64,000 nucleotides of DNA from the NCBI RefSeq assembly GCF_018863395.1, contig NZ_JAHKRR010000001.1, positions 992,001-1,056,000 of the forward strand, in the 5' to 3' direction. Each line of letters starts with the position of its first letter. Position 1 is the stretch's first letter. A model generated the notes under the pieces. That model ran no database searches and was not told where the DNA came from. It saw nothing but the letters and a program-made list of their open reading frames with translations. This document shows positions 1 to 64,000 of this stretch, in pieces. The position numbers and the translations under genes are program-made. This stretch comes from Sinomicrobium weinanense. Its GTDB lineage: Bacteria > Bacteroidota > Bacteroidia > Flavobacteriales > Flavobacteriaceae.

Positions 1-970
1 CGGCCGTCCGGGTAATGTCGTTATTACTGCCACTCACTACACAGACCACATTTTTTCCCCTGATCTCGTCCTTATACTGATCGAGTGCTGAAATGGTGAG
101 TGCCCCTGCGGGTTCTACCACAATGGCGTCTTTGTTGTACAAATCTAAGATGGTCTGGCAAACCTTTCCTTCGGGAACTGTTATCATATGATGAAGAAAT
201 TGTTTGCATATTTCAAAGGTTTTGTCCCCTACTTTCTGGACAGCCGCACCGTCCACAAATTTTTCAATTTTGGTGAGTTCTGTGTTGGCGTTGTTTTTGA
301 TGGACATGCTCATGGAAGGTGCTCCTTCCGGTTCTACACCTATGATCTTTGTCCTGGACGACAAGAGATTGAAAACGCTTGAAACCCCGGAAGCCAATCC
401 GCCCCCGCCTACAGGAACAAAAAGGTAATCGATGGGCATATTGGCCTGTTCCAGGATCTCCAGTCCCACGGTGGCCTGGCCTTCTATCACTTTTTCGTCA
501 TTAAAGGGATGCACGAAGGTTTTGCCGAGTTTGTTACACTCAGCGATGGCCGCCTTGTTCGAATCATCAAAAGTATCTCCTTCGAGGACAATATCGATCT
601 GGTCTTCCCCGAACATCTTTACCTGGTTGATCTTTTGTTTGGGCGTAGGTGCCGGCATGTAAATAGTGCCTTTTATGCCGAGTTTATTACAGGACATGGC
701 TACTCCCTGAGCGTGATTTCCGGCACTGGCGCACACAATTCCCCTGGCTTTTTCTTCTTCAGACAGCGAACGCATCTTGTTATACGCCCCCCTGATCTTA
801 TATGACCTTACCACCTGTAAGTCTTCCCTTTTTAAAAAGACATTGGTGTCAAAGGCCCTGGAATAGGTAAGACTGTGTGTCAGGGGAGTATTGACCGCAA
901 CCCCTTTCAGGGTCTCTGCCGCCTCTCTGACCTGCTCTATTTTCGGTATGTACTTCGTTGTGACGTCCAT
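1..970 (-). CDS. ilvA: Threonine dehydratase (threonine deaminase), C-terminus outside window
   Basis: Deaminates threonine to 2-oxobutanoate, the first committed step toward isoleucine, in the cytoplasm with PLP. The reading frame starts at the ATG at 970 and runs off the window edge at base 1, so about 323 residues are visible and the C-terminal regulatory part cannot be judged. The PLP lysine lies in RSYKIRGAYN (about K58), the asparagine-containing loop is SAGNHAQGV, and the glycine-rich phosphate loop is PVGGGGLASG. It is the last visible gene of the minus-strand ilv operon, after the methyltransferase at 1097-1819. Family assignment is sure; biosynthetic rather than catabolic role is inferred from the operon. 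Confidence 0.95.
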   Translation of the reverse strand, partial: MDVTTKYIPKIEQVREAAETLKGVAVNTPLTHSLTYSRAFDTNVFLKREDLQVVRSYKIRGAYNKMRSLSEEEKARGIVCASAGNHAQGVAMSCNKLGIKGTIYMPAPTPKQKINQVKMFGEDQIDIVLEGDTFDDSNKAAIAECNKLGKTFVHPFNDEKVIEGQATVGLEILEQANMPIDYLFVPVGGGGLASGVSSVFNLLSSRTKIIGVEPEGAPSMSMSIKNNANTELTKIEKFVDGAAVQKVGDKTFEICKQFLHHMITVPEGKVCQTILDLYNKDAIVVEPAGALTISALDQYKDEIRGKNVVCVVSGSNNDITRTA

Positions 971-980
971 AATTTATTGT

Positions 981-1090
981 TCAAAATCCAAGGTTCAAAG
1001 GTTATGGCTGCAGGTTTCAAGTTGCAGGTTGGGCATTCCTATCAAAAACCTGTAACCTGTAACGTGAAACCTGCAACCTGCAACTTCAAA
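981..1090. repeat. Low-complexity intergenic repeat (CTGCAACCTG/GGTT units)
   Basis: The gap between the methyltransferase and ilvA consists of short degenerate units such as AGGTTCAAAGGTT, GCAGGTTTCAAGTTGCAGG and ACCTGTAACCTGTAACG in both orientations, able to fold on itself. A related sequence (GGTTGAAGGTTGCAGGTTG) occurs at about 14880-14910. No gene is supported here. Confidence 0.6.
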
Positions 1091-1096
1091 CTCTTT

Positions 1097-1819
1097 CTAT
1101 TTAATCGCACCAAATGCCGCGAAACAGCTGTTTTTATGTAATATTTCCACAGTGCTGAACCCTACTTTTTTCATCAGCTGAAGCTGGTAGTTCACAGAAC
1201 GGGGTGTGTCTTCCTTTTCGATATAGGCAAAGACTTTTTCCTGATAGTCCTTTCCTCCGATTTCCCGGAGATATTCGCCGTACCTGTTCCAAAGCAGGGT
1301 GTTTACGGCTTCTGAATCGTGTATCACAAGGTCGGATATCCAAAAGCTTCCTCCCGGTTTTAACATCCTGTAAATGTTTTTGAAAACCGATTCCCAGTCT
1401 TCGTCTTCCCTTAAATGGTGCAAAACTGCTCCTGCAAGTACAATATCGAAGTGCTTATCCGCAAAATCCGCTTCCCTTATATCCCCGTGAAAAGCATCGA
1501 TCTTTCCGCTGGTCTCAATTCCCACTCTTTCTTCTGCCCTGTCCAGCATGGGCTGTGACAGGTCTACCAGCGTGCAGTTAAGACCTGGGCATTTAGACAG
1601 CATCTTCAAGGTATAATTTCCTGCTCCGCAACCGATGTCCAGAAGATCTTCTGCGCCGGGATTTACACTCCTGGCGGCTTCGATGATCAGTTCGAGGGCC
1701 AGGGGAGCATCTATGGTAGATTGCTGCCCGGTATCGAGATCGGAAAACCGCTCGACATCCTTATCAAACCGTTGCCTTATTTCTTCGTTGGTCGATTTTT
1801 GTATAGTGGTTGCTTTCAT
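1097..1819 (-). CDS. SAM-dependent methyltransferase, class I
   Basis: Predicted soluble methyltransferase of 240 residues. The Rossmann-fold motif I is LLDIGCGAGNYTL at about residues 60-72, motif II acidic residue follows in LVDLSQPML, and the motif IV region is FDIVLAGAVLHHL, all as in the Methyltransf_12/25 families. The substrate cannot be read from sequence. It sits between ilvC and ilvA on the same strand, so it is probably cotranscribed with the ilv genes, but no known step of branched-chain synthesis needs a methyltransferase. The gap to ilvC carries a large palindromic repeat, which may mean it was inserted secondarily. Confidence 0.85.
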   Translation of the reverse strand: MKATTIQKSTNEEIRQRFDKDVERFSDLDTGQQSTIDAPLALELIIEAARSVNPGAEDLLDIGCGAGNYTLKMLSKCPGLNCTLVDLSQPMLDRAEERVGIETSGKIDAFHGDIREADFADKHFDIVLAGAVLHHLREDEDWESVFKNIYRMLKPGGSFWISDLVIHDSEAVNTLLWNRYGEYLREIGGKDYQEKVFAYIEKEDTPRSVNYQLQLMKKVGFSTVEILHKNSCFAAFGAIK

Positions 1820-1869
1820 ATATGTTGGGAATTAAAAGACGATAGTCATAATTTTTTCTGTGCCTCTAA

Positions 1870-1956
1870 CACCCCCCCCTTGCCCCCCTCAAGGGGGGAA
1901 CTATAAGTCTTTTTAAAAAGAATAGGGCTCCCCCCTTGAGGGGGGCCGGGGGGGCG
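1870..1956. repeat. C/G-tract inverted repeat between ilvC and methyltransferase
   Basis: Two arms, CCCCCCTCAAGGGGGG (1883-1898) and CCCCCCTTGAGGGGGG (about 1930-1945), are reverse complements separated by about 30 bases, and each arm is itself nearly palindromic. The element is far more G+C rich than its surroundings. It could end or process the ilv transcript, but there is no clear T-run, so I call it a repeat only. Confidence 0.65.
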
Positions 1957-2009
1957 CCCCTTTAAGACAATTCAATCTACCGGCTCCCACACACTTCTAA
2001 AAAAGAAGT

Positions 2010-3479
2010 TTATACGATCTTCTTCATCTCTGTCATGGAAGAACGCAGGTACTCCCCTACTTTCTCCACGGGATGGTTCCTGATCTCGGCATTGACCCTG
2101 ATCAGTTCCTGGTTGTCCACGTCATTTCCGTTGCTGAAAGATTTGCCGATAACATTGGTATCGATCTTTTTCATAAAGTCAGACAGCAGGGGTTTACATG
2201 CGTGATCGAACAGGTAGCAGCCGTATTCGGCCGTATCGGAGATCACCCGGTTCATTTCAAAGAGCTTTTTACGCGCAATGGTATTGGCGATAAGCGGGGT
2301 TTCGTGCAGGGATTCGTAATAAGCAGATTCCGCGATGATCCCGGCTTCGGTCATAGTCTCAAAAGCCAGTTCTACTCCGGATTTTACAAAAGCCACCATC
2401 AGCACTGCATGGTCGAAATATTCCTGTTCCGATATAGGATCGTTTGTGATCCCGGTTTTCTCGAAAGCAGTTTCGCCGGTAGCCTTTCTCCAGGATAAGA
2501 GATTTTTATCGTCATTGGCCCAGTCTTCCATCATGGTCTTTGAGAAATGTCCGCTCATAATGTCGTCCATATGTTTCTGAAACAGCGGCCGCATGATCTC
2601 CTTCAGTTCTTCCGACAGACGGAAGGCCTCTATTTTGGCCGGATTAGAGAGCCTGTCCATCATATTGGTTATACCTCCGTGTTTGAGGGCCTCAGTTATG
2701 GTTTCCCATCCGTATTGTACCAGTTTGGCGGCATATGCAGGATCGATGCCTTTTTCTACCATCTTGTCAAAGCTCAGGATAGATCCGGTTTGCAGCAATC
2801 CGCACAGTATGGTCTGCTCTCCCATCAAATCCGATTTTACTTCGGCTACGAAAGACGAACGCAGCACTCCTGCCCTGTGTCCTCCGGTAGCAGCGGCATA
2901 TGCCTTGGCCTGTTCCAGACCGTCTCCGTCGGGATCGTTTTCCGGGTGTACGGCAATAAGTGTAGGCACGCCAAAGCCTCTTTTGTATTCTTCCCTCACT
3001 TCAGAACCGGGACATTTGGGGGCTACCATGATCACGGTAATATCCTTGCGGACCTGCATGCCTTCTTCAACAATATTAAAACCGTGTGAGTAAGAAAGCG
3101 TAGACCCTTCTTTCATAAGCGGCATTACAGTGTTGACCACTGAACTGTGTTGCTTGTCCGGCGTAAGGTTACACACCATATCTGCAGTCGGTATGAGTTC
3201 TTCATAGGTACCTACCTTAAACCCGTTTTCCGTTGCATTTTTATAGGATTGTCTTTGTTCTTTTATGGCGGCTTCCCGGAGGGCATAGGAAATATCCAGT
3301 CCGGAATCTCTCATGTTCAGGCCCTGGTTCAGGCCCTGGGCGCCACATCCTACGATCACTATTTTTTTACCTAACAGTTTTTTTACACCTTCACTGAATT
3401 CAGACTTGTCCATGAATTCGCATACACCTAATTGTTGTAATTGAAGCCTTAGCGGAAGCGTGTTAAAGTAATTTGCCAT
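2010..3479 (-). CDS. ilvC: Ketol-acid reductoisomerase (NADP+), class II
   Basis: Isomerises and reduces 2-acetolactate or 2-aceto-2-hydroxybutyrate to the dihydroxy acids, the second common step of Val/Ile synthesis. The protein has 489 residues, the long class II (Escherichia coli-like) form with a duplicated knotted C-terminal domain, not the roughly 330-residue class I form. The nucleotide-binding motif is [17 protein letters not shown] at about 39-55 and the following basic residues ([13 protein letters not shown]) fit NADPH preference. It lies between ilvN and the methyltransferase on the same strand. The gap to ilvN holds a perfect palindrome (3562-3583). Confidence 0.97.
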
Positions 3480-3561
3480 TTTTATTGATTATTATTTTGA
3501 TTTATAATTTAATTGTGCACTAAAATATACGGCCGTTTGATGTTTTATGGGAAAAGCCATG

Positions 3562-3583
3562 GAGACGTACGGCCGTACGTCTC
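3562..3583. repeat. Perfect 22-bp palindrome between ilvN and ilvC
   Basis: GAGACGTACGG and its exact reverse complement meet without a spacer, giving 11 perfect base pairs each side. A weaker hairpin with a related core (ATATGTACGGTC / GACCATACATAT) occurs upstream of ilvB at about 5989-6022. It could be a protein-binding dyad or an mRNA processing hairpin within the ilv operon; the function is not shown. Confidence 0.6.
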
Positions 3584-3614
3584 TATCTGAAAATCATTCC
3601 AAGGATATATTGAC

Positions 3615-4139
3615 CTATGCATTTTGAAATTCCTGTAACAGGGCGGATATATTCATTTCTGCCTTCGATACTGCTATCCTGCCGGAACGCACAAACTGCA
3701 TAATACCAAAGGGAGCCAACTCATCGTAAAGGGCGTCGGTTTCGTGCCGCCTGCCGGTCTTTTCGATCACGAAAAACTCCCGGGCCACCGTAACGATATT
3801 GGCATTACTGTTCTTGATGATATTCTGTATCTGACGCTCGTCGAACAACAGATCCGACTTTATCTTGAACAGTGCAGTCTCCTGATAGATGGTCTCTTCA
3901 TCGGTATGATAATAAGCCTTGATTACCTCGATCTGTTTTTCCAGCTGGCCTACGATCTTTCGCACCTGGTCCTCATCCATCGCGGCTACAATGACAAACC
4001 GGCTCACATGCTCTATCTCACATTCCGAAACGGTAAGGCTCTCTATGTTGATATGCCGTTTTAAAAATATGGCTGATATCCTGCTCAGCAATCCTATGTT
4101 GTTCTCCGAATATATGGAAACGGTATATGTTTTATTCAT
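3615..4139 (-). CDS. ilvN: Acetolactate synthase small (regulatory) subunit
   Basis: Regulatory subunit that binds valine and activates and feedback-inhibits the catalytic subunit. At 174 residues it has the usual length. The N-terminal ACT domain starts with YTVSIYSENNIGLLSRISAIF (split here only by naming residues 4-24), including the Asn-x-x-Gly-L-L core that binds valine, and a second ALS_ss_C domain fills the C-terminal half. It lies about 93 bases downstream of ilvB on the same strand; the gap contains a short inverted repeat with the words TTTTGGAGT and ACTCCAGGGCTCCAAAAC. Confidence 0.93.
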   Translation of the reverse strand: MNKTYTVSIYSENNIGLLSRISAIFLKRHINIESLTVSECEIEHVSRFVIVAAMDEDQVRKIVGQLEKQIEVIKAYYHTDEETIYQETALFKIKSDLLFDERQIQNIIKNSNANIVTVAREFFVIEKTGRRHETDALYDELAPFGIMQFVRSGRIAVSKAEMNISALLQEFQNA

Positions 4140-4169
4140 TTTAGTTTCTTATTTAAAATTGTTGTTGTA

Positions 4170-4232
4170 GAGTTTTGGAGTTCTTAGTTTTTTAGTTATC
4201 AATACTAACAAACTCCAGGGCTCCAAAACTCA
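4170..4232. repeat. Intergenic inverted repeat (CTCCAAAAC family)
   Basis: GAGTTTTGGAGTTCTTAG and AACTCCAGGGCTCCAAAACTC face each other between ilvB and ilvN. A second copy of the right arm, AACTCCAGGACTCCAAAACT, lies at about 49449-49470, so this is a dispersed element rather than an operon-specific signal. Confidence 0.5.
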
Positions 4233-5966
4233 TTACTCCAATCTGCAATCAGATACGGAAGCGCCCGTGGGGATCATCGGAAATACATTGTCTTCCTTCT
4301 CCACGCAAACCTCCAGGAAATAAGCCTCTTCTGACGCGATCATTTCGTCAATGGCTCCATCCAATTCTTCCCGTCCGGTTACCCTTTTGGCCGGGATGTG
4401 GTATCCTTTGGCTATGGTTATAAAATCCGGATTTACCAGTTCGGTGGAAGCGTATCTCTTATCGAAGAACAATTGCTGCCACTGGCGTACCATACCCAGA
4501 AAGTCGTTATTGAGCACTACGATCTTTACGGGGACCCGTGTCTGAAAAATAGTGCCGAGCTCCTGGATGGTCATCTGGTACCCTCCGTCTCCTATGATGG
4601 CAACCACTTCCCTGTCCGGGGAGCCCATTTTAGCCCCTATGGCCGCCGGGAGGGCAAATCCCATGGTACCCAGTCCACCGGAAGTGACATTGCTCTTGGT
4701 CTGGTTGAATTTGGCATAACGACAGGCGATCATCTGGTGTTGCCCTACGTCAGATACGATCACGGCATCGCCCCCGGTACGCTTGTTTATCTTTTCTATC
4801 ACTTCTCCCATGGTTAGTTTTTCTTTCGCAGGGAAAAGATCGTTCTTAATGACCTTATCGTATTCAATGGCATGCTTTTCTTCGAATTCACGGCACCATG
4901 CCTCGTGTTTGTTCTCTTTCACCAGGGGCAGCAGGTGTTGCAGCGTTTCCTTTACATCACCGAGAACAGCGACGTCGGTCTTTACGTTCTTGTCTACTTC
5001 GGCAGGGTCTATCTCAAAATGGATAACCCTGGCTTGTTTGGCGTAGGTATTGAGATCCCCGGTCACTCTGTCGTCGAACCGCATACCTATTGCTATCAGA
5101 ACATCACATTCGTTGGTGAGCAGATTGGGGCCATAATTGCCATGCATCCCCACCATTCCCATATGTAACGGGTGTTCCGTGGGCAGAGCAGAAAGTCCCA
5201 ATACCGTACTGGCTGCTGGGATCCCGGCTTTTTCGATCAGGGTCTTTAATTCCTCTTCTGCTTTTCCCAGTATAACGCCTTGTCCGAATACAATATATGG
5301 TTTTTTAGCGCTGTTGATCAGTGCAGCGGCCTCTTCCACCTTTGCAGGATCCATGACCGGTTTGGGTTTGTAGCTTCGTATCCCGGTACACTTTTTATAA
5401 GAAAAATCAAATTCCTCGAACTGGGCATTCTTGGTAATGTCTATAAGTACGGGACCGGGACGGCCGGAACGGGCAATGTAGAATGCTTTTGCCAGGGCCG
5501 TCGGTATGTCTGCCGCTTTGGTTACCTGGTAGCTCCATTTGGTCACTGGTGTGGAAATACCGATGATGTCGGTTTCCTGGAAGGCATCTGTTCCCAGCAA
5601 ATGCCGGGGCACCTGCCCGGTGATACATACCATGGGAGTGGAATCGATCTGGGCATCGGCAATTCCGGTCACGAGATTGGTTGCTCCGGGACCGGAGGTT
5701 GCCATGGCAACACCTACTCTGCCCGAGACCCTGGCGTATCCCTGTGCCGCATGTGTGGCTCCCTGTTCGTGACGGGTAAGCACATGGTGCAGTTGATCCC
5801 GAAATTTATACAATTCGTCATAAACGGGCATAATAGCCCCCCCGGGATAACCGTAAATGAGGTCTACTCCTTCTTCCAAGAGACACCGGATCACGGCTTC
5901 AGCCCCACTGATTTTTATGGATGCTTTGCTTTCCGTCTCTACTAATTTTTCTTTTAATGTTTCCAT
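4233..5966 (-). CDS. ilvB: Acetolactate synthase large (catalytic) subunit
   Basis: ThDP-dependent condensation of pyruvate with pyruvate or 2-oxobutanoate. I set the start at the ATG at 5966 (METLKEK, 577 residues); the open frame extends 23 codons upstream but that part is not family-like and overlaps a hairpin. Three domains are visible: the PYR domain with catalytic glutamate in RHEQGA (about E67), a central domain, and the PP domain with the metal/ThDP motif GDGGYQMTIQELGTI followed by NND. It is cotranscribed with ilvD upstream and ilvN downstream. Confidence 0.96.
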   Translation of the reverse strand: METLKEKLVETESKASIKISGAEAVIRCLLEEGVDLIYGYPGGAIMPVYDELYKFRDQLHHVLTRHEQGATHAAQGYARVSGRVGVAMATSGPGATNLVTGIADAQIDSTPMVCITGQVPRHLLGTDAFQETDIIGISTPVTKWSYQVTKAADIPTALAKAFYIARSGRPGPVLIDITKNAQFEEFDFSYKKCTGIRSYKPKPVMDPAKVEEAAALINSAKKPYIVFGQGVILGKAEEELKTLIEKAGIPAASTVLGLSALPTEHPLHMGMVGMHGNYGPNLLTNECDVLIAIGMRFDDRVTGDLNTYAKQARVIHFEIDPAEVDKNVKTDVAVLGDVKETLQHLLPLVKENKHEAWCREFEEKHAIEYDKVIKNDLFPAKEKLTMGEVIEKINKRTGGDAVIVSDVGQHQMIACRYAKFNQTKSNVTSGGLGTMGFALPAAIGAKMGSPDREVVAIIGDGGYQMTIQELGTIFQTRVPVKIVVLNNDFLGMVRQWQQLFFDKRYASTELVNPDFITIAKGYHIPAKRVTGREELDGAIDEMIASEEAYFLEVCVEKEDNVFPMIPTGASVSDCRLE

Positions 5967-6030
5967 ATTTGTTCTTGTTGTTACACCAGATATGTACGGT
6001 CTAATATGTACGACCATACATATCCTGCGA

Positions 6031-6057
6031 GGCACAATGCATTGCGCCCCTACGGGG
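6031..6057. repeat. Dispersed palindromic repeat GCAATGCATTGC, copy 1
   Basis: The core GCACAATGCATTGCGCCCC followed by TACGGGG is one of four copies of a REP-like palindrome in this window; the others are at 34459-34481, 35252-35278 and 38380-38407, all inside ilv or his operon gaps. Here it sits just after the ilvD stop codon, between ilvD and ilvB. Confidence 0.75.
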
Positions 6058-6058
6058 A

Positions 6059-7732
6059 TTAAAATTCATCGGTAACACATCCTTCGGATGCGGATGAAAC
6101 CGTTTTGGCGTATTTGTACAATATTCCTTTTTTCTCTTTTAATGGCGGTTGTTTCCACTTTGCCCTCCTCTGACTGATCTCTTCATCGGACAGTTCTACT
6201 TCTATCGTGTTCTTTACCGCATCTATGGTAATGATATCACCATCTTCTACCAGGGCAATAGTACCTCCGTCCTGAGCCTCGGGCGAAACATGCCCTACAA
6301 CGAACCCATGAGATCCTCCGGAAAACCGTCCGTCGGTGATCAGGGCCACATCTTTTCCGAGTCCTGCTCCCATAATGGCAGATGTCGGTTTAAGCATTTC
6401 CGGCATCCCGGGGGCTCCCTTAGGGCCTTCATAGCGGATGATCACCACATCCCCTTTTTCCACCTTACCATCTTTGATCCCGGCATTGACCTCGGACTCG
6501 CCGTTAAACACCTTGGCTTTTCCGGTAAAACTCAGGCCCTCTTTTCCGGTGATCTTGGCTACGGCCCCTTTTTCGGCCAGGTTACCGTATAAGATACGTA
6601 TATGCCCTGTGGTCTTTATCGGCTGGTCCAGAGGACGGATAATGTCCTGCCCTTCTTCCAGGTCGGGGACTTCTGCCAGGTTTTCTGCCAGTGTTTTCCC
6701 GGTAACTGTCATACAATCGCCGTGCAACATCCCTTCTTTCAGCATATATTTCAGAACCGCCGGAATACCTCCTATGCGGTGAAGGTCTTCCATCACATAC
6801 TTGCCGCTGGGTTTCAGATTGGCCAGCAGGGGGGTGTTATCGCTTATACGCCTAAAGTCATCCAGGGTAAAGTCTACTTCCGCAGCTTTGGCTATGGCCA
6901 TAAAATGCAGTACGGCATTAGTAGAACCCCCGAGAACGGTGACTACGCGAAAAGCGTTCTCCAGGGATCTTCTGGTGACAATATCCCTGGGCTTAATATC
7001 GTTTTCCAACAGGTGCCGCAATGCTTTACCTGCTGCAATACATTCTTCTTTTTTTCCATTGTCAACCGCAGGGGTCGAAGAATTATAAGGAAGCGACATT
7101 CCCATGGTCTCTATGGCAGATGCCATGGTATTCGCAGTGTACATACCACCACAGGCCCCTGCACCGGGGCACGCTTTATGAATAACATTTTTATACTCTT
7201 CTTCGGTGATGCTTCCGGCTACCTTGCTTCCCCAGGCTTCGAAAGCTGAAATAATATCCAGTTTTTTATCGTTGTGACATCCGGCTGCGATAGTTCCGCC
7301 ATAAACCAGTACGGACGGACGGTTTAAGCGTAGCATTGCCATTAGTGCCCCGGGCATGTTCTTATCGCATCCCACTACCGTGGCAACTCCGTCATAACTC
7401 ATCCCCTCGACGACCGTTTCTATGGAATCGGCTATAATATCCCTGGAAGGAAGGGAATAACGCATTCCCTGTGTTCCGTTGGAAATACCGTCGCTTACTC
7501 CGATGGTGTTAAAAATAAGCCCTACAAGGCCGGCTTCTTCCGTACCTTTTTTTACATATTCGGACAAACCATTGAGGTGCATGTTACAGGGGTTTCCTTC
7601 ATAACCGGTACTTGCGATACCGACGAGTGGTTTCTTCAGATCGTCGTCGCTCAGGCCTATGGCATGTAACATGGCCTGCGCAGCGGGTAGTGTCGGATCC
7701 TGAGTTACTTGTTTGCTATACTTGTTTAACAT
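6059..7732 (-). CDS. ilvD: Dihydroxy-acid dehydratase
   Basis: Dehydrates 2,3-dihydroxy acids to the 2-oxo acids, the third common step of Val/Ile synthesis, using an Fe-S cluster. The 557-residue protein has full family length. Likely cluster ligands are C49 (GNPCNMH), C122 (VGCDKNMPG) and C194 ([15 protein letters not shown]). The C-terminal swivelling domain with [14 protein letters not shown] is present. It is the first structural gene of the operon and follows the two leader-peptide attenuators at 7918-8197, which should control the whole unit. Confidence 0.97.
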
Positions 7733-7917
7733 TATTTAATAAATATTTATTTTTCCTGTTATAGTTTACGATCAGCTAAATTATTTGATATAAAATCACC
7801 AGTATTTTAACATTAAAACCGTTTTTTAAACTCAATCTTCTTTACAATTAATTACCGTGTTGATTTACAGAGTTTTATATTACTTATTCTTATCATATCC
7901 AAAAAAGAATAAAACTG

Positions 7918-7964
7918 TAAAAACAAAGGGCCCGTATCTTCCTTCTGGTTGATACAGGCCCTTT
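7918..7964 (-). terminator. Attenuator terminator 2 of the ilv leader
   Basis: On the minus strand AAAGGGCCTGTATC (7951-7964) pairs with GATACGGGCCCTTT (7925-7938) around a 12-base loop, with one mismatch, and is followed by GTTTTTAC, a Rho-independent terminator layout. It lies 193 bases before the ilvD start. Its 5' arm overlaps CTGTATCAACC (7947-7957), which is the exact 11-base complement of GGTTGATACAG (7982-7992) overlapping the stop codon of the leader peptide at 7987-8049. Terminator and antiterminator are therefore mutually exclusive. Confidence 0.85.
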
Positions 7965-7986
7965 GCTATGGCATATCATTACTGTA

Positions 7987-8049
7987 TCAACCCGGGAGTG
8001 AGTTCACAATGACAATAATAATAATGACTATTTGGTGTACCATTTGCAT
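7987..8049 (-). CDS. ilv leader peptide 2 (Ile/Val-rich, 20 residues)
   Basis: A short ORF starting ATG-CAA-ATG and ending TGA, encoding a 20-residue peptide with the run IVIIIIVIV: nine consecutive Ile or Val codons, then NSLPG. It lies directly upstream of attenuator terminator 2. Its stop codon is inside the sequence that forms the antiterminator stem, the geometry of classical ribosome-mediated attenuation. Stalling at uncharged Ile/Val tRNA would leave the antiterminator free, while a ribosome reaching the TGA would cover it and let the terminator form. I infer the regulation; the codon run and the pairing are read directly. Confidence 0.85.
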   Translation of the reverse strand: MQMVHQIVIIIIVIVNSLPG

Positions 8050-8068
8050 ACTTTAATCTATAAGCTGA

Positions 8069-8104
8069 AACAAAAAAGCCTCCCCGTTTTTCCGGGAAGG
8101 CTTT
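8069..8104 (-). terminator. Attenuator terminator 1 of the ilv leader
   Basis: On the minus strand AAAGCCTTCCCG (8093-8104) pairs with CGGGGAGGCTTT (8075-8086), followed by TTTTGTTTC. The arm TTCCCGG (8092-8098) can alternatively pair with CTGGGAA (8131-8137), which follows the stop codon of the leader peptide at 8138-8197, seven pairs including one G-U. This is the same design as the second unit 130 bases downstream but with a shorter antiterminator. Confidence 0.78.
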
Positions 8105-8137
8105 GCATCAAAAATATATTGTACATACCATTCCCAG

Positions 8138-8197
8138 TCAGGGTGAAATAATCACAATGACGATGACGGTAATGATATGGATAAAATTTGTCTTCAT
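8138..8197 (-). CDS. ilv leader peptide 1 (Thr/Ile/Val-rich, 19 residues)
   Basis: Short ORF from ATG at 8197 to TGA at 8138-8140. The peptide contains IHIITVIVIVII, so eleven of twelve consecutive residues after N4-F5 are Ile, Val, Thr or one His. It precedes attenuator terminator 1. Part of its codon sequence (GTC ATT GTG A, then TCA C) repeats in leader peptide 2, which suggests that the two units arose by duplication. A degenerate Bacteroidota -7 box (TAATATTG, 8207-8214) lies only ten bases upstream, too close to be sure of. Confidence 0.8.
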   Translation of the reverse strand: MKTNFIHIITVIVIVIISP

Positions 8198-8321
8198 TTA
8201 TAAGTACAATATTAGTAAGATTTTTTTAATGATAAAGCACTTTTGTTTCACTTTTATCATATTATTAATAATCTGCTTTTATATCTTACATATATTCAAT
8301 ATGATACGGGTTTCTGTTTGC

Positions 8322-8356
8322 AAAAAAGCCGCCTTAAATAATTAAGGCGGCCTTTT
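8322..8356 (-). terminator. Rho-independent terminator after the first SusC/SusD pair
   Basis: GCCGCCTTAA (minus strand, 8342-8351) pairs perfectly with TTAAGGCGGC (8328-8337) around a four-base loop, followed by TTTTTTG. It lies 42 bases after the stop of the SusD-like gene at 8398 and isolates the uptake locus from the ilv operon. Confidence 0.85.
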
Positions 8357-8397
8357 CTAATTCAAAAAATTACAAAATTAGAACTAAACATGATCGA

Positions 8398-9855
8398 TCA
8401 TTTAACATCCCACCACAGTCTGGTATGCAGATTATCCGGTCCCTGGAAGGATATCATTTCATCGTAATTGGCTTTATTATTATCTGCGATGGAAGCATCG
8501 TAAGCATGTCTTACCGGGATCCTCGGATCATTCGCAAAGGAAGAAGGTGTCAGGGAAGGAGCGTCGAGTCTCCTCCATTCGGCCCAGGCTTCGGGACCGT
8601 TCAGGTATAATGCCACCCATTTTTCATAGGCGATGTCTTCAATGTCTCCGTAAGGATGGTCGGCAATATAGTCCGCAGTGTCTTCTTCACTAATCCCCCA
8701 ATATTCCATAGACGCAACAATGGCCTCTTCATACAGGGTGGCTGCATCGCTTCCGCCTACATTCCATCCTTTTCCGGCAGCTTCCGCCAGGGCGAATTTT
8801 ACCTGGGCAGCCGTATAGATCGGGGAAGGATAGTCGGGGGTGTAAATGATCTCAGCTGGCATAAAGGAGTAATTCGGTACATCTCCGTTTACCTTGCCGT
8901 TCGGGGCCCCTACATAACCCGCATCCATTCCATCGGGGAACTTGGTCACTGTGGAAACACTGTCCCTCGCCGGCTCTGCATATTTAAAAAGCCTCGGATC
9001 GAGGTTGTCCCGTAAAGATTCTATCATGGTCCGGGAAAGGATGTAGTCTTCACGGGTTTTGAAATTATCGTTCCACGGACTGTCGCTGTTATCGTCGGTG
9101 CCGTAATGATACTCTATATTATCGTCATTTGACATTACCAGCAATCCCGATGCCACAGCTTCTTCGAATTTGGTCTGGGCCAGCCCGGGCTTTACATCTG
9201 ATATTCTCAACGCCATGGTCATTTTAAGATTATTAGCGAACGATGCCCATCTTTCCAGGTCCCCGTCGAACAAAAAGTCCCCGTCCGGCGCAGGAGTTTC
9301 GTAATCTATAAGCGACAAGGCCTCTTCGATCTCGGCAAAGAGAAAATCGTATATACTCTCCTGTGTATCGAATTTCGGCTGAGGGTTGTCAATCCCCATA
9401 AAAGCCTCCGACCATGGGAGTGCCCCCCACCTGTCGGTCATATAGTGCAGGAAATAGGCCCTGACTATTTTGGCTACGGCTATTTGATTGTCGTTGCTTC
9501 CGTAAGTCAGTACATCGTCTGCTGTTTCGGGATCACTATTGAGCTCTATGATCTTGTTCAGATCCTGTAACGGGCCCACATACCAATCGTCATAGCTATA
9601 TGTCAATCCGGAATATCTCGATGCGCCCGGATACTGTCCTTCTGTAATATGTTGCATGTACAGAATGGGGGTTTCATCAATCACAATGTCCGGGATATTT
9701 GATAATGAATTTGCCAGTAATAAGGAAGTAACCCCTTTGGTCGGGCCATTCGGGTTATCGTTAGTGTCGCCATAATCGACAGTGTCACATGAGCTGTACA
9801 GTATTGTAAGGCACAGAACCCATCCAATATATTGATATAAATTACTCATTTTCAT
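8398..9855 (-). CDS. SusD/RagB-type nutrient-binding lipoprotein (SusD-like_2 group)
   Basis: Predicted surface lipoprotein of 485 residues that acts as the lid of the SusC transporter encoded just upstream (stop of susC at 9862, six bases away). The N-terminus is a type II signal peptide with lipobox LYSSC (Cys about residue 23). The conserved start of the mature part, DTNDNPNGPTKGVTSLLLAN, and the C-terminal EAWAEWRRLDAPSLTP segment match the SusD-like_2 family more than classical SusD. The TPR-like helices (ALSLIDYE, AYFLHYMTDRWGALPWSEAF) are visible. The ligand is unknown. A second in-frame ATG two codons in is an equally good start. Confidence 0.9.
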   Translation of the reverse strand: MKMSNLYQYIGWVLCLTILYSSCDTVDYGDTNDNPNGPTKGVTSLLLANSLSNIPDIVIDETPILYMQHITEGQYPGASRYSGLTYSYDDWYVGPLQDLNKIIELNSDPETADDVLTYGSNDNQIAVAKIVRAYFLHYMTDRWGALPWSEAFMGIDNPQPKFDTQESIYDFLFAEIEEALSLIDYETPAPDGDFLFDGDLERWASFANNLKMTMALRISDVKPGLAQTKFEEAVASGLLVMSNDDNIEYHYGTDDNSDSPWNDNFKTREDYILSRTMIESLRDNLDPRLFKYAEPARDSVSTVTKFPDGMDAGYVGAPNGKVNGDVPNYSFMPAEIIYTPDYPSPIYTAAQVKFALAEAAGKGWNVGGSDAATLYEEAIVASMEYWGISEEDTADYIADHPYGDIEDIAYEKWVALYLNGPEAWAEWRRLDAPSLTPSSFANDPRIPVRHAYDASIADNNKANYDEMISFQGPDNLHTRLWWDVK

Positions 9856-9861
9856 TTCTGT

Positions 9862-12800
9862 TTAAAATGTTAAGTTTAAATTGACACCAATAGTACGTGT
9901 CATTGGCAATGTACCGGCTTCCGCCCAATTGATATCACTCCTTTTTTCCAGCTCTGAAGGGTCTATCCACGGGAGATCGGATGAAATCAGCCACAGGTTG
10001 TTGGCAAATACGCTAATAGAAGCGGCAGACAGGTTGAACTTTTCTATGAGACTTTTATTGAAATCATACCCCACTCGAACAGTCCTCAGTTTTACGTATG
10101 AGGCATCGTGGAGATTATTTTCATAGATATTACCGAGGTTCCCCAGGTTATACAGCACCTGCGGATCGACATAGGTATCTACCACCGTTCCGTCGCTGAC
10201 AGGATTTCCCTGGTCGTCTATCCCGGTTTGCAATACACCGACGATATGCTCTCCCCCGCCGGAAGCTGCGGGATCCCTTTTCGGGTTCCCTTTGTCGTTT
10301 AAGCCTGCGGTATAGGAAGCAAGCCCGGAGTGATCCATGTACCGTTCTGTTCTCGAATAATACTTTCCGCCTTTCTGGAAGTCAAATCCGAGAGCCAGGG
10401 AAATGTTCTTGTATTTGAAATTCGAAGTAATACCCCCTGTAAAATCGGGCAATAAAGAGCCGAGGAATTTGTTTTGCTGGATACTGTAATAATAGTTCCC
10501 ATCATTTTCGGTAAACATAATATTTCCCTTATCATCGGTTGCAAAACCCGTTCCGTAGAAGAGTCCCCATTTTTCTCCAACCCGTTCCTGCAGCCTTATA
10601 TTTGAAGTATAAGTACTCAGATCCCGTGCATCAATGCCGGGATACAGCTCATCGACCACTCTTTCCATGGTTGCAAAATTTACCCCGAGCTCCCAGCTTA
10701 CATCCTCAGATTTGAAAATCTCCCCGGTTAAACCGATCTCAAACCCCTTTGTAGTCTGCTGACCGCTGTTTACCGTTATATTCGAATACCCGGTTGCTCC
10801 GTCCAATGGTACATTAATGGGGAGGTCGGTATCAATTCTGTTGTAGTAGGTAAGGTCGAGATAGATTCTGTTCCTCAGAAATTGCAATTCCGCACCAACT
10901 TCAAATTCGTCTCTCACACCGCCTTTCAGTGCCGGATTTTCCTGAGTATCAGACACGCCGATCCTTCCGGTACCCTGATAAAGCGACCCTACATCATATA
11001 CGTTCTTTGTAAGATAGGGATCCGGGAAAAACGGGGCACTTGCATAACCGGCCCTGAGCTTGGCAAATGTCAGGACGTCGTTGTCCGGCAATACATTGTG
11101 CAACAGGAAGCTCAGTGAGCCACCGTAGGTCTCTACCCTGTTGGCATCTGACCTGGCTGTGGATGACCAGTCCAATCTGTACGACCCGTCCAGGTACAGT
11201 GTGCTTTTATACCCGAAAGAGGCCTTGGCAAACAATCCGTTCCTCTTTTCTCTTTCGGTTTCATTTGTTGCCGTAACCGGATCCTGCGACCCTGCCAGGT
11301 TATAAAAATCTGGGATCATCAGGTCTCCGTTGGTTGTGGCATTAAGTCCTCTATAGTCTTTTTTTATCTTTTCTCCTCCAACGGACAGATCGACATCGAG
11401 ATTATCATTGAAGAAACGGTTGTTGTAATTCAACATCCCGAAGAAATCCTGCCTCTCATGCCGATAATGCTCTTCCTCGTAAGATGCGGGATCGAGCAAA
11501 CTGATGGTCGTTGCCCGGTCGTCCCACATATAAGAGTGGAATGTTTTCCTGACATCAAAAACAAAGTTCAAATGGTCATTGATCTCGTATTGAATGCCCA
11601 GTTTTGCAAAATAGGTGTTCTTGTTCCAATGCGCTTCATTTTCATAAGAATGAAAGTAAGGCGAGTCCCAGTATAAAGGCCTTGCATCTCTCGGCCCACG
11701 GATATTCCAGGAAACAGTTTTACTATTGCGGACATAGTTCCGGAGCCTTTTAAAATCGAGCTGTCGCTGCCACCACTGGTTAAAATTAGATCCCAGGTTG
11801 TTGTAGTTTTGATCGGGATTGTTCAACATATCCCTGTCTTCCAGGTTGATATTGGCGATAAATTTCAGTTTTTCGGTGACATTATAAGAACCGTTTATCG
11901 ATATTTTCATCGATTTGTTACTCGAGTTGGGGATCACACCATTTTGGTTGATGTATGTGGCCGTACTCATAATATTGTATTTATCTCCGGCCTTGGAAAA
12001 CGACAAGGTGGTATTGGTGGTCAATGCGGTATCGTAAAAACTCCTGATACCATTCGGGGATTTAGTCCAGGGACGGAGTTTTCCAAACTCAGGTGTATCC
12101 TGGATCCAGCTATCCCAGTGCCTTACCATTTGCCCGTCCAATCTCGGTCCCCAGCTTTCATCGGCCCAGAAATCGGGATATTTTTGTCCGTCAAAAGCCG
12201 CCCATTCGGCGGGGTCTGCAGAAGGGTCATATTCAAATACGTTAAACGTTTGGCTATATCCCCCTCCGTATTCATCCTGATAATCCGGCAGCGTGGCCAC
12301 CGAATTCAGTCCCATGGAATGATCTATTTGAAATTTAGCTACACCGGATGTTCCCGTTTTACTGGTAATGATAACAACACCATTCCTCCCTTCGGGTCCG
12401 TAAATGGCCGTTGCAGAAGCTCCTTTCAGTACAGAAATATCAGCGATATTATTGGTGTTAATGTCGCTGGAATTATAGATCCTGATCCCGTCTACCACAT
12501 ACAGGAGATCGTCGTTCCCCCTGAGCCTGATCCTGGACTCTCCGAAAGTAGAACTGTTGTTCCCCACGATCTGTACCCCCGAGATCTTACCGGCTACCGC
12601 GTTGGCAACATCGGTCTCTCTCGCCTGTATGAGCTGATCTCCATTGACAGACTGTTGCGAATACCCAAGAGCTTTTTTCTCCCTTTTGATACCCAGCCCG
12701 GTGACCACCACCTCGTCCAATGCCTCCGCATCCTGTATGAGCGTAATGTCCATAGTTCCGGAGGCGGCCACTGTCCGCTCTTCCGTCTTTTGTCCGATAT

Positions 12801-13023
12801 AGGAGAAAACCAGAACATCCCCTACGTTGGCCTGGACGGAATAATTTCCATCAAAATCGGTTTGGGCACCGTTTGTACTACCCTTTACCAATACATTTAC
12901 TCCGGGTAACGGCATACCGTTTTGATCGACCACCGTTCCAGTAACAGTTTTTTCCTGTGCAAAAATAAATTGCACAAGCAACGTCAAACTAAGCACAAAA
13001 AATGTGCGTAATGGTGCTTTCAT
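9862..13023 (-). CDS. SusC/RagA-type TonB-dependent outer-membrane transporter
   Basis: TonB-dependent receptor of 1053 residues. In order: signal peptide ending at about FIFAQ; CarboxypepD_reg-like domain (TVTGTVVDQNGMPLPGVNV to VFSYIGQKTEERTV); TonB box region ALDEVVVTG; plug domain (VAGKISGVQIV, LLYVVDGIRI, SVLKGASATAIYG, NGVVIITSKTG); then a 22-strand barrel ending in aromatic NLTF. It pairs with the SusD-like gene downstream. Upstream is a TTG-N19-TACATTCG promoter match (13051-13080). The plug lacks the usual S/T-rich stretch between GVQIV and IRLRG, a minor variation. Confidence 0.95.
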   Translation of the reverse strand: MKAPLRTFFVLSLTLLVQFIFAQEKTVTGTVVDQNGMPLPGVNVLVKGSTNGAQTDFDGNYSVQANVGDVLVFSYIGQKTEERTVAASGTMDITLIQDAEALDEVVVTGLGIKREKKALGYSQQSVNGDQLIQARETDVANAVAGKISGVQIVGNNSSTFGESRIRLRGNDDLLYVVDGIRIYNSSDINTNNIADISVLKGASATAIYGPEGRNGVVIITSKTGTSGVAKFQIDHSMGLNSVATLPDYQDEYGGGYSQTFNVFEYDPSADPAEWAAFDGQKYPDFWADESWGPRLDGQMVRHWDSWIQDTPEFGKLRPWTKSPNGIRSFYDTALTTNTTLSFSKAGDKYNIMSTATYINQNGVIPNSSNKSMKISINGSYNVTEKLKFIANINLEDRDMLNNPDQNYNNLGSNFNQWWQRQLDFKRLRNYVRNSKTVSWNIRGPRDARPLYWDSPYFHSYENEAHWNKNTYFAKLGIQYEINDHLNFVFDVRKTFHSYMWDDRATTISLLDPASYEEEHYRHERQDFFGMLNYNNRFFNDNLDVDLSVGGEKIKKDYRGLNATTNGDLMIPDFYNLAGSQDPVTATNETEREKRNGLFAKASFGYKSTLYLDGSYRLDWSSTARSDANRVETYGGSLSFLLHNVLPDNDVLTFAKLRAGYASAPFFPDPYLTKNVYDVGSLYQGTGRIGVSDTQENPALKGGVRDEFEVGAELQFLRNRIYLDLTYYNRIDTDLPINVPLDGATGYSNITVNSGQQTTKGFEIGLTGEIFKSEDVSWELGVNFATMERVVDELYPGIDARDLSTYTSNIRLQERVGEKWGLFYGTGFATDDKGNIMFTENDGNYYYSIQQNKFLGSLLPDFTGGITSNFKYKNISLALGFDFQKGGKYYSRTERYMDHSGLASYTAGLNDKGNPKRDPAASGGGEHIVGVLQTGIDDQGNPVSDGTVVDTYVDPQVLYNLGNLGNIYENNLHDASYVKLRTVRVGYDFNKSLIEKFNLSAASISVFANNLWLISSDLPWIDPSELEKRSDINWAEAGTLPMTRTIGVNLNLTF

Positions 13024-13050
13024 ATGAATTAAATTTGAATTAGTTGGCGG

Positions 13051-13080
13051 CGAATGTAAAAAAAATGAGTCCTAAAACAA
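13051..13080 (-). promoter_or_regulatory. Probable promoter of the first susC/susD pair
   Basis: On the minus strand TTG (13078-13080) is followed after 19 bases by TACATTCG (13051-13058), one base from the Bacteroidota -7 consensus TAnnTTTG. It would start transcription about 20-25 bases before the susC ATG at 13023. Confidence 0.4.
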
Positions 13081-13238
13081 TTTTAAATCTTAATTTTTTC
13101 TTAACAAAACACTACTTTTAGTTAAAATTCAATAAAAACGTGTTAAAAATGTGAATTTTAATACGGATAAAAAATTAAATCTATCAAATTTCATAACATT
13201 ATGTTACAATTTATAGACGGTGTATTCGAAAACATTTT

Positions 13239-13246
13239 TAAATTTG
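13239..13246 (+). promoter_or_regulatory. -7 box candidate for the sulfatase gene
   Basis: TAAATTTG matches TAnnTTTG exactly and lies 53 bases before the ATG at 13299. No TTG is seen at the expected -33 position, so this rests on one box. The 254-base divergent region between susC and the sulfatase is otherwise A+T-rich without clear operators. Confidence 0.35.
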
Positions 13247-13298
13247 TACGATAACACAACTAATAAACACCATTGTAATGATCTGTCTGTACAAAAAC

Positions 13299-14855
13299 AT
13301 GAAATACCTGCTTAGTGCGTTATGCCTTTTTTTGATTGTATTCTTCTTGTCGTGTAACCGGTCTCCTTCCGGCACTAAAAAAAGCACTGAAAAGAAAACC
13401 GGCCCGAAAAGGCCAAATGTGGTACTTATTTATACTGACGATCTGGGCTATGGAGACATCAGCACTTATGGTGGTGAAATTCCCACGCCTCATATAGACC
13501 GGTTGGCCGAAGATGGCTTAAAGTTCACCAATGCCTATACCACGGCTTCTACCTGTACCCCGTCCAGGTACTCCCTTCTTACCGGAGAATACGCATGGAG
13601 GGCCAAGGGAAGAGGTGTGGCCCCGGGCGATGCTTCGAGCCTTATAAAACCCGGAACGGAAACATTGCCGGGTGTTTTACAAAAGGCAGGATATAAAACG
13701 GCTGTGGTAGGTAAATGGCATCTGGGGCTCGGCGGTGAAGATGGCCCGGACTGGAATGGAAAGATCGCCCCGGGACCGCTGGAAATAGGTTTTGATTATT
13801 CTTTTCTTATTCCCGCTACGGGCGACAGGGTGCCCTGCGTTTTTGTAGAGAACCACCACGTGGTCAACCTGGACCCTGACGACCCCATACAGGTAAATTA
13901 TCGGAAAAAAGTAGGCAACTGGCCCACGGGAAAGGACAATCCGGAACTCCTGACCACCAAATGGTCGCACGGACACGATATGACCATCGTAAACGGTATC
14001 AGCCGTATAGGTTTTATGACCGGAGGCAAAGCAGCGCTCTGGCGGGATGAGGATTTCGCAGATAAGCTGGTAGAAAAATCTACCGCTTTTATCCGGGAGA
14101 ATAAAGACAAACCGTTCTTCCTCTACTTCTCTACCCATGATATTCACGTACCCCGGATCGCCCATGAGCGTTTCCAGGGAAAGACAGACAGAGGCCCCAG
14201 GGGCGACGTTATCGTACAACTGGACTGGACTGTGGGTGAACTGACCAAAACCTTAAAGGAGCTCGGGCTTGAAGATAATACCATTGTAATATTTACCAGT
14301 GACAACGGCCCTGTCCTGGACGATGGCTACGAGGACCAGGCCGGGGAGCTGGTCGGTGACCACCATCCTTCCGGTATTCTCCGAGGCGGAAAATACAGTG
14401 CTTTCGAAGCCGGTACACGAATCCCCATGATCGTCAAATGGCCGAGGCAGATAAAGCCGGGGAGCACTTCCGGTACACTATTCAGCCAGATAGACCTGAT
14501 AGGATCGTTTGCCGCGCATACCGGGCAGGATATTGCGCCCGGACAGGCCCCGGACACACAGAATCACTGGGATGTCCTTACCGGAAAAGATTCTGCGGGC
14601 CGTAAAGGAGTGGTACAGGAAGCAACTCACGGGGTCCTTTCTTATGTGAGCGGGGACTACAAATATATCCCTCCGAGTGATGGCGGGCCGAAGATCACCT
14701 GGGGGCCGGACATAGAAACCGGCTTCTCTGAAAACGAGCAGCTCTACAATATAAAGGATGACCCTTCCGAAACCAAAAATATTGCAGAAGAACATCCCGG
14801 GATTACCGGGAAGATGCGGGAGGAACTTATGGCTGTCAGGGAGATGGGGAGGTAG
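13299..14855 (+). CDS. Sulfatase (formylglycine-dependent, S1 family), lipoprotein
   Basis: Hydrolyses sulfate esters, probably of sulfated glycans or glycosaminoglycan-like material taken up by the adjoining SusC/SusD systems. I chose the ATG at 13299 (MKYLLSALC, 518 residues), because it gives a clean type II signal peptide with lipobox FFLSC; an in-frame ATG at 13278 adds seven residues. The metal-binding DD (TDDLGYGD) is near the N-terminus, and the catalytic signature CTPSRYSLLTG has cysteine in the position converted to formylglycine. Further active-site blocks are GKWHLG and TSDNGP. It is the only plus-strand gene in the uptake locus and ends at a terminator at 14946-14968. No formylglycine-generating maturase gene is in the window. 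Confidence 0.93.
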   Translation: MKYLLSALCLFLIVFFLSCNRSPSGTKKSTEKKTGPKRPNVVLIYTDDLGYGDISTYGGEIPTPHIDRLAEDGLKFTNAYTTASTCTPSRYSLLTGEYAWRAKGRGVAPGDASSLIKPGTETLPGVLQKAGYKTAVVGKWHLGLGGEDGPDWNGKIAPGPLEIGFDYSFLIPATGDRVPCVFVENHHVVNLDPDDPIQVNYRKKVGNWPTGKDNPELLTTKWSHGHDMTIVNGISRIGFMTGGKAALWRDEDFADKLVEKSTAFIRENKDKPFFLYFSTHDIHVPRIAHERFQGKTDRGPRGDVIVQLDWTVGELTKTLKELGLEDNTIVIFTSDNGPVLDDGYEDQAGELVGDHHPSGILRGGKYSAFEAGTRIPMIVKWPRQIKPGSTSGTLFSQIDLIGSFAAHTGQDIAPGQAPDTQNHWDVLTGKDSAGRKGVVQEATHGVLSYVSGDYKYIPPSDGGPKITWGPDIETGFSENEQLYNIKDDPSETKNIAEEHPGITGKMREELMAVREMGR

Positions 14856-14945
14856 GTTTTATTGCCCGTCACCGGCTACCGGTTGAAGGTTGAAGGTTGC
14901 AGGTTGAAGGTTTGTTATTTTAGATTGGACCTGGTACATATTATA

Positions 14946-14968
14946 AAAAGCCCCATGGCGGGGCTTTT
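14946..14968 (+). terminator. Terminator after the sulfatase gene
   Basis: AAAAGCCCC pairs perfectly with GGGGCTTTT around a five-base loop and the T-run continues into TTA. Because of its A and T flanks it could also serve the opposite strand, where the DUF4998-like gene ends at 15002. Confidence 0.85.
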
Positions 14969-15001
14969 TATGTTTTGGAAGTTGGAACTTGTCTCTCCCT
15001 T

Positions 15002-16435
15002 TTATTCCAGGCCATATACATGGATCTCTGCCAGAAAAGCATAATGATCGGGGCCTTCTATGGCTACGTACTTAAAATATCTCGCTGTTGGATTTGACAT
15101 TATTGTATAATTCTGACCTTCATCCGTACCGGGATCCATGTCGAAAGTTCCGGCATCCGTCCAGTTTTCCCCATCGCTGCTGACCAGGAACTGGTGTCTG
15201 GTCTGTCCGTTGTCATTGCCCTGCCTCCTGAACACTTCAAAACTGCCAATGGTTTTTTCGGCCCCCATATCGATCACCACATAATGGGGATATTCCGGGG
15301 TTCCGTTTTCCCAGGCAGAATGCCAGAAGGTATCCGGGTTATCGTCTATAACTGCCATGGCCTTGCCATTATCGGGATAAGTTTCCGTTCCTTCAGCGGG
15401 TTCTTCGGACGAAAAATCATATACGGTCCAACTGCTTTTGTCCAGTTTTACTGCTTTTCCCGGGGCAACGACATAGGTTTGGGGCCCAAAGGAATTGCCT
15501 TCTGTGTCCGAAATAGTTACCCGGACCTCCTGTTCTCCTGCTTCCATCCCGGAAATTGCGGTTTTCCCTGTTATTTCTCCGGATTCTACGGTATGTGTTT
15601 TTTCTTCCCCGTTTGCCGTATAGGCGAAATCCAGTCTCAGGTCCAGCCCGTCCGGGTTATTCCAATCTGCGGTAACCCCTCCCAGTATATCCGTAAAGGT
15701 GATGTTTTCTATGATCGGGAGTATCTCTGGCAGCTCCAGTACTTTCCAATCCGATCCGAATTCATCGAGAGCGGTTTCCACACCTTCCACTGCCGGAGTA
15801 GGAACATAATAGGTACGGTACATAATATCTTTTTCCACATCGCAACCCGGAAGGTGTATTGTATCTGTTTCCCTGGAAATAACCTCTACGGTTTCTTCAT
15901 TGGCCGTATTGGTATATTTAACTTCCGTATTCCTTTCATTTTCAGTACCGGACACAAAAGCCATCATAGCCCGGGCACCGTCAAAAGAGAATGTACTGAC
16001 TATTCTCGATACAAGGTTGGACCTGTAATTTTCGCCATAAGCCGTTGCGGAGTGTTCTACGGCAATGGATTTGTTTCCTTTACTGTCTTTGAGATATACC
16101 TCAAAATCATAATTGCCTTCGGGTATCCGGACCTCCACGTTCAGCGAATCTCTTTGGTATGTGGTACGGTCCACTTTAAAGTTTGTGGAGTCTTCCGCAC
16201 TCCATCGAATAACACCTTCTTTTATCTTGGGGTCTGAATTAATGAATACTTGAAACAATATACGTTCCTTTCCCGAACGCGATATAATGGTGTCGGGCTT
16301 CCCTACACTCACCGGTTCTTCCTGATCGACATAATCATCATAGGTGTCGTATATATCCGAATTGCACGAGTAGCTTAGCCCGATTATAAGGATAAGCGCC
16401 CATGCTTTATACAATATGTTTTTTATAGGTATCAT
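15002..16435 (-). CDS. Surface lipoprotein with DUF4998-like N-terminus and C-terminal F5/8C (discoidin) domain
   Basis: Predicted exported lipoprotein of 477 residues, lipobox LSYSC near residue 24. The N-terminal part (YDDYVDQEEPVSVGKPDTI, SGKERILFQVFINSDPKIKEG) resembles DUF4998, found beside SusC/SusD genes, followed by fibronectin/Ig-like beta domains. The last 140 residues form an F5/8 type C-like domain (DDNPDTFWHSAW, PHYVVIDMGAEKTIGSFEVFR, ARYFKYVAIEG), a fold that often binds glycans. It is probably a surface glycan-binding protein in the same operon as the gene at 16451, 15 bases away. No catalytic residues are evident. Confidence 0.75.
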   Translation of the reverse strand: MIPIKNILYKAWALILIIGLSYSCNSDIYDTYDDYVDQEEPVSVGKPDTIISRSGKERILFQVFINSDPKIKEGVIRWSAEDSTNFKVDRTTYQRDSLNVEVRIPEGNYDFEVYLKDSKGNKSIAVEHSATAYGENYRSNLVSRIVSTFSFDGARAMMAFVSGTENERNTEVKYTNTANEETVEVISRETDTIHLPGCDVEKDIMYRTYYVPTPAVEGVETALDEFGSDWKVLELPEILPIIENITFTDILGGVTADWNNPDGLDLRLDFAYTANGEEKTHTVESGEITGKTAISGMEAGEQEVRVTISDTEGNSFGPQTYVVAPGKAVKLDKSSWTVYDFSSEEPAEGTETYPDNGKAMAVIDDNPDTFWHSAWENGTPEYPHYVVIDMGAEKTIGSFEVFRRQGNDNGQTRHQFLVSSDGENWTDAGTFDMDPGTDEGQNYTIMSNPTARYFKYVAIEGPDHYAFLAEIHVYGLE

Positions 16436-16450
16436 AGCTTTGTTTTTAAA

Positions 16451-17659
16451 TTATTCTACAACCTGGCCGTACACTTCTACTTCCATGATATGCAGGTAGG
16501 TGGTTCCTGGCCCTGCCCAGCTTTGTAAATTGACAAAGCGTATAAAGCGAACTGGGGGCGCACTGGAAATAATGGTGGCTTCCTCTCCCCTGGCCGCAGC
16601 ATCTACATCTTCGCTGGAATTTTGCTGAAGCGGTTGCCCGGACGGTTTTATGACCTCTCCGTTTTCCACGAGTTTGGTCCACCCGTCAAAACTGCCATCG
16701 CTGTTGAGCTGGTCTGTTCCCCATATTTCGTAATACCTGGGATTTCCGTGAAAATAGATCCACGACCCCTGTCTTTGCCAGAACTTCAAACGGCTAAGTT
16801 TGGCTGTCACCCCCAGGTCGAATGTAAAGAAGTGCGGGTCCTGGCCCTCGTATGTCGGCAAGGGGTCGTCGTCTTTCCAACCCTGGGGCGTATGGAAACC
16901 CGAACCGATGTCATCGTTGAACAGGTTGGACATCACCCATCCGAAGGCATCGGGTGCATCGTGTGGGAGTGACATAGGAGCATGAAGATTTTTGTCCAGT
17001 AACTGTTCAAATAATGGGGATACAGTGGTTTCTTTAACTTCAGAAATATTATCGTACCTGTCCCGGATAAAAACACTGAACGACCTTGGGATAGTATCAT
17101 AGCCCCGTACGGCAAAATCGTCTTCTTTCCTGGAAGAATACCGTACTTCTATCTGTTCTGTCTGTCCGATTTCGTTATCCGTGAGTACGATCAGGGAAAC
17201 GGGGGCCTCGGCTTCATTTTCCCAGTACAGGTGCATTCCCCCGAAATCTGCTTCCATGCTCAGGCTCTCCCGGATAAGTTGAATGGGAGGCGTTTTGGGT
17301 TTTATGACCACATCCACCGGTTCGGATTCATTTTCACTCTGGTCTACGGTAAATAATTGTACCTGATATTCGTTAGTATCCCCAAACCCTTCTACGGTCA
17401 ATGAGTTATTATATACGGAAGACTTTACGCTCGCCATCTCACCGGTAGTACGTTGAAACCGGGCCACAACATATAAAATGTCATCATCACCCGGAAGCGC
17501 ATAGGTTATATCAGCCCCGCCGGATATGCTCTTTATTTCTATGTCCGTCACCTGCCCCGGAGGGATATCGTCCGCAACCAAAGGCCTCCGTATATCGTCA
17601 TCGCAACTTGTGCAAACAACAAAACACAACAGCAAACAATAAAAATGTATATTTTTCAT
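16451..17659 (-). CDS. Surface lipoprotein, DUF4959/DUF5126/DUF5000-like
   Basis: Predicted lipoprotein of 402 residues with lipobox VVCTSC (Cys about residue 19). The layout fits the three-domain family found next to SusC/SusD pairs: an N-terminal Ig-like domain (PGQVTDIEIKSISGGADITYALPGD, residues roughly 34-58), a middle beta domain, and a C-terminal discoidin-like domain (FFTFDLGVTAKLSRLKFWQR, PVRFIRFVNLQSW). With its neighbour at 15002 it forms a pair of discoidin-bearing lipoproteins downstream of the second SusC/SusD pair; likely extracellular ligand binding. The role is inferred from context. Confidence 0.72.
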   Translation of the reverse strand: MKNIHFYCLLLCFVVCTSCDDDIRRPLVADDIPPGQVTDIEIKSISGGADITYALPGDDDILYVVARFQRTTGEMASVKSSVYNNSLTVEGFGDTNEYQVQLFTVDQSENESEPVDVVIKPKTPPIQLIRESLSMEADFGGMHLYWENEAEAPVSLIVLTDNEIGQTEQIEVRYSSRKEDDFAVRGYDTIPRSFSVFIRDRYDNISEVKETTVSPLFEQLLDKNLHAPMSLPHDAPDAFGWVMSNLFNDDIGSGFHTPQGWKDDDPLPTYEGQDPHFFTFDLGVTAKLSRLKFWQRQGSWIYFHGNPRYYEIWGTDQLNSDGSFDGWTKLVENGEVIKPSGQPLQQNSSEDVDAAARGEEATIISSAPPVRFIRFVNLQSWAGPGTTYLHIMEVEVYGQVVE

Positions 17660-17686
17660 TTTTTAATCATTTAAAGTTTAAAAAAA

Positions 17687-19570
17687 TTACCAGCCGGGCG
17701 CCTGGTCCAGATTGGGATTTACGATCAGGTTTGCTTCGGGAATAGGCCATAAATAATCTTTTTTGGTAAACACGGTACGGTCTATGGTCCTTAAGCGGTA
17801 ATATTCCAGGTCTGATTCCTGGTCAATATCCCATCCTTTAATATCACTGTTCATATATGCTTCCAGTTTTAGCCATCTCCTCAGGTCCCAGAACCGGTGC
17901 CCTTCGAAAGCCAGTTCAATGAGGCGTTCCTGGTGGATAATTTCCCGAAGGCCGTCTTTTGATGTGGGTTTACCGGGCTTATTGGAATAATTGGCCCAGG
18001 AGGTCATAACGCCTTCCAGGCCTGCCCTCTCCCTTACTTTATCTATATATTGGTACACTTCGGCACCGGGGCCTCCGGATTCGTTGAGGGCTTCGGCATA
18101 AAGAAGATAGAGGTCTGCCAGCCTTATTATCGGCCACGGATATGTTTCCTGGGTGTAGTTATTGGCCAGTATATCATCTTCATGGATCAGTTTTTTGGGC
18201 CAGTACCCGGTAACGCTATACTGATAACTGTTGATCCTGGCAGAGACCTGTCCGCTTTTGGCCTGGACCACCCAGGGGTCCTTGTCATTCTTTCTTCCCT
18301 GGCCATAGATGATACCACCGTCAAAAGCCAGGGAGGAATAAAACCTCGGCTCCCTGTCAAAATGCAGAGCGGCCGTCTTATACCCTTCCTGTATATAATA
18401 TTTATGATCGGCACCTGCGGTTCTCAGGTCCATCCGGCCACTGTAATTGTAGGCCTTGTCTTCCTCTATGGGAACGCCATTGCTGGAATAAAACAACTCT
18501 GCCATACGGAACGTAGGCGCCCAATTAGAATTAACCCTTTCCACCACTTCGGCCTTAACACCGGCATCTACCCTTACAAAGGAAGAATTTTGCAGGGACC
18601 CGGCGGTGGGGTTGGCACTCCCCCATATGACTTCGGGATTCCACTTTTCGGAAACGGCTCCGCGCAAACTCATTTTAACGATGGTAGAGTCGGATAGTTC
18701 GAATTGTGCTGAGCCGGGATAGGTATATAGGGAATGGCCGCTGGATTCAGCTATGTCTATCGCTTCTTTACAGGCCACTGCTGCCTTTTCCCATTTGGAG
18801 GCGTCGAATGTCTGGTTTATATAATCCTCTCCTTCATCATTTGTAAAACCTGCATACTGACTGTTGCCATTAAAGATCGGGCTCGCTGCATACATCAACA
18901 CCTTTGCTTTCACTGCCGCGGCAACCGGCTGGGTGACCCTTCCCAATTCTTCTCCGGGATTCTGAATTAATGGGGGCAGATCTGCAATGGCTTCGTCCAA
19001 TAGAGAGACAATATACGTTACCGCTTCGTCTACCGGGCTTCTCTCTTTGCGCAGTTCTTCTATATCACTATCTACGGAGATGTTTTCGTCCATAATAGGA
19101 ATAGGGCCGTACATCCGTAGCAGCCAGAAGTGATAATACGCTTTTAAGAATTTGGCTTCCGCTATCCACCTTTCCCTTTCGTGTGCCTCGATATCCTTTG
19201 GCCTGTCTATATTTTCTAAAAATATATTGCAATCCCTCAGGGCTATAAATGTTCCAAAACCCGACCAGTAATTCAAATAAGGGGTAGTGACACGTTGGTT
19301 GCCCCTGGCTATATTCAACCCGGGCAAATCCCTGCCTGCTACATCATTCAGCCATATTTCATCTCCTGCGATCAGGCCCGGATTGGAGGTCGAGGCATGT
19401 TCGGGCATATAACCATAGAGGGTATAAAAGAAGCGCTCTGCATTGACCCGGCTGTTAAAAGCGATGTCTATGGTGGCTATATTATCCGGTACCACATCGA
19501 TGTATTTTTCACAGGAGGTGGTCCACAAAAGTGTGGACAGCACTATCAGTTTTATATTTTTTGCTTTCAT
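17687..19570 (-). CDS. SusD/RagB family nutrient-binding lipoprotein
   Basis: 627-residue lipoprotein (lipobox LWTTSC, then EKYIDVVPDN) of the classical RagB/SusD family, with the TPR helices FLKAYYHFWLLRMYGPIPIM and the C-terminal signature IIHQERLIELAFEGHRFWDLRRW near residue 540-565. It lies 11 bases after the SusC gene at 19582 and should bind the ligand on the cell surface for that transporter. It is of a different subgroup from the SusD-like_2 protein at 8398, so the two pairs are not a simple recent duplication. Confidence 0.93.
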   Translation of the reverse strand: MKAKNIKLIVLSTLLWTTSCEKYIDVVPDNIATIDIAFNSRVNAERFFYTLYGYMPEHASTSNPGLIAGDEIWLNDVAGRDLPGLNIARGNQRVTTPYLNYWSGFGTFIALRDCNIFLENIDRPKDIEAHERERWIAEAKFLKAYYHFWLLRMYGPIPIMDENISVDSDIEELRKERSPVDEAVTYIVSLLDEAIADLPPLIQNPGEELGRVTQPVAAAVKAKVLMYAASPIFNGNSQYAGFTNDEGEDYINQTFDASKWEKAAVACKEAIDIAESSGHSLYTYPGSAQFELSDSTIVKMSLRGAVSEKWNPEVIWGSANPTAGSLQNSSFVRVDAGVKAEVVERVNSNWAPTFRMAELFYSSNGVPIEEDKAYNYSGRMDLRTAGADHKYYIQEGYKTAALHFDREPRFYSSLAFDGGIIYGQGRKNDKDPWVVQAKSGQVSARINSYQYSVTGYWPKKLIHEDDILANNYTQETYPWPIIRLADLYLLYAEALNESGGPGAEVYQYIDKVRERAGLEGVMTSWANYSNKPGKPTSKDGLREIIHQERLIELAFEGHRFWDLRRWLKLEAYMNSDIKGWDIDQESDLEYYRLRTIDRTVFTKKDYLWPIPEANLIVNPNLDQAPGW

Positions 19571-19581
19571 AGTCTTAGTTT

Positions 19582-22500
19582 TTAAAAGTTAACTCTGGCG
19601 CCAAGGTTTATGACTCTTTGCAACGGATAATTAAATCCTTTGCCACGCAGTTCGGGGTCCCATAGTTTAAATTTGCTCCAGTGTACCAGGTTGGTGCCAC
19701 TGAGGTAGATCCTGATATCGGCCAGACCGAGGAGGCCTCCTTTCCTGCCTTTTATATTGTAGCCTATTTCGGCTTGTTTCAGCCTTATGAAGGCTCCATC
19801 GCGCATAAACCAGGTGTTGGTCCGTGTATTGTTAGATACCGGATATGTGGAGAGGCGCGGCCACATGGCGTAAATATCCCTGTTGTCTTCAGACCAATGA
19901 TTATCTGCAAAGGCCTGTATTATTTGATTTTCCGATCTCTTTTCGGGTAAATAATCGTAATAGGGGTCGCCGGAAACATCTGTATCCGAAAAAGGGGTTA
20001 GTTTAAACGCATCTATAAAAAAGGACATCCTGCCCAGGCCCTGGAAGAATGCTGAAATATCAAAATTCTTATACCCTATCGAAAAGCCGAAACCATAACT
20101 GACCTCCGGCTGGGTGGACTCTCCTATGGGGACACGGTCCAGATCTGTAATTACACCATCCCCGTTAATATCCTTGTATTTTATATCTCCGCCCATGACT
20201 TCACCGAAATCCTGCCGGGGCGAATTTGCAACATCTTCTTCATCTACAAAAAGGCGTTCTGCTATAAACCCGTAAGCCTGGTTTAAAGGCCGGCCAACCT
20301 TGGACAGCCAGGGTGTACCAAACCCTGCATAATCCGGTTCTTCAAAAACCGTGAACTCACTGCGGGTATCTACGTAATTGCTTCGGATCGAAACCCACAG
20401 GTTTTCGTTGAATTGGTGATTTATATCCAATGTAAGCTCAAACCCCCTGGATTTTGCTTTGCCTACATTAGCACGTATAGGGGCCTGAAGGCCAACCAAA
20501 GACGGTATATCGCTACGTGTTTGTAAAATATTGGTCCTTTTTTCGGAGAACAGCTCGCCCTGGAACTGGATGGCATCGTTGAACATGTTTATCTCCAGGC
20601 CAAAATTCTTTTTATACGCGGTTTCCCAGGTAACACTGCGGTTTTCGTAACGGGATATGGATACCCCGGGCCTGAAAAAATCGAAATTCGTCCCGAAAGA
20701 GGCTCCCCTGGAATTATCGATCAGATTAACATTTGACAGGTAGAAAAAACGGTCATTTCTGTCTCCGATAGCATCATTTCCTACTACACCATACGAACCT
20801 CTTATCTTTAAGCGATTCACCGCTTCTATATTCCAGAATTTTTCATTGGAGATCACCCATCCTGCACCTACCGACGGGAAGAAGCCAAAGCGGTGGTCTT
20901 TGGAAAACCGCTCCGAACCGTTATAGCCGAAATTGAATTCTACAAAATACCTCCTGTCGTAATCGTAGGTAAACCGTCCGGACAACCCTACGTTCCTGCT
21001 GGGCAGGGAAAGCTGAAGATCCTGGGCATTGCCATCCACATAATCGCGGATGATCCCAACCAAAAGCCCGCTAACCGTGTGTTTTTCCTTAAAAGTATGG
21101 TCATAATTCAACGCGGTTTCCATATATATCACGGAATTGACTATCCTGTCGCTATCATTCGGATCGAAGGTCAGGAATTCGGTACCGCTGTCCTCATTCA
21201 AGGGGGTTAAGGTATATTTATCTTCTGCGGAATTGTATAGGCCAACCCTGTAATAGAACGGGTTATAGGCCCTGTTGATCCCGTAGGCGGAAGTACGGTT
21301 TATATTCCCCAGAAACCGCCAACGCAATCCGGGTGCCACAAAAGACAGTTCCTGCTTTACCTCCAGTTGTACAAGGTTCAAAGAGCGGCTGTAATCCCGG
21401 TAACCGCGTACCAGTTCTGCGTAAGGGTTAAGAAAATTCCCTCCTTCGTCATTACCGAACAAAATGTGTTCTGTGAATTCATTGGCCTCATCCGGTTCAA
21501 AATAAGCCGGGAACCTTACCGGGTTGGACCGGGTTATCATATTATAAACCTGTGATCCTCCCGGTATAGGGCCGGTATAGTCATCGATCGTGGCATTTAA
21601 CCGGACAATGGCTTCTGTGGTCTTGGTCAGGTTGATGTTTACGTTAGACCTTAGTGAAAACTTTTTGAGGTCTATATTGTTGTTAAAATTATTCCGATTG
21701 TCTACCTTCAGGATACCGTTGTCCTGCGAAAACCCACCGGCAACATAATATCTCGCCACCTTGCCGCCACCTGCCACACTGAAGTTAACCCTTTGGTTAA
21801 TGGTAAAATCCTTGAGGAGCTCATCCTGCCAGTCAACATACGGATAGACATTCGGGTTACTGCCTTCCAGTAAGGTATTGTCTATTTTATTCTGGGCATA
21901 CGGAAGCGGTGCCAAAGGGTCGCGGGTTCTTACGGCTTCGTTGTGCAGGCGCAGATATGTGAGAGGGTCTGCAAATTCCACATTTTTTGTTGGTTGGGAA
22001 AGGGAGCTTTCATATCTTAAATTCACTTTGGGTTTGCCAATTTCCCCGGTTTTAGTGGTTACGCTGATGACGCCATTTGCCCCGCGGGCACCGTAGATTG
22101 CCGTTGCAGTGGCATCTTTAAAAACCGAGAAACTCTCTATATCATCCGGCAGCATCCTCGCCAGGTCGTTTGTAGTTAATTCAATACCGTCTATCAATAT
22201 CAACGGGCTCTGGCGGATACCAAAAGTGGTGGCACCCCTGATAAAAAACTGGGCATTATCCTGCCCGGGCTCTCCCGAAGGCTGATAAGAGATCATCCCT
22301 GCAACCCGGCCGGCCAATGCGGTAGTAAGGTTACTCGAGGGTATTTTCAGATCTTTGGGTTTCACCTGGGTAATAGAGCCCACAAGGCTCTCCTTCGTCT
22401 GTGTGTCATAACCGACAACAACCACTTCGTCCAGTGTGGAAACATCGGTCTTTAATGTGATGTTTATCGTGGCCTTCCCCCCTACCTTTACCTGCTGTGA

Positions 22501-22749
22501 AATCATCCCGATATAGGAAAACTCCAGGGTACTATTATCGTCAGGAACGCTGATACTGTACTTGCCGTCGAAATCGGTAGATACCCCTGTGGTCGTACCC
22601 ACCACAAGTACAGAAACACCAGGCAAAGGTTGGTTGTTATCTTCAGAAGTGACAACCCCACTTACTTTCTTCTGGGCAAAAGACATCGTTCCGCAAAACA
22701 GCAGAAGGACATACAAACGCATTCGCCTCTTTTGGTAGTTTTTTTTCAT
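19582..22749 (-). CDS. SusC/RagA-type TonB-dependent outer-membrane transporter
   Basis: 1055-residue transporter with signal peptide (cleavage near SFAQKK), CarboxypepD_reg-like domain (VSGVVTSEDNNQPLPGVSVL), TonB box STLDEVVVVGYD, plug domain (ALAGRVAGMISYQ, LILIDGIEL, SVFKDATATAIYGARG) and a long barrel ending ARVNF. It is the first gene of a four-gene minus-strand unit: susC-susD-DUF4959-like-DUF4998-like. A possible -7 box TACATTTG is at 22849-22856. The barrel carries the DINGDGVITDLDRVPIG segment typical of SusC proteins. Confidence 0.95.
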   Translation of the reverse strand: MKKNYQKRRMRLYVLLLFCGTMSFAQKKVSGVVTSEDNNQPLPGVSVLVVGTTTGVSTDFDGKYSISVPDDNSTLEFSYIGMISQQVKVGGKATINITLKTDVSTLDEVVVVGYDTQTKESLVGSITQVKPKDLKIPSSNLTTALAGRVAGMISYQPSGEPGQDNAQFFIRGATTFGIRQSPLILIDGIELTTNDLARMLPDDIESFSVFKDATATAIYGARGANGVISVTTKTGEIGKPKVNLRYESSLSQPTKNVEFADPLTYLRLHNEAVRTRDPLAPLPYAQNKIDNTLLEGSNPNVYPYVDWQDELLKDFTINQRVNFSVAGGGKVARYYVAGGFSQDNGILKVDNRNNFNNNIDLKKFSLRSNVNINLTKTTEAIVRLNATIDDYTGPIPGGSQVYNMITRSNPVRFPAYFEPDEANEFTEHILFGNDEGGNFLNPYAELVRGYRDYSRSLNLVQLEVKQELSFVAPGLRWRFLGNINRTSAYGINRAYNPFYYRVGLYNSAEDKYTLTPLNEDSGTEFLTFDPNDSDRIVNSVIYMETALNYDHTFKEKHTVSGLLVGIIRDYVDGNAQDLQLSLPSRNVGLSGRFTYDYDRRYFVEFNFGYNGSERFSKDHRFGFFPSVGAGWVISNEKFWNIEAVNRLKIRGSYGVVGNDAIGDRNDRFFYLSNVNLIDNSRGASFGTNFDFFRPGVSISRYENRSVTWETAYKKNFGLEINMFNDAIQFQGELFSEKRTNILQTRSDIPSLVGLQAPIRANVGKAKSRGFELTLDINHQFNENLWVSIRSNYVDTRSEFTVFEEPDYAGFGTPWLSKVGRPLNQAYGFIAERLFVDEEDVANSPRQDFGEVMGGDIKYKDINGDGVITDLDRVPIGESTQPEVSYGFGFSIGYKNFDISAFFQGLGRMSFFIDAFKLTPFSDTDVSGDPYYDYLPEKRSENQIIQAFADNHWSEDNRDIYAMWPRLSTYPVSNNTRTNTWFMRDGAFIRLKQAEIGYNIKGRKGGLLGLADIRIYLSGTNLVHWSKFKLWDPELRGKGFNYPLQRVINLGARVNF

Positions 22750-23131
22750 GCTTTCAATAGTTTTAAAATTGGTTGGTGGTTTTACTTGATATGATCCCGA
22801 TATTTTTACTTAAAAAAATACCTTTATAGTAGTGTTTTCACATTTCATCAAATGTATGTAGTTTAAAAATGTTAATATTGTCTTAAATTCACCATCTGTT
22901 GTATAATATTTGCAAAAATGAATTATTCTTAAAATAAATTGAGTTTTTTGCGTTTTTCAACACCAATCGATAGCTTTAATTGTTTTTATTACAATTAAAA
23001 GAAGGTTTAACAGAACAAAACAATGTGACGTAAAGACTATTTTTAGAAGACAGCCTGTATAGGGATGGTCAACGGTCGATACGTTGCGCCATAAAAATAT
23101 TCGTAATATTGTTTTAAGGAAAAGAACTGAC
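22750..23131. other. Intergenic region, second susC to GNAT
   Basis: A+T-rich divergent region. On the minus strand TACATTTG (22849-22856) fits the Bacteroidota -7 consensus and could drive susC at 22749, but no -33 TTG is present at 19 bases. On the plus strand AAGGA lies 12-16 bases before the GNAT start. No ORF or RNA is supported. Confidence 0.4.
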
Positions 23132-23689
23132 ATGAATAACAATAACTTTATCGAAATAAATACGGAAAGGCTTTCCCTGCGAAAACTAAATTCCGCAGAC
23201 TGGGAAATGATCGCTTACCTGCGTACCGACAAAGAGGTCAATAAATTTGTTAAAAGGCCGGATGCAGGATCAAAAGAAAAAGCACTTGCTTTTATTTCAA
23301 AAATTGAGGGTGGAATAAAAAAGGGGGATATGTACTATTGGAGCATCTCCGAAAATAACAATCCCGGAATGATCGGAAGCATTTGCCTGTGGAATTTTCC
23401 GGAAGGCCGTAAAACCGCAGAGATCGGATATGACTTAAGCCCTGAATTTCAAGGGCAAGGCATCATGAACGAGGCTTTAAAAAGTATTCTTGAATTCGGA
23501 TTTTACAACTTAAACCTCGAGTCTATTGAGGCCTATACCCATAGGGATAATGAAAGCTCAAAAAGATTGCTGGAAAGAAACGGGTTTAAACGCATTACAG
23601 GTAAAAAAGACGAAAATAACCAGGACAATATAATTTATGAAATAAGAGAGCAGCAGTTCCATGTAACAGAAAAAGTAAAGGATGCCTAA
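23132..23689 (+). CDS. GNAT N-acetyltransferase, RimJ/RimL type
   Basis: Acetyl-CoA-dependent acetyltransferase of 185 residues from the ATG at 23132 (MNNNNFIEINTERLSLRKL), which has AAGGA upstream; an upstream in-frame ATG at 23084 adds a non-conserved extension. The Acetyltransf_3 pattern is clear: ETERL-like start, IGYDLSPEFQGQGIMNEAL (motif A with the Q/R-x-x-G-x-A-like acetyl-CoA loop) and AYTHRDNESSKRLLERNGF. Such proteins acetylate N-termini or small amines; the substrate here is unknown. Confidence 0.88.
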   Translation: MNNNNFIEINTERLSLRKLNSADWEMIAYLRTDKEVNKFVKRPDAGSKEKALAFISKIEGGIKKGDMYYWSISENNNPGMIGSICLWNFPEGRKTAEIGYDLSPEFQGQGIMNEALKSILEFGFYNLNLESIEAYTHRDNESSKRLLERNGFKRITGKKDENNQDNIIYEIREQQFHVTEKVKDA

Positions 23690-23767
23690 AAGCTAATTTT
23701 TACGTCACCCTGAAACAAGTTCCGCATGACTGGATTCCACTCTTTTAGACATCCTGTATCCACAAAA

Positions 23768-24412
23768 TTAAATATTAGCAATAAAAGGAGCTTTCCTTAT
23801 AAAACTTTTCGAATCCAGTTGTCCGATAAGAAAAGTTGCCAGATCCGTAGCGCTTATTTTATCTCCGGGGCAATCTTTCAGGCTCATATCCACTTTACAG
23901 CTTTCTTCGGTTTGTACTATCAGTGGGAGACGAACCAATGTCCAATCCACAGAACTTGCGGTAAGTATTTCGTACTCCCTTTGTTTATCCGTAGTTGAAA
24001 CCGGAAACGTTTTTTTCATCCATACCGTTCCGTATGCAGTTTTCGGCCCTTTGTTGTCCAAAGGCGTATCTACACTAAGGCCGGTAATTACAATATAGCG
24101 GTGCACATTCAATACATTCATTGCCTTTATAACATTTGCCGTTGCCTGACTGAATATAGTAGGTTCACTGGGCGGGACACCCAATCCTAATGTACTTATA
24201 ACCGCTTTACAATCCATTATTAACCGAAGAACATCGGCATAGTTAGCTACATTTCCTTCTACAATTTCTACATTCGGATGGTTAATTATTAAATTTTTGG
24301 GGTTTCTCAGAAGTAGTTTTATGGGGAAACCCTGGTCTGTCAGTTGTCGGGTAAGATATTTTCCCGATTTACCTGTACCGCCGATCACGGCTATTTTTAT
24401 GTTTTTATGCAT
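23768..24412 (-). CDS. NAD(P)-binding atypical SDR / NmrA-like protein
   Basis: 214 residues with an N-terminal Rossmann motif IAVIGGTGKSGKYL (GxxGxxG at about residues 10-17) and LLRNP after the second strand, fitting the NAD(P)H-binding family of atypical short-chain dehydrogenases (related to biliverdin reductase B and NmrA-like proteins). The YxxxK catalytic motif of classical SDRs is not evident. Single gene, convergent with the GNAT at 23132. Function unknown beyond nucleotide binding. Confidence 0.82.
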   Translation of the reverse strand: MHKNIKIAVIGGTGKSGKYLTRQLTDQGFPIKLLLRNPKNLIINHPNVEIVEGNVANYADVLRLIMDCKAVISTLGLGVPPSEPTIFSQATANVIKAMNVLNVHRYIVITGLSVDTPLDNKGPKTAYGTVWMKKTFPVSTTDKQREYEILTASSVDWTLVRLPLIVQTEESCKVDMSLKDCPGDKISATDLATFLIGQLDSKSFIRKAPFIANI

Positions 24413-24630
24413 GATTTACTCTTTATAAAATTAGATACAAAAATTGCGCCCGATCCTGCCGGAAAAGCCGATCGCGTACACAAAAGCCTTTTAGACTCTA
24501 CTGAAAACTAATATTTATAAAGAGATTTTAATGTTGTAAATATATGGCCTTTATCCGGTTTGAGCAAAACATATAGCACTGGAAGTTAATACTCTCTTAA
24601 TTGACAAAAATTTTAAAATCTATTATTCCC

Positions 24631-24810
24631 GGACTTAAGACTTCAGGACATAAGATATAAGACCGAGGAGTAATTAAACTTTATATTTTGAAATCACTCA
24701 TTTAATTTTAGCTCACTTATTTACAGGTTATTCAGTTTATAAGGTTGTGTTTGACACCTTTTTATCCACATTTTAAAGTCCTATGTCTTACGTCCTGCGG
24801 TCTTATATCA
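24631..24810. mobile_element. MITE-like 180-bp intergenic repeat, copy A
   Basis: Ends carry imperfect terminal inverted repeats of about 30 bases: GGACTTAAGACTTCAGGACA at the left, and the reverse complement of the right end reads TGATATAAGACCGCAGGACG. The reverse complement of the whole element aligns with 32190-32369 over the full 180 bases (shared words include CTGTAAATAAG, AAATTAAATG and CTTATGTC.TGAAGTCTTAA). It has no coding capacity. The rest of the 477-base gap (24413-24889) shows no other feature. Confidence 0.7.
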
Positions 24811-24889
24811 TAGCTGATTTTTTTTCATGTACTAAATTAAAAAGTAAATAATCGTATCTTTACGCTATTCAACCCAATCAAAATACACT

Positions 24890-25474
24890 GTGAACGTTTC
24901 CCTTAGTCCCCAGGTTTATACAACCATTATTTGCTGGTTGTTATTTTCTATCATATGGTTGTGGCAGCGCAACAAGACCAAAGAAAATGTCAGCACCCGT
25001 ACAGTTTCCCAGAAAATCGCTGCATTTTCCGGATATGTCATTATTTTTTCCGCACTGTATTTACCTCTTTTTTTTACTAAAGGCACGGTAGCAGAAAGCA
25101 TCATACCTCAATACGACATCATACAGAATTTTGGGGTTTTACTTTGTGTATGCGGTATTTTCACCTCCATATGGTCCCGTTTACTTCTGGGATGGAACTG
25201 GAGTGGCGGTGTCACCGCCAAAAAAGATCACGAGCTGATCGTAACAGGTCCTTATCGTTTTGTACGGCACCCTATTTATACCGGATTTATTGCGGCACTT
25301 ATAGGAACCTGCCTTGTTACGGGAGGAATAGTAGGCATTGTCATTACCGGGCTCTATATATTCGGGTTGTACGCCAAGATCAACAAGGAAGAACAATTGT
25401 TGGCCGACCTGTTTGGAGATGTGTATTCCGATTATCAGAAACGGACCTGTAAATTAATCCCCTTTTTATGGTGA
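24890..25474 (+). CDS. Isoprenylcysteine carboxyl methyltransferase-like integral membrane protein
   Basis: 194 residues starting at GTG (24890), with about five hydrophobic segments. The C-terminal PEMT/ICMT signature is present: VTGPYRFVRHPIYTGFI (RHPxYxG at about residues 125-131) and NKEEQLLADLFGDVYSDYQ (EExxL..FG..Y.~Y). Bacterial members are SAM-dependent membrane methyltransferases of mostly unknown substrates. It stands alone; no regulator seen. Confidence 0.85.
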   Translation: MNVSLSPQVYTTIICWLLFSIIWLWQRNKTKENVSTRTVSQKIAAFSGYVIIFSALYLPLFFTKGTVAESIIPQYDIIQNFGVLLCVCGIFTSIWSRLLLGWNWSGGVTAKKDHELIVTGPYRFVRHPIYTGFIAALIGTCLVTGGIVGIVITGLYIFGLYAKINKEEQLLADLFGDVYSDYQKRTCKLIPFLW

Positions 25475-25666
25475 TCGCGGTATCCATACCCATTGGGGCA
25501 AGGTAAAAGCACCTGTCGCAAAAAATAATATCCGGAATTTCAGGCCGGCGTTTCCCAAAAGTACACATTTGTCCCATTATACCCTCTGAAATGGCCTTTT
25601 TGCACCTTCGGAATATCAGGTATTATCGGGAAATTTGTATGTAACAAATCCTAAAGCATTAATTTT

Positions 25667-25885
25667 ATGTCATTCCAAGCGTATTTAACCAATATTGAAA
25701 CGAAAACCGGGAAAAGCCCGGAAGATTTTATACAACTTGCCACAGAAAAAGGACTCCTGCACCAGGGAAAATTAACTCCCGGAATCAAAGCCGGGCAGGT
25801 TGTACAATGGCTTAAAGATGACTTTGGCCTTGGCCACGGACATGCCATGGCCATTTATGCCTTCTTCAAAGGTAAACGAAGTTAA
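25667..25885 (+). CDS. DUF4287 domain protein
   Basis: 72-residue soluble protein matching the DUF4287 pattern: SFQAYLTNIETKTGKSPEDF, a central LTPGIKAGQVVQWLKDDFGL, and GHGHAMAIYAFFKG at the end. It is full length for this small family. Function unknown; it is commonly found with other small cytoplasmic stress-type proteins, as here. Confidence 0.85.
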   Translation: MSFQAYLTNIETKTGKSPEDFIQLATEKGLLHQGKLTPGIKAGQVVQWLKDDFGLGHGHAMAIYAFFKGKRS

Positions 25886-26205
25886 TATTTTTTATCTATT
25901 ATGGGAGGAAGAGTTTATGAACAAGCTCAACCATCCATTAAGATCGGAAATGGAAGCCGTAATCGGAATAAGATTTATCCCTGAGGCCGGTTTCTCCGGT
26001 ATAAACACCTCCCTGTATTCCCATTTGCTTATAATTACTCTGGAGCATCCTTCCTTTGGTGCAAATCCTTTATAACTGGTTTCCGGGAATTGCTTTGTCG
26101 TTACTGAATTTCCCATGTGTTGATCCGTAATTGTTATATTTGCGCTTGCAAAATACAATAACAAACACCCGGGATTAACGATATACCCCAGATCGCCAAA
26201 CAACT
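25886..26205 (+). pseudogene. Possible DUF1801-like N-terminal remnant in an otherwise empty gap
   Basis: In frame from about 25918 the sequence reads NKLNHPLRSEMEAVIGI, preceded by WEEEFM. This resembles the start of DUF1801 proteins, but the expected continuation around a KWNAPSF-type motif is missing and the frame closes at 26075. I see no other feature in this 320-base interval. It may be a decayed gene or chance similarity. Confidence 0.3.
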
Positions 26206-26565
26206 ATGCAAATTAATATCAGGCAAATAAACCATGTCTCCGTTGCAGAACTCATCTCGGATAAGGTAGAGATCAAAAATGCACAGGATGCCCTGGATAT
26301 TATGATGAACAGTATGTATCAGGGAGCAGAAAATATCATGATACGGGAAAAACATCTCATCCCCTCGTTTTTTGACCTGAAAACCGGGGTGGCCGGAGAA
26401 ATACTTCAAAAATTCTCCAACTACAACGCTAAACTGGCCATCATAGGCAACTTTGAAAACATATCGAGTAAAAGCCTGAGGGATTTTATTCGTGAAAGTA
26501 ACAGAACAGGCCGGATCAATTTTGTAAATACGCCCGAAGATGCCGGAAAGGCGTTTAGCAGGTAA
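26206..26565 (+). CDS. DUF4180 domain protein
   Basis: 119 residues covering the whole DUF4180 domain: VAELISDKVEIKNAQDALDI, then MIREKHLIPSFFDLKTGVAG (E-x-x-L-x-P-x-F-F-D-L-x-T-G-x-A-G) and KLAIIGNF. Cytoplasmic, function unknown. It is followed after 11 bases by the DUF2071 gene on the same strand, so the two are probably cotranscribed. Confidence 0.88.
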   Translation: MQINIRQINHVSVAELISDKVEIKNAQDALDIMMNSMYQGAENIMIREKHLIPSFFDLKTGVAGEILQKFSNYNAKLAIIGNFENISSKSLRDFIRESNRTGRINFVNTPEDAGKAFSR

Positions 26566-26576
26566 AACATTCGAAC

Positions 26577-27317
26577 ATGACCGTAAAACAAATACTCAAA
26601 ACTACCGAACACCGTCCCTGGGAGCTATCGCAGGGAAACTGGAAATTTTATCAGGAATGGAACAATGCCGTATTTCTGCATTGGAGGGTTGAACCGGAAG
26701 AATTGAAGAAATTTGTTCCGGACGAACTGGAAATCGACCTGCATAACGGGGAAGCCTGGGTATCCCTTGTTGCTTTTACCATGGAAAAGATAAGGTACAG
26801 GTATCTGCCCTCCTTTCCCCCGATCTCGGATTTCGACGAGATCAACATCAGGACCTATGTCAGATACCGTGACAAACCGGGGGTTTATTTTTTAAGTATC
26901 GAAGGCGGAACGAAGATCTCCTGTGAAGTAGCAAAACGGCTTTCAGAACTCCCATACCGTTATTCAACTATGAATAGAGATAAAGGGATATATACATCTT
27001 TAAATCAAAATTATAACGATCATTTAAATATAAAATATACCATTGGTTCTCCGGTCCGGGATAGGACCCCGCTGGATCACTGGCTCATCGAAAGATATGC
27101 CCTTTTCCAGGATACGGAGCGTACCATCAATACCTTTGACATTCATCATGTAGCATGGCCTGTATACGATATTCAATTACATCATGCCGAAGTCAATTAT
27201 CCGCGATTTAACGGCTTAATACGATCGAATAAACCCGATAAGATCCATTATTCAACAGGGGTGCAGGTTATTGCCTGGGATAAGGAAACGTATCTTCAAG
27301 GATCAAAAGAGCATTAG
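26577..27317 (+). CDS. YqjF-like protein, DUF2071
   Basis: 246 residues. DUF2071 features are visible: FLHWRVEPEELKKFVPDELE near the N-terminus, AWVSLVAFTMEKIRYR, INIRTYVRYRDKPGVYFLSIEG in the middle (residues about 84-105), and DHWLIERYALFQ. The family shares the acetoacetate decarboxylase-like fold, but no catalytic lysine can be assigned here. Bacillus YqjF was linked to 2-nitrotoluene response; that role should not be carried over without evidence. Confidence 0.87.
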   Translation: MTVKQILKTTEHRPWELSQGNWKFYQEWNNAVFLHWRVEPEELKKFVPDELEIDLHNGEAWVSLVAFTMEKIRYRYLPSFPPISDFDEINIRTYVRYRDKPGVYFLSIEGGTKISCEVAKRLSELPYRYSTMNRDKGIYTSLNQNYNDHLNIKYTIGSPVRDRTPLDHWLIERYALFQDTERTINTFDIHHVAWPVYDIQLHHAEVNYPRFNGLIRSNKPDKIHYSTGVQVIAWDKETYLQGSKEH

Positions 27318-27428
27318 ATCACCCGGTTTTTTCCTGTCTGCCATCCATCCGGGATCAAAAAAATCCCGCCTGTGTCCAATTCAAATGTTTTCGATCATTA
27401 TTAAGATATAACCATATATCTTTTTAAA

Positions 27429-27860
27429 ATGAAACAAAATAATAAAGTTGAAAAGTGCAGGAAAATTGCTTATTGGATCACCACGGGTTTACTCTCATTC
27501 GGTATGCTTTCGGGTGGTATTGCACAATTACTACGATTGCAGGGCACCGCTGATGGTATATTGAACCTGGGGTACCCTTCCTATTTTATGTCCATTCTCG
27601 GAACGTGGAAAATAATCGGGGTGACTGTATTGTTGCTACCCCGGTTCCGGCTTTTTAAAGAATGGGCCTACGCAGGTTTCTTTTTTGCCATGACCGGAGC
27701 TGTTTTTTCACATTTGGCAAATAGCGAAGGTATCGGGGAAATAACGGCTCCTGCACTATTTGCAGTTTTGGCTGTGCTGTCCTGGAGATTAAGACCTTCT
27801 AACAGAAAAATTCCGTATATTAACTCATCCGTAAAGGTGAGCTCCGGAAAAAGTCTATAA
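27429..27860 (+). CDS. DoxX-like family membrane protein
   Basis: 143 residues with four predicted transmembrane segments (AYWITTGLLSFGMLSGGIAQ; SILGTWKIIGVTVLL; AYAGFFFAMTGAVFSHLAN; ALFAVLAVLSW) and the DoxX-like pattern LGTWKIIGVTVLLLPRFRLFKEWAYAG. Related proteins are small inner-membrane proteins, some tied to redox or thiosulfate metabolism; no specific role can be given. It stands 111 bases after the DUF2071 gene. Confidence 0.85.
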   Translation: MKQNNKVEKCRKIAYWITTGLLSFGMLSGGIAQLLRLQGTADGILNLGYPSYFMSILGTWKIIGVTVLLLPRFRLFKEWAYAGFFFAMTGAVFSHLANSEGIGEITAPALFAVLAVLSWRLRPSNRKIPYINSSVKVSSGKSL

Positions 27861-27959
27861 GACGGACGGACCACAAATATTTATCGCAAAAACAGGAATC
27901 GGCGGGGCTGTATAATGTCCCGTCATTTCGCCGATCATAACCCCTATATTATACGTAAA

Positions 27960-28427
27960 ATGGAATTTATTGAAAAGAGAGCCCTTTCGGAGAAACAAAA
28001 ACAGCAGATCCTGGACCTCTGGAACAGGGAATACCCGAATGCCCTTTCACTCCCCGATATCAGGTCTTTTGAAAAATACCTCCGCTCCCTGGCAGACAAA
28101 CATCATCTCCTGTTGCTGGACGATGAAAAGAACATCAAAGGGTGGCTTGTTTATTTTATCCGTGACGGAGCGCAGTGTTTTGCCATGCTTTTAAACCCCG
28201 ATCAACAAGGTAAGGGGCTCGGGTCCCGCCTGCTGACACTTGCCAAGGAACGCACTGCCGAGCTTCACGGATGGGTCATAGACAACGATAACGAACCCAA
28301 ACACAACGGAGAAAAATACAGGTCACCCATAGGTTTCTATGAAAAGAACGGTTTTGACATACTGCATGACCACAGGGAAGTAAAAAACGGCATCAAGGGA
28401 ATAAGGGTCAGCTGGAAATCCCCCTGA
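27960..28427 (+). CDS. GNAT N-acetyltransferase
   Basis: 155 residues from the ATG at 27960 (MEFIEKRALSEKQKQQILDL), preceded by an A-rich stretch; an upstream in-frame ATG at 27915 adds 15 poorly conserved residues. The acetyl-CoA loop is LLNPDQQGKGLGSRLLTLAK (Q-x-x-G-x-G/S) and the C-terminal half has the PIGFYEKNGFDIL motif. Substrate unknown. The RibD-like gene begins 25 bases downstream, suggesting cotranscription. Confidence 0.85.
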   Translation: MEFIEKRALSEKQKQQILDLWNREYPNALSLPDIRSFEKYLRSLADKHHLLLLDDEKNIKGWLVYFIRDGAQCFAMLLNPDQQGKGLGSRLLTLAKERTAELHGWVIDNDNEPKHNGEKYRSPIGFYEKNGFDILHDHREVKNGIKGIRVSWKSP

Positions 28428-28452
28428 ATCTCCACCAATAAACTGAAAGTAT

Positions 28453-29022
28453 ATGGGAAAAGTAATATTAGACCTCGCCGTAACCCTCGACGGGCATATA
28501 GAAGGGCCGAACGGGGAAATAGACTGGCTCGTCAAGGATGATAAAACAGATTTCGGGGACATTCTCTTTGAAATTCTAGACGGCGTGGATGCTATCTTTT
28601 ACGGAAGAAAGAGTTATGAAGCGTGGGGAAACTACCAGCCCGGGGAGAATACGGGTACAAAACTCCGGGATGCCTATAAACTATTGCACAGCAAAACAAA
28701 ATATGTGTTTTCCACTAAGCTAAAAAGCGACGGCTCCAACACTGTTTTTATCAATTCCGGTATCAGGGAAAAAGTACTGAACCTCAAACGGGACATCAAG
28801 GGTCATATCTGGTTATACGGAGGTGGAGACCTCATAACTTCCTTTGTCAACCTGGGACTGGTTGATGAGTACAGGCTGGCTGTCCACCCAGTAATATTGG
28901 GAGAAGGAAAGCTGCTTTTCAAAAATATTAACAAACGCCTCAGACTAAAACTGACCAATACCAGGAGTTCTTCATCAGGAGTGGTACTGCTTACCTATAC
29001 CGCAGAAAACGGTTCTTCATAA
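28453..29022 (+). CDS. Dihydrofolate reductase-fold protein (RibD C-terminal domain family)
   Basis: 189 residues. Typical opening VILDLAVTLDGHIEGPNGEIDWL, residues about 4-26, then DAIFYGRKSYEAW, YVFSTKL and IWLYGGGDLITSFVNLGLVDEYRLAVHP with the glycine-rich NADPH loop. These stand-alone RibD_C proteins are NADPH-dependent reductases of unknown substrate, distinct from FolA. Second gene of the small GNAT-reductase-GNAT run. Confidence 0.9.
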   Translation: MGKVILDLAVTLDGHIEGPNGEIDWLVKDDKTDFGDILFEILDGVDAIFYGRKSYEAWGNYQPGENTGTKLRDAYKLLHSKTKYVFSTKLKSDGSNTVFINSGIREKVLNLKRDIKGHIWLYGGGDLITSFVNLGLVDEYRLAVHPVILGEGKLLFKNINKRLRLKLTNTRSSSSGVVLLTYTAENGSS

Positions 29023-29088
29023 GCCTTAAACAAAATCTTGTATATATATATATATTTGAATATTGTTTGTCCACACCATACAACATCC

Positions 29089-29580
29089 ATGAACATCACA
29101 TTCGAAAAGTTACAGGAACACCATTTGCCGGAAGTAAAAGAAATATACGACTGGTATATAAAAAACTCTACGGCCACTTTTCATACGGAATCTTTACAGG
29201 TCAATGAATTAAAAGAGTTCATCTACATAGGGCATCCCCTTTATACCTCTTTCCTGATCTGTGCAGACGATAAACCGTCGGGTTATTGCTTTTTTGCCCC
29301 CTACAAAAAAAGGCAAGCCTATAACCGTACGGCCGAAGTTACCATATACCTGAAACCGGGGTTCGAAAAAAAAGGCATCGGCAAAACAGCCCTGGAATAT
29401 CTCGAACAAAAAGGAAGGGAAAACGGCCTCAAAAACCTATTGGGCATCATCACAGGTGACAACGAAGGAAGTATGGCCCTGTTCAGAAAATGCGGCTATA
29501 CACAATGCGCCTGTTTTAAAAACGTAGGGGAAAAATTCGGCAAGGTACTGGATGTGGTGGCTTTTCAGAAAGAGATCTGA
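29089..29580 (+). CDS. GNAT N-acetyltransferase, phosphinothricin acetyltransferase-like
   Basis: 163 residues from the ATG at 29089 (MNITFEKLQEHHLPEVKEIY); a (TA)7 tract at about 29040-29055 lies upstream, and an earlier in-frame ATG at 29038 would read through it. The PAT-type motifs are IYDWYIKNSTATFHTES, VTIYLKPGFEKKGIGKTALEYL (acetyl-CoA loop) and GSMALFRKCGY. Family members acetylate phosphinothricin-like amines or methionine analogues; substrate not known here. Confidence 0.87.
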   Translation: MNITFEKLQEHHLPEVKEIYDWYIKNSTATFHTESLQVNELKEFIYIGHPLYTSFLICADDKPSGYCFFAPYKKRQAYNRTAEVTIYLKPGFEKKGIGKTALEYLEQKGRENGLKNLLGIITGDNEGSMALFRKCGYTQCACFKNVGEKFGKVLDVVAFQKEI

Positions 29581-29582
29581 TA

Positions 29583-30266
29583 TTACTCGTCATCCTCTTT
29601 TACAATGATCATCGTTGCCTTTCCCCCGGTATTGAGCAGCCATTCATTGGCAGAAAGGAGTTCTCCCTGGTCCCCGTATATGCGGAGTTCTGCCGTATTG
29701 GGACCGGAAGTTCCCTGGTTAAGGGCCTGAAAATCTATCTTATTGAAACCTTTTTGAAGCGGCAGGTCAAATCCTTTATACCCGCCCTCCAGGACAATAT
29801 CATCCACCACTATACTGTCGTTGAGATATATCCTTACCCGGTCGCCATCTACATACTCGTGGTCGCGGCATACAATCTTTACGGCCCGGGATTTTGTCTT
29901 GAAATCGCCCAGGTACCTGGTTACTTTGTAATTACCTCCGCGGTCCTCCCCTTCACCTTGTCTCCGGTTTAGACGCTTTTCGTATTTTGTTCCAGGGTTC
30001 AGGAATTGCTCTTTTTCCATAAAATTGTCACTCTCGGAAGTCGACAGGTCAAAGGAGGAATTCGTATTATTTTTATTCAGGTTTAAGTTCGGTGATGGCA
30101 AAAATTCCGGAGAACTGAATATGGATGAATTATTTTCGGGTGTATTTGTATTGGGCAAAGCGGAATTTTCTGCCCGGATCGGGATAGACTTTTTGGGCAG
30201 CATTTCCTGGGCGTCCAAAGAGGCGGAAAATCCCATGACGATAAGTAATATTACAAGCTGTCTCAT
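29583..30266 (-). CDS. Secreted protein of unknown function
   Basis: 227 residues from the ATG at 30266 (MRQLVILLIVMGFSASLDAQ), which begins a clear Sec signal peptide; an upstream in-frame ATG at 30377 adds a basic, unlikely extension. The mature N-terminal part is Ser/Asn/Pro-rich low complexity (residues about 25-90). The C-terminal 130 residues form a beta-rich domain with DRVRIYLNDSIVVDDIVLEG and a C-terminal acidic tail. I do not recognise a named family. Convergent with the GNAT at 29089, three bases apart. Confidence 0.7.
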   Translation of the reverse strand: MRQLVILLIVMGFSASLDAQEMLPKKSIPIRAENSALPNTNTPENNSSIFSSPEFLPSPNLNLNKNNTNSSFDLSTSESDNFMEKEQFLNPGTKYEKRLNRRQGEGEDRGGNYKVTRYLGDFKTKSRAVKIVCRDHEYVDGDRVRIYLNDSIVVDDIVLEGGYKGFDLPLQKGFNKIDFQALNQGTSGPNTAELRIYGDQGELLSANEWLLNTGGKATMIIVKEDDE

Positions 30267-30606
30267 ACTCCCAAGTCTAACAAATTTTATGCCCAACCGG
30301 ACTAATATCCGGGAGTTTTTGATTCTTTTCTTTGTTCCGGATACAACCTCCTGGTACTTAACGTCAAAAATACACAAAGCTGCTTATAAAATTATAATAT
30401 ATTTGTTAAAATAACGTGAATTTGACCTGGGAATGCCCCTTATCATCAGGTCGGCAGCTATAACGCAGGAATAGTGTGCAACCCTGCCCCCTTCCTTTCC
30501 TGCCCGCGATTGTCAGAAGGTATGTTGTTTATAAGATAGTTAACAACTATGCGGCCTGCGGGCTTTTTCCCTCGTTGATATAAAGTATCTTTAAGAAAAC
30601 TTCGTT
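30267..30606. other. Divergent intergenic region
   Basis: Separates the secreted-protein gene (minus) from the 135-residue gene (plus). It contains a GC-rich hairpin-like stretch GCGGCCTGCGGGCTTTTTCC at about 30551-30570 and a near -7 box TATCTTTA (about 30587-30594). No gene is supported. Confidence 0.35.
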
Positions 30607-31014
30607 ATGGACATCAGAACAAAGGACTTACTTCACATCCGTCCGGAAATTCCAAACGCATTGGTTTATGAAGAAATGAGCAGCGACGAACGTTTTCAAA
30701 ACGTCACCATTCGTCCTGTTATCAAACTGCAGGGGGAACTGTTGGTCGAGGCTTTCAGGAATTATGCCAACAAGCACAAAGGGGTGTTTTATACCCTTAC
30801 TCTCGAAAAGCGGCTGGAATACATCGAAAATGCCATTCAAAAGGACATTAAATTCCGGAACTCACTCAAGGGAATGATCATCGGCCAGTTTACGGTAGAG
30901 GAATACCTGACCTATATTGAGAACTCCTCTGCCCTGAACAAAAGGATGATGGGCATGGTCATAGAAACCATAAAAGACCGTGTTCAGTTGCTGGATGTGA
31001 GCGTAGCGGTTTAA
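30607..31014 (+). CDS. Conserved hypothetical protein
   Basis: 135-residue soluble, mostly helical protein. Residues such as FRNYANKHKGVFYTLTLEKR and FTVEEYLTYIENSSALNKRM read like a conserved flavobacterial cytoplasmic protein that databases sometimes label glyoxalase. I see no glyoxalase metal-binding pattern, so I give no function. It converges on corA, whose stop is 10 bases away. Confidence 0.7.
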   Translation: MDIRTKDLLHIRPEIPNALVYEEMSSDERFQNVTIRPVIKLQGELLVEAFRNYANKHKGVFYTLTLEKRLEYIENAIQKDIKFRNSLKGMIIGQFTVEEYLTYIENSSALNKRMMGMVIETIKDRVQLLDVSVAV

Positions 31015-31024
31015 AGCGGTATTT

Positions 31025-32089
31025 TTACAGCCACTTTTTCTTTTTGAAATAAAGGAGCATGCCAATGAATATCAGCAGCATGGTCCCCAGGAGGATAAAA
31101 TAGCTGTATTTTCCATGTAACTCGGGCATATAATCGAAATTCATCCCGTATATCCCCGCGATAAAAGTCAGCGGAATGAATATGGTGGCTATCACGGTAA
31201 GCACTTTCATTACATTGTTCATCTTGTTGCTTATGGTCCCCATATACATTTCCATAAGGCTGAGGATCATTTCGCGGTAGACTTCTATATATTCCACTAC
31301 CTGAATGGTGTGGTCGTAAAGATCGCGATAGTAGTTCTTGATATGCGGTAAAATGTAGTCAGAATCCGATTTCTCTATGCGGCTTACGATCTCCCTGGCA
31401 GGGAAAACTGCTCTTTTGAGTCTCAGCATTTCCTTTTTGAGCCTTAGTATATCCTTGGAAATATCGTCGTGACTTTCTTCAAAAACCGCATCTTCCAGGT
31501 CTTCGATCTTGTCTCCCAGGGTCTCTATGACCAGGAAATAATGATCTACAACGGCATCCAGAAGTACAAAAAGCAGGTAATCCGCCTTTTCTCCCCGCAC
31601 CCTGCCCTTGTTTTCGAGTATCCGTTTCCTGAGGTCGTCGAACACATCGGTATGGGATTCCTGGAAGGTCACCACATAATTCTTTCCCATGATAAGGCTC
31701 AGGTGTTCAATAACCGGGCGCTCTTCTTCGTAGTATATCATTTTGAATACCACGAACAGATAATCGTCAAACTCATCTATTTTGGGCCTCTGATAGGTAT
31801 CTACAATATCTTCGAGGACAAGGGGATGCCATTTATAAAACGTTCCCAGGGCTTCGATGGCTTCGACATTGTGCAGGCCATTGACATTGATCCAGCTTAC
31901 ACTTTCGCTTCCGGCATATTCAAAGACCTCTTTAACATCATTGTAGACCTTATGGGAGCAATGGTCTCTGGAATAATCTATAACTTCAATATAAAATTTC
32001 TGTTCCGGCCGTGTCCCCGTATACGTGAGAGTTCCCGGAACGGAACCAATGCCTTTCCTGCGTTTTCTCCGACCCTGTGGTTTCTTCAT
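31025..32089 (-). CDS. corA: CorA-type magnesium/cobalt transporter
   Basis: Pentameric inner-membrane divalent cation channel of 354 residues. The long N-terminal cytoplasmic domain includes helices around LLFVLLDAVVDHYFLVIETL, and the two C-terminal transmembrane helices follow: the first (VLTVIATIFIPLTFIAGIYG) ends in the diagnostic GMN motif (YGMNF, about residues 319-323) with the PEL-containing loop, then the second helix and a basic KKKKWL tail. Single gene; its upstream gap carries the MITE-like repeat copy B. Confidence 0.95.
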   Translation of the reverse strand: MKKPQGRRKRRKGIGSVPGTLTYTGTRPEQKFYIEVIDYSRDHCSHKVYNDVKEVFEYAGSESVSWINVNGLHNVEAIEALGTFYKWHPLVLEDIVDTYQRPKIDEFDDYLFVVFKMIYYEEERPVIEHLSLIMGKNYVVTFQESHTDVFDDLRKRILENKGRVRGEKADYLLFVLLDAVVDHYFLVIETLGDKIEDLEDAVFEESHDDISKDILRLKKEMLRLKRAVFPAREIVSRIEKSDSDYILPHIKNYYRDLYDHTIQVVEYIEVYREMILSLMEMYMGTISNKMNNVMKVLTVIATIFIPLTFIAGIYGMNFDYMPELHGKYSYFILLGTMLLIFIGMLLYFKKKKWL

Positions 32090-32189
32090 ACGATCAATTT
32101 TTGCGGACTGTCATAGCGTGAAATGCCGGACAGCGGCTTAGGAACTGTTCAAATTTTGTTTTAATACATGACACAAAATCATCAGCAAT

Positions 32190-32369
32190 GACGTAAGACC
32201 GAAGGATGTAAGATATAAGACTTTAAATATGATGAAAAGGGTATCAGCCCCTCATTATAAACCAAATAATCTGTAAATAAGATGACTGAAATTAAATGGA
32301 GATTTTCCAGATTTGCAAAGTTTGACTGCAATTCCAGTCATATATCTTATGTCATGAAGTCTTAAATCC
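32190..32369. mobile_element. MITE-like 180-bp intergenic repeat, copy B
   Basis: Inverted relative to copy A at 24631-24810 and the same length. Left end TGACGTAAGACCGAAGGATG, right end CATGAAGTCTTAAATCC, again imperfect inverted repeats with TAAGAC words. The interior is diverged but alignable. It fills most of the 322-base gap between corA and the META-domain gene; no ORF. Confidence 0.7.
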
Positions 32370-32411
32370 AAAATAACGGTTTTTGATTTTTGTCATATAC
32401 TTAGCAGCTTC

Positions 32412-32849
32412 TTATTCCTCTCTCGGTACAAACGTCATGACCTCTCCTTCTTCAGACAGGAATTTTAGTGTTTTTTCTTCTATTTCGAAGTTGGTTACTG
32501 TTCTCAAAACAGATAAAAACCCGGCTTCTCCGTCCACTCCGGCACAGGCCATAAAGGTGGTAGCGAGTTTATCCAGGTTTATACCGTTCTTGTCTTCTAC
32601 GGCAAAGCCTCCCGTAACCCTGTTACACCCTGCAAAGCCGGAAACATGCATTTCTTCCGCATCAAAATCCAGATAGGGGACTCCCCGGGCAAAACTGGTG
32701 GAATCTACCTCTTTTCCTTCCATGGTCTCCAGCATCCAGGTATTGGAAGTCAGTGCTGCAAACGGGTCTGTCTTCGGAGCGGTATTGCAGGACAATATCA
32801 CCATGGAGGTACACAGGACCCCACTCAGGAACAGTGCAAGTTTTTTCAT
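32412..32849 (-). CDS. META domain (HslJ-like) lipoprotein
   Basis: 145-residue lipoprotein from the ATG at 32849 (MKKLALFLSGVLC), lipobox VILSC. The META domain is clear: TSNTWMLETMEGKEVD, PYLDFDAEEMHVSGFAGCNRVTGGF is the core (GxxGCNRxxG), and TFMACAGVDGE near residue 100. HslJ-type proteins are envelope stress-related in other bacteria. It starts 42 bases after the hisIE stop on the same strand, so some read-through from his is possible but there is no metabolic link. Confidence 0.85.
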   Translation of the reverse strand: MKKLALFLSGVLCTSMVILSCNTAPKTDPFAALTSNTWMLETMEGKEVDSTSFARGVPYLDFDAEEMHVSGFAGCNRVTGGFAVEDKNGINLDKLATTFMACAGVDGEAGFLSVLRTVTNFEIEEKTLKFLSEEGEVMTFVPREE

Positions 32850-32891
32850 AATCCATATATTAATGTTCTCCTTAAATATAGAAAAAAACAC

Positions 32892-33488
32892 TTACTTTTT
32901 ATGCCGTTCACGGAGAATTTTCTCCACATCGGCTAAAGTGTATCCTTTCGCCTGAAGGAGGATCAGATAGTGAAACAACAGGTCTGCACTCTCGTTGAGA
33001 AACAGGTCTTCGTTGTCGTCCTTGGCCTCTATAACGACTTCAACCGCTTCTTCTCCCACCTTTTGTGCAATCTTGTTCATCCCTGCATTGAACAGGGAGG
33101 ACACATAGCTTTTTGAGGAAGTATTTGCCCTCCGGTCACTGATAACATCTTCCAGGACCGAAAGAAACCCGAAATGAGATGTGTTCTCTTCTTTCCAGCA
33201 GGTATCGGTCCCGGTATGGCAGGTAGGGCCCTGAGGCCTTGCCCTTACCAGCAGGGTATCCCGGTCGCAATCTACCTTCATGTCTTCCAGGTACAGAAAA
33301 TTGCCGCTCTCTTCTCCCTTGGTCCAGAGGCGTTGTTTGCTACGGCTGAAAAAGGTCACCTTTCCGGTCTCTAAGGTCTTTTTCCAGGCTTCTTCATTCA
33401 TATACCCCAGCATAAGAACAGCCCTGGTCTCCGCATCCTGGATAACAGCCGGCACAAGGCCACCTCCTTTGTTAAAGTCTATTTCCAT
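32892..33488 (-). CDS. hisIE: Bifunctional phosphoribosyl-AMP cyclohydrolase / phosphoribosyl-ATP pyrophosphatase
   Basis: Catalyses steps 2 and 3 of histidine synthesis. The fused 198-residue protein has the HisI domain first (VLMLGYMNEEAWKKTLETGK; CDRDTLLVRA and the metal-binding GPTCHTGTDTCW near residues 88-99), then the HisE domain (VGEEAVEVVIEAKDDNEDLF with acidic Mg ligands). Last his gene of the operon. A 16-bp minisatellite separates it from hisF. Confidence 0.96.
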   Translation of the reverse strand: MEIDFNKGGGLVPAVIQDAETRAVLMLGYMNEEAWKKTLETGKVTFFSRSKQRLWTKGEESGNFLYLEDMKVDCDRDTLLVRARPQGPTCHTGTDTCWKEENTSHFGFLSVLEDVISDRRANTSSKSYVSSLFNAGMNKIAQKVGEEAVEVVIEAKDDNEDLFLNESADLLFHYLILLQAKGYTLADVEKILRERHKK

Positions 33489-33574
33489 ATTTTATGTCTT
33501 TTTAAAATTTGGTATTCAGGTATATGAATTTACCATAAGAATTATAATACATCCATATACCTAATATACTATCT

Positions 33575-33636
33575 CTCACATTCTCACCTTCTCACATTCT
33601 CACCTTCTCACATTCTCACCTTCTCACATTCTCACC
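33575..33636. repeat. 16-bp minisatellite overlapping the hisF 3' end
   Basis: Nearly four tandem copies of CTCACATTCTCACCTT (33575-33590, 33591-33606, 33607-33622, 33623-33636 incomplete). The last unit encodes the final residues VRM and the TGA stop of hisF (33624-33626 on the minus strand). Units are identical, so the array is young or is kept uniform by slippage. It is not a CRISPR: there are no unique spacers. Confidence 0.85.
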
Positions 33637-34379
33637 ACCACCCCAAGTTCTTTCAGGAACATTTTCAGATCCCTGATATCCATTTCCTTGAAGTGAAACA
33701 CACTGGCAGCAAGGGCCGCATCGGCTTTTCCCAGGGTAAAAGCATCGGCAAAATGCTGCATATTTCCCGCTCCGCCGGAAGCGATCACGGGGATATTTAC
33801 CATCCCGGATATTTTTACCAGGGCTTCATTCGCAAAACCGCCCTTGGTACCGTCGTGGTCCATCGAGGTGAACAGTATTTCACCGGCTCCGCGTTGCTCC
33901 ACTTCCCGGACCCAGTCATAGAGTCTTATATCTGTGGGGACCTTTCCTCCTACCAGGTGCACCAGCCATTCCCCGTTGACCTGCTTGGCATCGACCGCCA
34001 CAACTACGCACTGACTGCCAAACCTGCCGGCAAGATCATCGATAAGCCCCGGATTCTTTACGGCAGAAGAATTGACCGAAACCTTGTCAGCCCCATTGTG
34101 CAACAATATCCCCACATCTTCTACCGAAGCTATCCCTCCACCTACGGTAAAGGGAATATCTACTTTTTCGGCCACGCTTCTCACCAGTCCGGCCAGGGTC
34201 TTGCGTTTTTCTTCGGTAGCGGAAATATCGAGAAAAACCAATTCGTCGGCACCTTCTTTGGCATATAATTCGGCCAGTTCAACCGGGTCGCCGGCATCCC
34301 TGAGGTCTAAAAAGTTAATTCCTTTAACTGTCCTGCCGTTTTTGATGTCCAGACAAGGTATGATTCTTTTTGTCAGCAT
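33624..34379 (-). CDS. hisF: Imidazole glycerol phosphate synthase cyclase subunit
   Basis: Cyclase half of IGP synthase, a (beta/alpha)8 barrel that works with HisH. I use the ATG at 34379 ([20 protein letters not shown], 251 residues), the family start; upstream in-frame ATGs add 7 residues. Catalytic Asp are in PCLDIKNG (about D11) and VVVAVDAK (about D130), and the phosphate-binding loops TVGGGI and ASGGAG are present. The C-terminus and stop codon lie in a minisatellite. Confidence 0.96.
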
Positions 34380-34458
34380 AATTATCATAACCTTCCACAA
34401 GGAGAAGGATATTTTATTTTTAAAACCGTTTTATCAATCGTTGTAATGCCTTTTGTTG

Positions 34459-34481
34459 TCGCAATGCATTGCGACGCTACG
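34459..34481. repeat. Dispersed palindromic repeat GCAATGCATTGC, copy 2
   Basis: TCGCAATGCATTGCGACGC followed by TACG, lying in the 113-base gap between hisA and hisF. The outer stem differs from the other copies by compensating changes (CGC..GCG flanked by T/A instead of GGG/CCC), so the ability to pair is kept. Confidence 0.75.
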
Positions 34482-34492
34482 ATTAACCTGCA

Positions 34493-35227
34493 TTACGCTG
34501 TGATGTATCGTTCCAGCTCTTTTAAATGTATCTTTCCTTCATAGATCGCCTTGCCGATAATAGTGCCTTCGCAGCCTGCTTCTTCCAGCCGGGGCAATTC
34601 TTCAAAAGCGGATATTCCACCGGATGCGATCAGTTTTATGTCTTTCGTGTTTTCCAGTATTTTTTGATAGAGGTCAAAGGCAGGGCCTTTTAGCATGCCA
34701 TCCTTGCTTATATCTGTGCATATAACATATTCAACTCCCTGTTCTTTATAATCCTGAATAAATGGAATTAAATCCATACTTGAATTTTCCTGCCAGCCGC
34801 TCACAGCGATCTTTTCACCGGTTTCTCCCGGAAGAACGTCGGCTCCGAGTATGATCTTCTCCGGGCCGTATTTCTCTATCCAGCTTAGAAAGACCTCCCG
34901 GTTCTTCACCGCTATACTCCCCCCGGTAACCTGACGTGCCCCGCTTTCAAAGGCTATTCTCAGGTCTTCGTCGGATTTCAGGCCGCCCCCGAAATCGATC
35001 TTCAGACTGGTTTTGGAGGCGATCTGTTCCAATACCCGGTGGTTTACAATATGACTGCTTTTAGCTCCGTCCAGGTCTACCAGGTGCAGGTATTCAATGC
35101 CGTGATCCTCGAACTGCACAGCAACTTCGAGCGGGTTTTCGTTGTATATTTTTTTGGTATTGTAGTCGCCTTTGGAAAGGCGTACACATTTGCCTTCTAT
35201 AATATCTATGGCTGGAATAATCCTCAT
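34493..35227 (-). CDS. hisA: Phosphoribosylformimino-AICAR ribotide isomerase
   Basis: Step 4 of histidine synthesis, a (beta/alpha)8-barrel isomerase of 244 residues. The opening [19 protein letters not shown] carries the catalytic Asp (about D8), the second Asp is in [15 protein letters not shown] (about D130), and the phosphate loops DFGGGLK and ASGGISA are present. Followed by hisF; preceded by hisH with a palindrome between. Confidence 0.97.
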
Positions 35228-35251
35228 GTCTGTTTTATTGTTTTACCCTGT

Positions 35252-35278
35252 GGGGGCGCAATGCATTGCGCCCCTACG
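35252..35278. repeat. Dispersed palindromic repeat GCAATGCATTGC, copy 3 (contains hisH stop)
   Basis: GGGGGCGCAATGCATTGCG continuing CCCCTACG, the strongest copy: 10 perfect pairs each side without a loop. The hisH stop codon (TAG, minus strand 35274-35276) is inside the conserved TACG tail of the element, so the repeat supplies the gene end. Confidence 0.8.
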
Positions 35279-35864
35279 AGGGTTTTATTTTTAAAAAATT
35301 ATTCAATATCCTCGCACCTGCGGTGCTGCTTTTTTCGGGGTGGAACTGTACGCCATAAAAATTGTCTTTTTGCAGCGCGGAGGCGTATTCCACATCATAT
35401 CGGGTCAACGCTATGGCTTCGCTGCATTCAGGGGCGTAGAAACTGTGAACGAGGTACATAAACTCGTTTTCCTTTACGCCCTCAAACAAGGGCGATTTTA
35501 AACCGGATATCTGGTTCCATCCTATTTGCGGTACTTTTACCTGATCGGAAAACCGGACGATATCTACATCAAATATGCCCAGGCCTTTGGTCCTGCCTTC
35601 TTCCGAAGATTTACACATCAACTGCATACCCAGGCAAATGCCGAGTACAGGCTGTTTCAACTCCGGAATAACCCTGTCTATCCCGGTGGCTCGCAATTTT
35701 CTCATAGCACTTCCGGCTTCTCCCACCCCGGGGAATATCACCTTGTCTGCCTGACGGATGGTCCCGGCATTATCGGTTAAAACGGCTTCATAGCCCAGCC
35801 GTTCTATGGCAAAACGGATGCTTTGTATATTTCCTGCTCCGTAATCTATAATAACTATGTTCAT
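35274..35864 (-). CDS. hisH: Imidazole glycerol phosphate synthase glutaminase subunit
   Basis: Class I glutamine amidotransferase supplying ammonia to HisF, 196 residues. The nucleophile Cys is in PVLGICLGMQLMC (about C78), and the His/Glu of the triad are in YGVQFHPEKSS. Starts at the ATG at 35864 with the GAGNIQS motif near residue 10. Stop codon inside repeat copy 3. Confidence 0.97.
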   Translation of the reverse strand: MNIVIIDYGAGNIQSIRFAIERLGYEAVLTDNAGTIRQADKVIFPGVGEAGSAMRKLRATGIDRVIPELKQPVLGICLGMQLMCKSSEEGRTKGLGIFDVDIVRFSDQVKVPQIGWNQISGLKSPLFEGVKENEFMYLVHSFYAPECSEAIALTRYDVEYASALQKDNFYGVQFHPEKSSTAGARILNNFLKIKPS

Positions 35865-35899
35865 AAGTATAACCCTTCGACTTCGCTTAGGGCGGGTGT

Positions 35900-35966
35900 T
35901 AGAAGTTAGAAGTACGAAGTGGAGAACTAAGCCAACTTCGTACTTCTAACTTCGTATTTCTAACTT
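35900..35966. repeat. Hairpin repeat between hisB and hisH
   Basis: GTTAGAAGTACGAAGT (35905-35920) and ACTTCGTACTTCTAAC (35935-35950) are perfect complements over 16 bases, with extra AACTTC units on the right. Possibly an mRNA processing or partial termination site in the his operon. Confidence 0.65.
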
Positions 35967-37099
35967 CAGATCATTCCTTTTGTAGATGGCAGTACCATCT
36001 TTTCGGTATCGCGTTTTACTGCCATTTTTATGGCCTTGGCGAAAGCCTTGAAAATAGCTTCGATCTTGTGGTGTTCATTTTTTCCTTCCGCTTTTACATT
36101 CAGGTTGGCCCTGGCCCCGTCGGTAAAGGATTTAAAGAAGTGATAGAACATTTCCGTTGGCATTTTCCCTATCATTTCGCGCTTGAATTCCGCTTCCCAT
36201 ACCAGCCAGTTCCTTCCGCCGAAATCTATGGCAACCTGTGCCAGGCAATCGTCCATGGGCAGGCAGAAGCCGTAACGCTCTATCCCTAATTTACTTCCGA
36301 GAGCCTTGTGAAAGGTCTCCCCGAGCGCTATGGCGGTATCCTCAATAGTGTGGTGCTCGTCTACTTCCAGGTCACCCTTAACATGGATGTTCAGGTCCAT
36401 CTGTCCGTGGCGTGCCAACTGGTCCAGCATATGATCGAAAAAGGGGATCCCCGTATAGATATCACTTTTTCCTGTACCGTCCAGGTTGAGCGTGATAGCG
36501 ATGTCGGTTTCGTTGGTTTTCCGGGTGATGGATGCTGTGCGGCTCTGGAGTTTTAAAAATCCGTAGATCTCTTTCCAATCAGCAGTTTCCAAAGCAATAC
36601 AGGCCTTTAATGCTTCCTGTTCTACGGTGACTTCTCCCGTTCCCAGGCTGGTATGATTATTCATAAAGATCCCCTTTGCCCCCAGGTTTTTGGCCAGTTC
36701 CACATCGGTCAGGCGGTCTCCTATAACAAAGGAGTTTTCCAGGTCGTAGTCCCCTGTAAGATATTTAGTGAGCAATCCGGTTTTAGGTTTGCGATTGGGT
36801 GAATTTTCTTCGGGAAAGGTCCTGTCGATAAAGATCTCATCAAAAACAATCCCCTCGTTTTCCAGGCTCTTCAGGATAAAATTCTGCACCGGCCAGAACG
36901 TTTCTTCCGGAAATGAATCGGTTCCCAGCCCATCCTGATTGGTCACCATGGCAAGTTCGAAATCCAGTTCACGGGCAATCCTGGCCAGCCAGGTGAACAT
37001 CCCGGGATAAAATTCCAGTTTTTCGAATGCATCGACCTGTTCGTCTTCCGGTTCGCGTGTCAGGGTTCCGTCCCTGTCTATGAATAGTACTTTTTGCAT
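35966..37099 (-). CDS. hisB: Bifunctional histidinol-phosphatase / imidazoleglycerol-phosphate dehydratase
   Basis: Catalyses steps 6 and 8. The 377-residue fusion has a HAD phosphatase first ([10 protein letters not shown] with the nucleophilic and acid/base Asp at about D7 and D9; [16 protein letters not shown] with the Mg Asp), then the IGP dehydratase domain from about residue 190 ([27 protein letters not shown] and the second NEHHKIE manganese-binding motif). This is the enterobacterial-type fusion, also seen in Bacteroidota. Confidence 0.96.
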
Positions 37100-37294
37100 T
37101 TTTTGTTTCTTTTATTGATGGAATATCTCTTAAAAGCCATACCTCGTTATGCTGAACTTGCGTGTACTGAGTGCAATCGAAGTGTTTCTGCATCCCATCC
37201 GCCATATCTTGGAAGATGAGACCCTGAAACAACCCTTCGGCTGTGCTCAGGGTGACAGTTCAGGGTGACGCAGGGATTACCTCTCAGGCATCTC

Positions 37295-38344
37295 TTATAG
37301 TAGATTTAAGGTTTTTATTAATTTTTCGTTCTCCCCTGGTGTCCCCACGGTAAACCGCAGGCAGTTTTTGCACAGCGGCTGGGTGGTGCGGTTTCTCACT
37401 ACGATCCCTTTTTCCACCAATTGCCCGTACCTTTTGTTGGCATCATCTACCCTGGCCAGGATAAAATTAGCGTCAGAAGGATAAACTTCTTCTACGAAAT
37501 TCACTTGAAGTAATGATTTAAACAACTCTTCTTTTTGCTCTTTAATACTGTGTATTTCATAAAAAATAACATCTGTTTCCCTTAACCGTTCCAAAGCTCT
37601 TCGCTGCGTGAGTTCATTGATATTATACGGAGGCTTGATCTTATTCAACACGGCAATGATCTGCGGGGAAGCATAGCATATTCCCAGCCGTATTCCGGCC
37701 AGTCCGTAGGCCTTGGACAGGGTTTGGGTCACTACGAGATTGGGGTATATATCCAGGCGGGACAACCAGCTTTCTTTATCGGAAAAATCGATATAGGCTT
37801 CATCGACGACCACCAGGCCGTTAAAACTTTCAAGCAATGCCTTTACGTGCCCTTCAGAAAAGGAATTTCCCGTAGGGTTATTCGGGGAACACAGAAATAT
37901 GATCCTGGAATGATCGTCCACTTTCTCCAGGACCTCTTCCACCCTGGGCTGGAAATCTTTGGACAACAGTATCTCCCGGTTTTCCACATTGTTCACTTCG
38001 GCCAGCACCTTGTACATACCGTATGTAGGGGGAAGTGTCAGGATATTATCCTGTGCAGGCTCACAAAAGGCCCGGTACAGCAGGTCCAGCACTTCGTCGC
38101 TGCCATTTCCGAGCAGTATGTTCTCTACCCTGACATTTTTTTGCCCGGCCAGCTCAGACTTAAGCCTGACCTGCTGAGGATCGGGATAACGGTTAACATC
38201 GCTGGAGAACGGGTTTTCGTTGGCATCGATAAAGACCATTTCAGCATCAAAATCCTTGAATTCGTCCCTGGCCGAGGAATACGGCTTTAGCTTTGCTACA
38301 TTAGGGCGGACCAGTTTGTTTATATCAAAAGGTATTGTTTTCAT
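37295..38344 (-). CDS. hisC: Histidinol-phosphate aminotransferase
   Basis: PLP fold-type I aminotransferase of step 7, 349 residues. PLP contacts are SPNNPTGN (about residues 153-160), VVDEAYIDFS, and the Schiff-base lysine in TQTLSKAYGLAGIRLG (about K210). C-terminal RFTVGTPGENEKL holds the substrate-binding Arg. The gap to hisB (37100-37294) has repeated words CAGGGTGAC and CCTTCGGCTGTGCTCAG of a common intergenic repeat type. Confidence 0.97.
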   Translation of the reverse strand: MKTIPFDINKLVRPNVAKLKPYSSARDEFKDFDAEMVFIDANENPFSSDVNRYPDPQQVRLKSELAGQKNVRVENILLGNGSDEVLDLLYRAFCEPAQDNILTLPPTYGMYKVLAEVNNVENREILLSKDFQPRVEEVLEKVDDHSRIIFLCSPNNPTGNSFSEGHVKALLESFNGLVVVDEAYIDFSDKESWLSRLDIYPNLVVTQTLSKAYGLAGIRLGICYASPQIIAVLNKIKPPYNINELTQRRALERLRETDVIFYEIHSIKEQKEELFKSLLQVNFVEEVYPSDANFILARVDDANKRYGQLVEKGIVVRNRTTQPLCKNCLRFTVGTPGENEKLIKTLNLL

Positions 38345-38379
38345 GTATTATTTATTGGTCATTTTTTTTGGCCATCCTG

Positions 38380-38407
38380 TGGGGGCGCAATGCATTGCGC
38401 CCTTACA
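38380..38407. repeat. Dispersed palindromic repeat GCAATGCATTGC, copy 4
   Basis: GGGGGCGCAATGCATTGCGC then CCTTACA, in the 67-base gap between hisD and hisC, nearly identical to copy 3. Confidence 0.75.
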
Positions 38408-38411
38408 TAGA

Positions 38412-39704
38412 TTATTTTTTTTCCTGTATATTCCGCAACCGAAGGGTTACTGCATTTTTATGGGCCTGCAGGCCTTCTGCTTCTGCCATGACCTCAATGG
38501 CTTTCCCGATATTTTGTATTCCTGTTTCGGATATTTTCTGAAAGGTTATCGATTTGGTAAAACTGTCCAGGTTTACCCCGCTGTAATTCCGGGCATAGCC
38601 ATTGGTGGGCAGGGTGTGATTGGTTCCCGAGGCATAGTCCCCGGCACTTTCGGGTGTGTAACTACCAATAAATACGGATCCTGCGTTTACAATACCATTT
38701 ACATAAAAATCGTCATTTTCCGTACAAATGATCAGGTGTTCCGGGCCGTAGTAATTAATGAGATCCAACGCTTCGCTGTCTTTTTCCACGAAAATGAGCC
38801 TGGAATTCTGTATCGCTGCTCGGGCTATTTTCTTTCTGGGCAATTCTTCTATCTGTACTTCTATTTCCTGTTCTACCTGCGCTATAAATTCTTTAGAAGT
38901 AGAAACGAGCACGACCTGGCTGTCCGTACCGTGTTCGGCTTGCGACAACAGGTCGGAGGCCACAAAGGCGGCATTGGCACTATGGTCTGCAACCACCAAA
39001 AGCTCCGAAGGCCCGGCAGGCATATCTATGGCTACGCCGTGTTGTGTGGCCAACTGTTTGGCTACGGTGACATACTGGTTTCCGGGGCCGAATATTTTAT
39101 ACACCTGCGGAATGCTCTCCGTACCGAAGGTCATCCCGGCAATGGCCTGGATCCCTCCTACTTTTAACACAGTGGTTACCCCACACAATTGGGCCGTGTA
39201 GAGGATGGCCGGATTTATTTTTCCTTCTTTATCGGGCGGAGAACACAGTATAATTTCGTCACACCCTGCTATTCCGGCAGGCACGGCAAGCATCAATACG
39301 GTGGAAAAGAGCGGTGCGGTCCCCCCGGGGATGTACAGCCCGATCTTCTGAATGGCTTTCTTCTCCTGCCAGCATTCGATCCCTTCGGTAGTGGTTACGG
39401 TAACCTTGTCTGTTTTTTGAGCCTTGTGAAATTTTTCAATATTAGCTTTTGCCAGACAGATAGCTTCTTTGAGCTCTTCCGAAACCTGGGTTTTGGCTTC
39501 TTCCATTTCGGCAGGAGTGACTTTAATTTCCGGAAGAACAACCCCGTCAAACAGCGAGGTATATTTGGCAATGGCCCTGTTGCCCTTGTCCTGTACTTCC
39601 CTGAATATTTCCTTTACCATGGCTTCTATATCCCCAATGGTCCTGGTAGGCCTTTTCAGCAATTCCGACCATTCTTCCCTTGCCGGGTTATATATTTTGT
39701 TCAT
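38412..39704 (-). CDS. hisD: Histidinol dehydrogenase
   Basis: Zn-dependent, NAD-linked oxidation of histidinol to histidine (last two steps), 430 residues. Signature blocks are VGLYIPGGTAPLFSTVLML-type (here IGLYIPGGTAPL), MPAGPSELLVVAD, LLSQAEHGTDSQVVLVST and GPEHLII. Full length. It is separated from hisG upstream by a GNAT gene on the same strand. Confidence 0.97.
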   Translation of the reverse strand: MNKIYNPAREEWSELLKRPTRTIGDIEAMVKEIFREVQDKGNRAIAKYTSLFDGVVLPEIKVTPAEMEEAKTQVSEELKEAICLAKANIEKFHKAQKTDKVTVTTTEGIECWQEKKAIQKIGLYIPGGTAPLFSTVLMLAVPAGIAGCDEIILCSPPDKEGKINPAILYTAQLCGVTTVLKVGGIQAIAGMTFGTESIPQVYKIFGPGNQYVTVAKQLATQHGVAIDMPAGPSELLVVADHSANAAFVASDLLSQAEHGTDSQVVLVSTSKEFIAQVEQEIEVQIEELPRKKIARAAIQNSRLIFVEKDSEALDLINYYGPEHLIICTENDDFYVNGIVNAGSVFIGSYTPESAGDYASGTNHTLPTNGYARNYSGVNLDSFTKSITFQKISETGIQNIGKAIEVMAEAEGLQAHKNAVTLRLRNIQEKK

Positions 39705-39725
39705 AGCTTTATGTTTTATCTCCTT

Positions 39726-39766
39726 GAACTTATTTAAACTTTTTTAATTGACCGTAAAACGAGTTC
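39726..39766. repeat. Hairpin element TTTAAACTTT/GAGTTC, copy 1
   Basis: GAACTTATTTAAACTTTT faces AAAACGAGTTCATTATTA. A second, better-paired copy lies at 46057-46107, sharing the outer GAAC/GAGTTCATTATTA words. Located between the GNAT gene and hisD. Confidence 0.5.
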
Positions 39767-39776
39767 ATTATTAAAA

Positions 39777-40211
39777 TTAACCCAGTTTTTTCTGAAAATG
39801 GTACCCGATGATCTTATATCCCGAGTTTACCCAGAATTTAACTCCTTCGGGATTGCTCACATAACAATTTAATTCGGAGGCATCACAGCCCATGGACCGG
39901 GCATAATCAAATATCCAGTTCATCATTAATTTGCCGATTCCCCGGCCCCTGTAATCGGAGTGTATCACTACATTATCTGGTTCTATATGTTTTCCGACAT
40001 AATATTTGGTCAGTATCCATAATCCCGAAACACCTATCAGTTTATTTTCATCATATACCCCCAGGCATTTATATCCCTCTTCTACCATACCCTTCAGTCT
40101 TTGTTCCAGTATTTCTGTCGAAATTTCACCATCCAGTTGCCGCAGAAGGGGAATGATCGTAAAAATTTTATCGCCGGGTATCAGTTCCAGTTTAAAATTA
40201 CCTGTATCCAT
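39777..40211 (-). CDS. GNAT N-acetyltransferase inside the his operon
   Basis: 144 residues with the acetyl-CoA loop VVIHSDYRGRGIGKLMMNWIF (R-x-x-G-x-G, residues about 85-98) and C-terminal AELNCYVSNPEGVKFWVNSGY-type motif (here ASELNCYVSNPEGVKFW). It lies between hisG (23 bases upstream) and hisD (72 bases downstream), all minus strand, so it should be expressed with the his genes. No histidine step needs an acetyltransferase. Substrate unknown. Confidence 0.88.
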   Translation of the reverse strand: MDTGNFKLELIPGDKIFTIIPLLRQLDGEISTEILEQRLKGMVEEGYKCLGVYDENKLIGVSGLWILTKYYVGKHIEPDNVVIHSDYRGRGIGKLMMNWIFDYARSMGCDASELNCYVSNPEGVKFWVNSGYKIIGYHFQKKLG

Positions 40212-40234
40212 ACTTTTTATCTTTTGTGAAATTA

Positions 40235-41092
40235 TTAAAGCACCATTTTCTCAATGGGACACACCAGAATGCCTTCTGCACCCACAGCTTTGAGTTCGTC
40301 TATGACCTCCCAGAACTTGTCCTTGTCGATCACCGAATGTACACTGCTCCATCCTTCTTCGGCCAGGGGCAGTACGGTAGGGCTTTTCAACACCGGGAGT
40401 ATCTGTCCAACAGCTTCTATTTTATCATTGGGGACATTCATCAGAATATAGCGGGAATTCCTCGCTTTCAGTACTGATTGTATCCGGAACCGGAGTTTTT
40501 GAAGTATCTCCCCGCTTTCTCCCGATATTTTTGGCGAAACAGCAAGCACAGCTTCACTTTTAAGGATCACTTCCACTTCTTTGAGATTGTTCTTGAACAG
40601 GGTGCTCCCGCTGGATACGATATCGACTATGGCATCGGCCAGGCCAATATTGGGAGCGATCTCTACCGAACCGGAGATCTGGTGCAGGTCGGCCTTGATC
40701 CCTTTTGAAGCGAGAAAGTTATTTACGGTATTCGGATAGGAAGTAGCGATCTGCATCCCGTCCAGGTCTTGTATCGATTTATAGTCGAACGTTTTAGGTA
40801 CGGCCACAGAGACCCTGCATCTGGAAAAACCCAGTTTTTCCATCACCTGTATTCCTTCGCCTTTTTCCACCAGCAGGTTATCGCCCACAATGGCGGCATC
40901 GACCACGCCGTCTTTCAGGTATTGCGGGATATCTGAATTTCTAAGGAAAAGAACTTCCAGCGGAAAATCCGAGGCTTCGGCCTTGAGCTGATCGTTGCCG
41001 TTATTTACCGAAATACCGCAGTTCTTCAGGATCCCCAGGGAGTCTTCATTGAGCCGCCCGCTTTTCTGAATAGCAATTTTAAGTTTGTTCAT
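40235..41092 (-). CDS. hisG: ATP phosphoribosyltransferase (long form)
   Basis: First step of histidine synthesis. The 285-residue length and the C-terminal segment after about residue 205 (RNSRYILMNVPNDKIEAVGQ) show the long form with its own histidine-sensing ACT-like domain, so no HisZ is needed. The N-terminal KIAIQKSGRLNEDSLGIL and the PRPP loop VDIVSSGSTLFKNNL (about residues 158-172) are visible. First structural gene after the his attenuator. Confidence 0.96.
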   Translation of the reverse strand: MNKLKIAIQKSGRLNEDSLGILKNCGISVNNGNDQLKAEASDFPLEVLFLRNSDIPQYLKDGVVDAAIVGDNLLVEKGEGIQVMEKLGFSRCRVSVAVPKTFDYKSIQDLDGMQIATSYPNTVNNFLASKGIKADLHQISGSVEIAPNIGLADAIVDIVSSGSTLFKNNLKEVEVILKSEAVLAVSPKISGESGEILQKLRFRIQSVLKARNSRYILMNVPNDKIEAVGQILPVLKSPTVLPLAEEGWSSVHSVIDKDKFWEVIDELKAVGAEGILVCPIEKMVL

Positions 41093-41167
41093 TTTTTATG
41101 ATTTTCCCGGTTTAGATTCTGTTTTAAAATGATCTTTCTTTGTGAGCTCCGGATCACTTCCGGAAAT

Positions 41168-41199
41168 AAAAAAAGCCCGTTTGATCTACTCAAACGGGC
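41168..41199 (-). terminator. his attenuator terminator
   Basis: On the minus strand GCCCGTTTGA (41190-41199) pairs perfectly with TCAAACGGGC (41175-41184) around five bases, followed by TTTTTTTATT. It lies about 75 bases before the hisG start. Just upstream, CCATTAT (41202-41208) can pair with ATAATGG (41229-41235), which begins inside the leader-peptide stop codon; extended through an internal loop (GG with CC) this pairing would invade the terminator arm. Confidence 0.87.
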
Positions 41200-41234
41200 C
41201 TATAATGGGTTAAAGAATTACATACATACCATTA

Positions 41235-41291
41235 TCACCTCGCCTGAGTGCAAGTGAAAAAATGGTGATGATGCAAAACGTTAGGATTCAT
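41235..41291 (-). CDS. his leader peptide (18 residues, four consecutive His)
   Basis: Short ORF from ATG at 41291 to TGA at 41235-41237. The peptide is MNPNVLHHHHFFTCTQAR, with His codons CAT CAT CAC CAT in a row at residues 7-10. It stands upstream of a Rho-independent terminator and hisG. This is the layout of the classical his leader: ribosome stalling at His codons favours the antiterminator. Codons and pairings are read from the sequence; regulation is inferred. Confidence 0.88.
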   Translation of the reverse strand: MNPNVLHHHHFFTCTQAR

Positions 41292-41342
41292 TTCTCTTTT
41301 TTTGTTCTGCTGCAAATTTAAATTAAAAATTATTTATCAGAA

Positions 41343-41371
41343 CAAAAATATTCGCAAAATTTTGTAACAAA
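41343..41371 (-). promoter_or_regulatory. Probable his operon promoter
   Basis: On the minus strand TATTTTTG (41343-41350) fits TAnnTTTG exactly, with TTTG (41368-41371) 17 bases upstream, a little shorter than the usual 19. Transcription would start near 41336, leaving about 45 bases before the leader peptide. Confidence 0.45.
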
Positions 41372-41495
41372 CCTCTTTTATATTGTAACAAAAACCCCAT
41401 GACCTCCCGAAATTTCGGAATACAAAGGTTGTCTCTTTTGTAGGAAATTTATATTTTTAACAAATATTAACATGGCCCCGAAATAAGATTAGCTC

Positions 41496-41503
41496 TACTT
41501 TTG
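41496..41503 (+). promoter_or_regulatory. -7 box candidate for the JAB toxin-like gene
   Basis: TACTTTTG, an exact TAnnTTTG match 22 bases before the ATG at 41525. No TTG at the proper -33 distance. Confidence 0.35.
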
Positions 41504-41524
41504 TTCAATGAATGCTAGTATGTT

Positions 41525-42412
41525 ATGGAGATCAATGTGCGTTCTATCGCTGATACCCTGAGTCGGGCCGAAGATTTATCCGGCATAGGCCATAGCGGAG
41601 AATTAGATTTTATTCTCAATACAGGTCACGACGGTTCGGGATTGTTACTTGGTGATGAACCTTTTATCGACCATGAACTCATCTCCCAAAACCTGATCGA
41701 CCCGCCGGATACTTACCGGGTAGATGCTATGGGGCATATCCGCTATACAGACAACAAGACCTATTACGACAAAAACGGTGACGTTGTACACAAACTCATT
41801 TCGGACAAGACCGGAAAATCCATACTGGTAAAACGCAGTATTTTGGAGAAGATGATCAAATGTACGTTTGTAGCTAATAAGAAAGAGATAGAACGGAACA
41901 TTGAATTTGGATTAAAAAAAAGAGAGAAAATAGAAGAATTGACCCTTTTAACTGTCGAAGACGAAGGTGCCGCCTTGGCGTTGTTCAAGTTTCTGGCCGA
42001 TAACGGTGATGCAGAGCAGGCAATGCAGGCTTTTTCGGATAGTTCGGGCGTAGAAACCTTTTATATTTATTCCAACAACCGTTTGGGAAGTGTACAAATG
42101 GACACCGATTTTTTTGACCTTGTAAATGGTTTTTCTCCTTTGTATAAAATTCACAGTCATCCGTTTGACGATCATGACCCGTGGGATGAATTCCCTTCCG
42201 GATATGGTCCCACTCAAGGTCTTCCGGGAGATCGACGTTCCAGGGAAAGTTTCATTAAAGACTATGGCTATCAGAAACACTATATGTACCACAATGGCAA
42301 GCATTCCCTGACGGAATATGCGGACGAGAGGTACGGTTTTGTAAAAAAAACCAAGATCACCTTAATTAGGTTGAAATCTCTAAATCTAAAAAAAGGGTTT
42401 GGTGCAAAATAA
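41525..42412 (+). CDS. Orphan JAB-type toxin-like protein
   Basis: 295 residues without signal peptide. The C-terminal half has a JAB/MPN-like metalloprotease pattern: upstream Glu in GVETFYIYSN, IHSHPFDDHDP (H-S-H-P, about residues 215-218), then GLPGDRRSRESF with the Asp. This arrangement is known as the JAB-like toxin 1 domain at the ends of Rhs/YD-repeat polymorphic toxins. The N-terminal 120 residues (DTYRVDAMGHIRYTDNKTYY, NGDVVHKLISD) look like the linker that precedes such toxin tips, yet no repeat or secretion domain is encoded upstream; the his leader lies there instead. So it may be a detached toxin module. Followed at once by a lipoprotein gene. Toxic activity is not shown. Confidence 0.65.
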   Translation: MEINVRSIADTLSRAEDLSGIGHSGELDFILNTGHDGSGLLLGDEPFIDHELISQNLIDPPDTYRVDAMGHIRYTDNKTYYDKNGDVVHKLISDKTGKSILVKRSILEKMIKCTFVANKKEIERNIEFGLKKREKIEELTLLTVEDEGAALALFKFLADNGDAEQAMQAFSDSSGVETFYIYSNNRLGSVQMDTDFFDLVNGFSPLYKIHSHPFDDHDPWDEFPSGYGPTQGLPGDRRSRESFIKDYGYQKHYMYHNGKHSLTEYADERYGFVKKTKITLIRLKSLNLKKGFGAK

Positions 42413-42416
42413 TGAT

Positions 42417-42899
42417 ATGATGAAAAATACCCTGATCATTTTAATTTCTCTGTTTACTTTTCTCTCCTGCACGAAAAGAAATGAAGAAGCTGTGATATTG
42501 AACAAAAAAATAAAAGCAGAATTGGATGAATTTATCGCACTGACCAAAGATCACGAACTTATAGATGAATCCTATATTTGTCTTTATTTTGAAAAACCAA
42601 AAACTAAACTAAGGTTTGGCATTACCTTAACCCCTCCAGATGTTTGTTCTAATTTCAAAGGAGTGTTTTTTTATAATCAGGAACCAGTTTTTATCTACTA
42701 TGAAAAACAAGATTCTTTGACGGCAGAAGATGTTAAACCCGTCATGCAGATTACAGACAGCGTTAAACTTAAAGAAAACTGTCTTGAGTATGGCTTAAAC
42801 ACTCCATATTATGGTAATTTTCACCCCCCGGTATGGGCATATGAAATAGACGAGGGTGAAATAAAACTCATCCACGAATCCAAATTGAGGCGGGACTAA
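42417..42899 (+). CDS. Small lipoprotein, candidate immunity protein of the JAB-like toxin
   Basis: 160 residues from the ATG at 42417 (MMKNTLIILISLFTFLSC; the next codon is also ATG), with lipobox TFLSC. Only four bases separate it from the stop of the toxin-like gene. The mature part has no motif I recognise and is rich in charged residues. Position directly after a toxin-tip-like gene suggests immunity, and a periplasmic/outer-membrane anchor would place it where an incoming effector might act. This is inference from context only. Confidence 0.6.
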   Translation: MMKNTLIILISLFTFLSCTKRNEEAVILNKKIKAELDEFIALTKDHELIDESYICLYFEKPKTKLRFGITLTPPDVCSNFKGVFFYNQEPVFIYYEKQDSLTAEDVKPVMQITDSVKLKENCLEYGLNTPYYGNFHPPVWAYEIDEGEIKLIHESKLRRD

Positions 42900-42929
42900 A
42901 CTAAAACGACAACCAAAAATAAGCCATCT

Positions 42930-43790
42930 ATGAAAAATTTTATACAGGCATTTATAGTATTCCTGCTCTGGTCGGCTTTCGGAATATGGATATACGCCTG
43001 CCAGATCAAGAATCTGTGTGTGGAGGTGCCTCCGAAGGAAACTTCTCCCGAACCTGTGGCAACAGACACCGTTGCCACCCGTGAAGAATACGGCAGTGAA
43101 TTTGCCCTGGAACAGTTCGACGATTTTTACATCGCCGCAAATACCGATTCTGTTTCCGTAACCGGAACTTCCGAGAACATAGAGCAGCTCCTTTTCAACT
43201 TCCTCAACGAACACCAGGACAAGGAACTCCTCATCACCGGCCTGCACAACACGGAGGAAGAAAGCGCTATGGGCGATGCCAGGGCCAGTATGCTTAAGGA
43301 AAAGTTTACAGCCTACGGTATAAACCCGGACCGGATCGTGACACAATCGTCCCGAAAACGTTTTGATTTTGACGAAGAAGGGCGCTACCGGGGAGGAATA
43401 GAATTACAATACCGCGACATTTCGGAAAGCAGGAAAGCGCTTATTGAAAAAGGCCTTTCCAACAAAATACTGTATTCCAATTTCGCATCGGAAAAATTCA
43501 AACCGGACAATACGCTTCAGGCCTATGCCGAAGAGTTGAAAAACTATCTCGACAAATATCCGGAAAAAGAGGTGGTCATTACCGGGCACACAGATAATGT
43601 GGGCCCCGTAGAAGCCAATGAATGGATCGGTATGCAACGGGCAAAAAACGTGATGAAATACCTGATAAGCGTGGGCATCCCTGAAGAAAAGCTGGAAGCA
43701 TTATCCAAAGGCCCCCACGCCCCCATAGCCACCAATGCCACTCCCGAAGGCAGAAGGCAAAACCGCAGGATAGAAATTAATGTCAATTAA
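42930..43790 (+). CDS. OmpA-family envelope protein with two OmpA-like domains
   Basis: 286 residues with an N-terminal membrane anchor or signal (FIQAFIVFLLWSAFGIWIYA). The C-terminal OmpA domain is canonical: VVITGHTDNVGPVEANEWIG, with the peptidoglycan-binding Asp and Arg, and GRRQNRRIEI at the end. Residues about 65-150 form a second, degenerate OmpA-like domain (ELLITGLHNTEEESAMGDAR, PDRIV). Likely peptidoglycan tethering. It is followed after 21 bases by the helix-hairpin-helix protein, a pairing seen in flavobacteria. Confidence 0.88.
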   Translation: MKNFIQAFIVFLLWSAFGIWIYACQIKNLCVEVPPKETSPEPVATDTVATREEYGSEFALEQFDDFYIAANTDSVSVTGTSENIEQLLFNFLNEHQDKELLITGLHNTEEESAMGDARASMLKEKFTAYGINPDRIVTQSSRKRFDFDEEGRYRGGIELQYRDISESRKALIEKGLSNKILYSNFASEKFKPDNTLQAYAEELKNYLDKYPEKEVVITGHTDNVGPVEANEWIGMQRAKNVMKYLISVGIPEEKLEALSKGPHAPIATNATPEGRRQNRRIEINVN

Positions 43791-43811
43791 CCCAAATCTG
43801 AACAAAATATC

Positions 43812-44312
43812 ATGGAACAGTTAGCACCGGTAGCCGCAATAGAATATATTGTATTGTTCATTATATGCCTGGGGTGTTTCCTCATAGGTTATTTTTTTGC
43901 GAGAAGCTATTTCTCCAAAAGATACAGCAGGCAACTCAGGGACTGCCTCTCGGAAAAAGAGGTACTCCGGGAGAGCGTTAACAAACACGCCAACAGCACT
44001 TTCAACACCATTAAGGCCAGAAAGACCAGGGACCGCCGGGGAGCGCTCCACACCTCACAGGACAACCCGCTCGACTTTGACCGCATCGGCAAGGCCGACC
44101 ATTCGGTAAAGGACGATCTGAAAAAAATAAGCGGTATAGGCCCGTTTATTGAGGAAAGACTGAACAGTATAGGTATTTTTACCTTTGAACAGATCAGCAA
44201 TTTTACGGAGCAAGACATGGACCAGGTCACCGAACTCATACAGTTCTTCCCCGGCAGAATAAAACGCGACGACTGGAAAGGCCAGGCCGCCCGGCTGAAG
44301 GGTAAAAATTAA
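43812..44312 (+). CDS. Membrane-anchored helix-hairpin-helix protein
   Basis: 166 residues: one N-terminal transmembrane helix (IEYIVLFIICLGCFLIGYFF), a basic linker, and a C-terminal domain with LKKISGIGPFIEERLNSIGI (residues about 110-129), the helix-hairpin-helix found in predicted Fen1-like/NADH-dehydrogenase-associated proteins. Whether it binds nucleic acid is unclear, since in these proteins the motif may serve protein contacts. Same transcript as the OmpA gene. Confidence 0.78.
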   Translation: MEQLAPVAAIEYIVLFIICLGCFLIGYFFARSYFSKRYSRQLRDCLSEKEVLRESVNKHANSTFNTIKARKTRDRRGALHTSQDNPLDFDRIGKADHSVKDDLKKISGIGPFIEERLNSIGIFTFEQISNFTEQDMDQVTELIQFFPGRIKRDDWKGQAARLKGKN

Positions 44313-44313
44313 A

Positions 44314-44359
44314 TTCCAAACTTCATCCTGTGATAAACCCCGGGATGAAGTTTGGAATC
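44314..44359 (+). terminator. Inverted repeat / terminator between HhH and ABC-F genes
   Basis: ATTCCAAACTTCATCC (44314-44329) and GGATGAAGTTTGGAAT (44344-44359) are perfect 16-base complements around a 14-base loop, starting at the HhH stop codon. It lies between convergent genes; no long T-run, so termination strength is uncertain. Confidence 0.6.
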
Positions 44360-44373
44360 TGAAGTTTGGGACC

Positions 44374-46002
<1,629 letters not shown>

Positions 46003-46056
46003 TTATTTTATTTTTGAATTTCATTTAAGTCGATGCAAAAGTAACAAAACACAAAC

Positions 46057-46107
46057 GAACTCATTTAAACTTTTTCGTTTCAATTCTGGAAAGTTTAAAC
46101 GAGTTCA
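46057..46107. repeat. Hairpin element TTTAAACTTT/GAGTTC, copy 2
   Basis: GAACTCATTTAAACTTT and AAAGTTTAAACGAGTTC pair almost perfectly around about 16 bases. Related to 39726-39766. It lies in the 239-base divergent gap between the ABC-F gene and the gene at 46242, which also contains -7-like boxes TACTTTTG (46036-46043, minus) and TAGGTTTG (46177-46184, plus). Confidence 0.55.
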
Positions 46108-46241
46108 TTATTACAACAGGGTGCACCCTCCCTTATAAGAGCATTTTTTAACTCGGTATTAACACAGGTACACCCCTAGGTTTGTTAGCTTTGCTATAAT
46201 AAATAGTATAGTATTCAGTACTATATGTTTAACCGGATTGT

Positions 46242-47657
46242 ATGAGGAATTTGCTGATAGCATTTTTAGTATTACCTTTTATTGGCTGTAATAATTCAAA
46301 AAATACTATCGCCTATTTCGGAGGCGAAGTCATAAATCCACGAGATAGCATAGTTGTTCTTTTCAGAGACGACAAACCGATAGACACTGCATTATTAGAC
46401 AGCGAAAACCGCTTTGTATTTAAAGTAAAACTTAAAGACAATGAAGGGGACCTGTATAAATTCAGGCACTTCCCGGAATATCAATATGTGTTTATACAAG
46501 GGGGAGATAGCATTCTTGCCAGGGTAAACACCCTCAATTTTGACGAATCGCTCGTATTTTCCGGAAGAGGTGCGGAGAAGAACAACTTCCTCATTGAAAT
46601 GTACCTCCTGGATGGGGATGAACAAAAGCTCGTTTATAGCTACTACAGCCTGAAACCGGACGAATTCGACCGGAAAATAGACTCTCTTCGGGACATGAAA
46701 CTGCAACAATACGAGCACCTTATCGTTACCCAGCGCCTCTCAGAACCCGCAAAGAACGTAGCCCGGGCATCCATAAACTACCCAAGCTACAAGTCGAAGG
46801 AATTCTATCCGTACATGCACAAAAGACTAAAGGGCATAGACCGTAAGAACCTCCTCGATATGCCGGAAGGTTTTTTTGCCTACCGGAACACCATAAACTA
46901 CAACGACAAGAACCTGAGCTTTTACAAGCCCTATTTTGACTTTATGGTGTATCACTTCAACAGCATGGCCTACGTGAAATGTGTAAAGGAATGTGCCCGG
47001 GATGACGACTTTATCGAGAAAAGCGTACACTACTACCTGCACAAAATGGATCTTATCGATGATAAGGTAAAAGAAAAAGGGCTGAAAGATTATCTTTTCC
47101 GCAACACCGCCTACACCTACTACCTGGACGACCAGGACGAAGCCAATAATACCCAGTTTATAGAAAAGTTCCGGGAACTCAATAGTGACAACGAATATAT
47201 AGACGAGATAGAAACGCTTTATACCAACGTACAAAAACTGAGAAAAGGCTCTCATATCCCCCCTATGAAACTGATAGACATGAACGGGGAATACACCGAC
47301 CTGGCCAAAATATGCCACAACCGGAATACGGTGGTCTATTTCTGGACCCTTTTCCAGAATGGCCACTCCAAATACATCAACAGGCATGTGATGAACCTCA
47401 AACAACAATACCCTACTGTAAATTTTGTTGGCATATGCCTCAACGAAGACTACGATGAATGGTTAGAGGCTATAAGCCTCAACGGCTTGCGCGATAACGA
47501 TCAATACCTCTCCCAAAAGAGGGAAAACATCAGTAAGGGGCTCACTGTAAACAATCTGAACAAGGTGATCGTTGTGGACAAAGAGAATCAAATCGTAAAC
47601 GCCTTTACCTATATCCACAGCCCGGAATTCACTGCTATACTCAATTCCCTTCGCTAA
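46242..47657 (+). CDS. Lipoprotein with thioredoxin-like C-terminal domain lacking the active-site cysteines
   Basis: 471 residues, lipobox PFIGC (Cys about 16). The N-terminal part resembles the DUF4369-type beta domain that precedes TlpA/ResA-like thioredoxins in Bacteroidota (AYFGGEVINPRDSIVVLFRD), followed by a long helical middle. The C-terminal thioredoxin-like region begins GSHIPPMKLIDMNGEYTDL and reads VVYFWTLFQNGHSKYIN where catalytic members have WAxWCxPC. Both cysteines are absent, so disulfide exchange is unlikely and a structural or binding role is more plausible. Confidence 0.7.
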   Translation: MRNLLIAFLVLPFIGCNNSKNTIAYFGGEVINPRDSIVVLFRDDKPIDTALLDSENRFVFKVKLKDNEGDLYKFRHFPEYQYVFIQGGDSILARVNTLNFDESLVFSGRGAEKNNFLIEMYLLDGDEQKLVYSYYSLKPDEFDRKIDSLRDMKLQQYEHLIVTQRLSEPAKNVARASINYPSYKSKEFYPYMHKRLKGIDRKNLLDMPEGFFAYRNTINYNDKNLSFYKPYFDFMVYHFNSMAYVKCVKECARDDDFIEKSVHYYLHKMDLIDDKVKEKGLKDYLFRNTAYTYYLDDQDEANNTQFIEKFRELNSDNEYIDEIETLYTNVQKLRKGSHIPPMKLIDMNGEYTDLAKICHNRNTVVYFWTLFQNGHSKYINRHVMNLKQQYPTVNFVGICLNEDYDEWLEAISLNGLRDNDQYLSQKRENISKGLTVNNLNKVIVVDKENQIVNAFTYIHSPEFTAILNSLR

Positions 47658-47674
47658 CCCCCCAACTCCAGTTA

Positions 47675-47714
47675 AAAGAAAAATGACCCCGAAACAATAG
47701 TTTTGAGGCCATTT
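47675..47714 (-). terminator. Terminator after the transaldolase gene
   Basis: On the minus strand AAATGGCCTCAAAA and GTTTCGGGGTCATTT pair with several G-U pairs and are followed by TTCTTTT. The G-U pairs form only in minus-strand RNA, supporting use by the gene at 47750. Confidence 0.55.
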
Positions 47715-47749
47715 CCATATTTATTTTAACAAGGTATACTCCGGAAATA

Positions 47750-48406
47750 TCAGGAGTTTCCTTTTTTGTAATCCGCTAGAAATTTTTCCAGTCCTATATC
47801 GGTCAGTGGGTGTTTCAACAGCCCGGTGATAGACGATAATGGCCCGGTCATTACATCGGCCCCTATCCTGGCACACTCAATAACGTGCATAGTATGGCGG
47901 ATAGATGCTGCAAGGATCTCTGTTGAAAAGTTATAATTGTCATAGATCTGCCGGATCTCCGAGATCAGGCTTAACCCGTCCGTAGAAATATCGTCGAGCC
48001 TTCCGATAAAAGGAGAAACATACGCAGCTCCCGCCTTAGCTGCCAATAGTGCCTGACCAGATGAAAAAACAAGGGTACAGTTGGTACGTATGCCTTTGTC
48101 GGCAAAATATTTAATGGCTTTGACCCCGTCCTTTATCATCGGGACCTTTACCACGATCTGGCCGTGTAACTCAGCCAGCTCCTCCCCTTCTTTGACGATC
48201 CCTTCAAAATCGGTAGCGATCACCTCGGCAGAAACATCCCCGTCTACAATATTACAGATATCTACATAGTGCTTAAGGATATTGTTTCTCCCGGTAATCC
48301 CTTCCTTAGCCATCAATGAAGGGTTTGTCGTTACCCCGTCCAGAACGCCAAGCGCCTGTGCTTCTTCAATCTGCTCCAGGTTGGCAGTGTCTATAAAAAA
48401 TTTCAT
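47750..48406 (-). CDS. fsa: Transaldolase / fructose-6-phosphate aldolase (TalC/MipB family)
   Basis: 218-residue class I aldolase of the short transaldolase subfamily. The Schiff-base lysine is in GQIVVKVPM (about K87), and other blocks are FIDTANLEQIEEAQ, GVTTNPSLMAKEG and CTLVFSSGQALLAAKAGA, then SPFIGRLDD. Sequence alone does not decide between transaldolase (pentose phosphate pathway) and fructose-6-phosphate aldolase activity. Confidence 0.93.
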   Translation of the reverse strand: MKFFIDTANLEQIEEAQALGVLDGVTTNPSLMAKEGITGRNNILKHYVDICNIVDGDVSAEVIATDFEGIVKEGEELAELHGQIVVKVPMIKDGVKAIKYFADKGIRTNCTLVFSSGQALLAAKAGAAYVSPFIGRLDDISTDGLSLISEIRQIYDNYNFSTEILAASIRHTMHVIECARIGADVMTGPLSSITGLLKHPLTDIGLEKFLADYKKGNS

Positions 48407-48500
48407 TGTTTTAACTTTTAATATATTGGTTATGTGTGATTTCAGGCCGATCCCATGTGTTTTTCTTAAAAAAAACGATATGGTATTAAAGACTACAAAA

Positions 48501-49304
48501 CTACAATTTATAATGGTTCATCAGCAATCTTTCATATACTTTATCCGGTAAAATACGTTTCAGGACTATCGAAAATTTCTGCATGGAGGCCCCTACTTTA
48601 TAATGTATTCTCGGCGATCCGCTTTGTATGATAGCGTATACGGCCCGGGCCATCTGTTCCGGGTCACTGCCGGAATCGACATGTTCGTCCATGGTCTGCA
48701 GGGTATTCCCATAAGTTTCGCGATAGGGAGAACTTTCTTTCAACGGGGCATGGTACCTTCCTGCGGCAATATTAGTGGCAAAATCACCCGGGGCCACATT
48801 GACCGCCTGTATACCAAACTTCTTGATCTCCATGCTCAGGGTTTCAGTGATGAGTTCCAGCGCTCCTTTTGAAGCGGAATACACCCCCCTGTAAGGCAAT
48901 CCCATATATCCTGCAATAGAGGTGACATTGATAATAAGGCCGCTTCCCTGTTCCCGCATATGGGGCAGTACAGATCTTATAACCCGCACAGGACCGAAAA
49001 CATTGATTTCAAAGTTGTTTTTAACCTCTTCGTCCGGAATCTCTTCCAGCGGACCGGTAATGCCAACCCCGGCGTTGTTGATCAATACATCGACACGTGA
49101 CTCTTCCTTAACCACACTATTCACTGCCTGCTCAACGCTCTCTTCTTCCCGGACATCCATTCTCAGCAATGGAAAAGCAGATCCGGTCACCCTTTCCGGG
49201 TTCCTGCTGGTACCGTAAACCCTGTACCCCCTGGCAGTCAGAAATTCTCCGATAGATTTGCCGATCCCCGACGACCCGCCGGTAATTAAGACCACTTGTG
49301 ACAT
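48501..49304 (-). CDS. Short-chain dehydrogenase/reductase
   Basis: 267 residues from the ATG at 49304 (MSQVVLITGGSSGIGKSIG), which sets the cofactor motif TGGSSGIG at residues 8-15; the open frame continues 13 codons upstream without family similarity. NNAGVGITGP and the catalytic YRGVYSASKGALE (Y-x-x-x-K near residues 152-156) are classical SDR. The YGTSRNPER after strand 2 favours NADP(H). Substrate unknown. Confidence 0.9.
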   Translation of the reverse strand: MSQVVLITGGSSGIGKSIGEFLTARGYRVYGTSRNPERVTGSAFPLLRMDVREEESVEQAVNSVVKEESRVDVLINNAGVGITGPLEEIPDEEVKNNFEINVFGPVRVIRSVLPHMREQGSGLIINVTSIAGYMGLPYRGVYSASKGALELITETLSMEIKKFGIQAVNVAPGDFATNIAAGRYHAPLKESSPYRETYGNTLQTMDEHVDSGSDPEQMARAVYAIIQSGSPRIHYKVGASMQKFSIVLKRILPDKVYERLLMNHYKL

Positions 49305-49514
49305 AGATTTTATCGTATTTTTATCCCATTGCGGAACGAGCAAACGAAGATAATTTTTTTCAGGTAAAAAACTCGGGGATTATTTGGAAAAATAAGATAA
49401 TGCGATATGAAGCAATAAGTTTTGAAGTTGTTCATTAATAATCCGCACTAACTCCAGGACTCCAAAACTAAAAACCAATTGCCCAAAAGAAGGAAAATTC
49501 AGGGCACAAAAAAA

Positions 49515-49608
49515 GGCAAGCTACCTACATCGCACCGCTACAACCACATACCCTTGCTGCGTTCCCGCCCTGGGGGATTCTGCAGGAGCTGGTCGTGTAG
49601 GACTTGCC
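49515..49608 (-). ncRNA. ffs: Signal recognition particle RNA (4.5S, bacterial small form)
   Basis: RNA partner of Ffh in cotranslational membrane targeting. On the minus strand the conserved apical core reads CAGGGCGGGAACGCAGCAAG: a GGAA tetraloop-type tip with the symmetric AGG/AGCA internal loop that binds the Ffh M domain. The ends GGCAAG (49608) and CTTGCC (49515) close the long stem, and TTTTTTT follows immediately as terminator. It is preceded by an exact Bacteroidota promoter (49614-49644). The 94-base length fits the small bacterial form. Ends are estimated to within a few bases. Confidence 0.92.
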
Positions 49609-49613
49609 GGGTG

Positions 49614-49644
49614 CAAAGGTACGGCTTTTTTATATTTTCCCAAA
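49614..49644 (-). promoter_or_regulatory. Promoter of the SRP RNA gene
   Basis: On the minus strand TTTG (49641-49644), a 19-base spacer, then TACCTTTG (49614-49621). Both boxes match the Bacteroidota primary sigma consensus (-33 TTTG, -7 TAnnTTTG) exactly, and the RNA begins about six bases downstream. This is the clearest promoter in the window. Confidence 0.85.
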
Positions 49645-49698
49645 GGTTTCACCATCTTAATTTTATTGAATAAATTGCCATCCCTTAAACTTATTTTT

Positions 49699-50739
49699 AT
49701 GAAAATGCTCAAATGGCTAACTATCAATATGCTGCTTTGTTTCTTTATGGCCTGTAACGGGAACAAGACCTCGAAAAAGTTTTCCATACGGCTCGGAGAA
49801 GGACAGGAAAAGGTAAAATACAACCATAGCCTGAAAGCAGATATCGTCAACAGGAAAAAGCTCGAGATCGATTCGGTGGCTTACAGTATTGACGGCAACA
49901 GGCTGCATGCCGAAGGGAATGAACTACTCATAAAGGACATCCACCTGGGACACCAGACCCTCGATGCCGTGATATATTACGAAGGCACCTCCGAAAAGAT
50001 CTCGAAAACAATAACCGTGCTTTCCGAAAAGGCCCCGAAAATATACACCTACACCATTCTCAACGAATATCCCCATGACGATAACGCCTTTACACAGGGG
50101 CTGGAGTTTTATAAGGACACCCTCTATGAGAGCACAGGCAGAAATGGTCAGTCCTCCCTCCGGAAAGTAGATTACAAAACGGGGAAGGTCCTGAAGAAAA
50201 AAGACCTTAAAGACGAGCATTTCGGAGAAGGCCTTACCATTATGAACGATAAGATATATCAACTCACCTGGAGGGCAAAGATCGGTTTTGTATATGATAT
50301 GGCCTTTAACAAAATAAAGGACTTTTCTTATGGCCACAGCAAAGAAGGCTGGGGACTGTGCAATGACGGTACCCGTATCTATAAAAGTGACGGTACCGAA
50401 AAAATATGGATACTGGATCCGGAAACTCTCGAAGAAAAAGACCATATAGAGACTGTGACCAACACCTCTGTCTTTTCCCGGGCCAACGAACTGGAATATG
50501 CCAGGGGTAAAATATATGCCAATACCTGGCAAAAGGACGGGGTAATGATCATAAACCCGGAAACAGGCGCCATCGAAGGCGTGGTCGATTTCCGGGGGCT
50601 TAAGAAAAAGGTCACCCAAAGTCAAAACCTCGATGTACTCAACGGCATTGCCTATCATTCCGGCAATGATTCTTTTTTTATCACAGGCAAAAACTGGGAC
50701 AAGATCTTCGAGGTAAAGATCGTCGAAAAGAAAGAATGA
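49699..50739 (+). CDS. Glutaminyl-peptide cyclotransferase (glutamine cyclotransferase family), lipoprotein
   Basis: 346 residues from the ATG at 49699 (MKMLKWLTINMLLC), giving a lipobox FFMAC; the open frame has an earlier ATG at 49666. After an N-terminal Ig-like part, the plant-type QC beta-propeller domain starts at about residue 110: NEYPHDDNAFTQGLEFYKDT, YESTGRNGQSSLRKVD, HFGEGLTIMNDKIYQLTW, and the conserved LNGIAYHSGNDSFFITGKNW near the end. Catalyses pyroglutamate formation at N-terminal Gln in exported peptides or proteins. Confidence 0.9.
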   Translation: MKMLKWLTINMLLCFFMACNGNKTSKKFSIRLGEGQEKVKYNHSLKADIVNRKKLEIDSVAYSIDGNRLHAEGNELLIKDIHLGHQTLDAVIYYEGTSEKISKTITVLSEKAPKIYTYTILNEYPHDDNAFTQGLEFYKDTLYESTGRNGQSSLRKVDYKTGKVLKKKDLKDEHFGEGLTIMNDKIYQLTWRAKIGFVYDMAFNKIKDFSYGHSKEGWGLCNDGTRIYKSDGTEKIWILDPETLEEKDHIETVTNTSVFSRANELEYARGKIYANTWQKDGVMIINPETGAIEGVVDFRGLKKKVTQSQNLDVLNGIAYHSGNDSFFITGKNWDKIFEVKIVEKKE

Positions 50740-50773
50740 TCATTATCTTTTAATATATAATACCCGAAAACAA

Positions 50774-51100
50774 ATGCAATGGATAATTCTTGTTATAGCC
50801 GGCCTGTTTGAAGTAGGTTTTACGTTCTGCCTCGGAAAGGCCAAGGAAACCACGGGCAATACATCCTATCTCTGGATCACCGGATTTTTCCTCACACTAT
50901 CTGTAAGCATGTACCTCCTTTACCGCGCTACACAGGTACTGCCCATCGGCACTGCTTATGCCGTATGGACAGGTATAGGCGCTGTGGGTACAGTACTGGT
51001 AGGCATAGTATTTTTCAAGGAGCCTGCCGATTTCTGGAGGTTGTTTTTTATTACCACCCTTATCGCTTCCATCATCGGGCTAAAGGTCTTTTCGCACTGA
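50774..51100 (+). CDS. SMR-family efflux transporter, SugE/Gdx-like
   Basis: 108 residues with four transmembrane helices. The invariant Glu of helix 1 is E13 in VIAGLFEVGFTF, and helix 3 has the IGTAYAVWTGIGAVGTVLVG signature. The wide similarity to SugE suggests guanidinium export (Gdx) rather than general multidrug transport, but no guanidine riboswitch is visible in the 34-base gap upstream. The single-gene arrangement implies a homodimer inserted in both topologies. Its last 21 bases overlap the end of the convergent pepE-like gene. Confidence 0.9.
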   Translation: MQWIILVIAGLFEVGFTFCLGKAKETTGNTSYLWITGFFLTLSVSMYLLYRATQVLPIGTAYAVWTGIGAVGTVLVGIVFFKEPADFWRLFFITTLIASIIGLKVFSH

Positions 51101-51805
51101 TGGCCAGAAGTTAAGCCTATTGCCGCTTTCCAGTTCGTACGGCGCTTTGCCCTGTTCGAATATCCGGGCGGCAAGGGCGCCCTCGAGCGTAATGTCATCG
51201 CCTTCCACGTACAGCCAGCTCCCCTCCCGAAGGCCCACAACAGGCTGGGTGTTCTGTTTATGGAATTCCTTAATACGTGTTTCCCGTGTTTCGCCCATGT
51301 GTTTACTGCCCGGTAACGGATCCAGGTAATGCGGATTGATATTAAAAGGCACTAACCCGAGGGTCTTAAAACTCGGCGGGTATATGATGGGCATATCGTT
51401 GGTGGTCTGCATCGTAAGCCCGGTAATATTGGCCCCGGCGCTGGTGCCGAAATACCGGGTGCCGTTCCACACCGCTTCGCGGAGCGGTTCCATGATCCCG
51501 GTCCTGTAAAGTTGTGATACCAGTAAAAAAGTATTGCCACCACCTGTAAACACCGCTTTTGCTTCGTTTACCGCTTTTACAGGGTCTGCACAGGTGTGGA
51601 TTCCTGTTATTTTTTTGCCTGTGCTTTCAAAACCTTTCCGGACCGCTTCCGTATATTCGTCATGCGATATGCCTCCGGGCCTGGCATAGGGAATAAAGAG
51701 GATCTCATCAGTTTTTGCAAAAAAGGTTTCGAGCCGGGGTAAAATATATGACAGGTAAGTTCCACCGTGTACCGTGGATGTACTGGCTATAATAAGGTTC
51801 TTCAT
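51080..51805 (-). CDS. pepE: Peptidase E (alpha-aspartyl dipeptidase, family S51)
   Basis: Cytoplasmic serine dipeptidase cleaving Asp-Xaa dipeptides, 241 residues. The nucleophile is in FGTSAGANITG (about S122), with the oxyanion loop FTGGGNTF (about residues 86-93) and the catalytic His in NINPHYLDP. FIPYARPG near residue 37 is also typical. It converges with the SMR gene and overlaps it by 21 bases at the 3' end. Confidence 0.93.
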   Translation of the reverse strand: MKNLIIASTSTVHGGTYLSYILPRLETFFAKTDEILFIPYARPGGISHDEYTEAVRKGFESTGKKITGIHTCADPVKAVNEAKAVFTGGGNTFLLVSQLYRTGIMEPLREAVWNGTRYFGTSAGANITGLTMQTTNDMPIIYPPSFKTLGLVPFNINPHYLDPLPGSKHMGETRETRIKEFHKQNTQPVVGLREGSWLYVEGDDITLEGALAARIFEQGKAPYELESGNRLNFWPSVRKDL

Positions 51806-52010
51806 GAAGCTGTTTTTCGCGTAATTCCTTTAACGAGATTTTTTGTAAATTTAAATATTGTATTTAACAAAACTTTAATTGCCGTACAGTTTTTTTTCCG
51901 GTAATCTTGTGTTTTCTTTACCCCTAAGTAAAACCAAACATCGCCTGTACGAAAGAAATTTCCATTTCGGGAACCTGTACACAACTGACATACAAACCAA
52001 AAACGACCCG

Positions 52011-52745
52011 ATGCAAAAAATACTGCTTATCCTTGCCCTCATCTGTACGCTGACCACATACGCCCAAAACGACGAAAGGGTCATTCTACGAGGGAAAGTA
52101 CTGTACAGGAACACCAGTGTAGCTAACCAGAACGTTATCAATATTACTACAGAAAAGGCCACAACCACCAACCAGGATGGGGAGTTTGAAATACTTGTAA
52201 AGTCCGGTGACCAGGTGGTGTTTTCCGCGGTGAACTACCAGCTAAAAAGCGTGAAGATCAATGACGATATATTAAAGAACAACCGCCTGGTGGTAGAAGT
52301 TAATGAAAAAGTGACTGAGCTGGATGAAGTGGTCATAACCCCCGAAAACCGGGAAAAATTCCTGGAGCTCAAAGGTGAAGAATTTAAGCAGTTCGATTAT
52401 GAGGGAGATTATTCCTCCAACGTACCGAACATGGCAACGCCCGAACACCAATTGCAAAACGGTGTCAATTTCGTAAATATTTTCAAGGCACTTTTCCTCT
52501 CTAAAAAGGAAGCGGAAGAAGGTCCCAAAAAACAACTCAAGGTCAGCGAGGTGTTGCGACAGGTATATGACGATGAGTTCTTTGTGCTGGACCTGAAGGT
52601 CCCCCAGGACAAAATAGACGACTTCCTGTATTATTGTGATACTAAGATACCCCGCCAGTCACTCCTGCGAAAAGACAATGAATTTGAGCTCATTGAGTTC
52701 CTGGTGAAGCAGAGTGAGGACTACCGTAAATCCATTTCAGAATAA
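52011..52745 (+). CDS. CarboxypepD_reg-like domain protein (paralogue 1)
   Basis: 244 residues from the ATG at 52011 (MQKILLILALICTLTTYAQ), a clear signal peptide. The N-terminal CarboxypepD_reg-like Ig domain (GKVLYRNTSVANQNVINITT to VVFSAVNYQLKSVKI) is followed by VTELDEVVITPENREKF, the TonB-box-like element normally at the front of a SusC plug, but no plug or barrel follows. The C-terminal helical part contains IDDFLYYC. First of three tandem relatives. Exported; role unknown. Confidence 0.8.
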   Translation: MQKILLILALICTLTTYAQNDERVILRGKVLYRNTSVANQNVINITTEKATTTNQDGEFEILVKSGDQVVFSAVNYQLKSVKINDDILKNNRLVVEVNEKVTELDEVVITPENREKFLELKGEEFKQFDYEGDYSSNVPNMATPEHQLQNGVNFVNIFKALFLSKKEAEEGPKKQLKVSEVLRQVYDDEFFVLDLKVPQDKIDDFLYYCDTKIPRQSLLRKDNEFELIEFLVKQSEDYRKSISE

Positions 52746-52913
52746 CTGTCCCTCGGCTCCGGTTTATCCTGAGCCAGGTCGAAGGGCCCGGAGACCGGTT
52801 ATGAACCAACCGGAGGGTTGTTGTACTAATAAAATGCACTTTACAGGCAATGTGACCTGTTGTTAGTTTTTATTAATATATCGTACTGTTCCTAAAACAT
52901 ATATCAGAATAGT

Positions 52914-53693
52914 TTGCAAAGAACGAGAAAAAACAAACTCCTGCTCTTTTTCCTGCCCTTTTCACTATGTGGTATCCAGGCTCAAAACACATTAAAAGGA
53001 AAAGTTGAAAGCCTCTCTTCAGATATAGAAGGGGTGCATGTCATCAACAAGACTTCCGAAACTGCTACCATTACAGATGCCGGCGGTTATTTTGAGATCC
53101 CGGTACGGGAAGGGGACACTGTACTGTTCTCGGCTGTTCAGTTTCACAATGAGAAAATTGCCATCACAGCAGAAATACTGAACACTCCCTTATTCACCAT
53201 TCATCTCAGGCCGCAGGTTACCGAACTGGACGAAGTGGTCCTCAAAAACCTTACAGGAAACCTGACTACGGACCTTCGAAAGATAAAAACAGACAGTGTT
53301 AATGCAATGACCCTGGGATTCCCCAATGCACATAAACAACCTTTGAGTCAAGCCGAAAGAAAATTGAGAGAAGCGACTACCGGAGGCGGAATAGTACCGT
53401 TAAACCCTCTGATCAACGCTATAACCGGACGGACCAAAAGGTTAAAAAAACACGTACGGCTGGAAAAAGAAACAGAAAAGATCGAACAGATCCGAAAAAC
53501 AATTCAACCTCATGTTTTCACTTCTATGGGCATACCCGGGGACAAGGTATACGATTTCCTGTTCTATTGCTCGAAACAGGAAGACTATGACCATATAAAA
53601 AACATCGACGACCCCATATCCCTGATCGAGTCCCTGAAAGTCAAGGCAGAACAATATATAAAAGAGAACGCCCCCGACTCATTAAAACACTGA
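52914..53693 (+). CDS. CarboxypepD_reg-like domain protein (paralogue 2), TTG start
   Basis: 259 residues beginning at TTG (52914); no upstream in-frame ATG is available before a stop, and the signal peptide KLLLFFLPFSLCGIQAQ follows directly. Ig-like domain, then VTELDEVVLKNLTGNLTTDL and a C-terminal segment with KVYDFLFYCSKQEDY. About half identical to paralogue 3 in the first 150 residues (e.g. LKGKVESLSSDIEGVHVINK). Exported, unknown role. Confidence 0.78.
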   Translation: MQRTRKNKLLLFFLPFSLCGIQAQNTLKGKVESLSSDIEGVHVINKTSETATITDAGGYFEIPVREGDTVLFSAVQFHNEKIAITAEILNTPLFTIHLRPQVTELDEVVLKNLTGNLTTDLRKIKTDSVNAMTLGFPNAHKQPLSQAERKLREATTGGGIVPLNPLINAITGRTKRLKKHVRLEKETEKIEQIRKTIQPHVFTSMGIPGDKVYDFLFYCSKQEDYDHIKNIDDPISLIESLKVKAEQYIKENAPDSLKH

Positions 53694-53709
53694 ACCCCGG
53701 GAATGCGCT

Positions 53710-54543
53710 ATGGCTAAAAAACCTAAAACATACCACAGCAGCACTTCGGACTGCAGAAAAAAACTCGCAGTATTCCTCTTTGTCCTTCCCTTTTCTCTCT
53801 GTGATCTCTACGCTCAAAACAATCTGAAAGGAAAAGTGGAAAGTCTCTCTTCCGATGTAGAAGGGGTGCATGTCATCAATAAGACTACAAATACCGCCAC
53901 TATCACCAACAGCCAAGGTTTTTTTTCCATCCCGGCAGCTTCCGGTGATACCCTGTTGTTTTCTGCTGTCCAGTTCCGGGAAAAAGAAATTGTTATTTCC
54001 GGAGCTCATACAGATCAATTCCCGCTTATTGTAGAACTGGAAGAACAGGTCACCGAACTGGATGAGGTTATCCTGAAAAACCTCACCGGAAACCTCACAT
54101 CAGACCTCCGGAATGCCAGGACAGACAGTGTCAATGCCATGAGCCTGGGACTGCCTAATGCTCATATAATTCCCCGAACGAAATCGGAAAGGAAATTGTA
54201 CGCTGCTACCGATTTGGATTTCGACCCATTAAGATCAATCTCCATAAAGATCGACCCCTTGATCAACATCCTGTCCGGTCGTACTAAAAAACTTAAAAAC
54301 CGTCTTTATCTGGAAAATAAAACTACACAACTGGAAAAAATACACACCAGGTATGGCGAAGAATTTTTTATTTCCTCGGGAATCGTTCCAGAAAAGATAT
54401 ACGATTTTTTATACTTTTGTTCCGTACAGCCGGAATATGACCGGATCATAAAGGCCAACGATCGGATGGCATTGTCCCGGTTTTTAAAAGTACAGGCCGT
54501 CCGGTATAAGGAGGTCAATGATCCCTCCGCCACGAAAGATTAG
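53710..54543 (+). CDS. CarboxypepD_reg-like domain protein (paralogue 3)
   Basis: 277 residues, signal peptide KKLAVFLFVLPFSLCDLYAQ at residues 17-36, so a later start or a long n-region is possible. Domain order matches paralogue 2: NLKGKVESLSSDVEGVHVIN, then VTELDEVILKNLTGNLTSDL, then KIYDFLYFCSVQPEY. It follows paralogue 2 by 16 bases and runs within 25 bases of the DUF6702 gene, so these form one operon. Confidence 0.8.
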   Translation: MAKKPKTYHSSTSDCRKKLAVFLFVLPFSLCDLYAQNNLKGKVESLSSDVEGVHVINKTTNTATITNSQGFFSIPAASGDTLLFSAVQFREKEIVISGAHTDQFPLIVELEEQVTELDEVILKNLTGNLTSDLRNARTDSVNAMSLGLPNAHIIPRTKSERKLYAATDLDFDPLRSISIKIDPLINILSGRTKKLKNRLYLENKTTQLEKIHTRYGEEFFISSGIVPEKIYDFLYFCSVQPEYDRIIKANDRMALSRFLKVQAVRYKEVNDPSATKD

Positions 54544-54568
54544 CTTTCTTTACCTTTTATCCACATTT

Positions 54569-55072
54569 ATGCATACCTTAAAGAAAATATCCGTTTTAGC
54601 CCTGTTCCTTCCACTGTTTGCCTTTGTCAATGCGCATAAGTTTTATGTGAGTACTTCCAACGTCCGGTACAGTGAAAAGGAGAAGGCCGTACAGATCATT
54701 TCCCGGGTATTTGCAGACGACCTGGAAAAGACCATAGATCAGCGGTATGGCATACGGTCCAGATTAGCTACCCCGAAAGAAGACCCGAAAGCGGACACCT
54801 ATCTCGAAAGGTATTATACCGATAAATTCATCGTCAAGGTGGATGGTAAAACAAAAAAATTCCGGTTTATCGGCAAGGAATACAAGGAGGGTATGATCGT
54901 ATCTTACCTGGAGATCCCGGATACTCCGCTACCCTCTTCCCTGGAAATCGAAAACAGGCTTTTATACGAAACCTACCCGGAACAGCAGAATATCGTACAT
55001 ATCCGGGCAAAAAATATCCGGAAGAGCTTTCTCCTGCTCAGGGACGACGACCATTGCCTGTTAAATTTATAA
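54569..55072 (+). CDS. DUF6702 family exported protein
   Basis: 167 residues from the ATG at 54569 (MHTLKKISVLALFLPLFAF), a signal peptide ending near NAHKFYVS; the earlier ATG at 54518 would overlap the preceding gene. The pattern HKFYVSTSNVRYSEKEKAVQ, then IISRVFADDLEKTI and the C-terminal ENRLLYETYPEQQNIVHI is that of DUF6702. Function unknown; in flavobacteria it is usually next to an M1 peptidase, as here. Confidence 0.85.
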   Translation: MHTLKKISVLALFLPLFAFVNAHKFYVSTSNVRYSEKEKAVQIISRVFADDLEKTIDQRYGIRSRLATPKEDPKADTYLERYYTDKFIVKVDGKTKKFRFIGKEYKEGMIVSYLEIPDTPLPSSLEIENRLLYETYPEQQNIVHIRAKNIRKSFLLLRDDDHCLLNL

Positions 55073-55141
55073 CCGGAAGAAGCCTATTTTGAAAAAATAA
55101 TTAATTTGCAACATTATTTCACCGACTAACACAACTCAGGT

Positions 55142-57412
55142 ATGAATTCAGTTAAAACATTTTTCTCCTCTTTCCTGGCCCTGGCCTTACTCACCGGGAC
55201 CTACGCCCAGGAAGAACCGCCGCAACAGCAACAGGGGCATATAAACAAGAACAAATTCCGCCAGATGTACCAGGAATTCAGTTCGCCCAATATGTTCCGC
55301 ACAGCTTCGGGAGCACCCGGGCCTGCGTATTACCAGCAGCAGGCGGATTATAAAATGGACATAGAACTCGACGACAAAAATCAGAAATTATACGGGGAAG
55401 AGATTATTACCTACACAAATAACTCTCCGGACAAGCTGGAATATCTCTGGGTACAACTGGACCAAAACATCCGATCCAAAAATTCTCCAGCCCTGGACCG
55501 GAACAGCGAAAAAATGACCCCGGCCGAAACTCCGGATAGATTTACCGATAAATACCTGAAAGAACCTTTCGATGGTGGCTTTAACATCGAATATGTAAAA
55601 GATTCCAAAGGTAAGCCCCTGCCCTACACCATCAATTATACCATGATGCGCATTGATATCCCCCAGCCCCTGCAACCCGGGGAAAAGATATCTTTTTCTA
55701 TTAAATGGTGGTATAATGTAAACAACCACGTAACGGACAGGGCCCGAAGTGGCTATGAGCACTTCCCGAAAGACGGTAACAACACCTATGTAATAGCCCA
55801 GTTCTTCCCGAGAATGGCCGTGTATAACGATACCGAAGGATGGCAGAACTACCAGTTCTGGGGCAGCGGGGAATTTGCCCTGCCGTTCGGGAATTACGAA
55901 GTGAACATCACCGTTCCGGCCGATCATATGCTCGAGGCTACCGGGGAATTGCAAAACCGCAAAGACGTGTTTACCAAGACCATGATGAAACGCTATGAAA
56001 AGGCTACACGATCCTTTGACGAACCGGTGGTGATCGTAACCCAGGAAGAGGTAGAAGCCAGGGAGAAATCCTTTTCCAAAAAGAAAAATACCTGGAAATT
56101 CAGGGCAGAAAGTGTCAGGGATTTTGCCTTTGCCACTTCCCGCAAATTTATATTCGATGCCATGGCCGTGAAAATGGGTAACCGGACCGTTATGGCCGAA
56201 TCCCTGTACCCTAAAGAAGGTAATCCGCTGTGGGAGGAATATTCTACCAGGGTGGTAGCCCATACACTGAAGTCGTATTCCAGCCATACTTTCGATTATC
56301 CCTATCCGAAGGCCATTTCCGTACATGCCAGGAACCAGGGTATGGAATATCCCATGATCTGCTGGAACTACGGTCGCCCGGATGAGGACGGTACTTATTC
56401 CGACAGGGTAAAATACGGGATGATCAGTGTTATTATCCATGAAATAGGCCACAACTTCTTCCCCATGATCGTCAATTCCGATGAACGCCAATGGGGCTGG
56501 ATGGACGAAGGGCTGAATACTTTCCTGCAATACCTCACCGAACAGACCTTTATGGAAAATTACCCGTCCAGAAGGGGAAAACCTTCCTCTATGGTAACTT
56601 ATATGAAGGGAAACCAGGATTATATCGCACCCATTATGAGCAATCCGGAAAACGTATACCAATTAGGCAACAATGCCTATGGCAAACCCGCAGCCGGACT
56701 TACCATACTCCGCGAAACCATCATGGGCCCCGAACTGTTTGATTATGCCTTTAAGACCTATGCACAGCGCTGGATGTTCAAACACCCCAATCCGGAAGAC
56801 TTTTTCCGCACCATGGAAGATGCATCGGGAGTGGAACTGGACTGGTTCTGGAGAGGATGGTTCTACACCACCGACCAGGTAGACATGGGCGTAAAGGAAG
56901 TTAAAAAATTCTTTGTCTCCCCTACCCCCAGTGACAAGGTCAAAGAAGTCATGGCAGAACGGAACGTACCGAAAGACATGCCCCTGGTCTTCCTGGCCGA
57001 AGAAGGTGCCGAAAACTTTGACGAAACGCTCAGGAACGGTTCTCTCCTGGAACATTCTACCCCGCTGAACGAATATATTATGGACAATTTTAGCCCCGAA
57101 GAACGTGCCGGGCTAAAACAACCCAAGTATTTCTACGAGATCACCTTTGAAAAACCCGGAGGCATGCCTATGCCGCTCATCGTGGAATACACCTATGCCG
57201 ACGGCAGTAAGAAAACCGTAAGATATCCTGTGGAACTATGGAGAATGAACGACGCCGAAGCCTCCAAGGTCATCGCTGCAGACAAAGAGATCACTCAGAT
57301 CACGGTAGACCCGAAAGAGGAAACTGCAGATGTGGAGACTTCCAATAACTACTGGCCGCGAAAGGAAAAAACATCGGAATTCGAGGCCTTTAAGAATCGA
57401 AACAAAAAATAA
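55142..57412 (+). CDS. M1 family metallopeptidase (aminopeptidase N-like), exported
   Basis: 756 residues with signal peptide (FFSSFLALALLTGTYAQ). Zinc motif HEIGHN (H433, E434, H437) with the third ligand E456 in GWMDEGLNTF, the exact HExxH-18-E spacing of M1. The GAMEN-like exopeptidase loop reads NQGMEYP, so GxMEx is kept with E but N replaced by Y. Last gene of the run CarboxypepD_reg-like x3, DUF6702, M1. Probably degrades peptides outside the inner membrane. Confidence 0.92.
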   Translation: MNSVKTFFSSFLALALLTGTYAQEEPPQQQQGHINKNKFRQMYQEFSSPNMFRTASGAPGPAYYQQQADYKMDIELDDKNQKLYGEEIITYTNNSPDKLEYLWVQLDQNIRSKNSPALDRNSEKMTPAETPDRFTDKYLKEPFDGGFNIEYVKDSKGKPLPYTINYTMMRIDIPQPLQPGEKISFSIKWWYNVNNHVTDRARSGYEHFPKDGNNTYVIAQFFPRMAVYNDTEGWQNYQFWGSGEFALPFGNYEVNITVPADHMLEATGELQNRKDVFTKTMMKRYEKATRSFDEPVVIVTQEEVEAREKSFSKKKNTWKFRAESVRDFAFATSRKFIFDAMAVKMGNRTVMAESLYPKEGNPLWEEYSTRVVAHTLKSYSSHTFDYPYPKAISVHARNQGMEYPMICWNYGRPDEDGTYSDRVKYGMISVIIHEIGHNFFPMIVNSDERQWGWMDEGLNTFLQYLTEQTFMENYPSRRGKPSSMVTYMKGNQDYIAPIMSNPENVYQLGNNAYGKPAAGLTILRETIMGPELFDYAFKTYAQRWMFKHPNPEDFFRTMEDASGVELDWFWRGWFYTTDQVDMGVKEVKKFFVSPTPSDKVKEVMAERNVPKDMPLVFLAEEGAENFDETLRNGSLLEHSTPLNEYIMDNFSPEERAGLKQPKYFYEITFEKPGGMPMPLIVEYTYADGSKKTVRYPVELWRMNDAEASKVIAADKEITQITVDPKEETADVETSNNYWPRKEKTSEFEAFKNRNKK

Positions 57413-57800
57413 CTTCCATACAGCGGGCGCTCCGGATCATCAGGGCGCCCGATTTATTTATGATAATTCCCTAAAACATTCCCTGAACAGCCATCCCCAA
57501 AAGGCATATAGGGTTTATTAGCTATTTTCATCCATCAATTCTACCTGTTGTTCCGGGTTGTGATATCTGCTGGTAAAAGGATCAAAAGCAAAATAGATGG
57601 CTATAAAAAGCTCAGCACGGTGTAAAAATTGCAATATCCGAAAATACACATAATCAGCAGGCTAATAAAAACAAGGATTTTTGTTTATCAATTATGTTTT
57701 CCACTTTACATTTTTTCTGTATATTCGCGCAGCATTTGGGATGAGGCTATCCCGGCAAAGGGAATAACGCATAAGTAACCCTTTAAAAAGCCACAATTTT
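57413..57800. other. Intergenic region before tRNA-Pro
   Basis: Starts with a terminator for the M1 gene: CGGGCGC (57424-57430) pairs with GCGCCCG (57445-57451), followed by ATTTATTTAT. Further along TATATTCG (57719-57726) is one base from a -7 box but lies about 75 bases before the mature tRNA. Nothing else supported. Confidence 0.45.
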
Positions 57801-57873
57801 CGGGGTGTGGCGCAGTTGGTAGCGTACACGCATGGGGTGCGTGTGGTCGCTGGTTCGAGTCCAGTCACCCCGA
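57801..57873 (+). tRNA. tRNA-Pro (anticodon GGG)
   Basis: Complete cloverleaf: acceptor CGGGGTG with CACCCCG, D stem GCGC with GCGT, anticodon stem CACGC with GCGTG around loop ATGGGGT (anticodon GGG), T arm GCTGG-TTCGAGT-CCAGT, discriminator A. CCA is not encoded. Reads CCC/CCT. Confidence 0.95.
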
Positions 57874-57886
57874 CTTTTCAGTATCA

Positions 57887-57926
57887 AAAGCATTGTTAAT
57901 CTATTGATTTTCAATGCTTTTTTTAT
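57887..57926 (+). terminator. Terminator after tRNA-Pro
   Basis: AAAGCATTG pairs perfectly with CAATGCTTT, followed by TTTTA. Located 14 bases after the tRNA. Confidence 0.75.
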
Positions 57927-57977
57927 GGGACTGATATTCATCTTATTTCGTTTTAAGGGATCATTACAACATTATAA

Positions 57978-58970
57978 CTATTTCGATTCGAAAAATAATT
58001 GAACTTCGTCATAGAGTGCAAAACGGTTTTTTTCGAGATGTAAAACATGAGTTCCCCTATCTATGACCACATATCTTTTTGAAGGCGCATTCTCCATTTG
58101 TCCAAACAGTTTTTCCGCATCATCAAAATTAAAAGTCGTGTCCCATTCTCCCCTAATCAACAAAGTTGGATTTTTAATCTTGCGAGGGTCGAAAAAACAG
58201 TTTCCATTCCAGCAATCGAACAGATCAGCTTCCCATGCAGATGGAAATCGGACGGAAAAAGGGTTCCTGGTTTTTGAAGTGGGGTCGCTGTCCAGCCATT
58301 TGTCTCCCCATTTATCAAGCACTTCGCTTTCCAGGGTCATCTCCCTTCCTTCGGGAATCCTGCTTATAAATTGTTCCACTCTTTCTCCGGGTGTTAAATC
58401 TTTATACGACACTTTTGTTTTATCCCATTTGGTTGTTCCGTTTCTTTGTATGAATGGAGCAAACAAAACGAGTTTATCTATTTTTTCGGGAAATAATGAT
58501 GCGTAATGTCCGGACACTGCTGCTCCCCAGGAATGCCCGATAAGGTTAATTTTTGAAACGCTCAGCTCCGTTAAAATATAATTGATGGCAATATCCATAT
58601 CTTTTACAACTTCTTCTCCCCTGCCAATACTTTCATTTTCTGCATTCTTACCGGACATATAATCATATCTGTCAGATTTTCCGTAACCCAAAAAATCCAG
58701 GGCATATACCTCATAACCGGCATCAGCCAAATTGTCCATCCATGAAATTTCATTCATGCGAAATCCGAAAGCCAGTTCAGAAGGGAAAGACGCCCCGTGA
58801 ATGAAGAGAACAGCTTCTCCCAGTTTTTTACGTTCTGGTCTCAGATGTGATAAATTGATGCTCTTCCCTTTTATTCTACTTTCTATCTTAATGTCAACAG
58901 GGTCGGTATTTTTCATTGAGCTACAAGATAAGATTGCCAATAAAACCAATAAATATGCTATTTTCTTCAT
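57978..58970 (-). CDS. Alpha/beta hydrolase, lipoprotein
   Basis: 330 residues, lipobox AILSC (Cys about 16). Alpha/beta-hydrolase fold elements: oxyanion HGASFPSE, nucleophile elbow IGHSWGA (S147), acid in GEWDTTF and base in RGTHVLHLEKNR. The elbow GHSWG and the substrate cap between residues 160 and 250 fit esterases or haloalkane-dehalogenase relatives, but the substrate cannot be told. Single gene. Confidence 0.88.
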   Translation of the reverse strand: MKKIAYLLVLLAILSCSSMKNTDPVDIKIESRIKGKSINLSHLRPERKKLGEAVLFIHGASFPSELAFGFRMNEISWMDNLADAGYEVYALDFLGYGKSDRYDYMSGKNAENESIGRGEEVVKDMDIAINYILTELSVSKINLIGHSWGAAVSGHYASLFPEKIDKLVLFAPFIQRNGTTKWDKTKVSYKDLTPGERVEQFISRIPEGREMTLESEVLDKWGDKWLDSDPTSKTRNPFSVRFPSAWEADLFDCWNGNCFFDPRKIKNPTLLIRGEWDTTFNFDDAEKLFGQMENAPSKRYVVIDRGTHVLHLEKNRFALYDEVQLFFESK

Positions 58971-59068
58971 GTAAATAAATTTTACCGATAAAGATAAGGC
59001 GGCAAAAAAGTGATTAGTTCATCACAAAATGAAATATGATATCGCCATAGGTATTGTACCTGGATTCT

Positions 59069-59142
59069 TCCCGCGGATGACACAGATTTACGCAAAAGAC
59101 AATAAAAATCTGCGTCATCTGTGGTATCTGCGGGCTTTTTCA
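59069..59142. repeat. Degenerate inverted repeat (TCTGCGTCATCTG family)
   Basis: CCCGCGGATGACACAGATTT and AATCTGCGTCATCTGTGG plus TATCTGCGGG face each other in the 278-base gap between the hydrolase and the AraC gene. This type of word is a frequent intergenic repeat in Bacteroidota. No gene. Confidence 0.5.
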
Positions 59143-59248
59143 AGTTAGGTCATAAGTTTGTTCCATAATTCTTAAACAGAATTTTATTACTTTTAAAATT
59201 TCAATTCACAAACGAAAATCAGGCCATGTGCCTATACATAGTTGGTAG

Positions 59249-60352
59249 ATGAATATAGGCGAACTGATCAGTGACATAGGAAAAATAGTGGTCTTTTTAA
59301 TGGTGCTGCTGTCAATTTACCTGTTTACGGTAAAGTCGGAAAAAAGGCTGTCCAACAGGTTATTTGCATTATTCCTGATCATTACCTCTTTGGACTTAAC
59401 AGGCTTCTTTATTAATCTTTGGGGAAGTTACCCGAATCTTTATCTCCTGAAAAGGGCATCCGTCTATTTGCAGCTACCCCTGTTTTATTTTTATGTATTA
59501 TCCGTATGCTTTAACGATTTTAGTTTAAAGCGAAAACATGCCTGGCATTTCCTGTTGTTCTTTGTGTTCCTTGTCTTTTTTAAAATAACTTCATTTTCAG
59601 CGCAAAGCGTATCGGTTTTTCAAATTATTGCAGAAATACAATACTACGCTTATATGATAGCCATACTGGTAGTGCTGTATAGATATAAAAGAACGTATCT
59701 GAAGAATTATTCCAATGTAGATCATTCCGTCTACAAGTGGTTGTTCCAGGTCACCATGTTGTTTTTGATCGCACATATTTTCGTAATTGCAAAACAATTC
59801 TTCCCCTATTCCGGGAACAATGATTTTTTGCTCCATATAAACATGGTCATTAGCGTTAATATATTGCTGATCACATCCTGGTTTGTTCTAAAGGCTTTGT
59901 ACCGTCCCCATATTTTTAACAGCGTCCCGTTATCCGGTTTCTTAGAAGAGATCCCATCAGCAAGGAAAAAGGAGAAAGCTACCGTGTATGGAAATGACGG
60001 GAGAGATTCCCTGGAAATGAAAAGGCTCCTCGATCATATGAAAAAAGAGAAACCTTACCTGGATTGTGATCTAACGCTGCAAAAGCTCTCTTCTCAAACC
60101 AATATTCCCGAAAAAGAATTGTCAGCACTTATAAACCGTAACCTAGGGATGCATTTTTTTGATTTTGTCAACGATTACAGGATCAATGATGCCAAAGCCA
60201 TACTGAAAGACCCCGATCAAAAAGACCTGACCACCCTGGAGATCCTTTACCAGGTAGGGTTTAATTCGAAATCTTCTTTTTATACGGCATTTAAGAAAAA
60301 CACCCAGCAAACACCAAAACAATTCAAAAAGGAACATCTTTCCAAAAAGTAG
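59249..60352 (+). CDS. Membrane-bound AraC-family transcriptional regulator
   Basis: 367 residues. The N-terminal 220 residues contain about seven hydrophobic helices (e.g. IVVFLMVLLSIYLFTV, LFALFLIITSLDLTGFFINL, ILLITSWFVLKALY) like the 7TM sensor part seen in some Bacteroidota regulators. The C-terminal 100 residues are an AraC DNA-binding domain: DLTLQKLSSQTNIPEKELSA, FFDFVNDYRINDAKAIL and the second helix-turn-helix ILYQVGFNSKSSFYTAFKK. Signal unknown; it may control the outer-membrane gene 218 bases downstream. Confidence 0.9.
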   Translation: MNIGELISDIGKIVVFLMVLLSIYLFTVKSEKRLSNRLFALFLIITSLDLTGFFINLWGSYPNLYLLKRASVYLQLPLFYFYVLSVCFNDFSLKRKHAWHFLLFFVFLVFFKITSFSAQSVSVFQIIAEIQYYAYMIAILVVLYRYKRTYLKNYSNVDHSVYKWLFQVTMLFLIAHIFVIAKQFFPYSGNNDFLLHINMVISVNILLITSWFVLKALYRPHIFNSVPLSGFLEEIPSARKKEKATVYGNDGRDSLEMKRLLDHMKKEKPYLDCDLTLQKLSSQTNIPEKELSALINRNLGMHFFDFVNDYRINDAKAILKDPDQKDLTTLEILYQVGFNSKSSFYTAFKKNTQQTPKQFKKEHLSKK

Positions 60353-60380
60353 TCCTTAAAATCGGACTGATCTTTCCCAT

Positions 60381-60416
60381 AAAAAAGAGTTCGACTTTAT
60401 ATAATCGGACTTTTTT
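60381..60416 (+). terminator. Terminator after the AraC gene
   Basis: GTTCGA pairs with TCGGAC (one G-U) flanked by A and T tracts (AAAAAAG before, TTTTTT after). It separates the regulator from the outer-membrane gene, so the two are probably not on one transcript. Confidence 0.65.
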
Positions 60417-60570
60417 ATCACTCTTTCTGTTCATTTTTGCCTCTAAATAAAACCTTTTGTATAGTAGTCCTGTTTATACGGTGAATAGTTTAAAACAAAA
60501 GATGAAAACAGATTGTAGCTAACTGTAAACTGTAATATTTAACGATCTGACCAATCTTTAAACAAATACT

Positions 60571-63027
60571 ATGCATTTGGGGAAAAAATATTCAAAAATG
60601 AAAGTGAGCTCCTTAACCGTTTTATTTTCCAAACTTAAAGTGATAAGAACGAACAGCTATTTAGTGTTCTCATTGTTATGTCCGTTTTTCGGTTTTTCAC
60701 AGTTTTCCTTAACAGGAAATGTAAAAGACGAGACCGACCCGGTTGCATATGCCAATGTCGTATTGCAAGGTGACGAAGGAAAACTCATTGCCGGAACGAT
60801 CACCGATGAAAGAGGAAATTTTGAGATCATTGCGGATAATGGTATTTATACACTGCTCATATCTTTTATGGGCTATAAGGATTATAAAAAAGAAATAACG
60901 CTGAACGGGGACATCTCAGTCGGGGAAATCCGGTTGCAGGAAAACGTAGGTCAGTTGGACGAAGTGGTTATAACGGGCCAAAGACCGCTCATAGAACAAA
61001 AGCCCGATCGGTTGGTATACAATGTGGAAAACAGTATTTCTTCCATCGGGGGCAATGCAGCAAACGTTCTGGCCACTGCTCCGGGGCTGATGGTAGCAAA
61101 CAACTCGATAACGATGCTCGGGAGGGGAGCGCCCCGGGTAATGATAAACGGACGAATGCTGGAACTGACCGGGGACGAACTGATGGGTTTCCTGAACAGC
61201 CTGTCTGCTGATGATATAAAGAATATTGAAATTATCACCACTCCACCGGCCCGGTATGACGCCGAAGGCAATGGCGGGCTTATTAACATTAACCTGCGGA
61301 AAGGGGTTGCCAATTCCTGGAAGAACACCCTTACCACCGCTTACGACCAAAACACCTACAGTGTTTTTTCAATACGGAACAATTTTTACTATAACAAAGA
61401 CAAACTTCGGTTTTCAGTCGGCATTGGAGGCAAAACCGGGGATTTCAGGGGAAAGCAAAAAATAAACACCTTCTACCCGGATGGTACATGGAAACTAAAC
61501 TATAATTCAAGGAATCAGAGGGACAATATATCCGGGCGTACTACCCTGGATTATGATATTTCCGATAATATCAGTGTGGGAGGCCAATATATGGGAGATT
61601 ATAGTATTCCTGATATGGACAGGACCACGATCATAGGGATCCATAACGCTTCCGAAACCTTAGATTCCTTTCTCATCAACACGGGGTATAATGACAGAAG
61701 CACAAAAAACCATACATATAATGCACATTTAATTGCGAAACTGGACACTTTAGGCAGAAAGGTCTCTTTCGATTTCGACTATTTCAATTACAATGCAGAA
61801 AGTGATAATCGTTTTCTGGCTGAAACTTTTACGCCTGAGATGGAGTTTTTAAATGTTAATATGTCTGCCCGGAATACATCGGGTATGGCCATTGATAACT
61901 TCAGCTATAAAGTGGATATGGAACATCCGCTCAATTTTCTAAACCTGTCTTACGGCGCAAAATTCAGTTTTATAGATACCGGGGCGGATGTAAAATTTTT
62001 TAATACCGAAACAGGAGATGAAATATTAGACCCCGATCAATCTAATATATTTGACTATAAAGAAAATACCCAGGCTGCTTATGTAAATGGGACAAAAAAC
62101 TGGGGCGATACGTGGAGTGTGCAACTGGGGCTTAGACTGGAAAACACGCAGACCGAAGGGGTTTCAGAAACTCTGGGCCAATCCAATAAAAATGACTACT
62201 TAAAGCTGTTTCCCTCCTTTTATGTTTCCTATCAAAAAAATGAGAACCATATGTATTCCCTGAATTATGGAAAACGGATAAACCGACCGGGATTCTGGAT
62301 GCTCAACCCTTTCCGTTATTATATAAGCAGTAACAGTTATGCTGAAGGCAATCCGTTTTTACAACCCTCTTTCAGCGATAATTTTGAATTTACGCATATG
62401 TATAAAGGCAAATTGAGGACCAACCTGTCCCTGAATATCACCACAGATGGGTTTGGAACTGTTTTTACGGCAGTTCCCGAAGAAAATATACAGATCATTA
62501 CCCGTGAGAACTATTACAAACAATACCAGTTTGGATGGTCTGAAAGCTATACCGCCGATATCACTTCGTTCTGGCAGAACCGGAATGCGGTCAATGTGGT
62601 AGCTTATAAAACGGATCTATACCCCATTCTCGATGCCGAATCGTCCGATGGTGTACTGTTTTATTTTTCTACAAATAACACTGTTTCCCTGGGAAAATCC
62701 ACCAAATTACAATTGGATTATTGGTACCATACGCCTTTTAAGTATGGATTGTATGAAATCGGAAAACCGATGTCCAGCCTAAATATAGGTGTTAAACAAA
62801 GTATGTTCGACGACAAATTGCAACTGGCGTTGTTATTCAATGATATTCTCAACAGGTCGCAATTACGGGAATACAACTCTGTAGTAAACGGTATAAAACA
62901 GTCGTATTATGAAGATAACAGCAACTGTTTTTTCCGTTTTTCACTGATCTATACTTTTGGAAATGACAACACCAATGTAAAGCAAAGGGCTTTCGGAAAT
63001 GAAGATGAAAGAGGGAGAACGGATTAA
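60571..63027 (+). CDS. Outer-membrane beta-barrel protein (TonB-receptor-like, OMP_b-brl_3)
   Basis: 818 residues. Signal peptide ends near FFGFSQ (a start at the in-frame ATG of residue 10 is possible). A CarboxypepD_reg-like domain (LTGNVKDETDPVAYANVVLQ) is followed by LDEVVITGQRPLIEQKPDRL, a reduced plug (GNAANVLATAPGLMV, MINGRMLELTGDE, IEIITTPPARYDAEGNGGLI) and a long barrel. This matches the OMP_b-brl_3 family, not SusC; no SusD partner is present. The pattern QxPDRxVYNV is diagnostic. The ligand is unknown; peptide or iron complexes are possible. Confidence 0.88.
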   Translation: MHLGKKYSKMKVSSLTVLFSKLKVIRTNSYLVFSLLCPFFGFSQFSLTGNVKDETDPVAYANVVLQGDEGKLIAGTITDERGNFEIIADNGIYTLLISFMGYKDYKKEITLNGDISVGEIRLQENVGQLDEVVITGQRPLIEQKPDRLVYNVENSISSIGGNAANVLATAPGLMVANNSITMLGRGAPRVMINGRMLELTGDELMGFLNSLSADDIKNIEIITTPPARYDAEGNGGLININLRKGVANSWKNTLTTAYDQNTYSVFSIRNNFYYNKDKLRFSVGIGGKTGDFRGKQKINTFYPDGTWKLNYNSRNQRDNISGRTTLDYDISDNISVGGQYMGDYSIPDMDRTTIIGIHNASETLDSFLINTGYNDRSTKNHTYNAHLIAKLDTLGRKVSFDFDYFNYNAESDNRFLAETFTPEMEFLNVNMSARNTSGMAIDNFSYKVDMEHPLNFLNLSYGAKFSFIDTGADVKFFNTETGDEILDPDQSNIFDYKENTQAAYVNGTKNWGDTWSVQLGLRLENTQTEGVSETLGQSNKNDYLKLFPSFYVSYQKNENHMYSLNYGKRINRPGFWMLNPFRYYISSNSYAEGNPFLQPSFSDNFEFTHMYKGKLRTNLSLNITTDGFGTVFTAVPEENIQIITRENYYKQYQFGWSESYTADITSFWQNRNAVNVVAYKTDLYPILDAESSDGVLFYFSTNNTVSLGKSTKLQLDYWYHTPFKYGLYEIGKPMSSLNIGVKQSMFDDKLQLALLFNDILNRSQLREYNSVVNGIKQSYYEDNSNCFFRFSLIYTFGNDNTNVKQRAFGNEDERGRTD

Positions 63028-63031
63028 GACA

Positions 63032-63098
63032 CCATCCTGAACGGGGGCCAGGTTTTTGTCAGGCAAACCGGCCATTGGTCTGGCCCCGTTCAGGATGG
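63032..63098 (+). terminator. Long inverted repeat between convergent genes
   Basis: CCATCCTGAACGGGG and CCCCGTTCAGGATGG pair perfectly over 15 bases, extended by CCAG/CTGG across a one-base bulge. It probably terminates both the beta-barrel gene and, on the minus strand, the adaptor gene, although no strong T-run follows. Confidence 0.6.
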
Positions 63099-63136
63099 CG
63101 TAAATATCTCTTTTAAGACCTCTTTTATATTTTATC

Positions 63137-64000
63137 TCACTCTTCCCCCTTATTCATGGCCTTCATCAGCAGTGTATAGGCATTTTTTACGACCACCTTT
63201 GAAGACGTTGACAAATGACCGGAAAAGATCTGTTTCATACCGTTTTGAATAATCCCGGTCTCAACGGGGATCATTTCATACCTGTCATCGCCTTTTGCTT
63301 CGAAAATATAGCTCTTCCCCTTCCAGTCTACAACACCTTCTTCCGGAAGGACCAGGGCTTTTTTGTTTTCCACCTGTATGTCGGCATTGACAAAAAGACC
63401 AGGCAGCAGGGCATTGTCATAATTCTCCAGCTTACAAATGACTTCGGATGTCCTGTCATCGTCAAGGCTTTGATTCACATAGGCTATTTTTGCTGCATAC
63501 CTTTTATCCGGGTTATCATTCGAATATACTTCCACCTGTTGCCCTGCCTTTAAATAAGGCATATCTTTTTCAAAGGCATTGAACGACAACACAATGTCCT
63601 TCATATCAATCACTTCAAAAAGCATTTCGGTGGACGAGACATATTTACCTGCATTGACATTGACCTTTGAGACCAGCCCTGTAACCGGCGAAACGATACT
63701 TATGGATTTACTGATACCGGAAGCATTAAGCCTGTTCGGATCAATTCCGAGAAGCTCCAGTTTCTGTCCGAGGGATGCCATGGCGATCCGCTGGGTTTCC
63801 CTTTCGGCCCTTACCTGTTCGAGGAGCTTGTCACTGCTCGCTTTGCTGGCATTGAGTACTTTCTGCCGGTCATAGGCCTTATCGGCAAGTAAAAATTTTT
63901 CCCTGGCGGTGAGATAGTCCTGTTGCAACTGTATGTATTGCATATCTTCAATGACGGCCAGTACCTGTCCTTTTTTGACAGGTGTACCCGGCATGATGTT
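63137..64000 (-). CDS. RND efflux periplasmic adaptor (HlyD/CusB type), N-terminus outside window
   Basis: Membrane fusion protein linking an RND pump to an outer-membrane channel; 285 residues from an internal Met are visible and the frame runs on past base 64000. The lipoyl half-motif GTPVKKGQVLAVIEDMQYIQ is followed by a coiled-coil hairpin (about residues 20-75, YDRQKVLNASKASSDKLLEQ), the second lipoyl half VSPVTGLVSKVNVNAGKYV, and beta-barrel and membrane-proximal domains. CusB-like members handle metals or small molecules. Pump genes must lie outside the window, since downstream (lower coordinates) there is only the convergent gene. Confidence 0.9.
   Translation of the reverse strand, partial: NIMPGTPVKKGQVLAVIEDMQYIQLQQDYLTAREKFLLADKAYDRQKVLNASKASSDKLLEQVRAERETQRIAMASLGQKLELLGIDPNRLNASGISKSISIVSPVTGLVSKVNVNAGKYVSSTEMLFEVIDMKDIVLSFNAFEKDMPYLKAGQQVEVYSNDNPDKRYAAKIAYVNQSLDDDRTSEVICKLENYDNALLPGLFVNADIQVENKKALVLPEEGVVDWKGKSYIFEAKGDDRYEMIPVETGIIQNGMKQIFSGHLSTSSKVVVKNAYTLLMKAMNKGEE

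Follow-up and report, generated by a model that had tools for sequence, protein, structure and literature searches.

Probable tandem isoleucine/valine leader-peptide attenuators before the ilvD-ilvB-ilvN-ilvC operon of Sinomicrobium weinanense

Two amino-acid attenuator units stand in series 5′ of ilvD-ilvB-ilvN-ilvC in the 64,000-nucleotide stretch of Sinomicrobium weinanense DNA that was analyzed (the window), and they very probably act as ribosome-mediated attenuators that share one signal, the charging of tRNA-Ile and tRNA-Val. Mechanistically this is attenuation of the classical ribosome-mediated kind, and the serial same-signal arrangement is the new part. The leaders are encoded by the minus strand and are flanked by ilvD (7732-6059) and by a hairpin at 8351-8328, which lies 3′ of the upstream gene and is that gene's own. 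The features of the locus are as follows.

8207..8214, minus strand: upstream promoter −7 box, TAATATTG, a 5/6 match to TAnnTTTG that ends 9 nt before the leader A ATG
8138..8197, minus strand: leader A ORF, MKTNFIHIITVIVIVIISP, present in 6/6 genus genomes
8143..8155, minus strand: P1 hairpin of unit A (GTGA-TTATT-TCAC), where the leader ORF ends
8128..8137, minus strand: region 2 of unit A, the 5′ strand of the antiterminator, CTGGGAATGG
8092..8100, minus strand: region 3 of unit A, common to antiterminator and terminator, CCTTCCCGG
8069..8104, minus strand: intrinsic terminator of unit A, stem 8104-8075 plus T tract
7987..8049, minus strand: leader B ORF, MQMVHQIVIIIIVIVNSLPG, with no −7 box found directly 5′
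7989..8004, minus strand: P1 hairpin of unit B (AACTC-ACTCCC-GGGTT)
7982..7992, minus strand: region 2 of unit B, GGTTGATACAG, which includes the UGA stop codon of leader B
7947..7957, minus strand: region 3 of unit B, CTGTATCAACC
7918..7965, minus strand: intrinsic terminator of unit B, stem 7965-7924 plus T tract
7776..7812, minus strand: candidate proximal promoter P2, TGTTAAAA (7812-7805) plus TAATTTAG (7783-7776), a 5/6 match to TAnnTTTG, 43 nt before ilvD
6059..7732, minus strand: ilvD, dihydroxy-acid dehydratase (NCBIfam), first gene of the controlled operon
4233..6035, minus strand: ilvB, acetolactate synthase large subunit (NCBIfam)
3615..4139, minus strand: ilvN, acetolactate synthase small subunit (NCBIfam)
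2010..3479, minus strand: ilvC, ketol-acid reductoisomerase (NCBIfam)

A preliminary description of this DNA had proposed two short Ile/Val-rich leader ORFs (8197-8138 and 8049-7987, minus strand), a terminator after each, and an 11-base antiterminator pairing in the second unit. Both ORFs are there, the two stems each have a T tract behind them, and the pairing of 7992-7982 with 7957-7947 is exact and holds the leader B stop codon (7989-7987). Unit A also has an antiterminator, absent from that description, in which 8137-8128 pairs with 8100-8092 through 9 pairs with one bulged base. As in the ilv, his and trp attenuators, a leader ORF with codons for the end products and an intrinsic terminator precede the first structural gene, and sequence and folding together give an antiterminator that cannot coexist with the terminator and that a ribosome standing on the stop codon would hide. 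Tandem ribosome-mediated attenuation by the logic of the enterobacterial ilv and his leaders, as originally suggested, is the best reading and is supported by the conserved parts. In the operon itself, ilvN passed one NCBIfam model (108 bits vs. 56.9) and narrowly missed another (118.4 vs. 119), and the best named matches of IlvD are those of Sinomicrobium oceani (90%) and Sinomicrobium sp. N-1-3-6 (86% identity, best segment). Beyond ilvC is a methyltransferase-like ORF (1097-1819, minus strand) and beyond that an ilvA-like ORF, named by eye, which extends from 970 and runs off the window, with repeats of the 'caggttgcaggttt' type between the two (1090-1010, minus strand).

In the mechanism proposed, transcription would begin a few bases before leader A and the ribosome would trail the polymerase. 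With charged Ile- and Val-tRNAs available, the ribosome would get to the stop codon and mask both the hairpin at the 3′ end of the leader and region 2, and with region 2 masked, region 3 would pair with region 4 to form the terminator. When these tRNAs are scarce the ribosome would stall in the Ile/Val run, leaving the hairpin and region 2 free, such that the 2:3 duplex would form first and the polymerase would continue past the terminator. The polymerase would next reach unit B, where the test would be repeated with that unit's own leader, antiterminator and terminator. Read-through into the operon would then be the product of two similar responses, giving a lower leak and a steeper response. 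This switching was modeled by folding the nascent window RNA with the ribosome footprint taken out and scoring the upstream pairing of region 3. For unit A, the pairing was 0.98 at each of three A-site positions (nt 27, 36 and 45) and 0.14 with the ribosome at the stop codon, and for unit B it was 1.00 at nt 18, 27 and 36, 0.71 at nt 45 and 0.10 at the stop codon. The ribosome-free nascent RNA gave 0.90 (A) and 0.78 (B), and because the antiterminator forms without a ribosome, untranslated leaders would also read through. In the full-length RNA at equilibrium the terminator wins at every ribosome position, and hence the choice would have to be kinetic and taken during RNA growth.

Conservation of the units was assessed by alignment of ilvD upstream regions, the check that had been put forward for this reading, and the codon runs and stems are kept in 6/6 genus genomes and recur across the family. 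In all six same-genus genomes searched, the window's own included, both units are at about the same places. Codon-position differences over the 15 genus pairs are 60, 25 and 115 in leader A, the pattern expected of a translated ORF, and 111, 49 and 106 in leader B, where the pattern is blurred by I/V exchanges and changing ends and most codon differences alter the amino acid (14 synonymous, 41 within I/V/L, 95 other).

In the family, 197/249 genomes have an ilvD family match. The loci sampled comprised the genus loci, 29 + 115 family loci (a subset of the 197 genomes) and 80 named loci, of which 217 distinct ones were kept after removal of a paralogue (L007), a locus at a contig end (L042) and 12 duplicates judged by 300 nt of upstream sequence. 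Two unit types, A and B, were distinguished and two detectors were used, the looser accepting leaders with 4/8 Ile/Val beside A- or B-type stems and the stricter requiring 5. By the looser detector, two units are found at 23 of the 217 ilvD loci (20 A-B, 3 other tandem), one unit at 88 (36 A alone, 50 B alone, 2 other single) and none at 106; the stricter detector, whose thresholds were chosen after the first loci had been inspected, gives 22, 82 and 113, respectively. The order is A then B in 20/20 A-B tandems, and Zhouia amylolytica is among the species with the A-B arrangement. The two units singled out as unusual are real and are not peculiar to this genome, since other members of the family have the tandem too. 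At 19 of the 106 unit-less loci the end of another gene is no more than 60 nt from ilvD, which is then probably not the first gene there. On a quick IlvD tree the unit states cluster but change often, with 11 changes for the A-B state, of which the starred branches force at least 4; the row for L055 in this tree and its proximal-promoter entry are wrong (wrong strand), and read correctly this locus is also without a unit, such that the count of 106 stands. Another tandem type, with different terminator stems, is seen in Aquimarina (L181, L193 and L211, with similar leaders in L211) and is possibly an independent stacking event.

Profile models of the two units, R1 (B) and R2 (A), have matches at E ≤ 0.001 in 32 and 28, respectively, of 196 genomes of the order, and at many of the weak matches there is a hairpin and no more. 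Among the matches, whether strong or weak, tandem Ile/Val leaders are also found before other genes, which were named by eye: before ilvE-like genes with ilvD next (L245, L249, L258, L271), before ilvE-like genes at L321, L325 and L326, and before ilvN-like genes (L250, L254, L256). At L249 (1080-1660, reverse complement), an A-like hairpin, matched by R2 at E 3.5e-6, is followed by two near-identical leader-terminator units ahead of the ilvE-like and ilvD genes. This apparent triple stands only with a genuine first leader, whose start codon would be TTG, and the near-identical units look as if freshly duplicated. A class-level set of 28 new loci (27 from other orders and L275 from the same family) contains three, L284, L291 and L294, that resemble a single leader unit, and five others with Leu/Ile-rich ORFs before a hairpin that were not counted as units. 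The three, which are outside the order, have GCCTTTCTC stems in single leader-terminator units before ilvD. Within the genome itself, R1 matches unit B (E 5.2e-13), the same unit on the other strand (6.5e-4, owing to palindromy) and unit A (0.017), with all others at 0.024 or weaker, and R2 matches unit A (3.5e-10) and then nothing better than 0.24. The loci inspected for weak R1 and R2 matches contain no further leader pair. At another place in this genome, L242:1516-1597, an Ile/Val ORF of 10 residues (MIIGTVIVVW) precedes a hairpin (weak R2 match, E 0.34).

In Flavobacterium psychrophilum, a TAnnTTTG box is located at −12 to −5 and leaderless mRNAs make up 5.5% (PMC9723704). As the upstream −7 box in the window ends 9 nt before the leader A ATG, transcription is predicted to start at about 8202. 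A leader −7 box, defined as a 5/6 or better match to TAnnTTTG 3-18 nt before the start codon, is present before 18/19 tandem-first A leaders (5.4 in shuffles), 29/36 single-A leaders (13.3) and 38/43 single-B leaders (18.6). Before tandem-second B leaders it is present in 3/20 (9.8 in shuffles), a frequency different from that of single B (Fisher p 2e-8). This rarity suggests that unit B is reached only through unit A, and the second leaders, mostly without a box of this kind to provide entry, would need initiation inside the transcript. Where a box was found, the gap to the start codon is 8-9 nt in 27/47 A leaders (9 in the window) and 4-5 nt in 32/38 single-B leaders, from which the 5′ ends are predicted to precede the AUG by 4-5 nt in A and to coincide with or adjoin it in single B.

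It is nevertheless conceivable, if rather unlikely, that a proximal promoter before ilvD gives most of the expression and that the attenuated units merely add a boost in starvation. All six Sinomicrobium genomes keep TGTTAAAA upstream, followed by TAATTTAG in five and by TATTTTAG in one. A perfect TAnnTTTG at [−66,−33] of ilvD is present in 45/50 single-B loci (2.0 on average in shuffles, 6 at most) and in 30/106 unit-less loci (2.3 on average, 8 at most), but in 0/36 single-A and 3/20 A-B loci (0.4 on average, 5 at most), and these counts are to be read with nine loci in mind (tandem L135, L155 and L172 among them) where an ATG 20 residues inside ilvD was taken as the start and the near-ilvD windows are misplaced. 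The box in Sinomicrobium, moreover, has one mismatch. A promoter that bypasses the unit is thus likely in the single-B loci, judging from these boxes, its activity in Sinomicrobium is uncertain, and the second promoter and the unit type seem to trade off, given the perfect box in nearly all single-B and no single-A loci. The earlier expectation that both units have to be relieved would hold for transcripts from the upstream promoter but is limited to these, because transcripts begun at the proximal promoter (candidate box 7783-7776) may escape the two units. In the ilvD upstreams of relatives, [−100,−33] contains a conserved motif set, TTA.A, TGTTAAAA and TATCTTTG, and the stretch of ~190 nt from terminator B to ilvD (7923-7733, minus strand) shows good conservation among the genus genomes (TTGGATATGATA, TTGAGT.TAAA, TGTTAAAA) and may hold more than a promoter.

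It is improbable that one unit alone is functional and the other a relic. In favor of a relic, A or B is single in 86/217 loci (36 A, 50 B), from which it follows that one unit suffices in many species, leader A of L135 is weak, and L129 has an A-like terminator with a sub-threshold leader. Against it, 6/6 Sinomicrobium genomes keep the leader run, terminator and antiterminator in both units (the A antiterminator of L003 is borderline, p 0.055), and both of the alignments, tandem members included, covary. These alignments were hand-picked for diversity and clean leaders (42/63 B and 36/55 A units), and their pair counts depend on that choice. With this choice of units, 95.6% of cells are paired in the B terminator, where 9 pairs with two-sided change are matched by 0/500 shuffles, and 96.1% in the A terminator, where 4 pairs have two-sided change. 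The B antiterminator is 86.3% paired (slid 27-38%), and its covariation is modest, as 30/500 shuffles attain its 5 two-sided pairs and 105/500 its 13 two-sided cells; the A antiterminator is 78.7% paired vs. 42-68% when slid. Compared with linker shuffles, the region 2:3 duplex reaches p < 0.05 in 23/42 A and 23/35 B units (46/77) and is individually non-significant in the other 19 A and 12 B units; the antiterminator of unit A in the window has p 0.005.

A third helix is present in both A and B, a covarying P1 hairpin of 6 pairs in which each leader ORF ends. The B hairpin is 87.7% paired (slid 33-56%) with 66 two-sided cells vs. 30.1 in shuffles, and the A hairpin 79.6% paired (slid 23-57%) with 12 vs. 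4.3. Compared with the region 1:2 pause or protector hairpin of ilv, his and trp attenuators, which shares region 2, the B hairpin overlaps region 2 at its 5′ edge, outside the region 2 core, and could stack on the antiterminator, since its 3′ arm abuts TGATACAG. The B stop codon is UGA in 54/63 units and in 41/63 this UGA opens the antiterminator core, TGATrYrG, such that a ribosome finishing the peptide must sit on the antiterminator.

Less probable still is that the units read different signals, with A responding to threonine or isoleucine supply and B to isoleucine plus valine, a possibility raised by the two Thr codons in leader A, the ilvA-like ORF downstream and an I:V ratio over all leaders of 2.2 in A and 1.75 in B. 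Ile and Val are, however, present together in 56/58 A leaders (a set that includes 3 second units of Aquimarina) and 62/63 B leaders, at least one Thr occurs in 21/58 A and 22/63 B leaders, and the residue in the middle of leader A is Thr in three genus genomes, Ala in two and Ser in one (T, A, A, S, T and T). The broader supply signal that the preliminary description had suggested from the Thr codons of the first unit was rejected, as Thr is conserved neither in the genus nor across leaders. Val is encoded by GTC in 178/340 Val codons of the leaders vs. 373/3095 in ilvD starts, and the 30/42 tRNA sites of the genome that were covered include one tRNA-Val(GAC) and two tRNA-Val(TAC) genes. GTC (GUC) in leaders may serve RNA pairing or may be chosen for a scarce tRNA, the latter being a lead only. 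In A-unit leaders GTG is common where the leader hairpin requires it.

That ordinary terminators merely happen to lie beside accidental ORFs can be practically dismissed, for although terminator-like hairpins are common in the window (11 on the plus and 18 on the minus strand, same detector), the stricter detector finds 0 units in 5 × 217 (1085) dinucleotide-shuffled upstreams, the units are conserved and covary, and the upstream gene already has its own hairpin at 8351-8328. Reverse strands of the upstreams gave 4 loci with one unit. Over both strands of the 64-kb window, the stricter detector recovers units A and B plus one weak extra match, a Val-rich short ORF followed by a hairpin at 46955-46758 (minus strand), which is the sole other Ile/Val detector match there and is probably due to chance. 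A consensus terminator scan recovered, of the two unit terminators, that of unit A alone.

In the enterobacterial ilv, his and thr attenuators, a leader peptide with control codons, an antiterminator and the terminator with which it competes precede the operon for synthesis of the amino acid concerned. Sinomicrobium has the same type of control-codon leader, competing stems and cognate operon, but it differs in having two units for the same amino acids in series, in the B stop codon being inside the antiterminator, and in a first leader predicted to start no more than ~5 nt from the transcript's 5′ terminus. Several terminators for the same amino acid also stand in series in tandem T-box leaders (thrZ, for example), and there the RNA binds tRNA directly, without a leader peptide. 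The series arrangement is shared with thrZ, and the leader peptides of Sinomicrobium set it apart. No T-box was matched in the window at the Rfam gathering threshold, nor up to E 5 in 7700-8420, and no Rfam family at all reached gathering in the window; the sub-threshold matches are to Thr_leader (RF00506, 26.2 and 25.7 bits, minus strand) and Phe_leader (RF01859, 27.7 bits), with gathering at 55.

Two leader ORFs in one mRNA leader are described for Salmonella mgtCBR, where the tandem attenuators mgtM and mgtP respond to ATP and proline, the effects add, and the stem-loops are unlike intrinsic terminators (PMC3641672). Unlike in that description of mgtCBR, the Sinomicrobium units both have intrinsic terminators and the same predicted signal; different control codons of the mgtCBR type were not found in the two leaders, which are both Ile/Val runs. 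The macrolide operon mefA/msrD is similar in that two ribosome-mediated attenuators, termed a double lock, are present along one operon, but as described it senses a drug, and its second attenuator governs msrD alone rather than both preceding the first gene (PMC10314930). In the same family as Sinomicrobium, amino-acid operons of Flavobacterium psychrophilum are reported to have 'strong clues' of leader-peptide attenuation in their upstream regions, in passages that name no tandem and in a study whose main text does not contain 'ilv' (PMC9723704). Searches of the open-access literature turned up no description of ribosome-mediated attenuators that share one signal and stand in series before an ilv operon, and two comparative studies, Vitreschak 2004 and Lopatovskaya 2010, may hold related predictions.

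A wider and more tentative proposal, to which somewhat less than an even chance is given, is that flavobacteria have their own form of attenuation, in which the first leader would be read from close to the 5′ end, hairpin and stop codon would build the antiterminator, and stacked units (two, once apparently three) would multiply read-through into a steep starvation switch. The phylum Bacteroidota is reported to be without Shine-Dalgarno sequences (PMC6847099), and the units bear on how attenuation, which needs timed ribosome loading, works in such a phylum. With single, double and apparently triple copies of one attenuator kind before the same pathway, they also form a natural series by which the benefit of stacking same-signal sensors (leak, steepness, noise) becomes testable.

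The genome seems to use leader-peptide attenuation elsewhere too, as a single-unit His leader (41291-41173, minus strand), against which the doubled ilv leader stands out, precedes his genes within the window. Its ORF (MNPNVLHHHHFFTCTQAR, 41291-41235, minus strand), which is the R1 match at E 0.024, has four consecutive His codons and is followed by a terminator-like hairpin from 41201 and then by hisG (41092-40235), hisD, hisC and hisB. A motif downstream of the His leader, ATAATGGTATGTA, resembles that of unit A.
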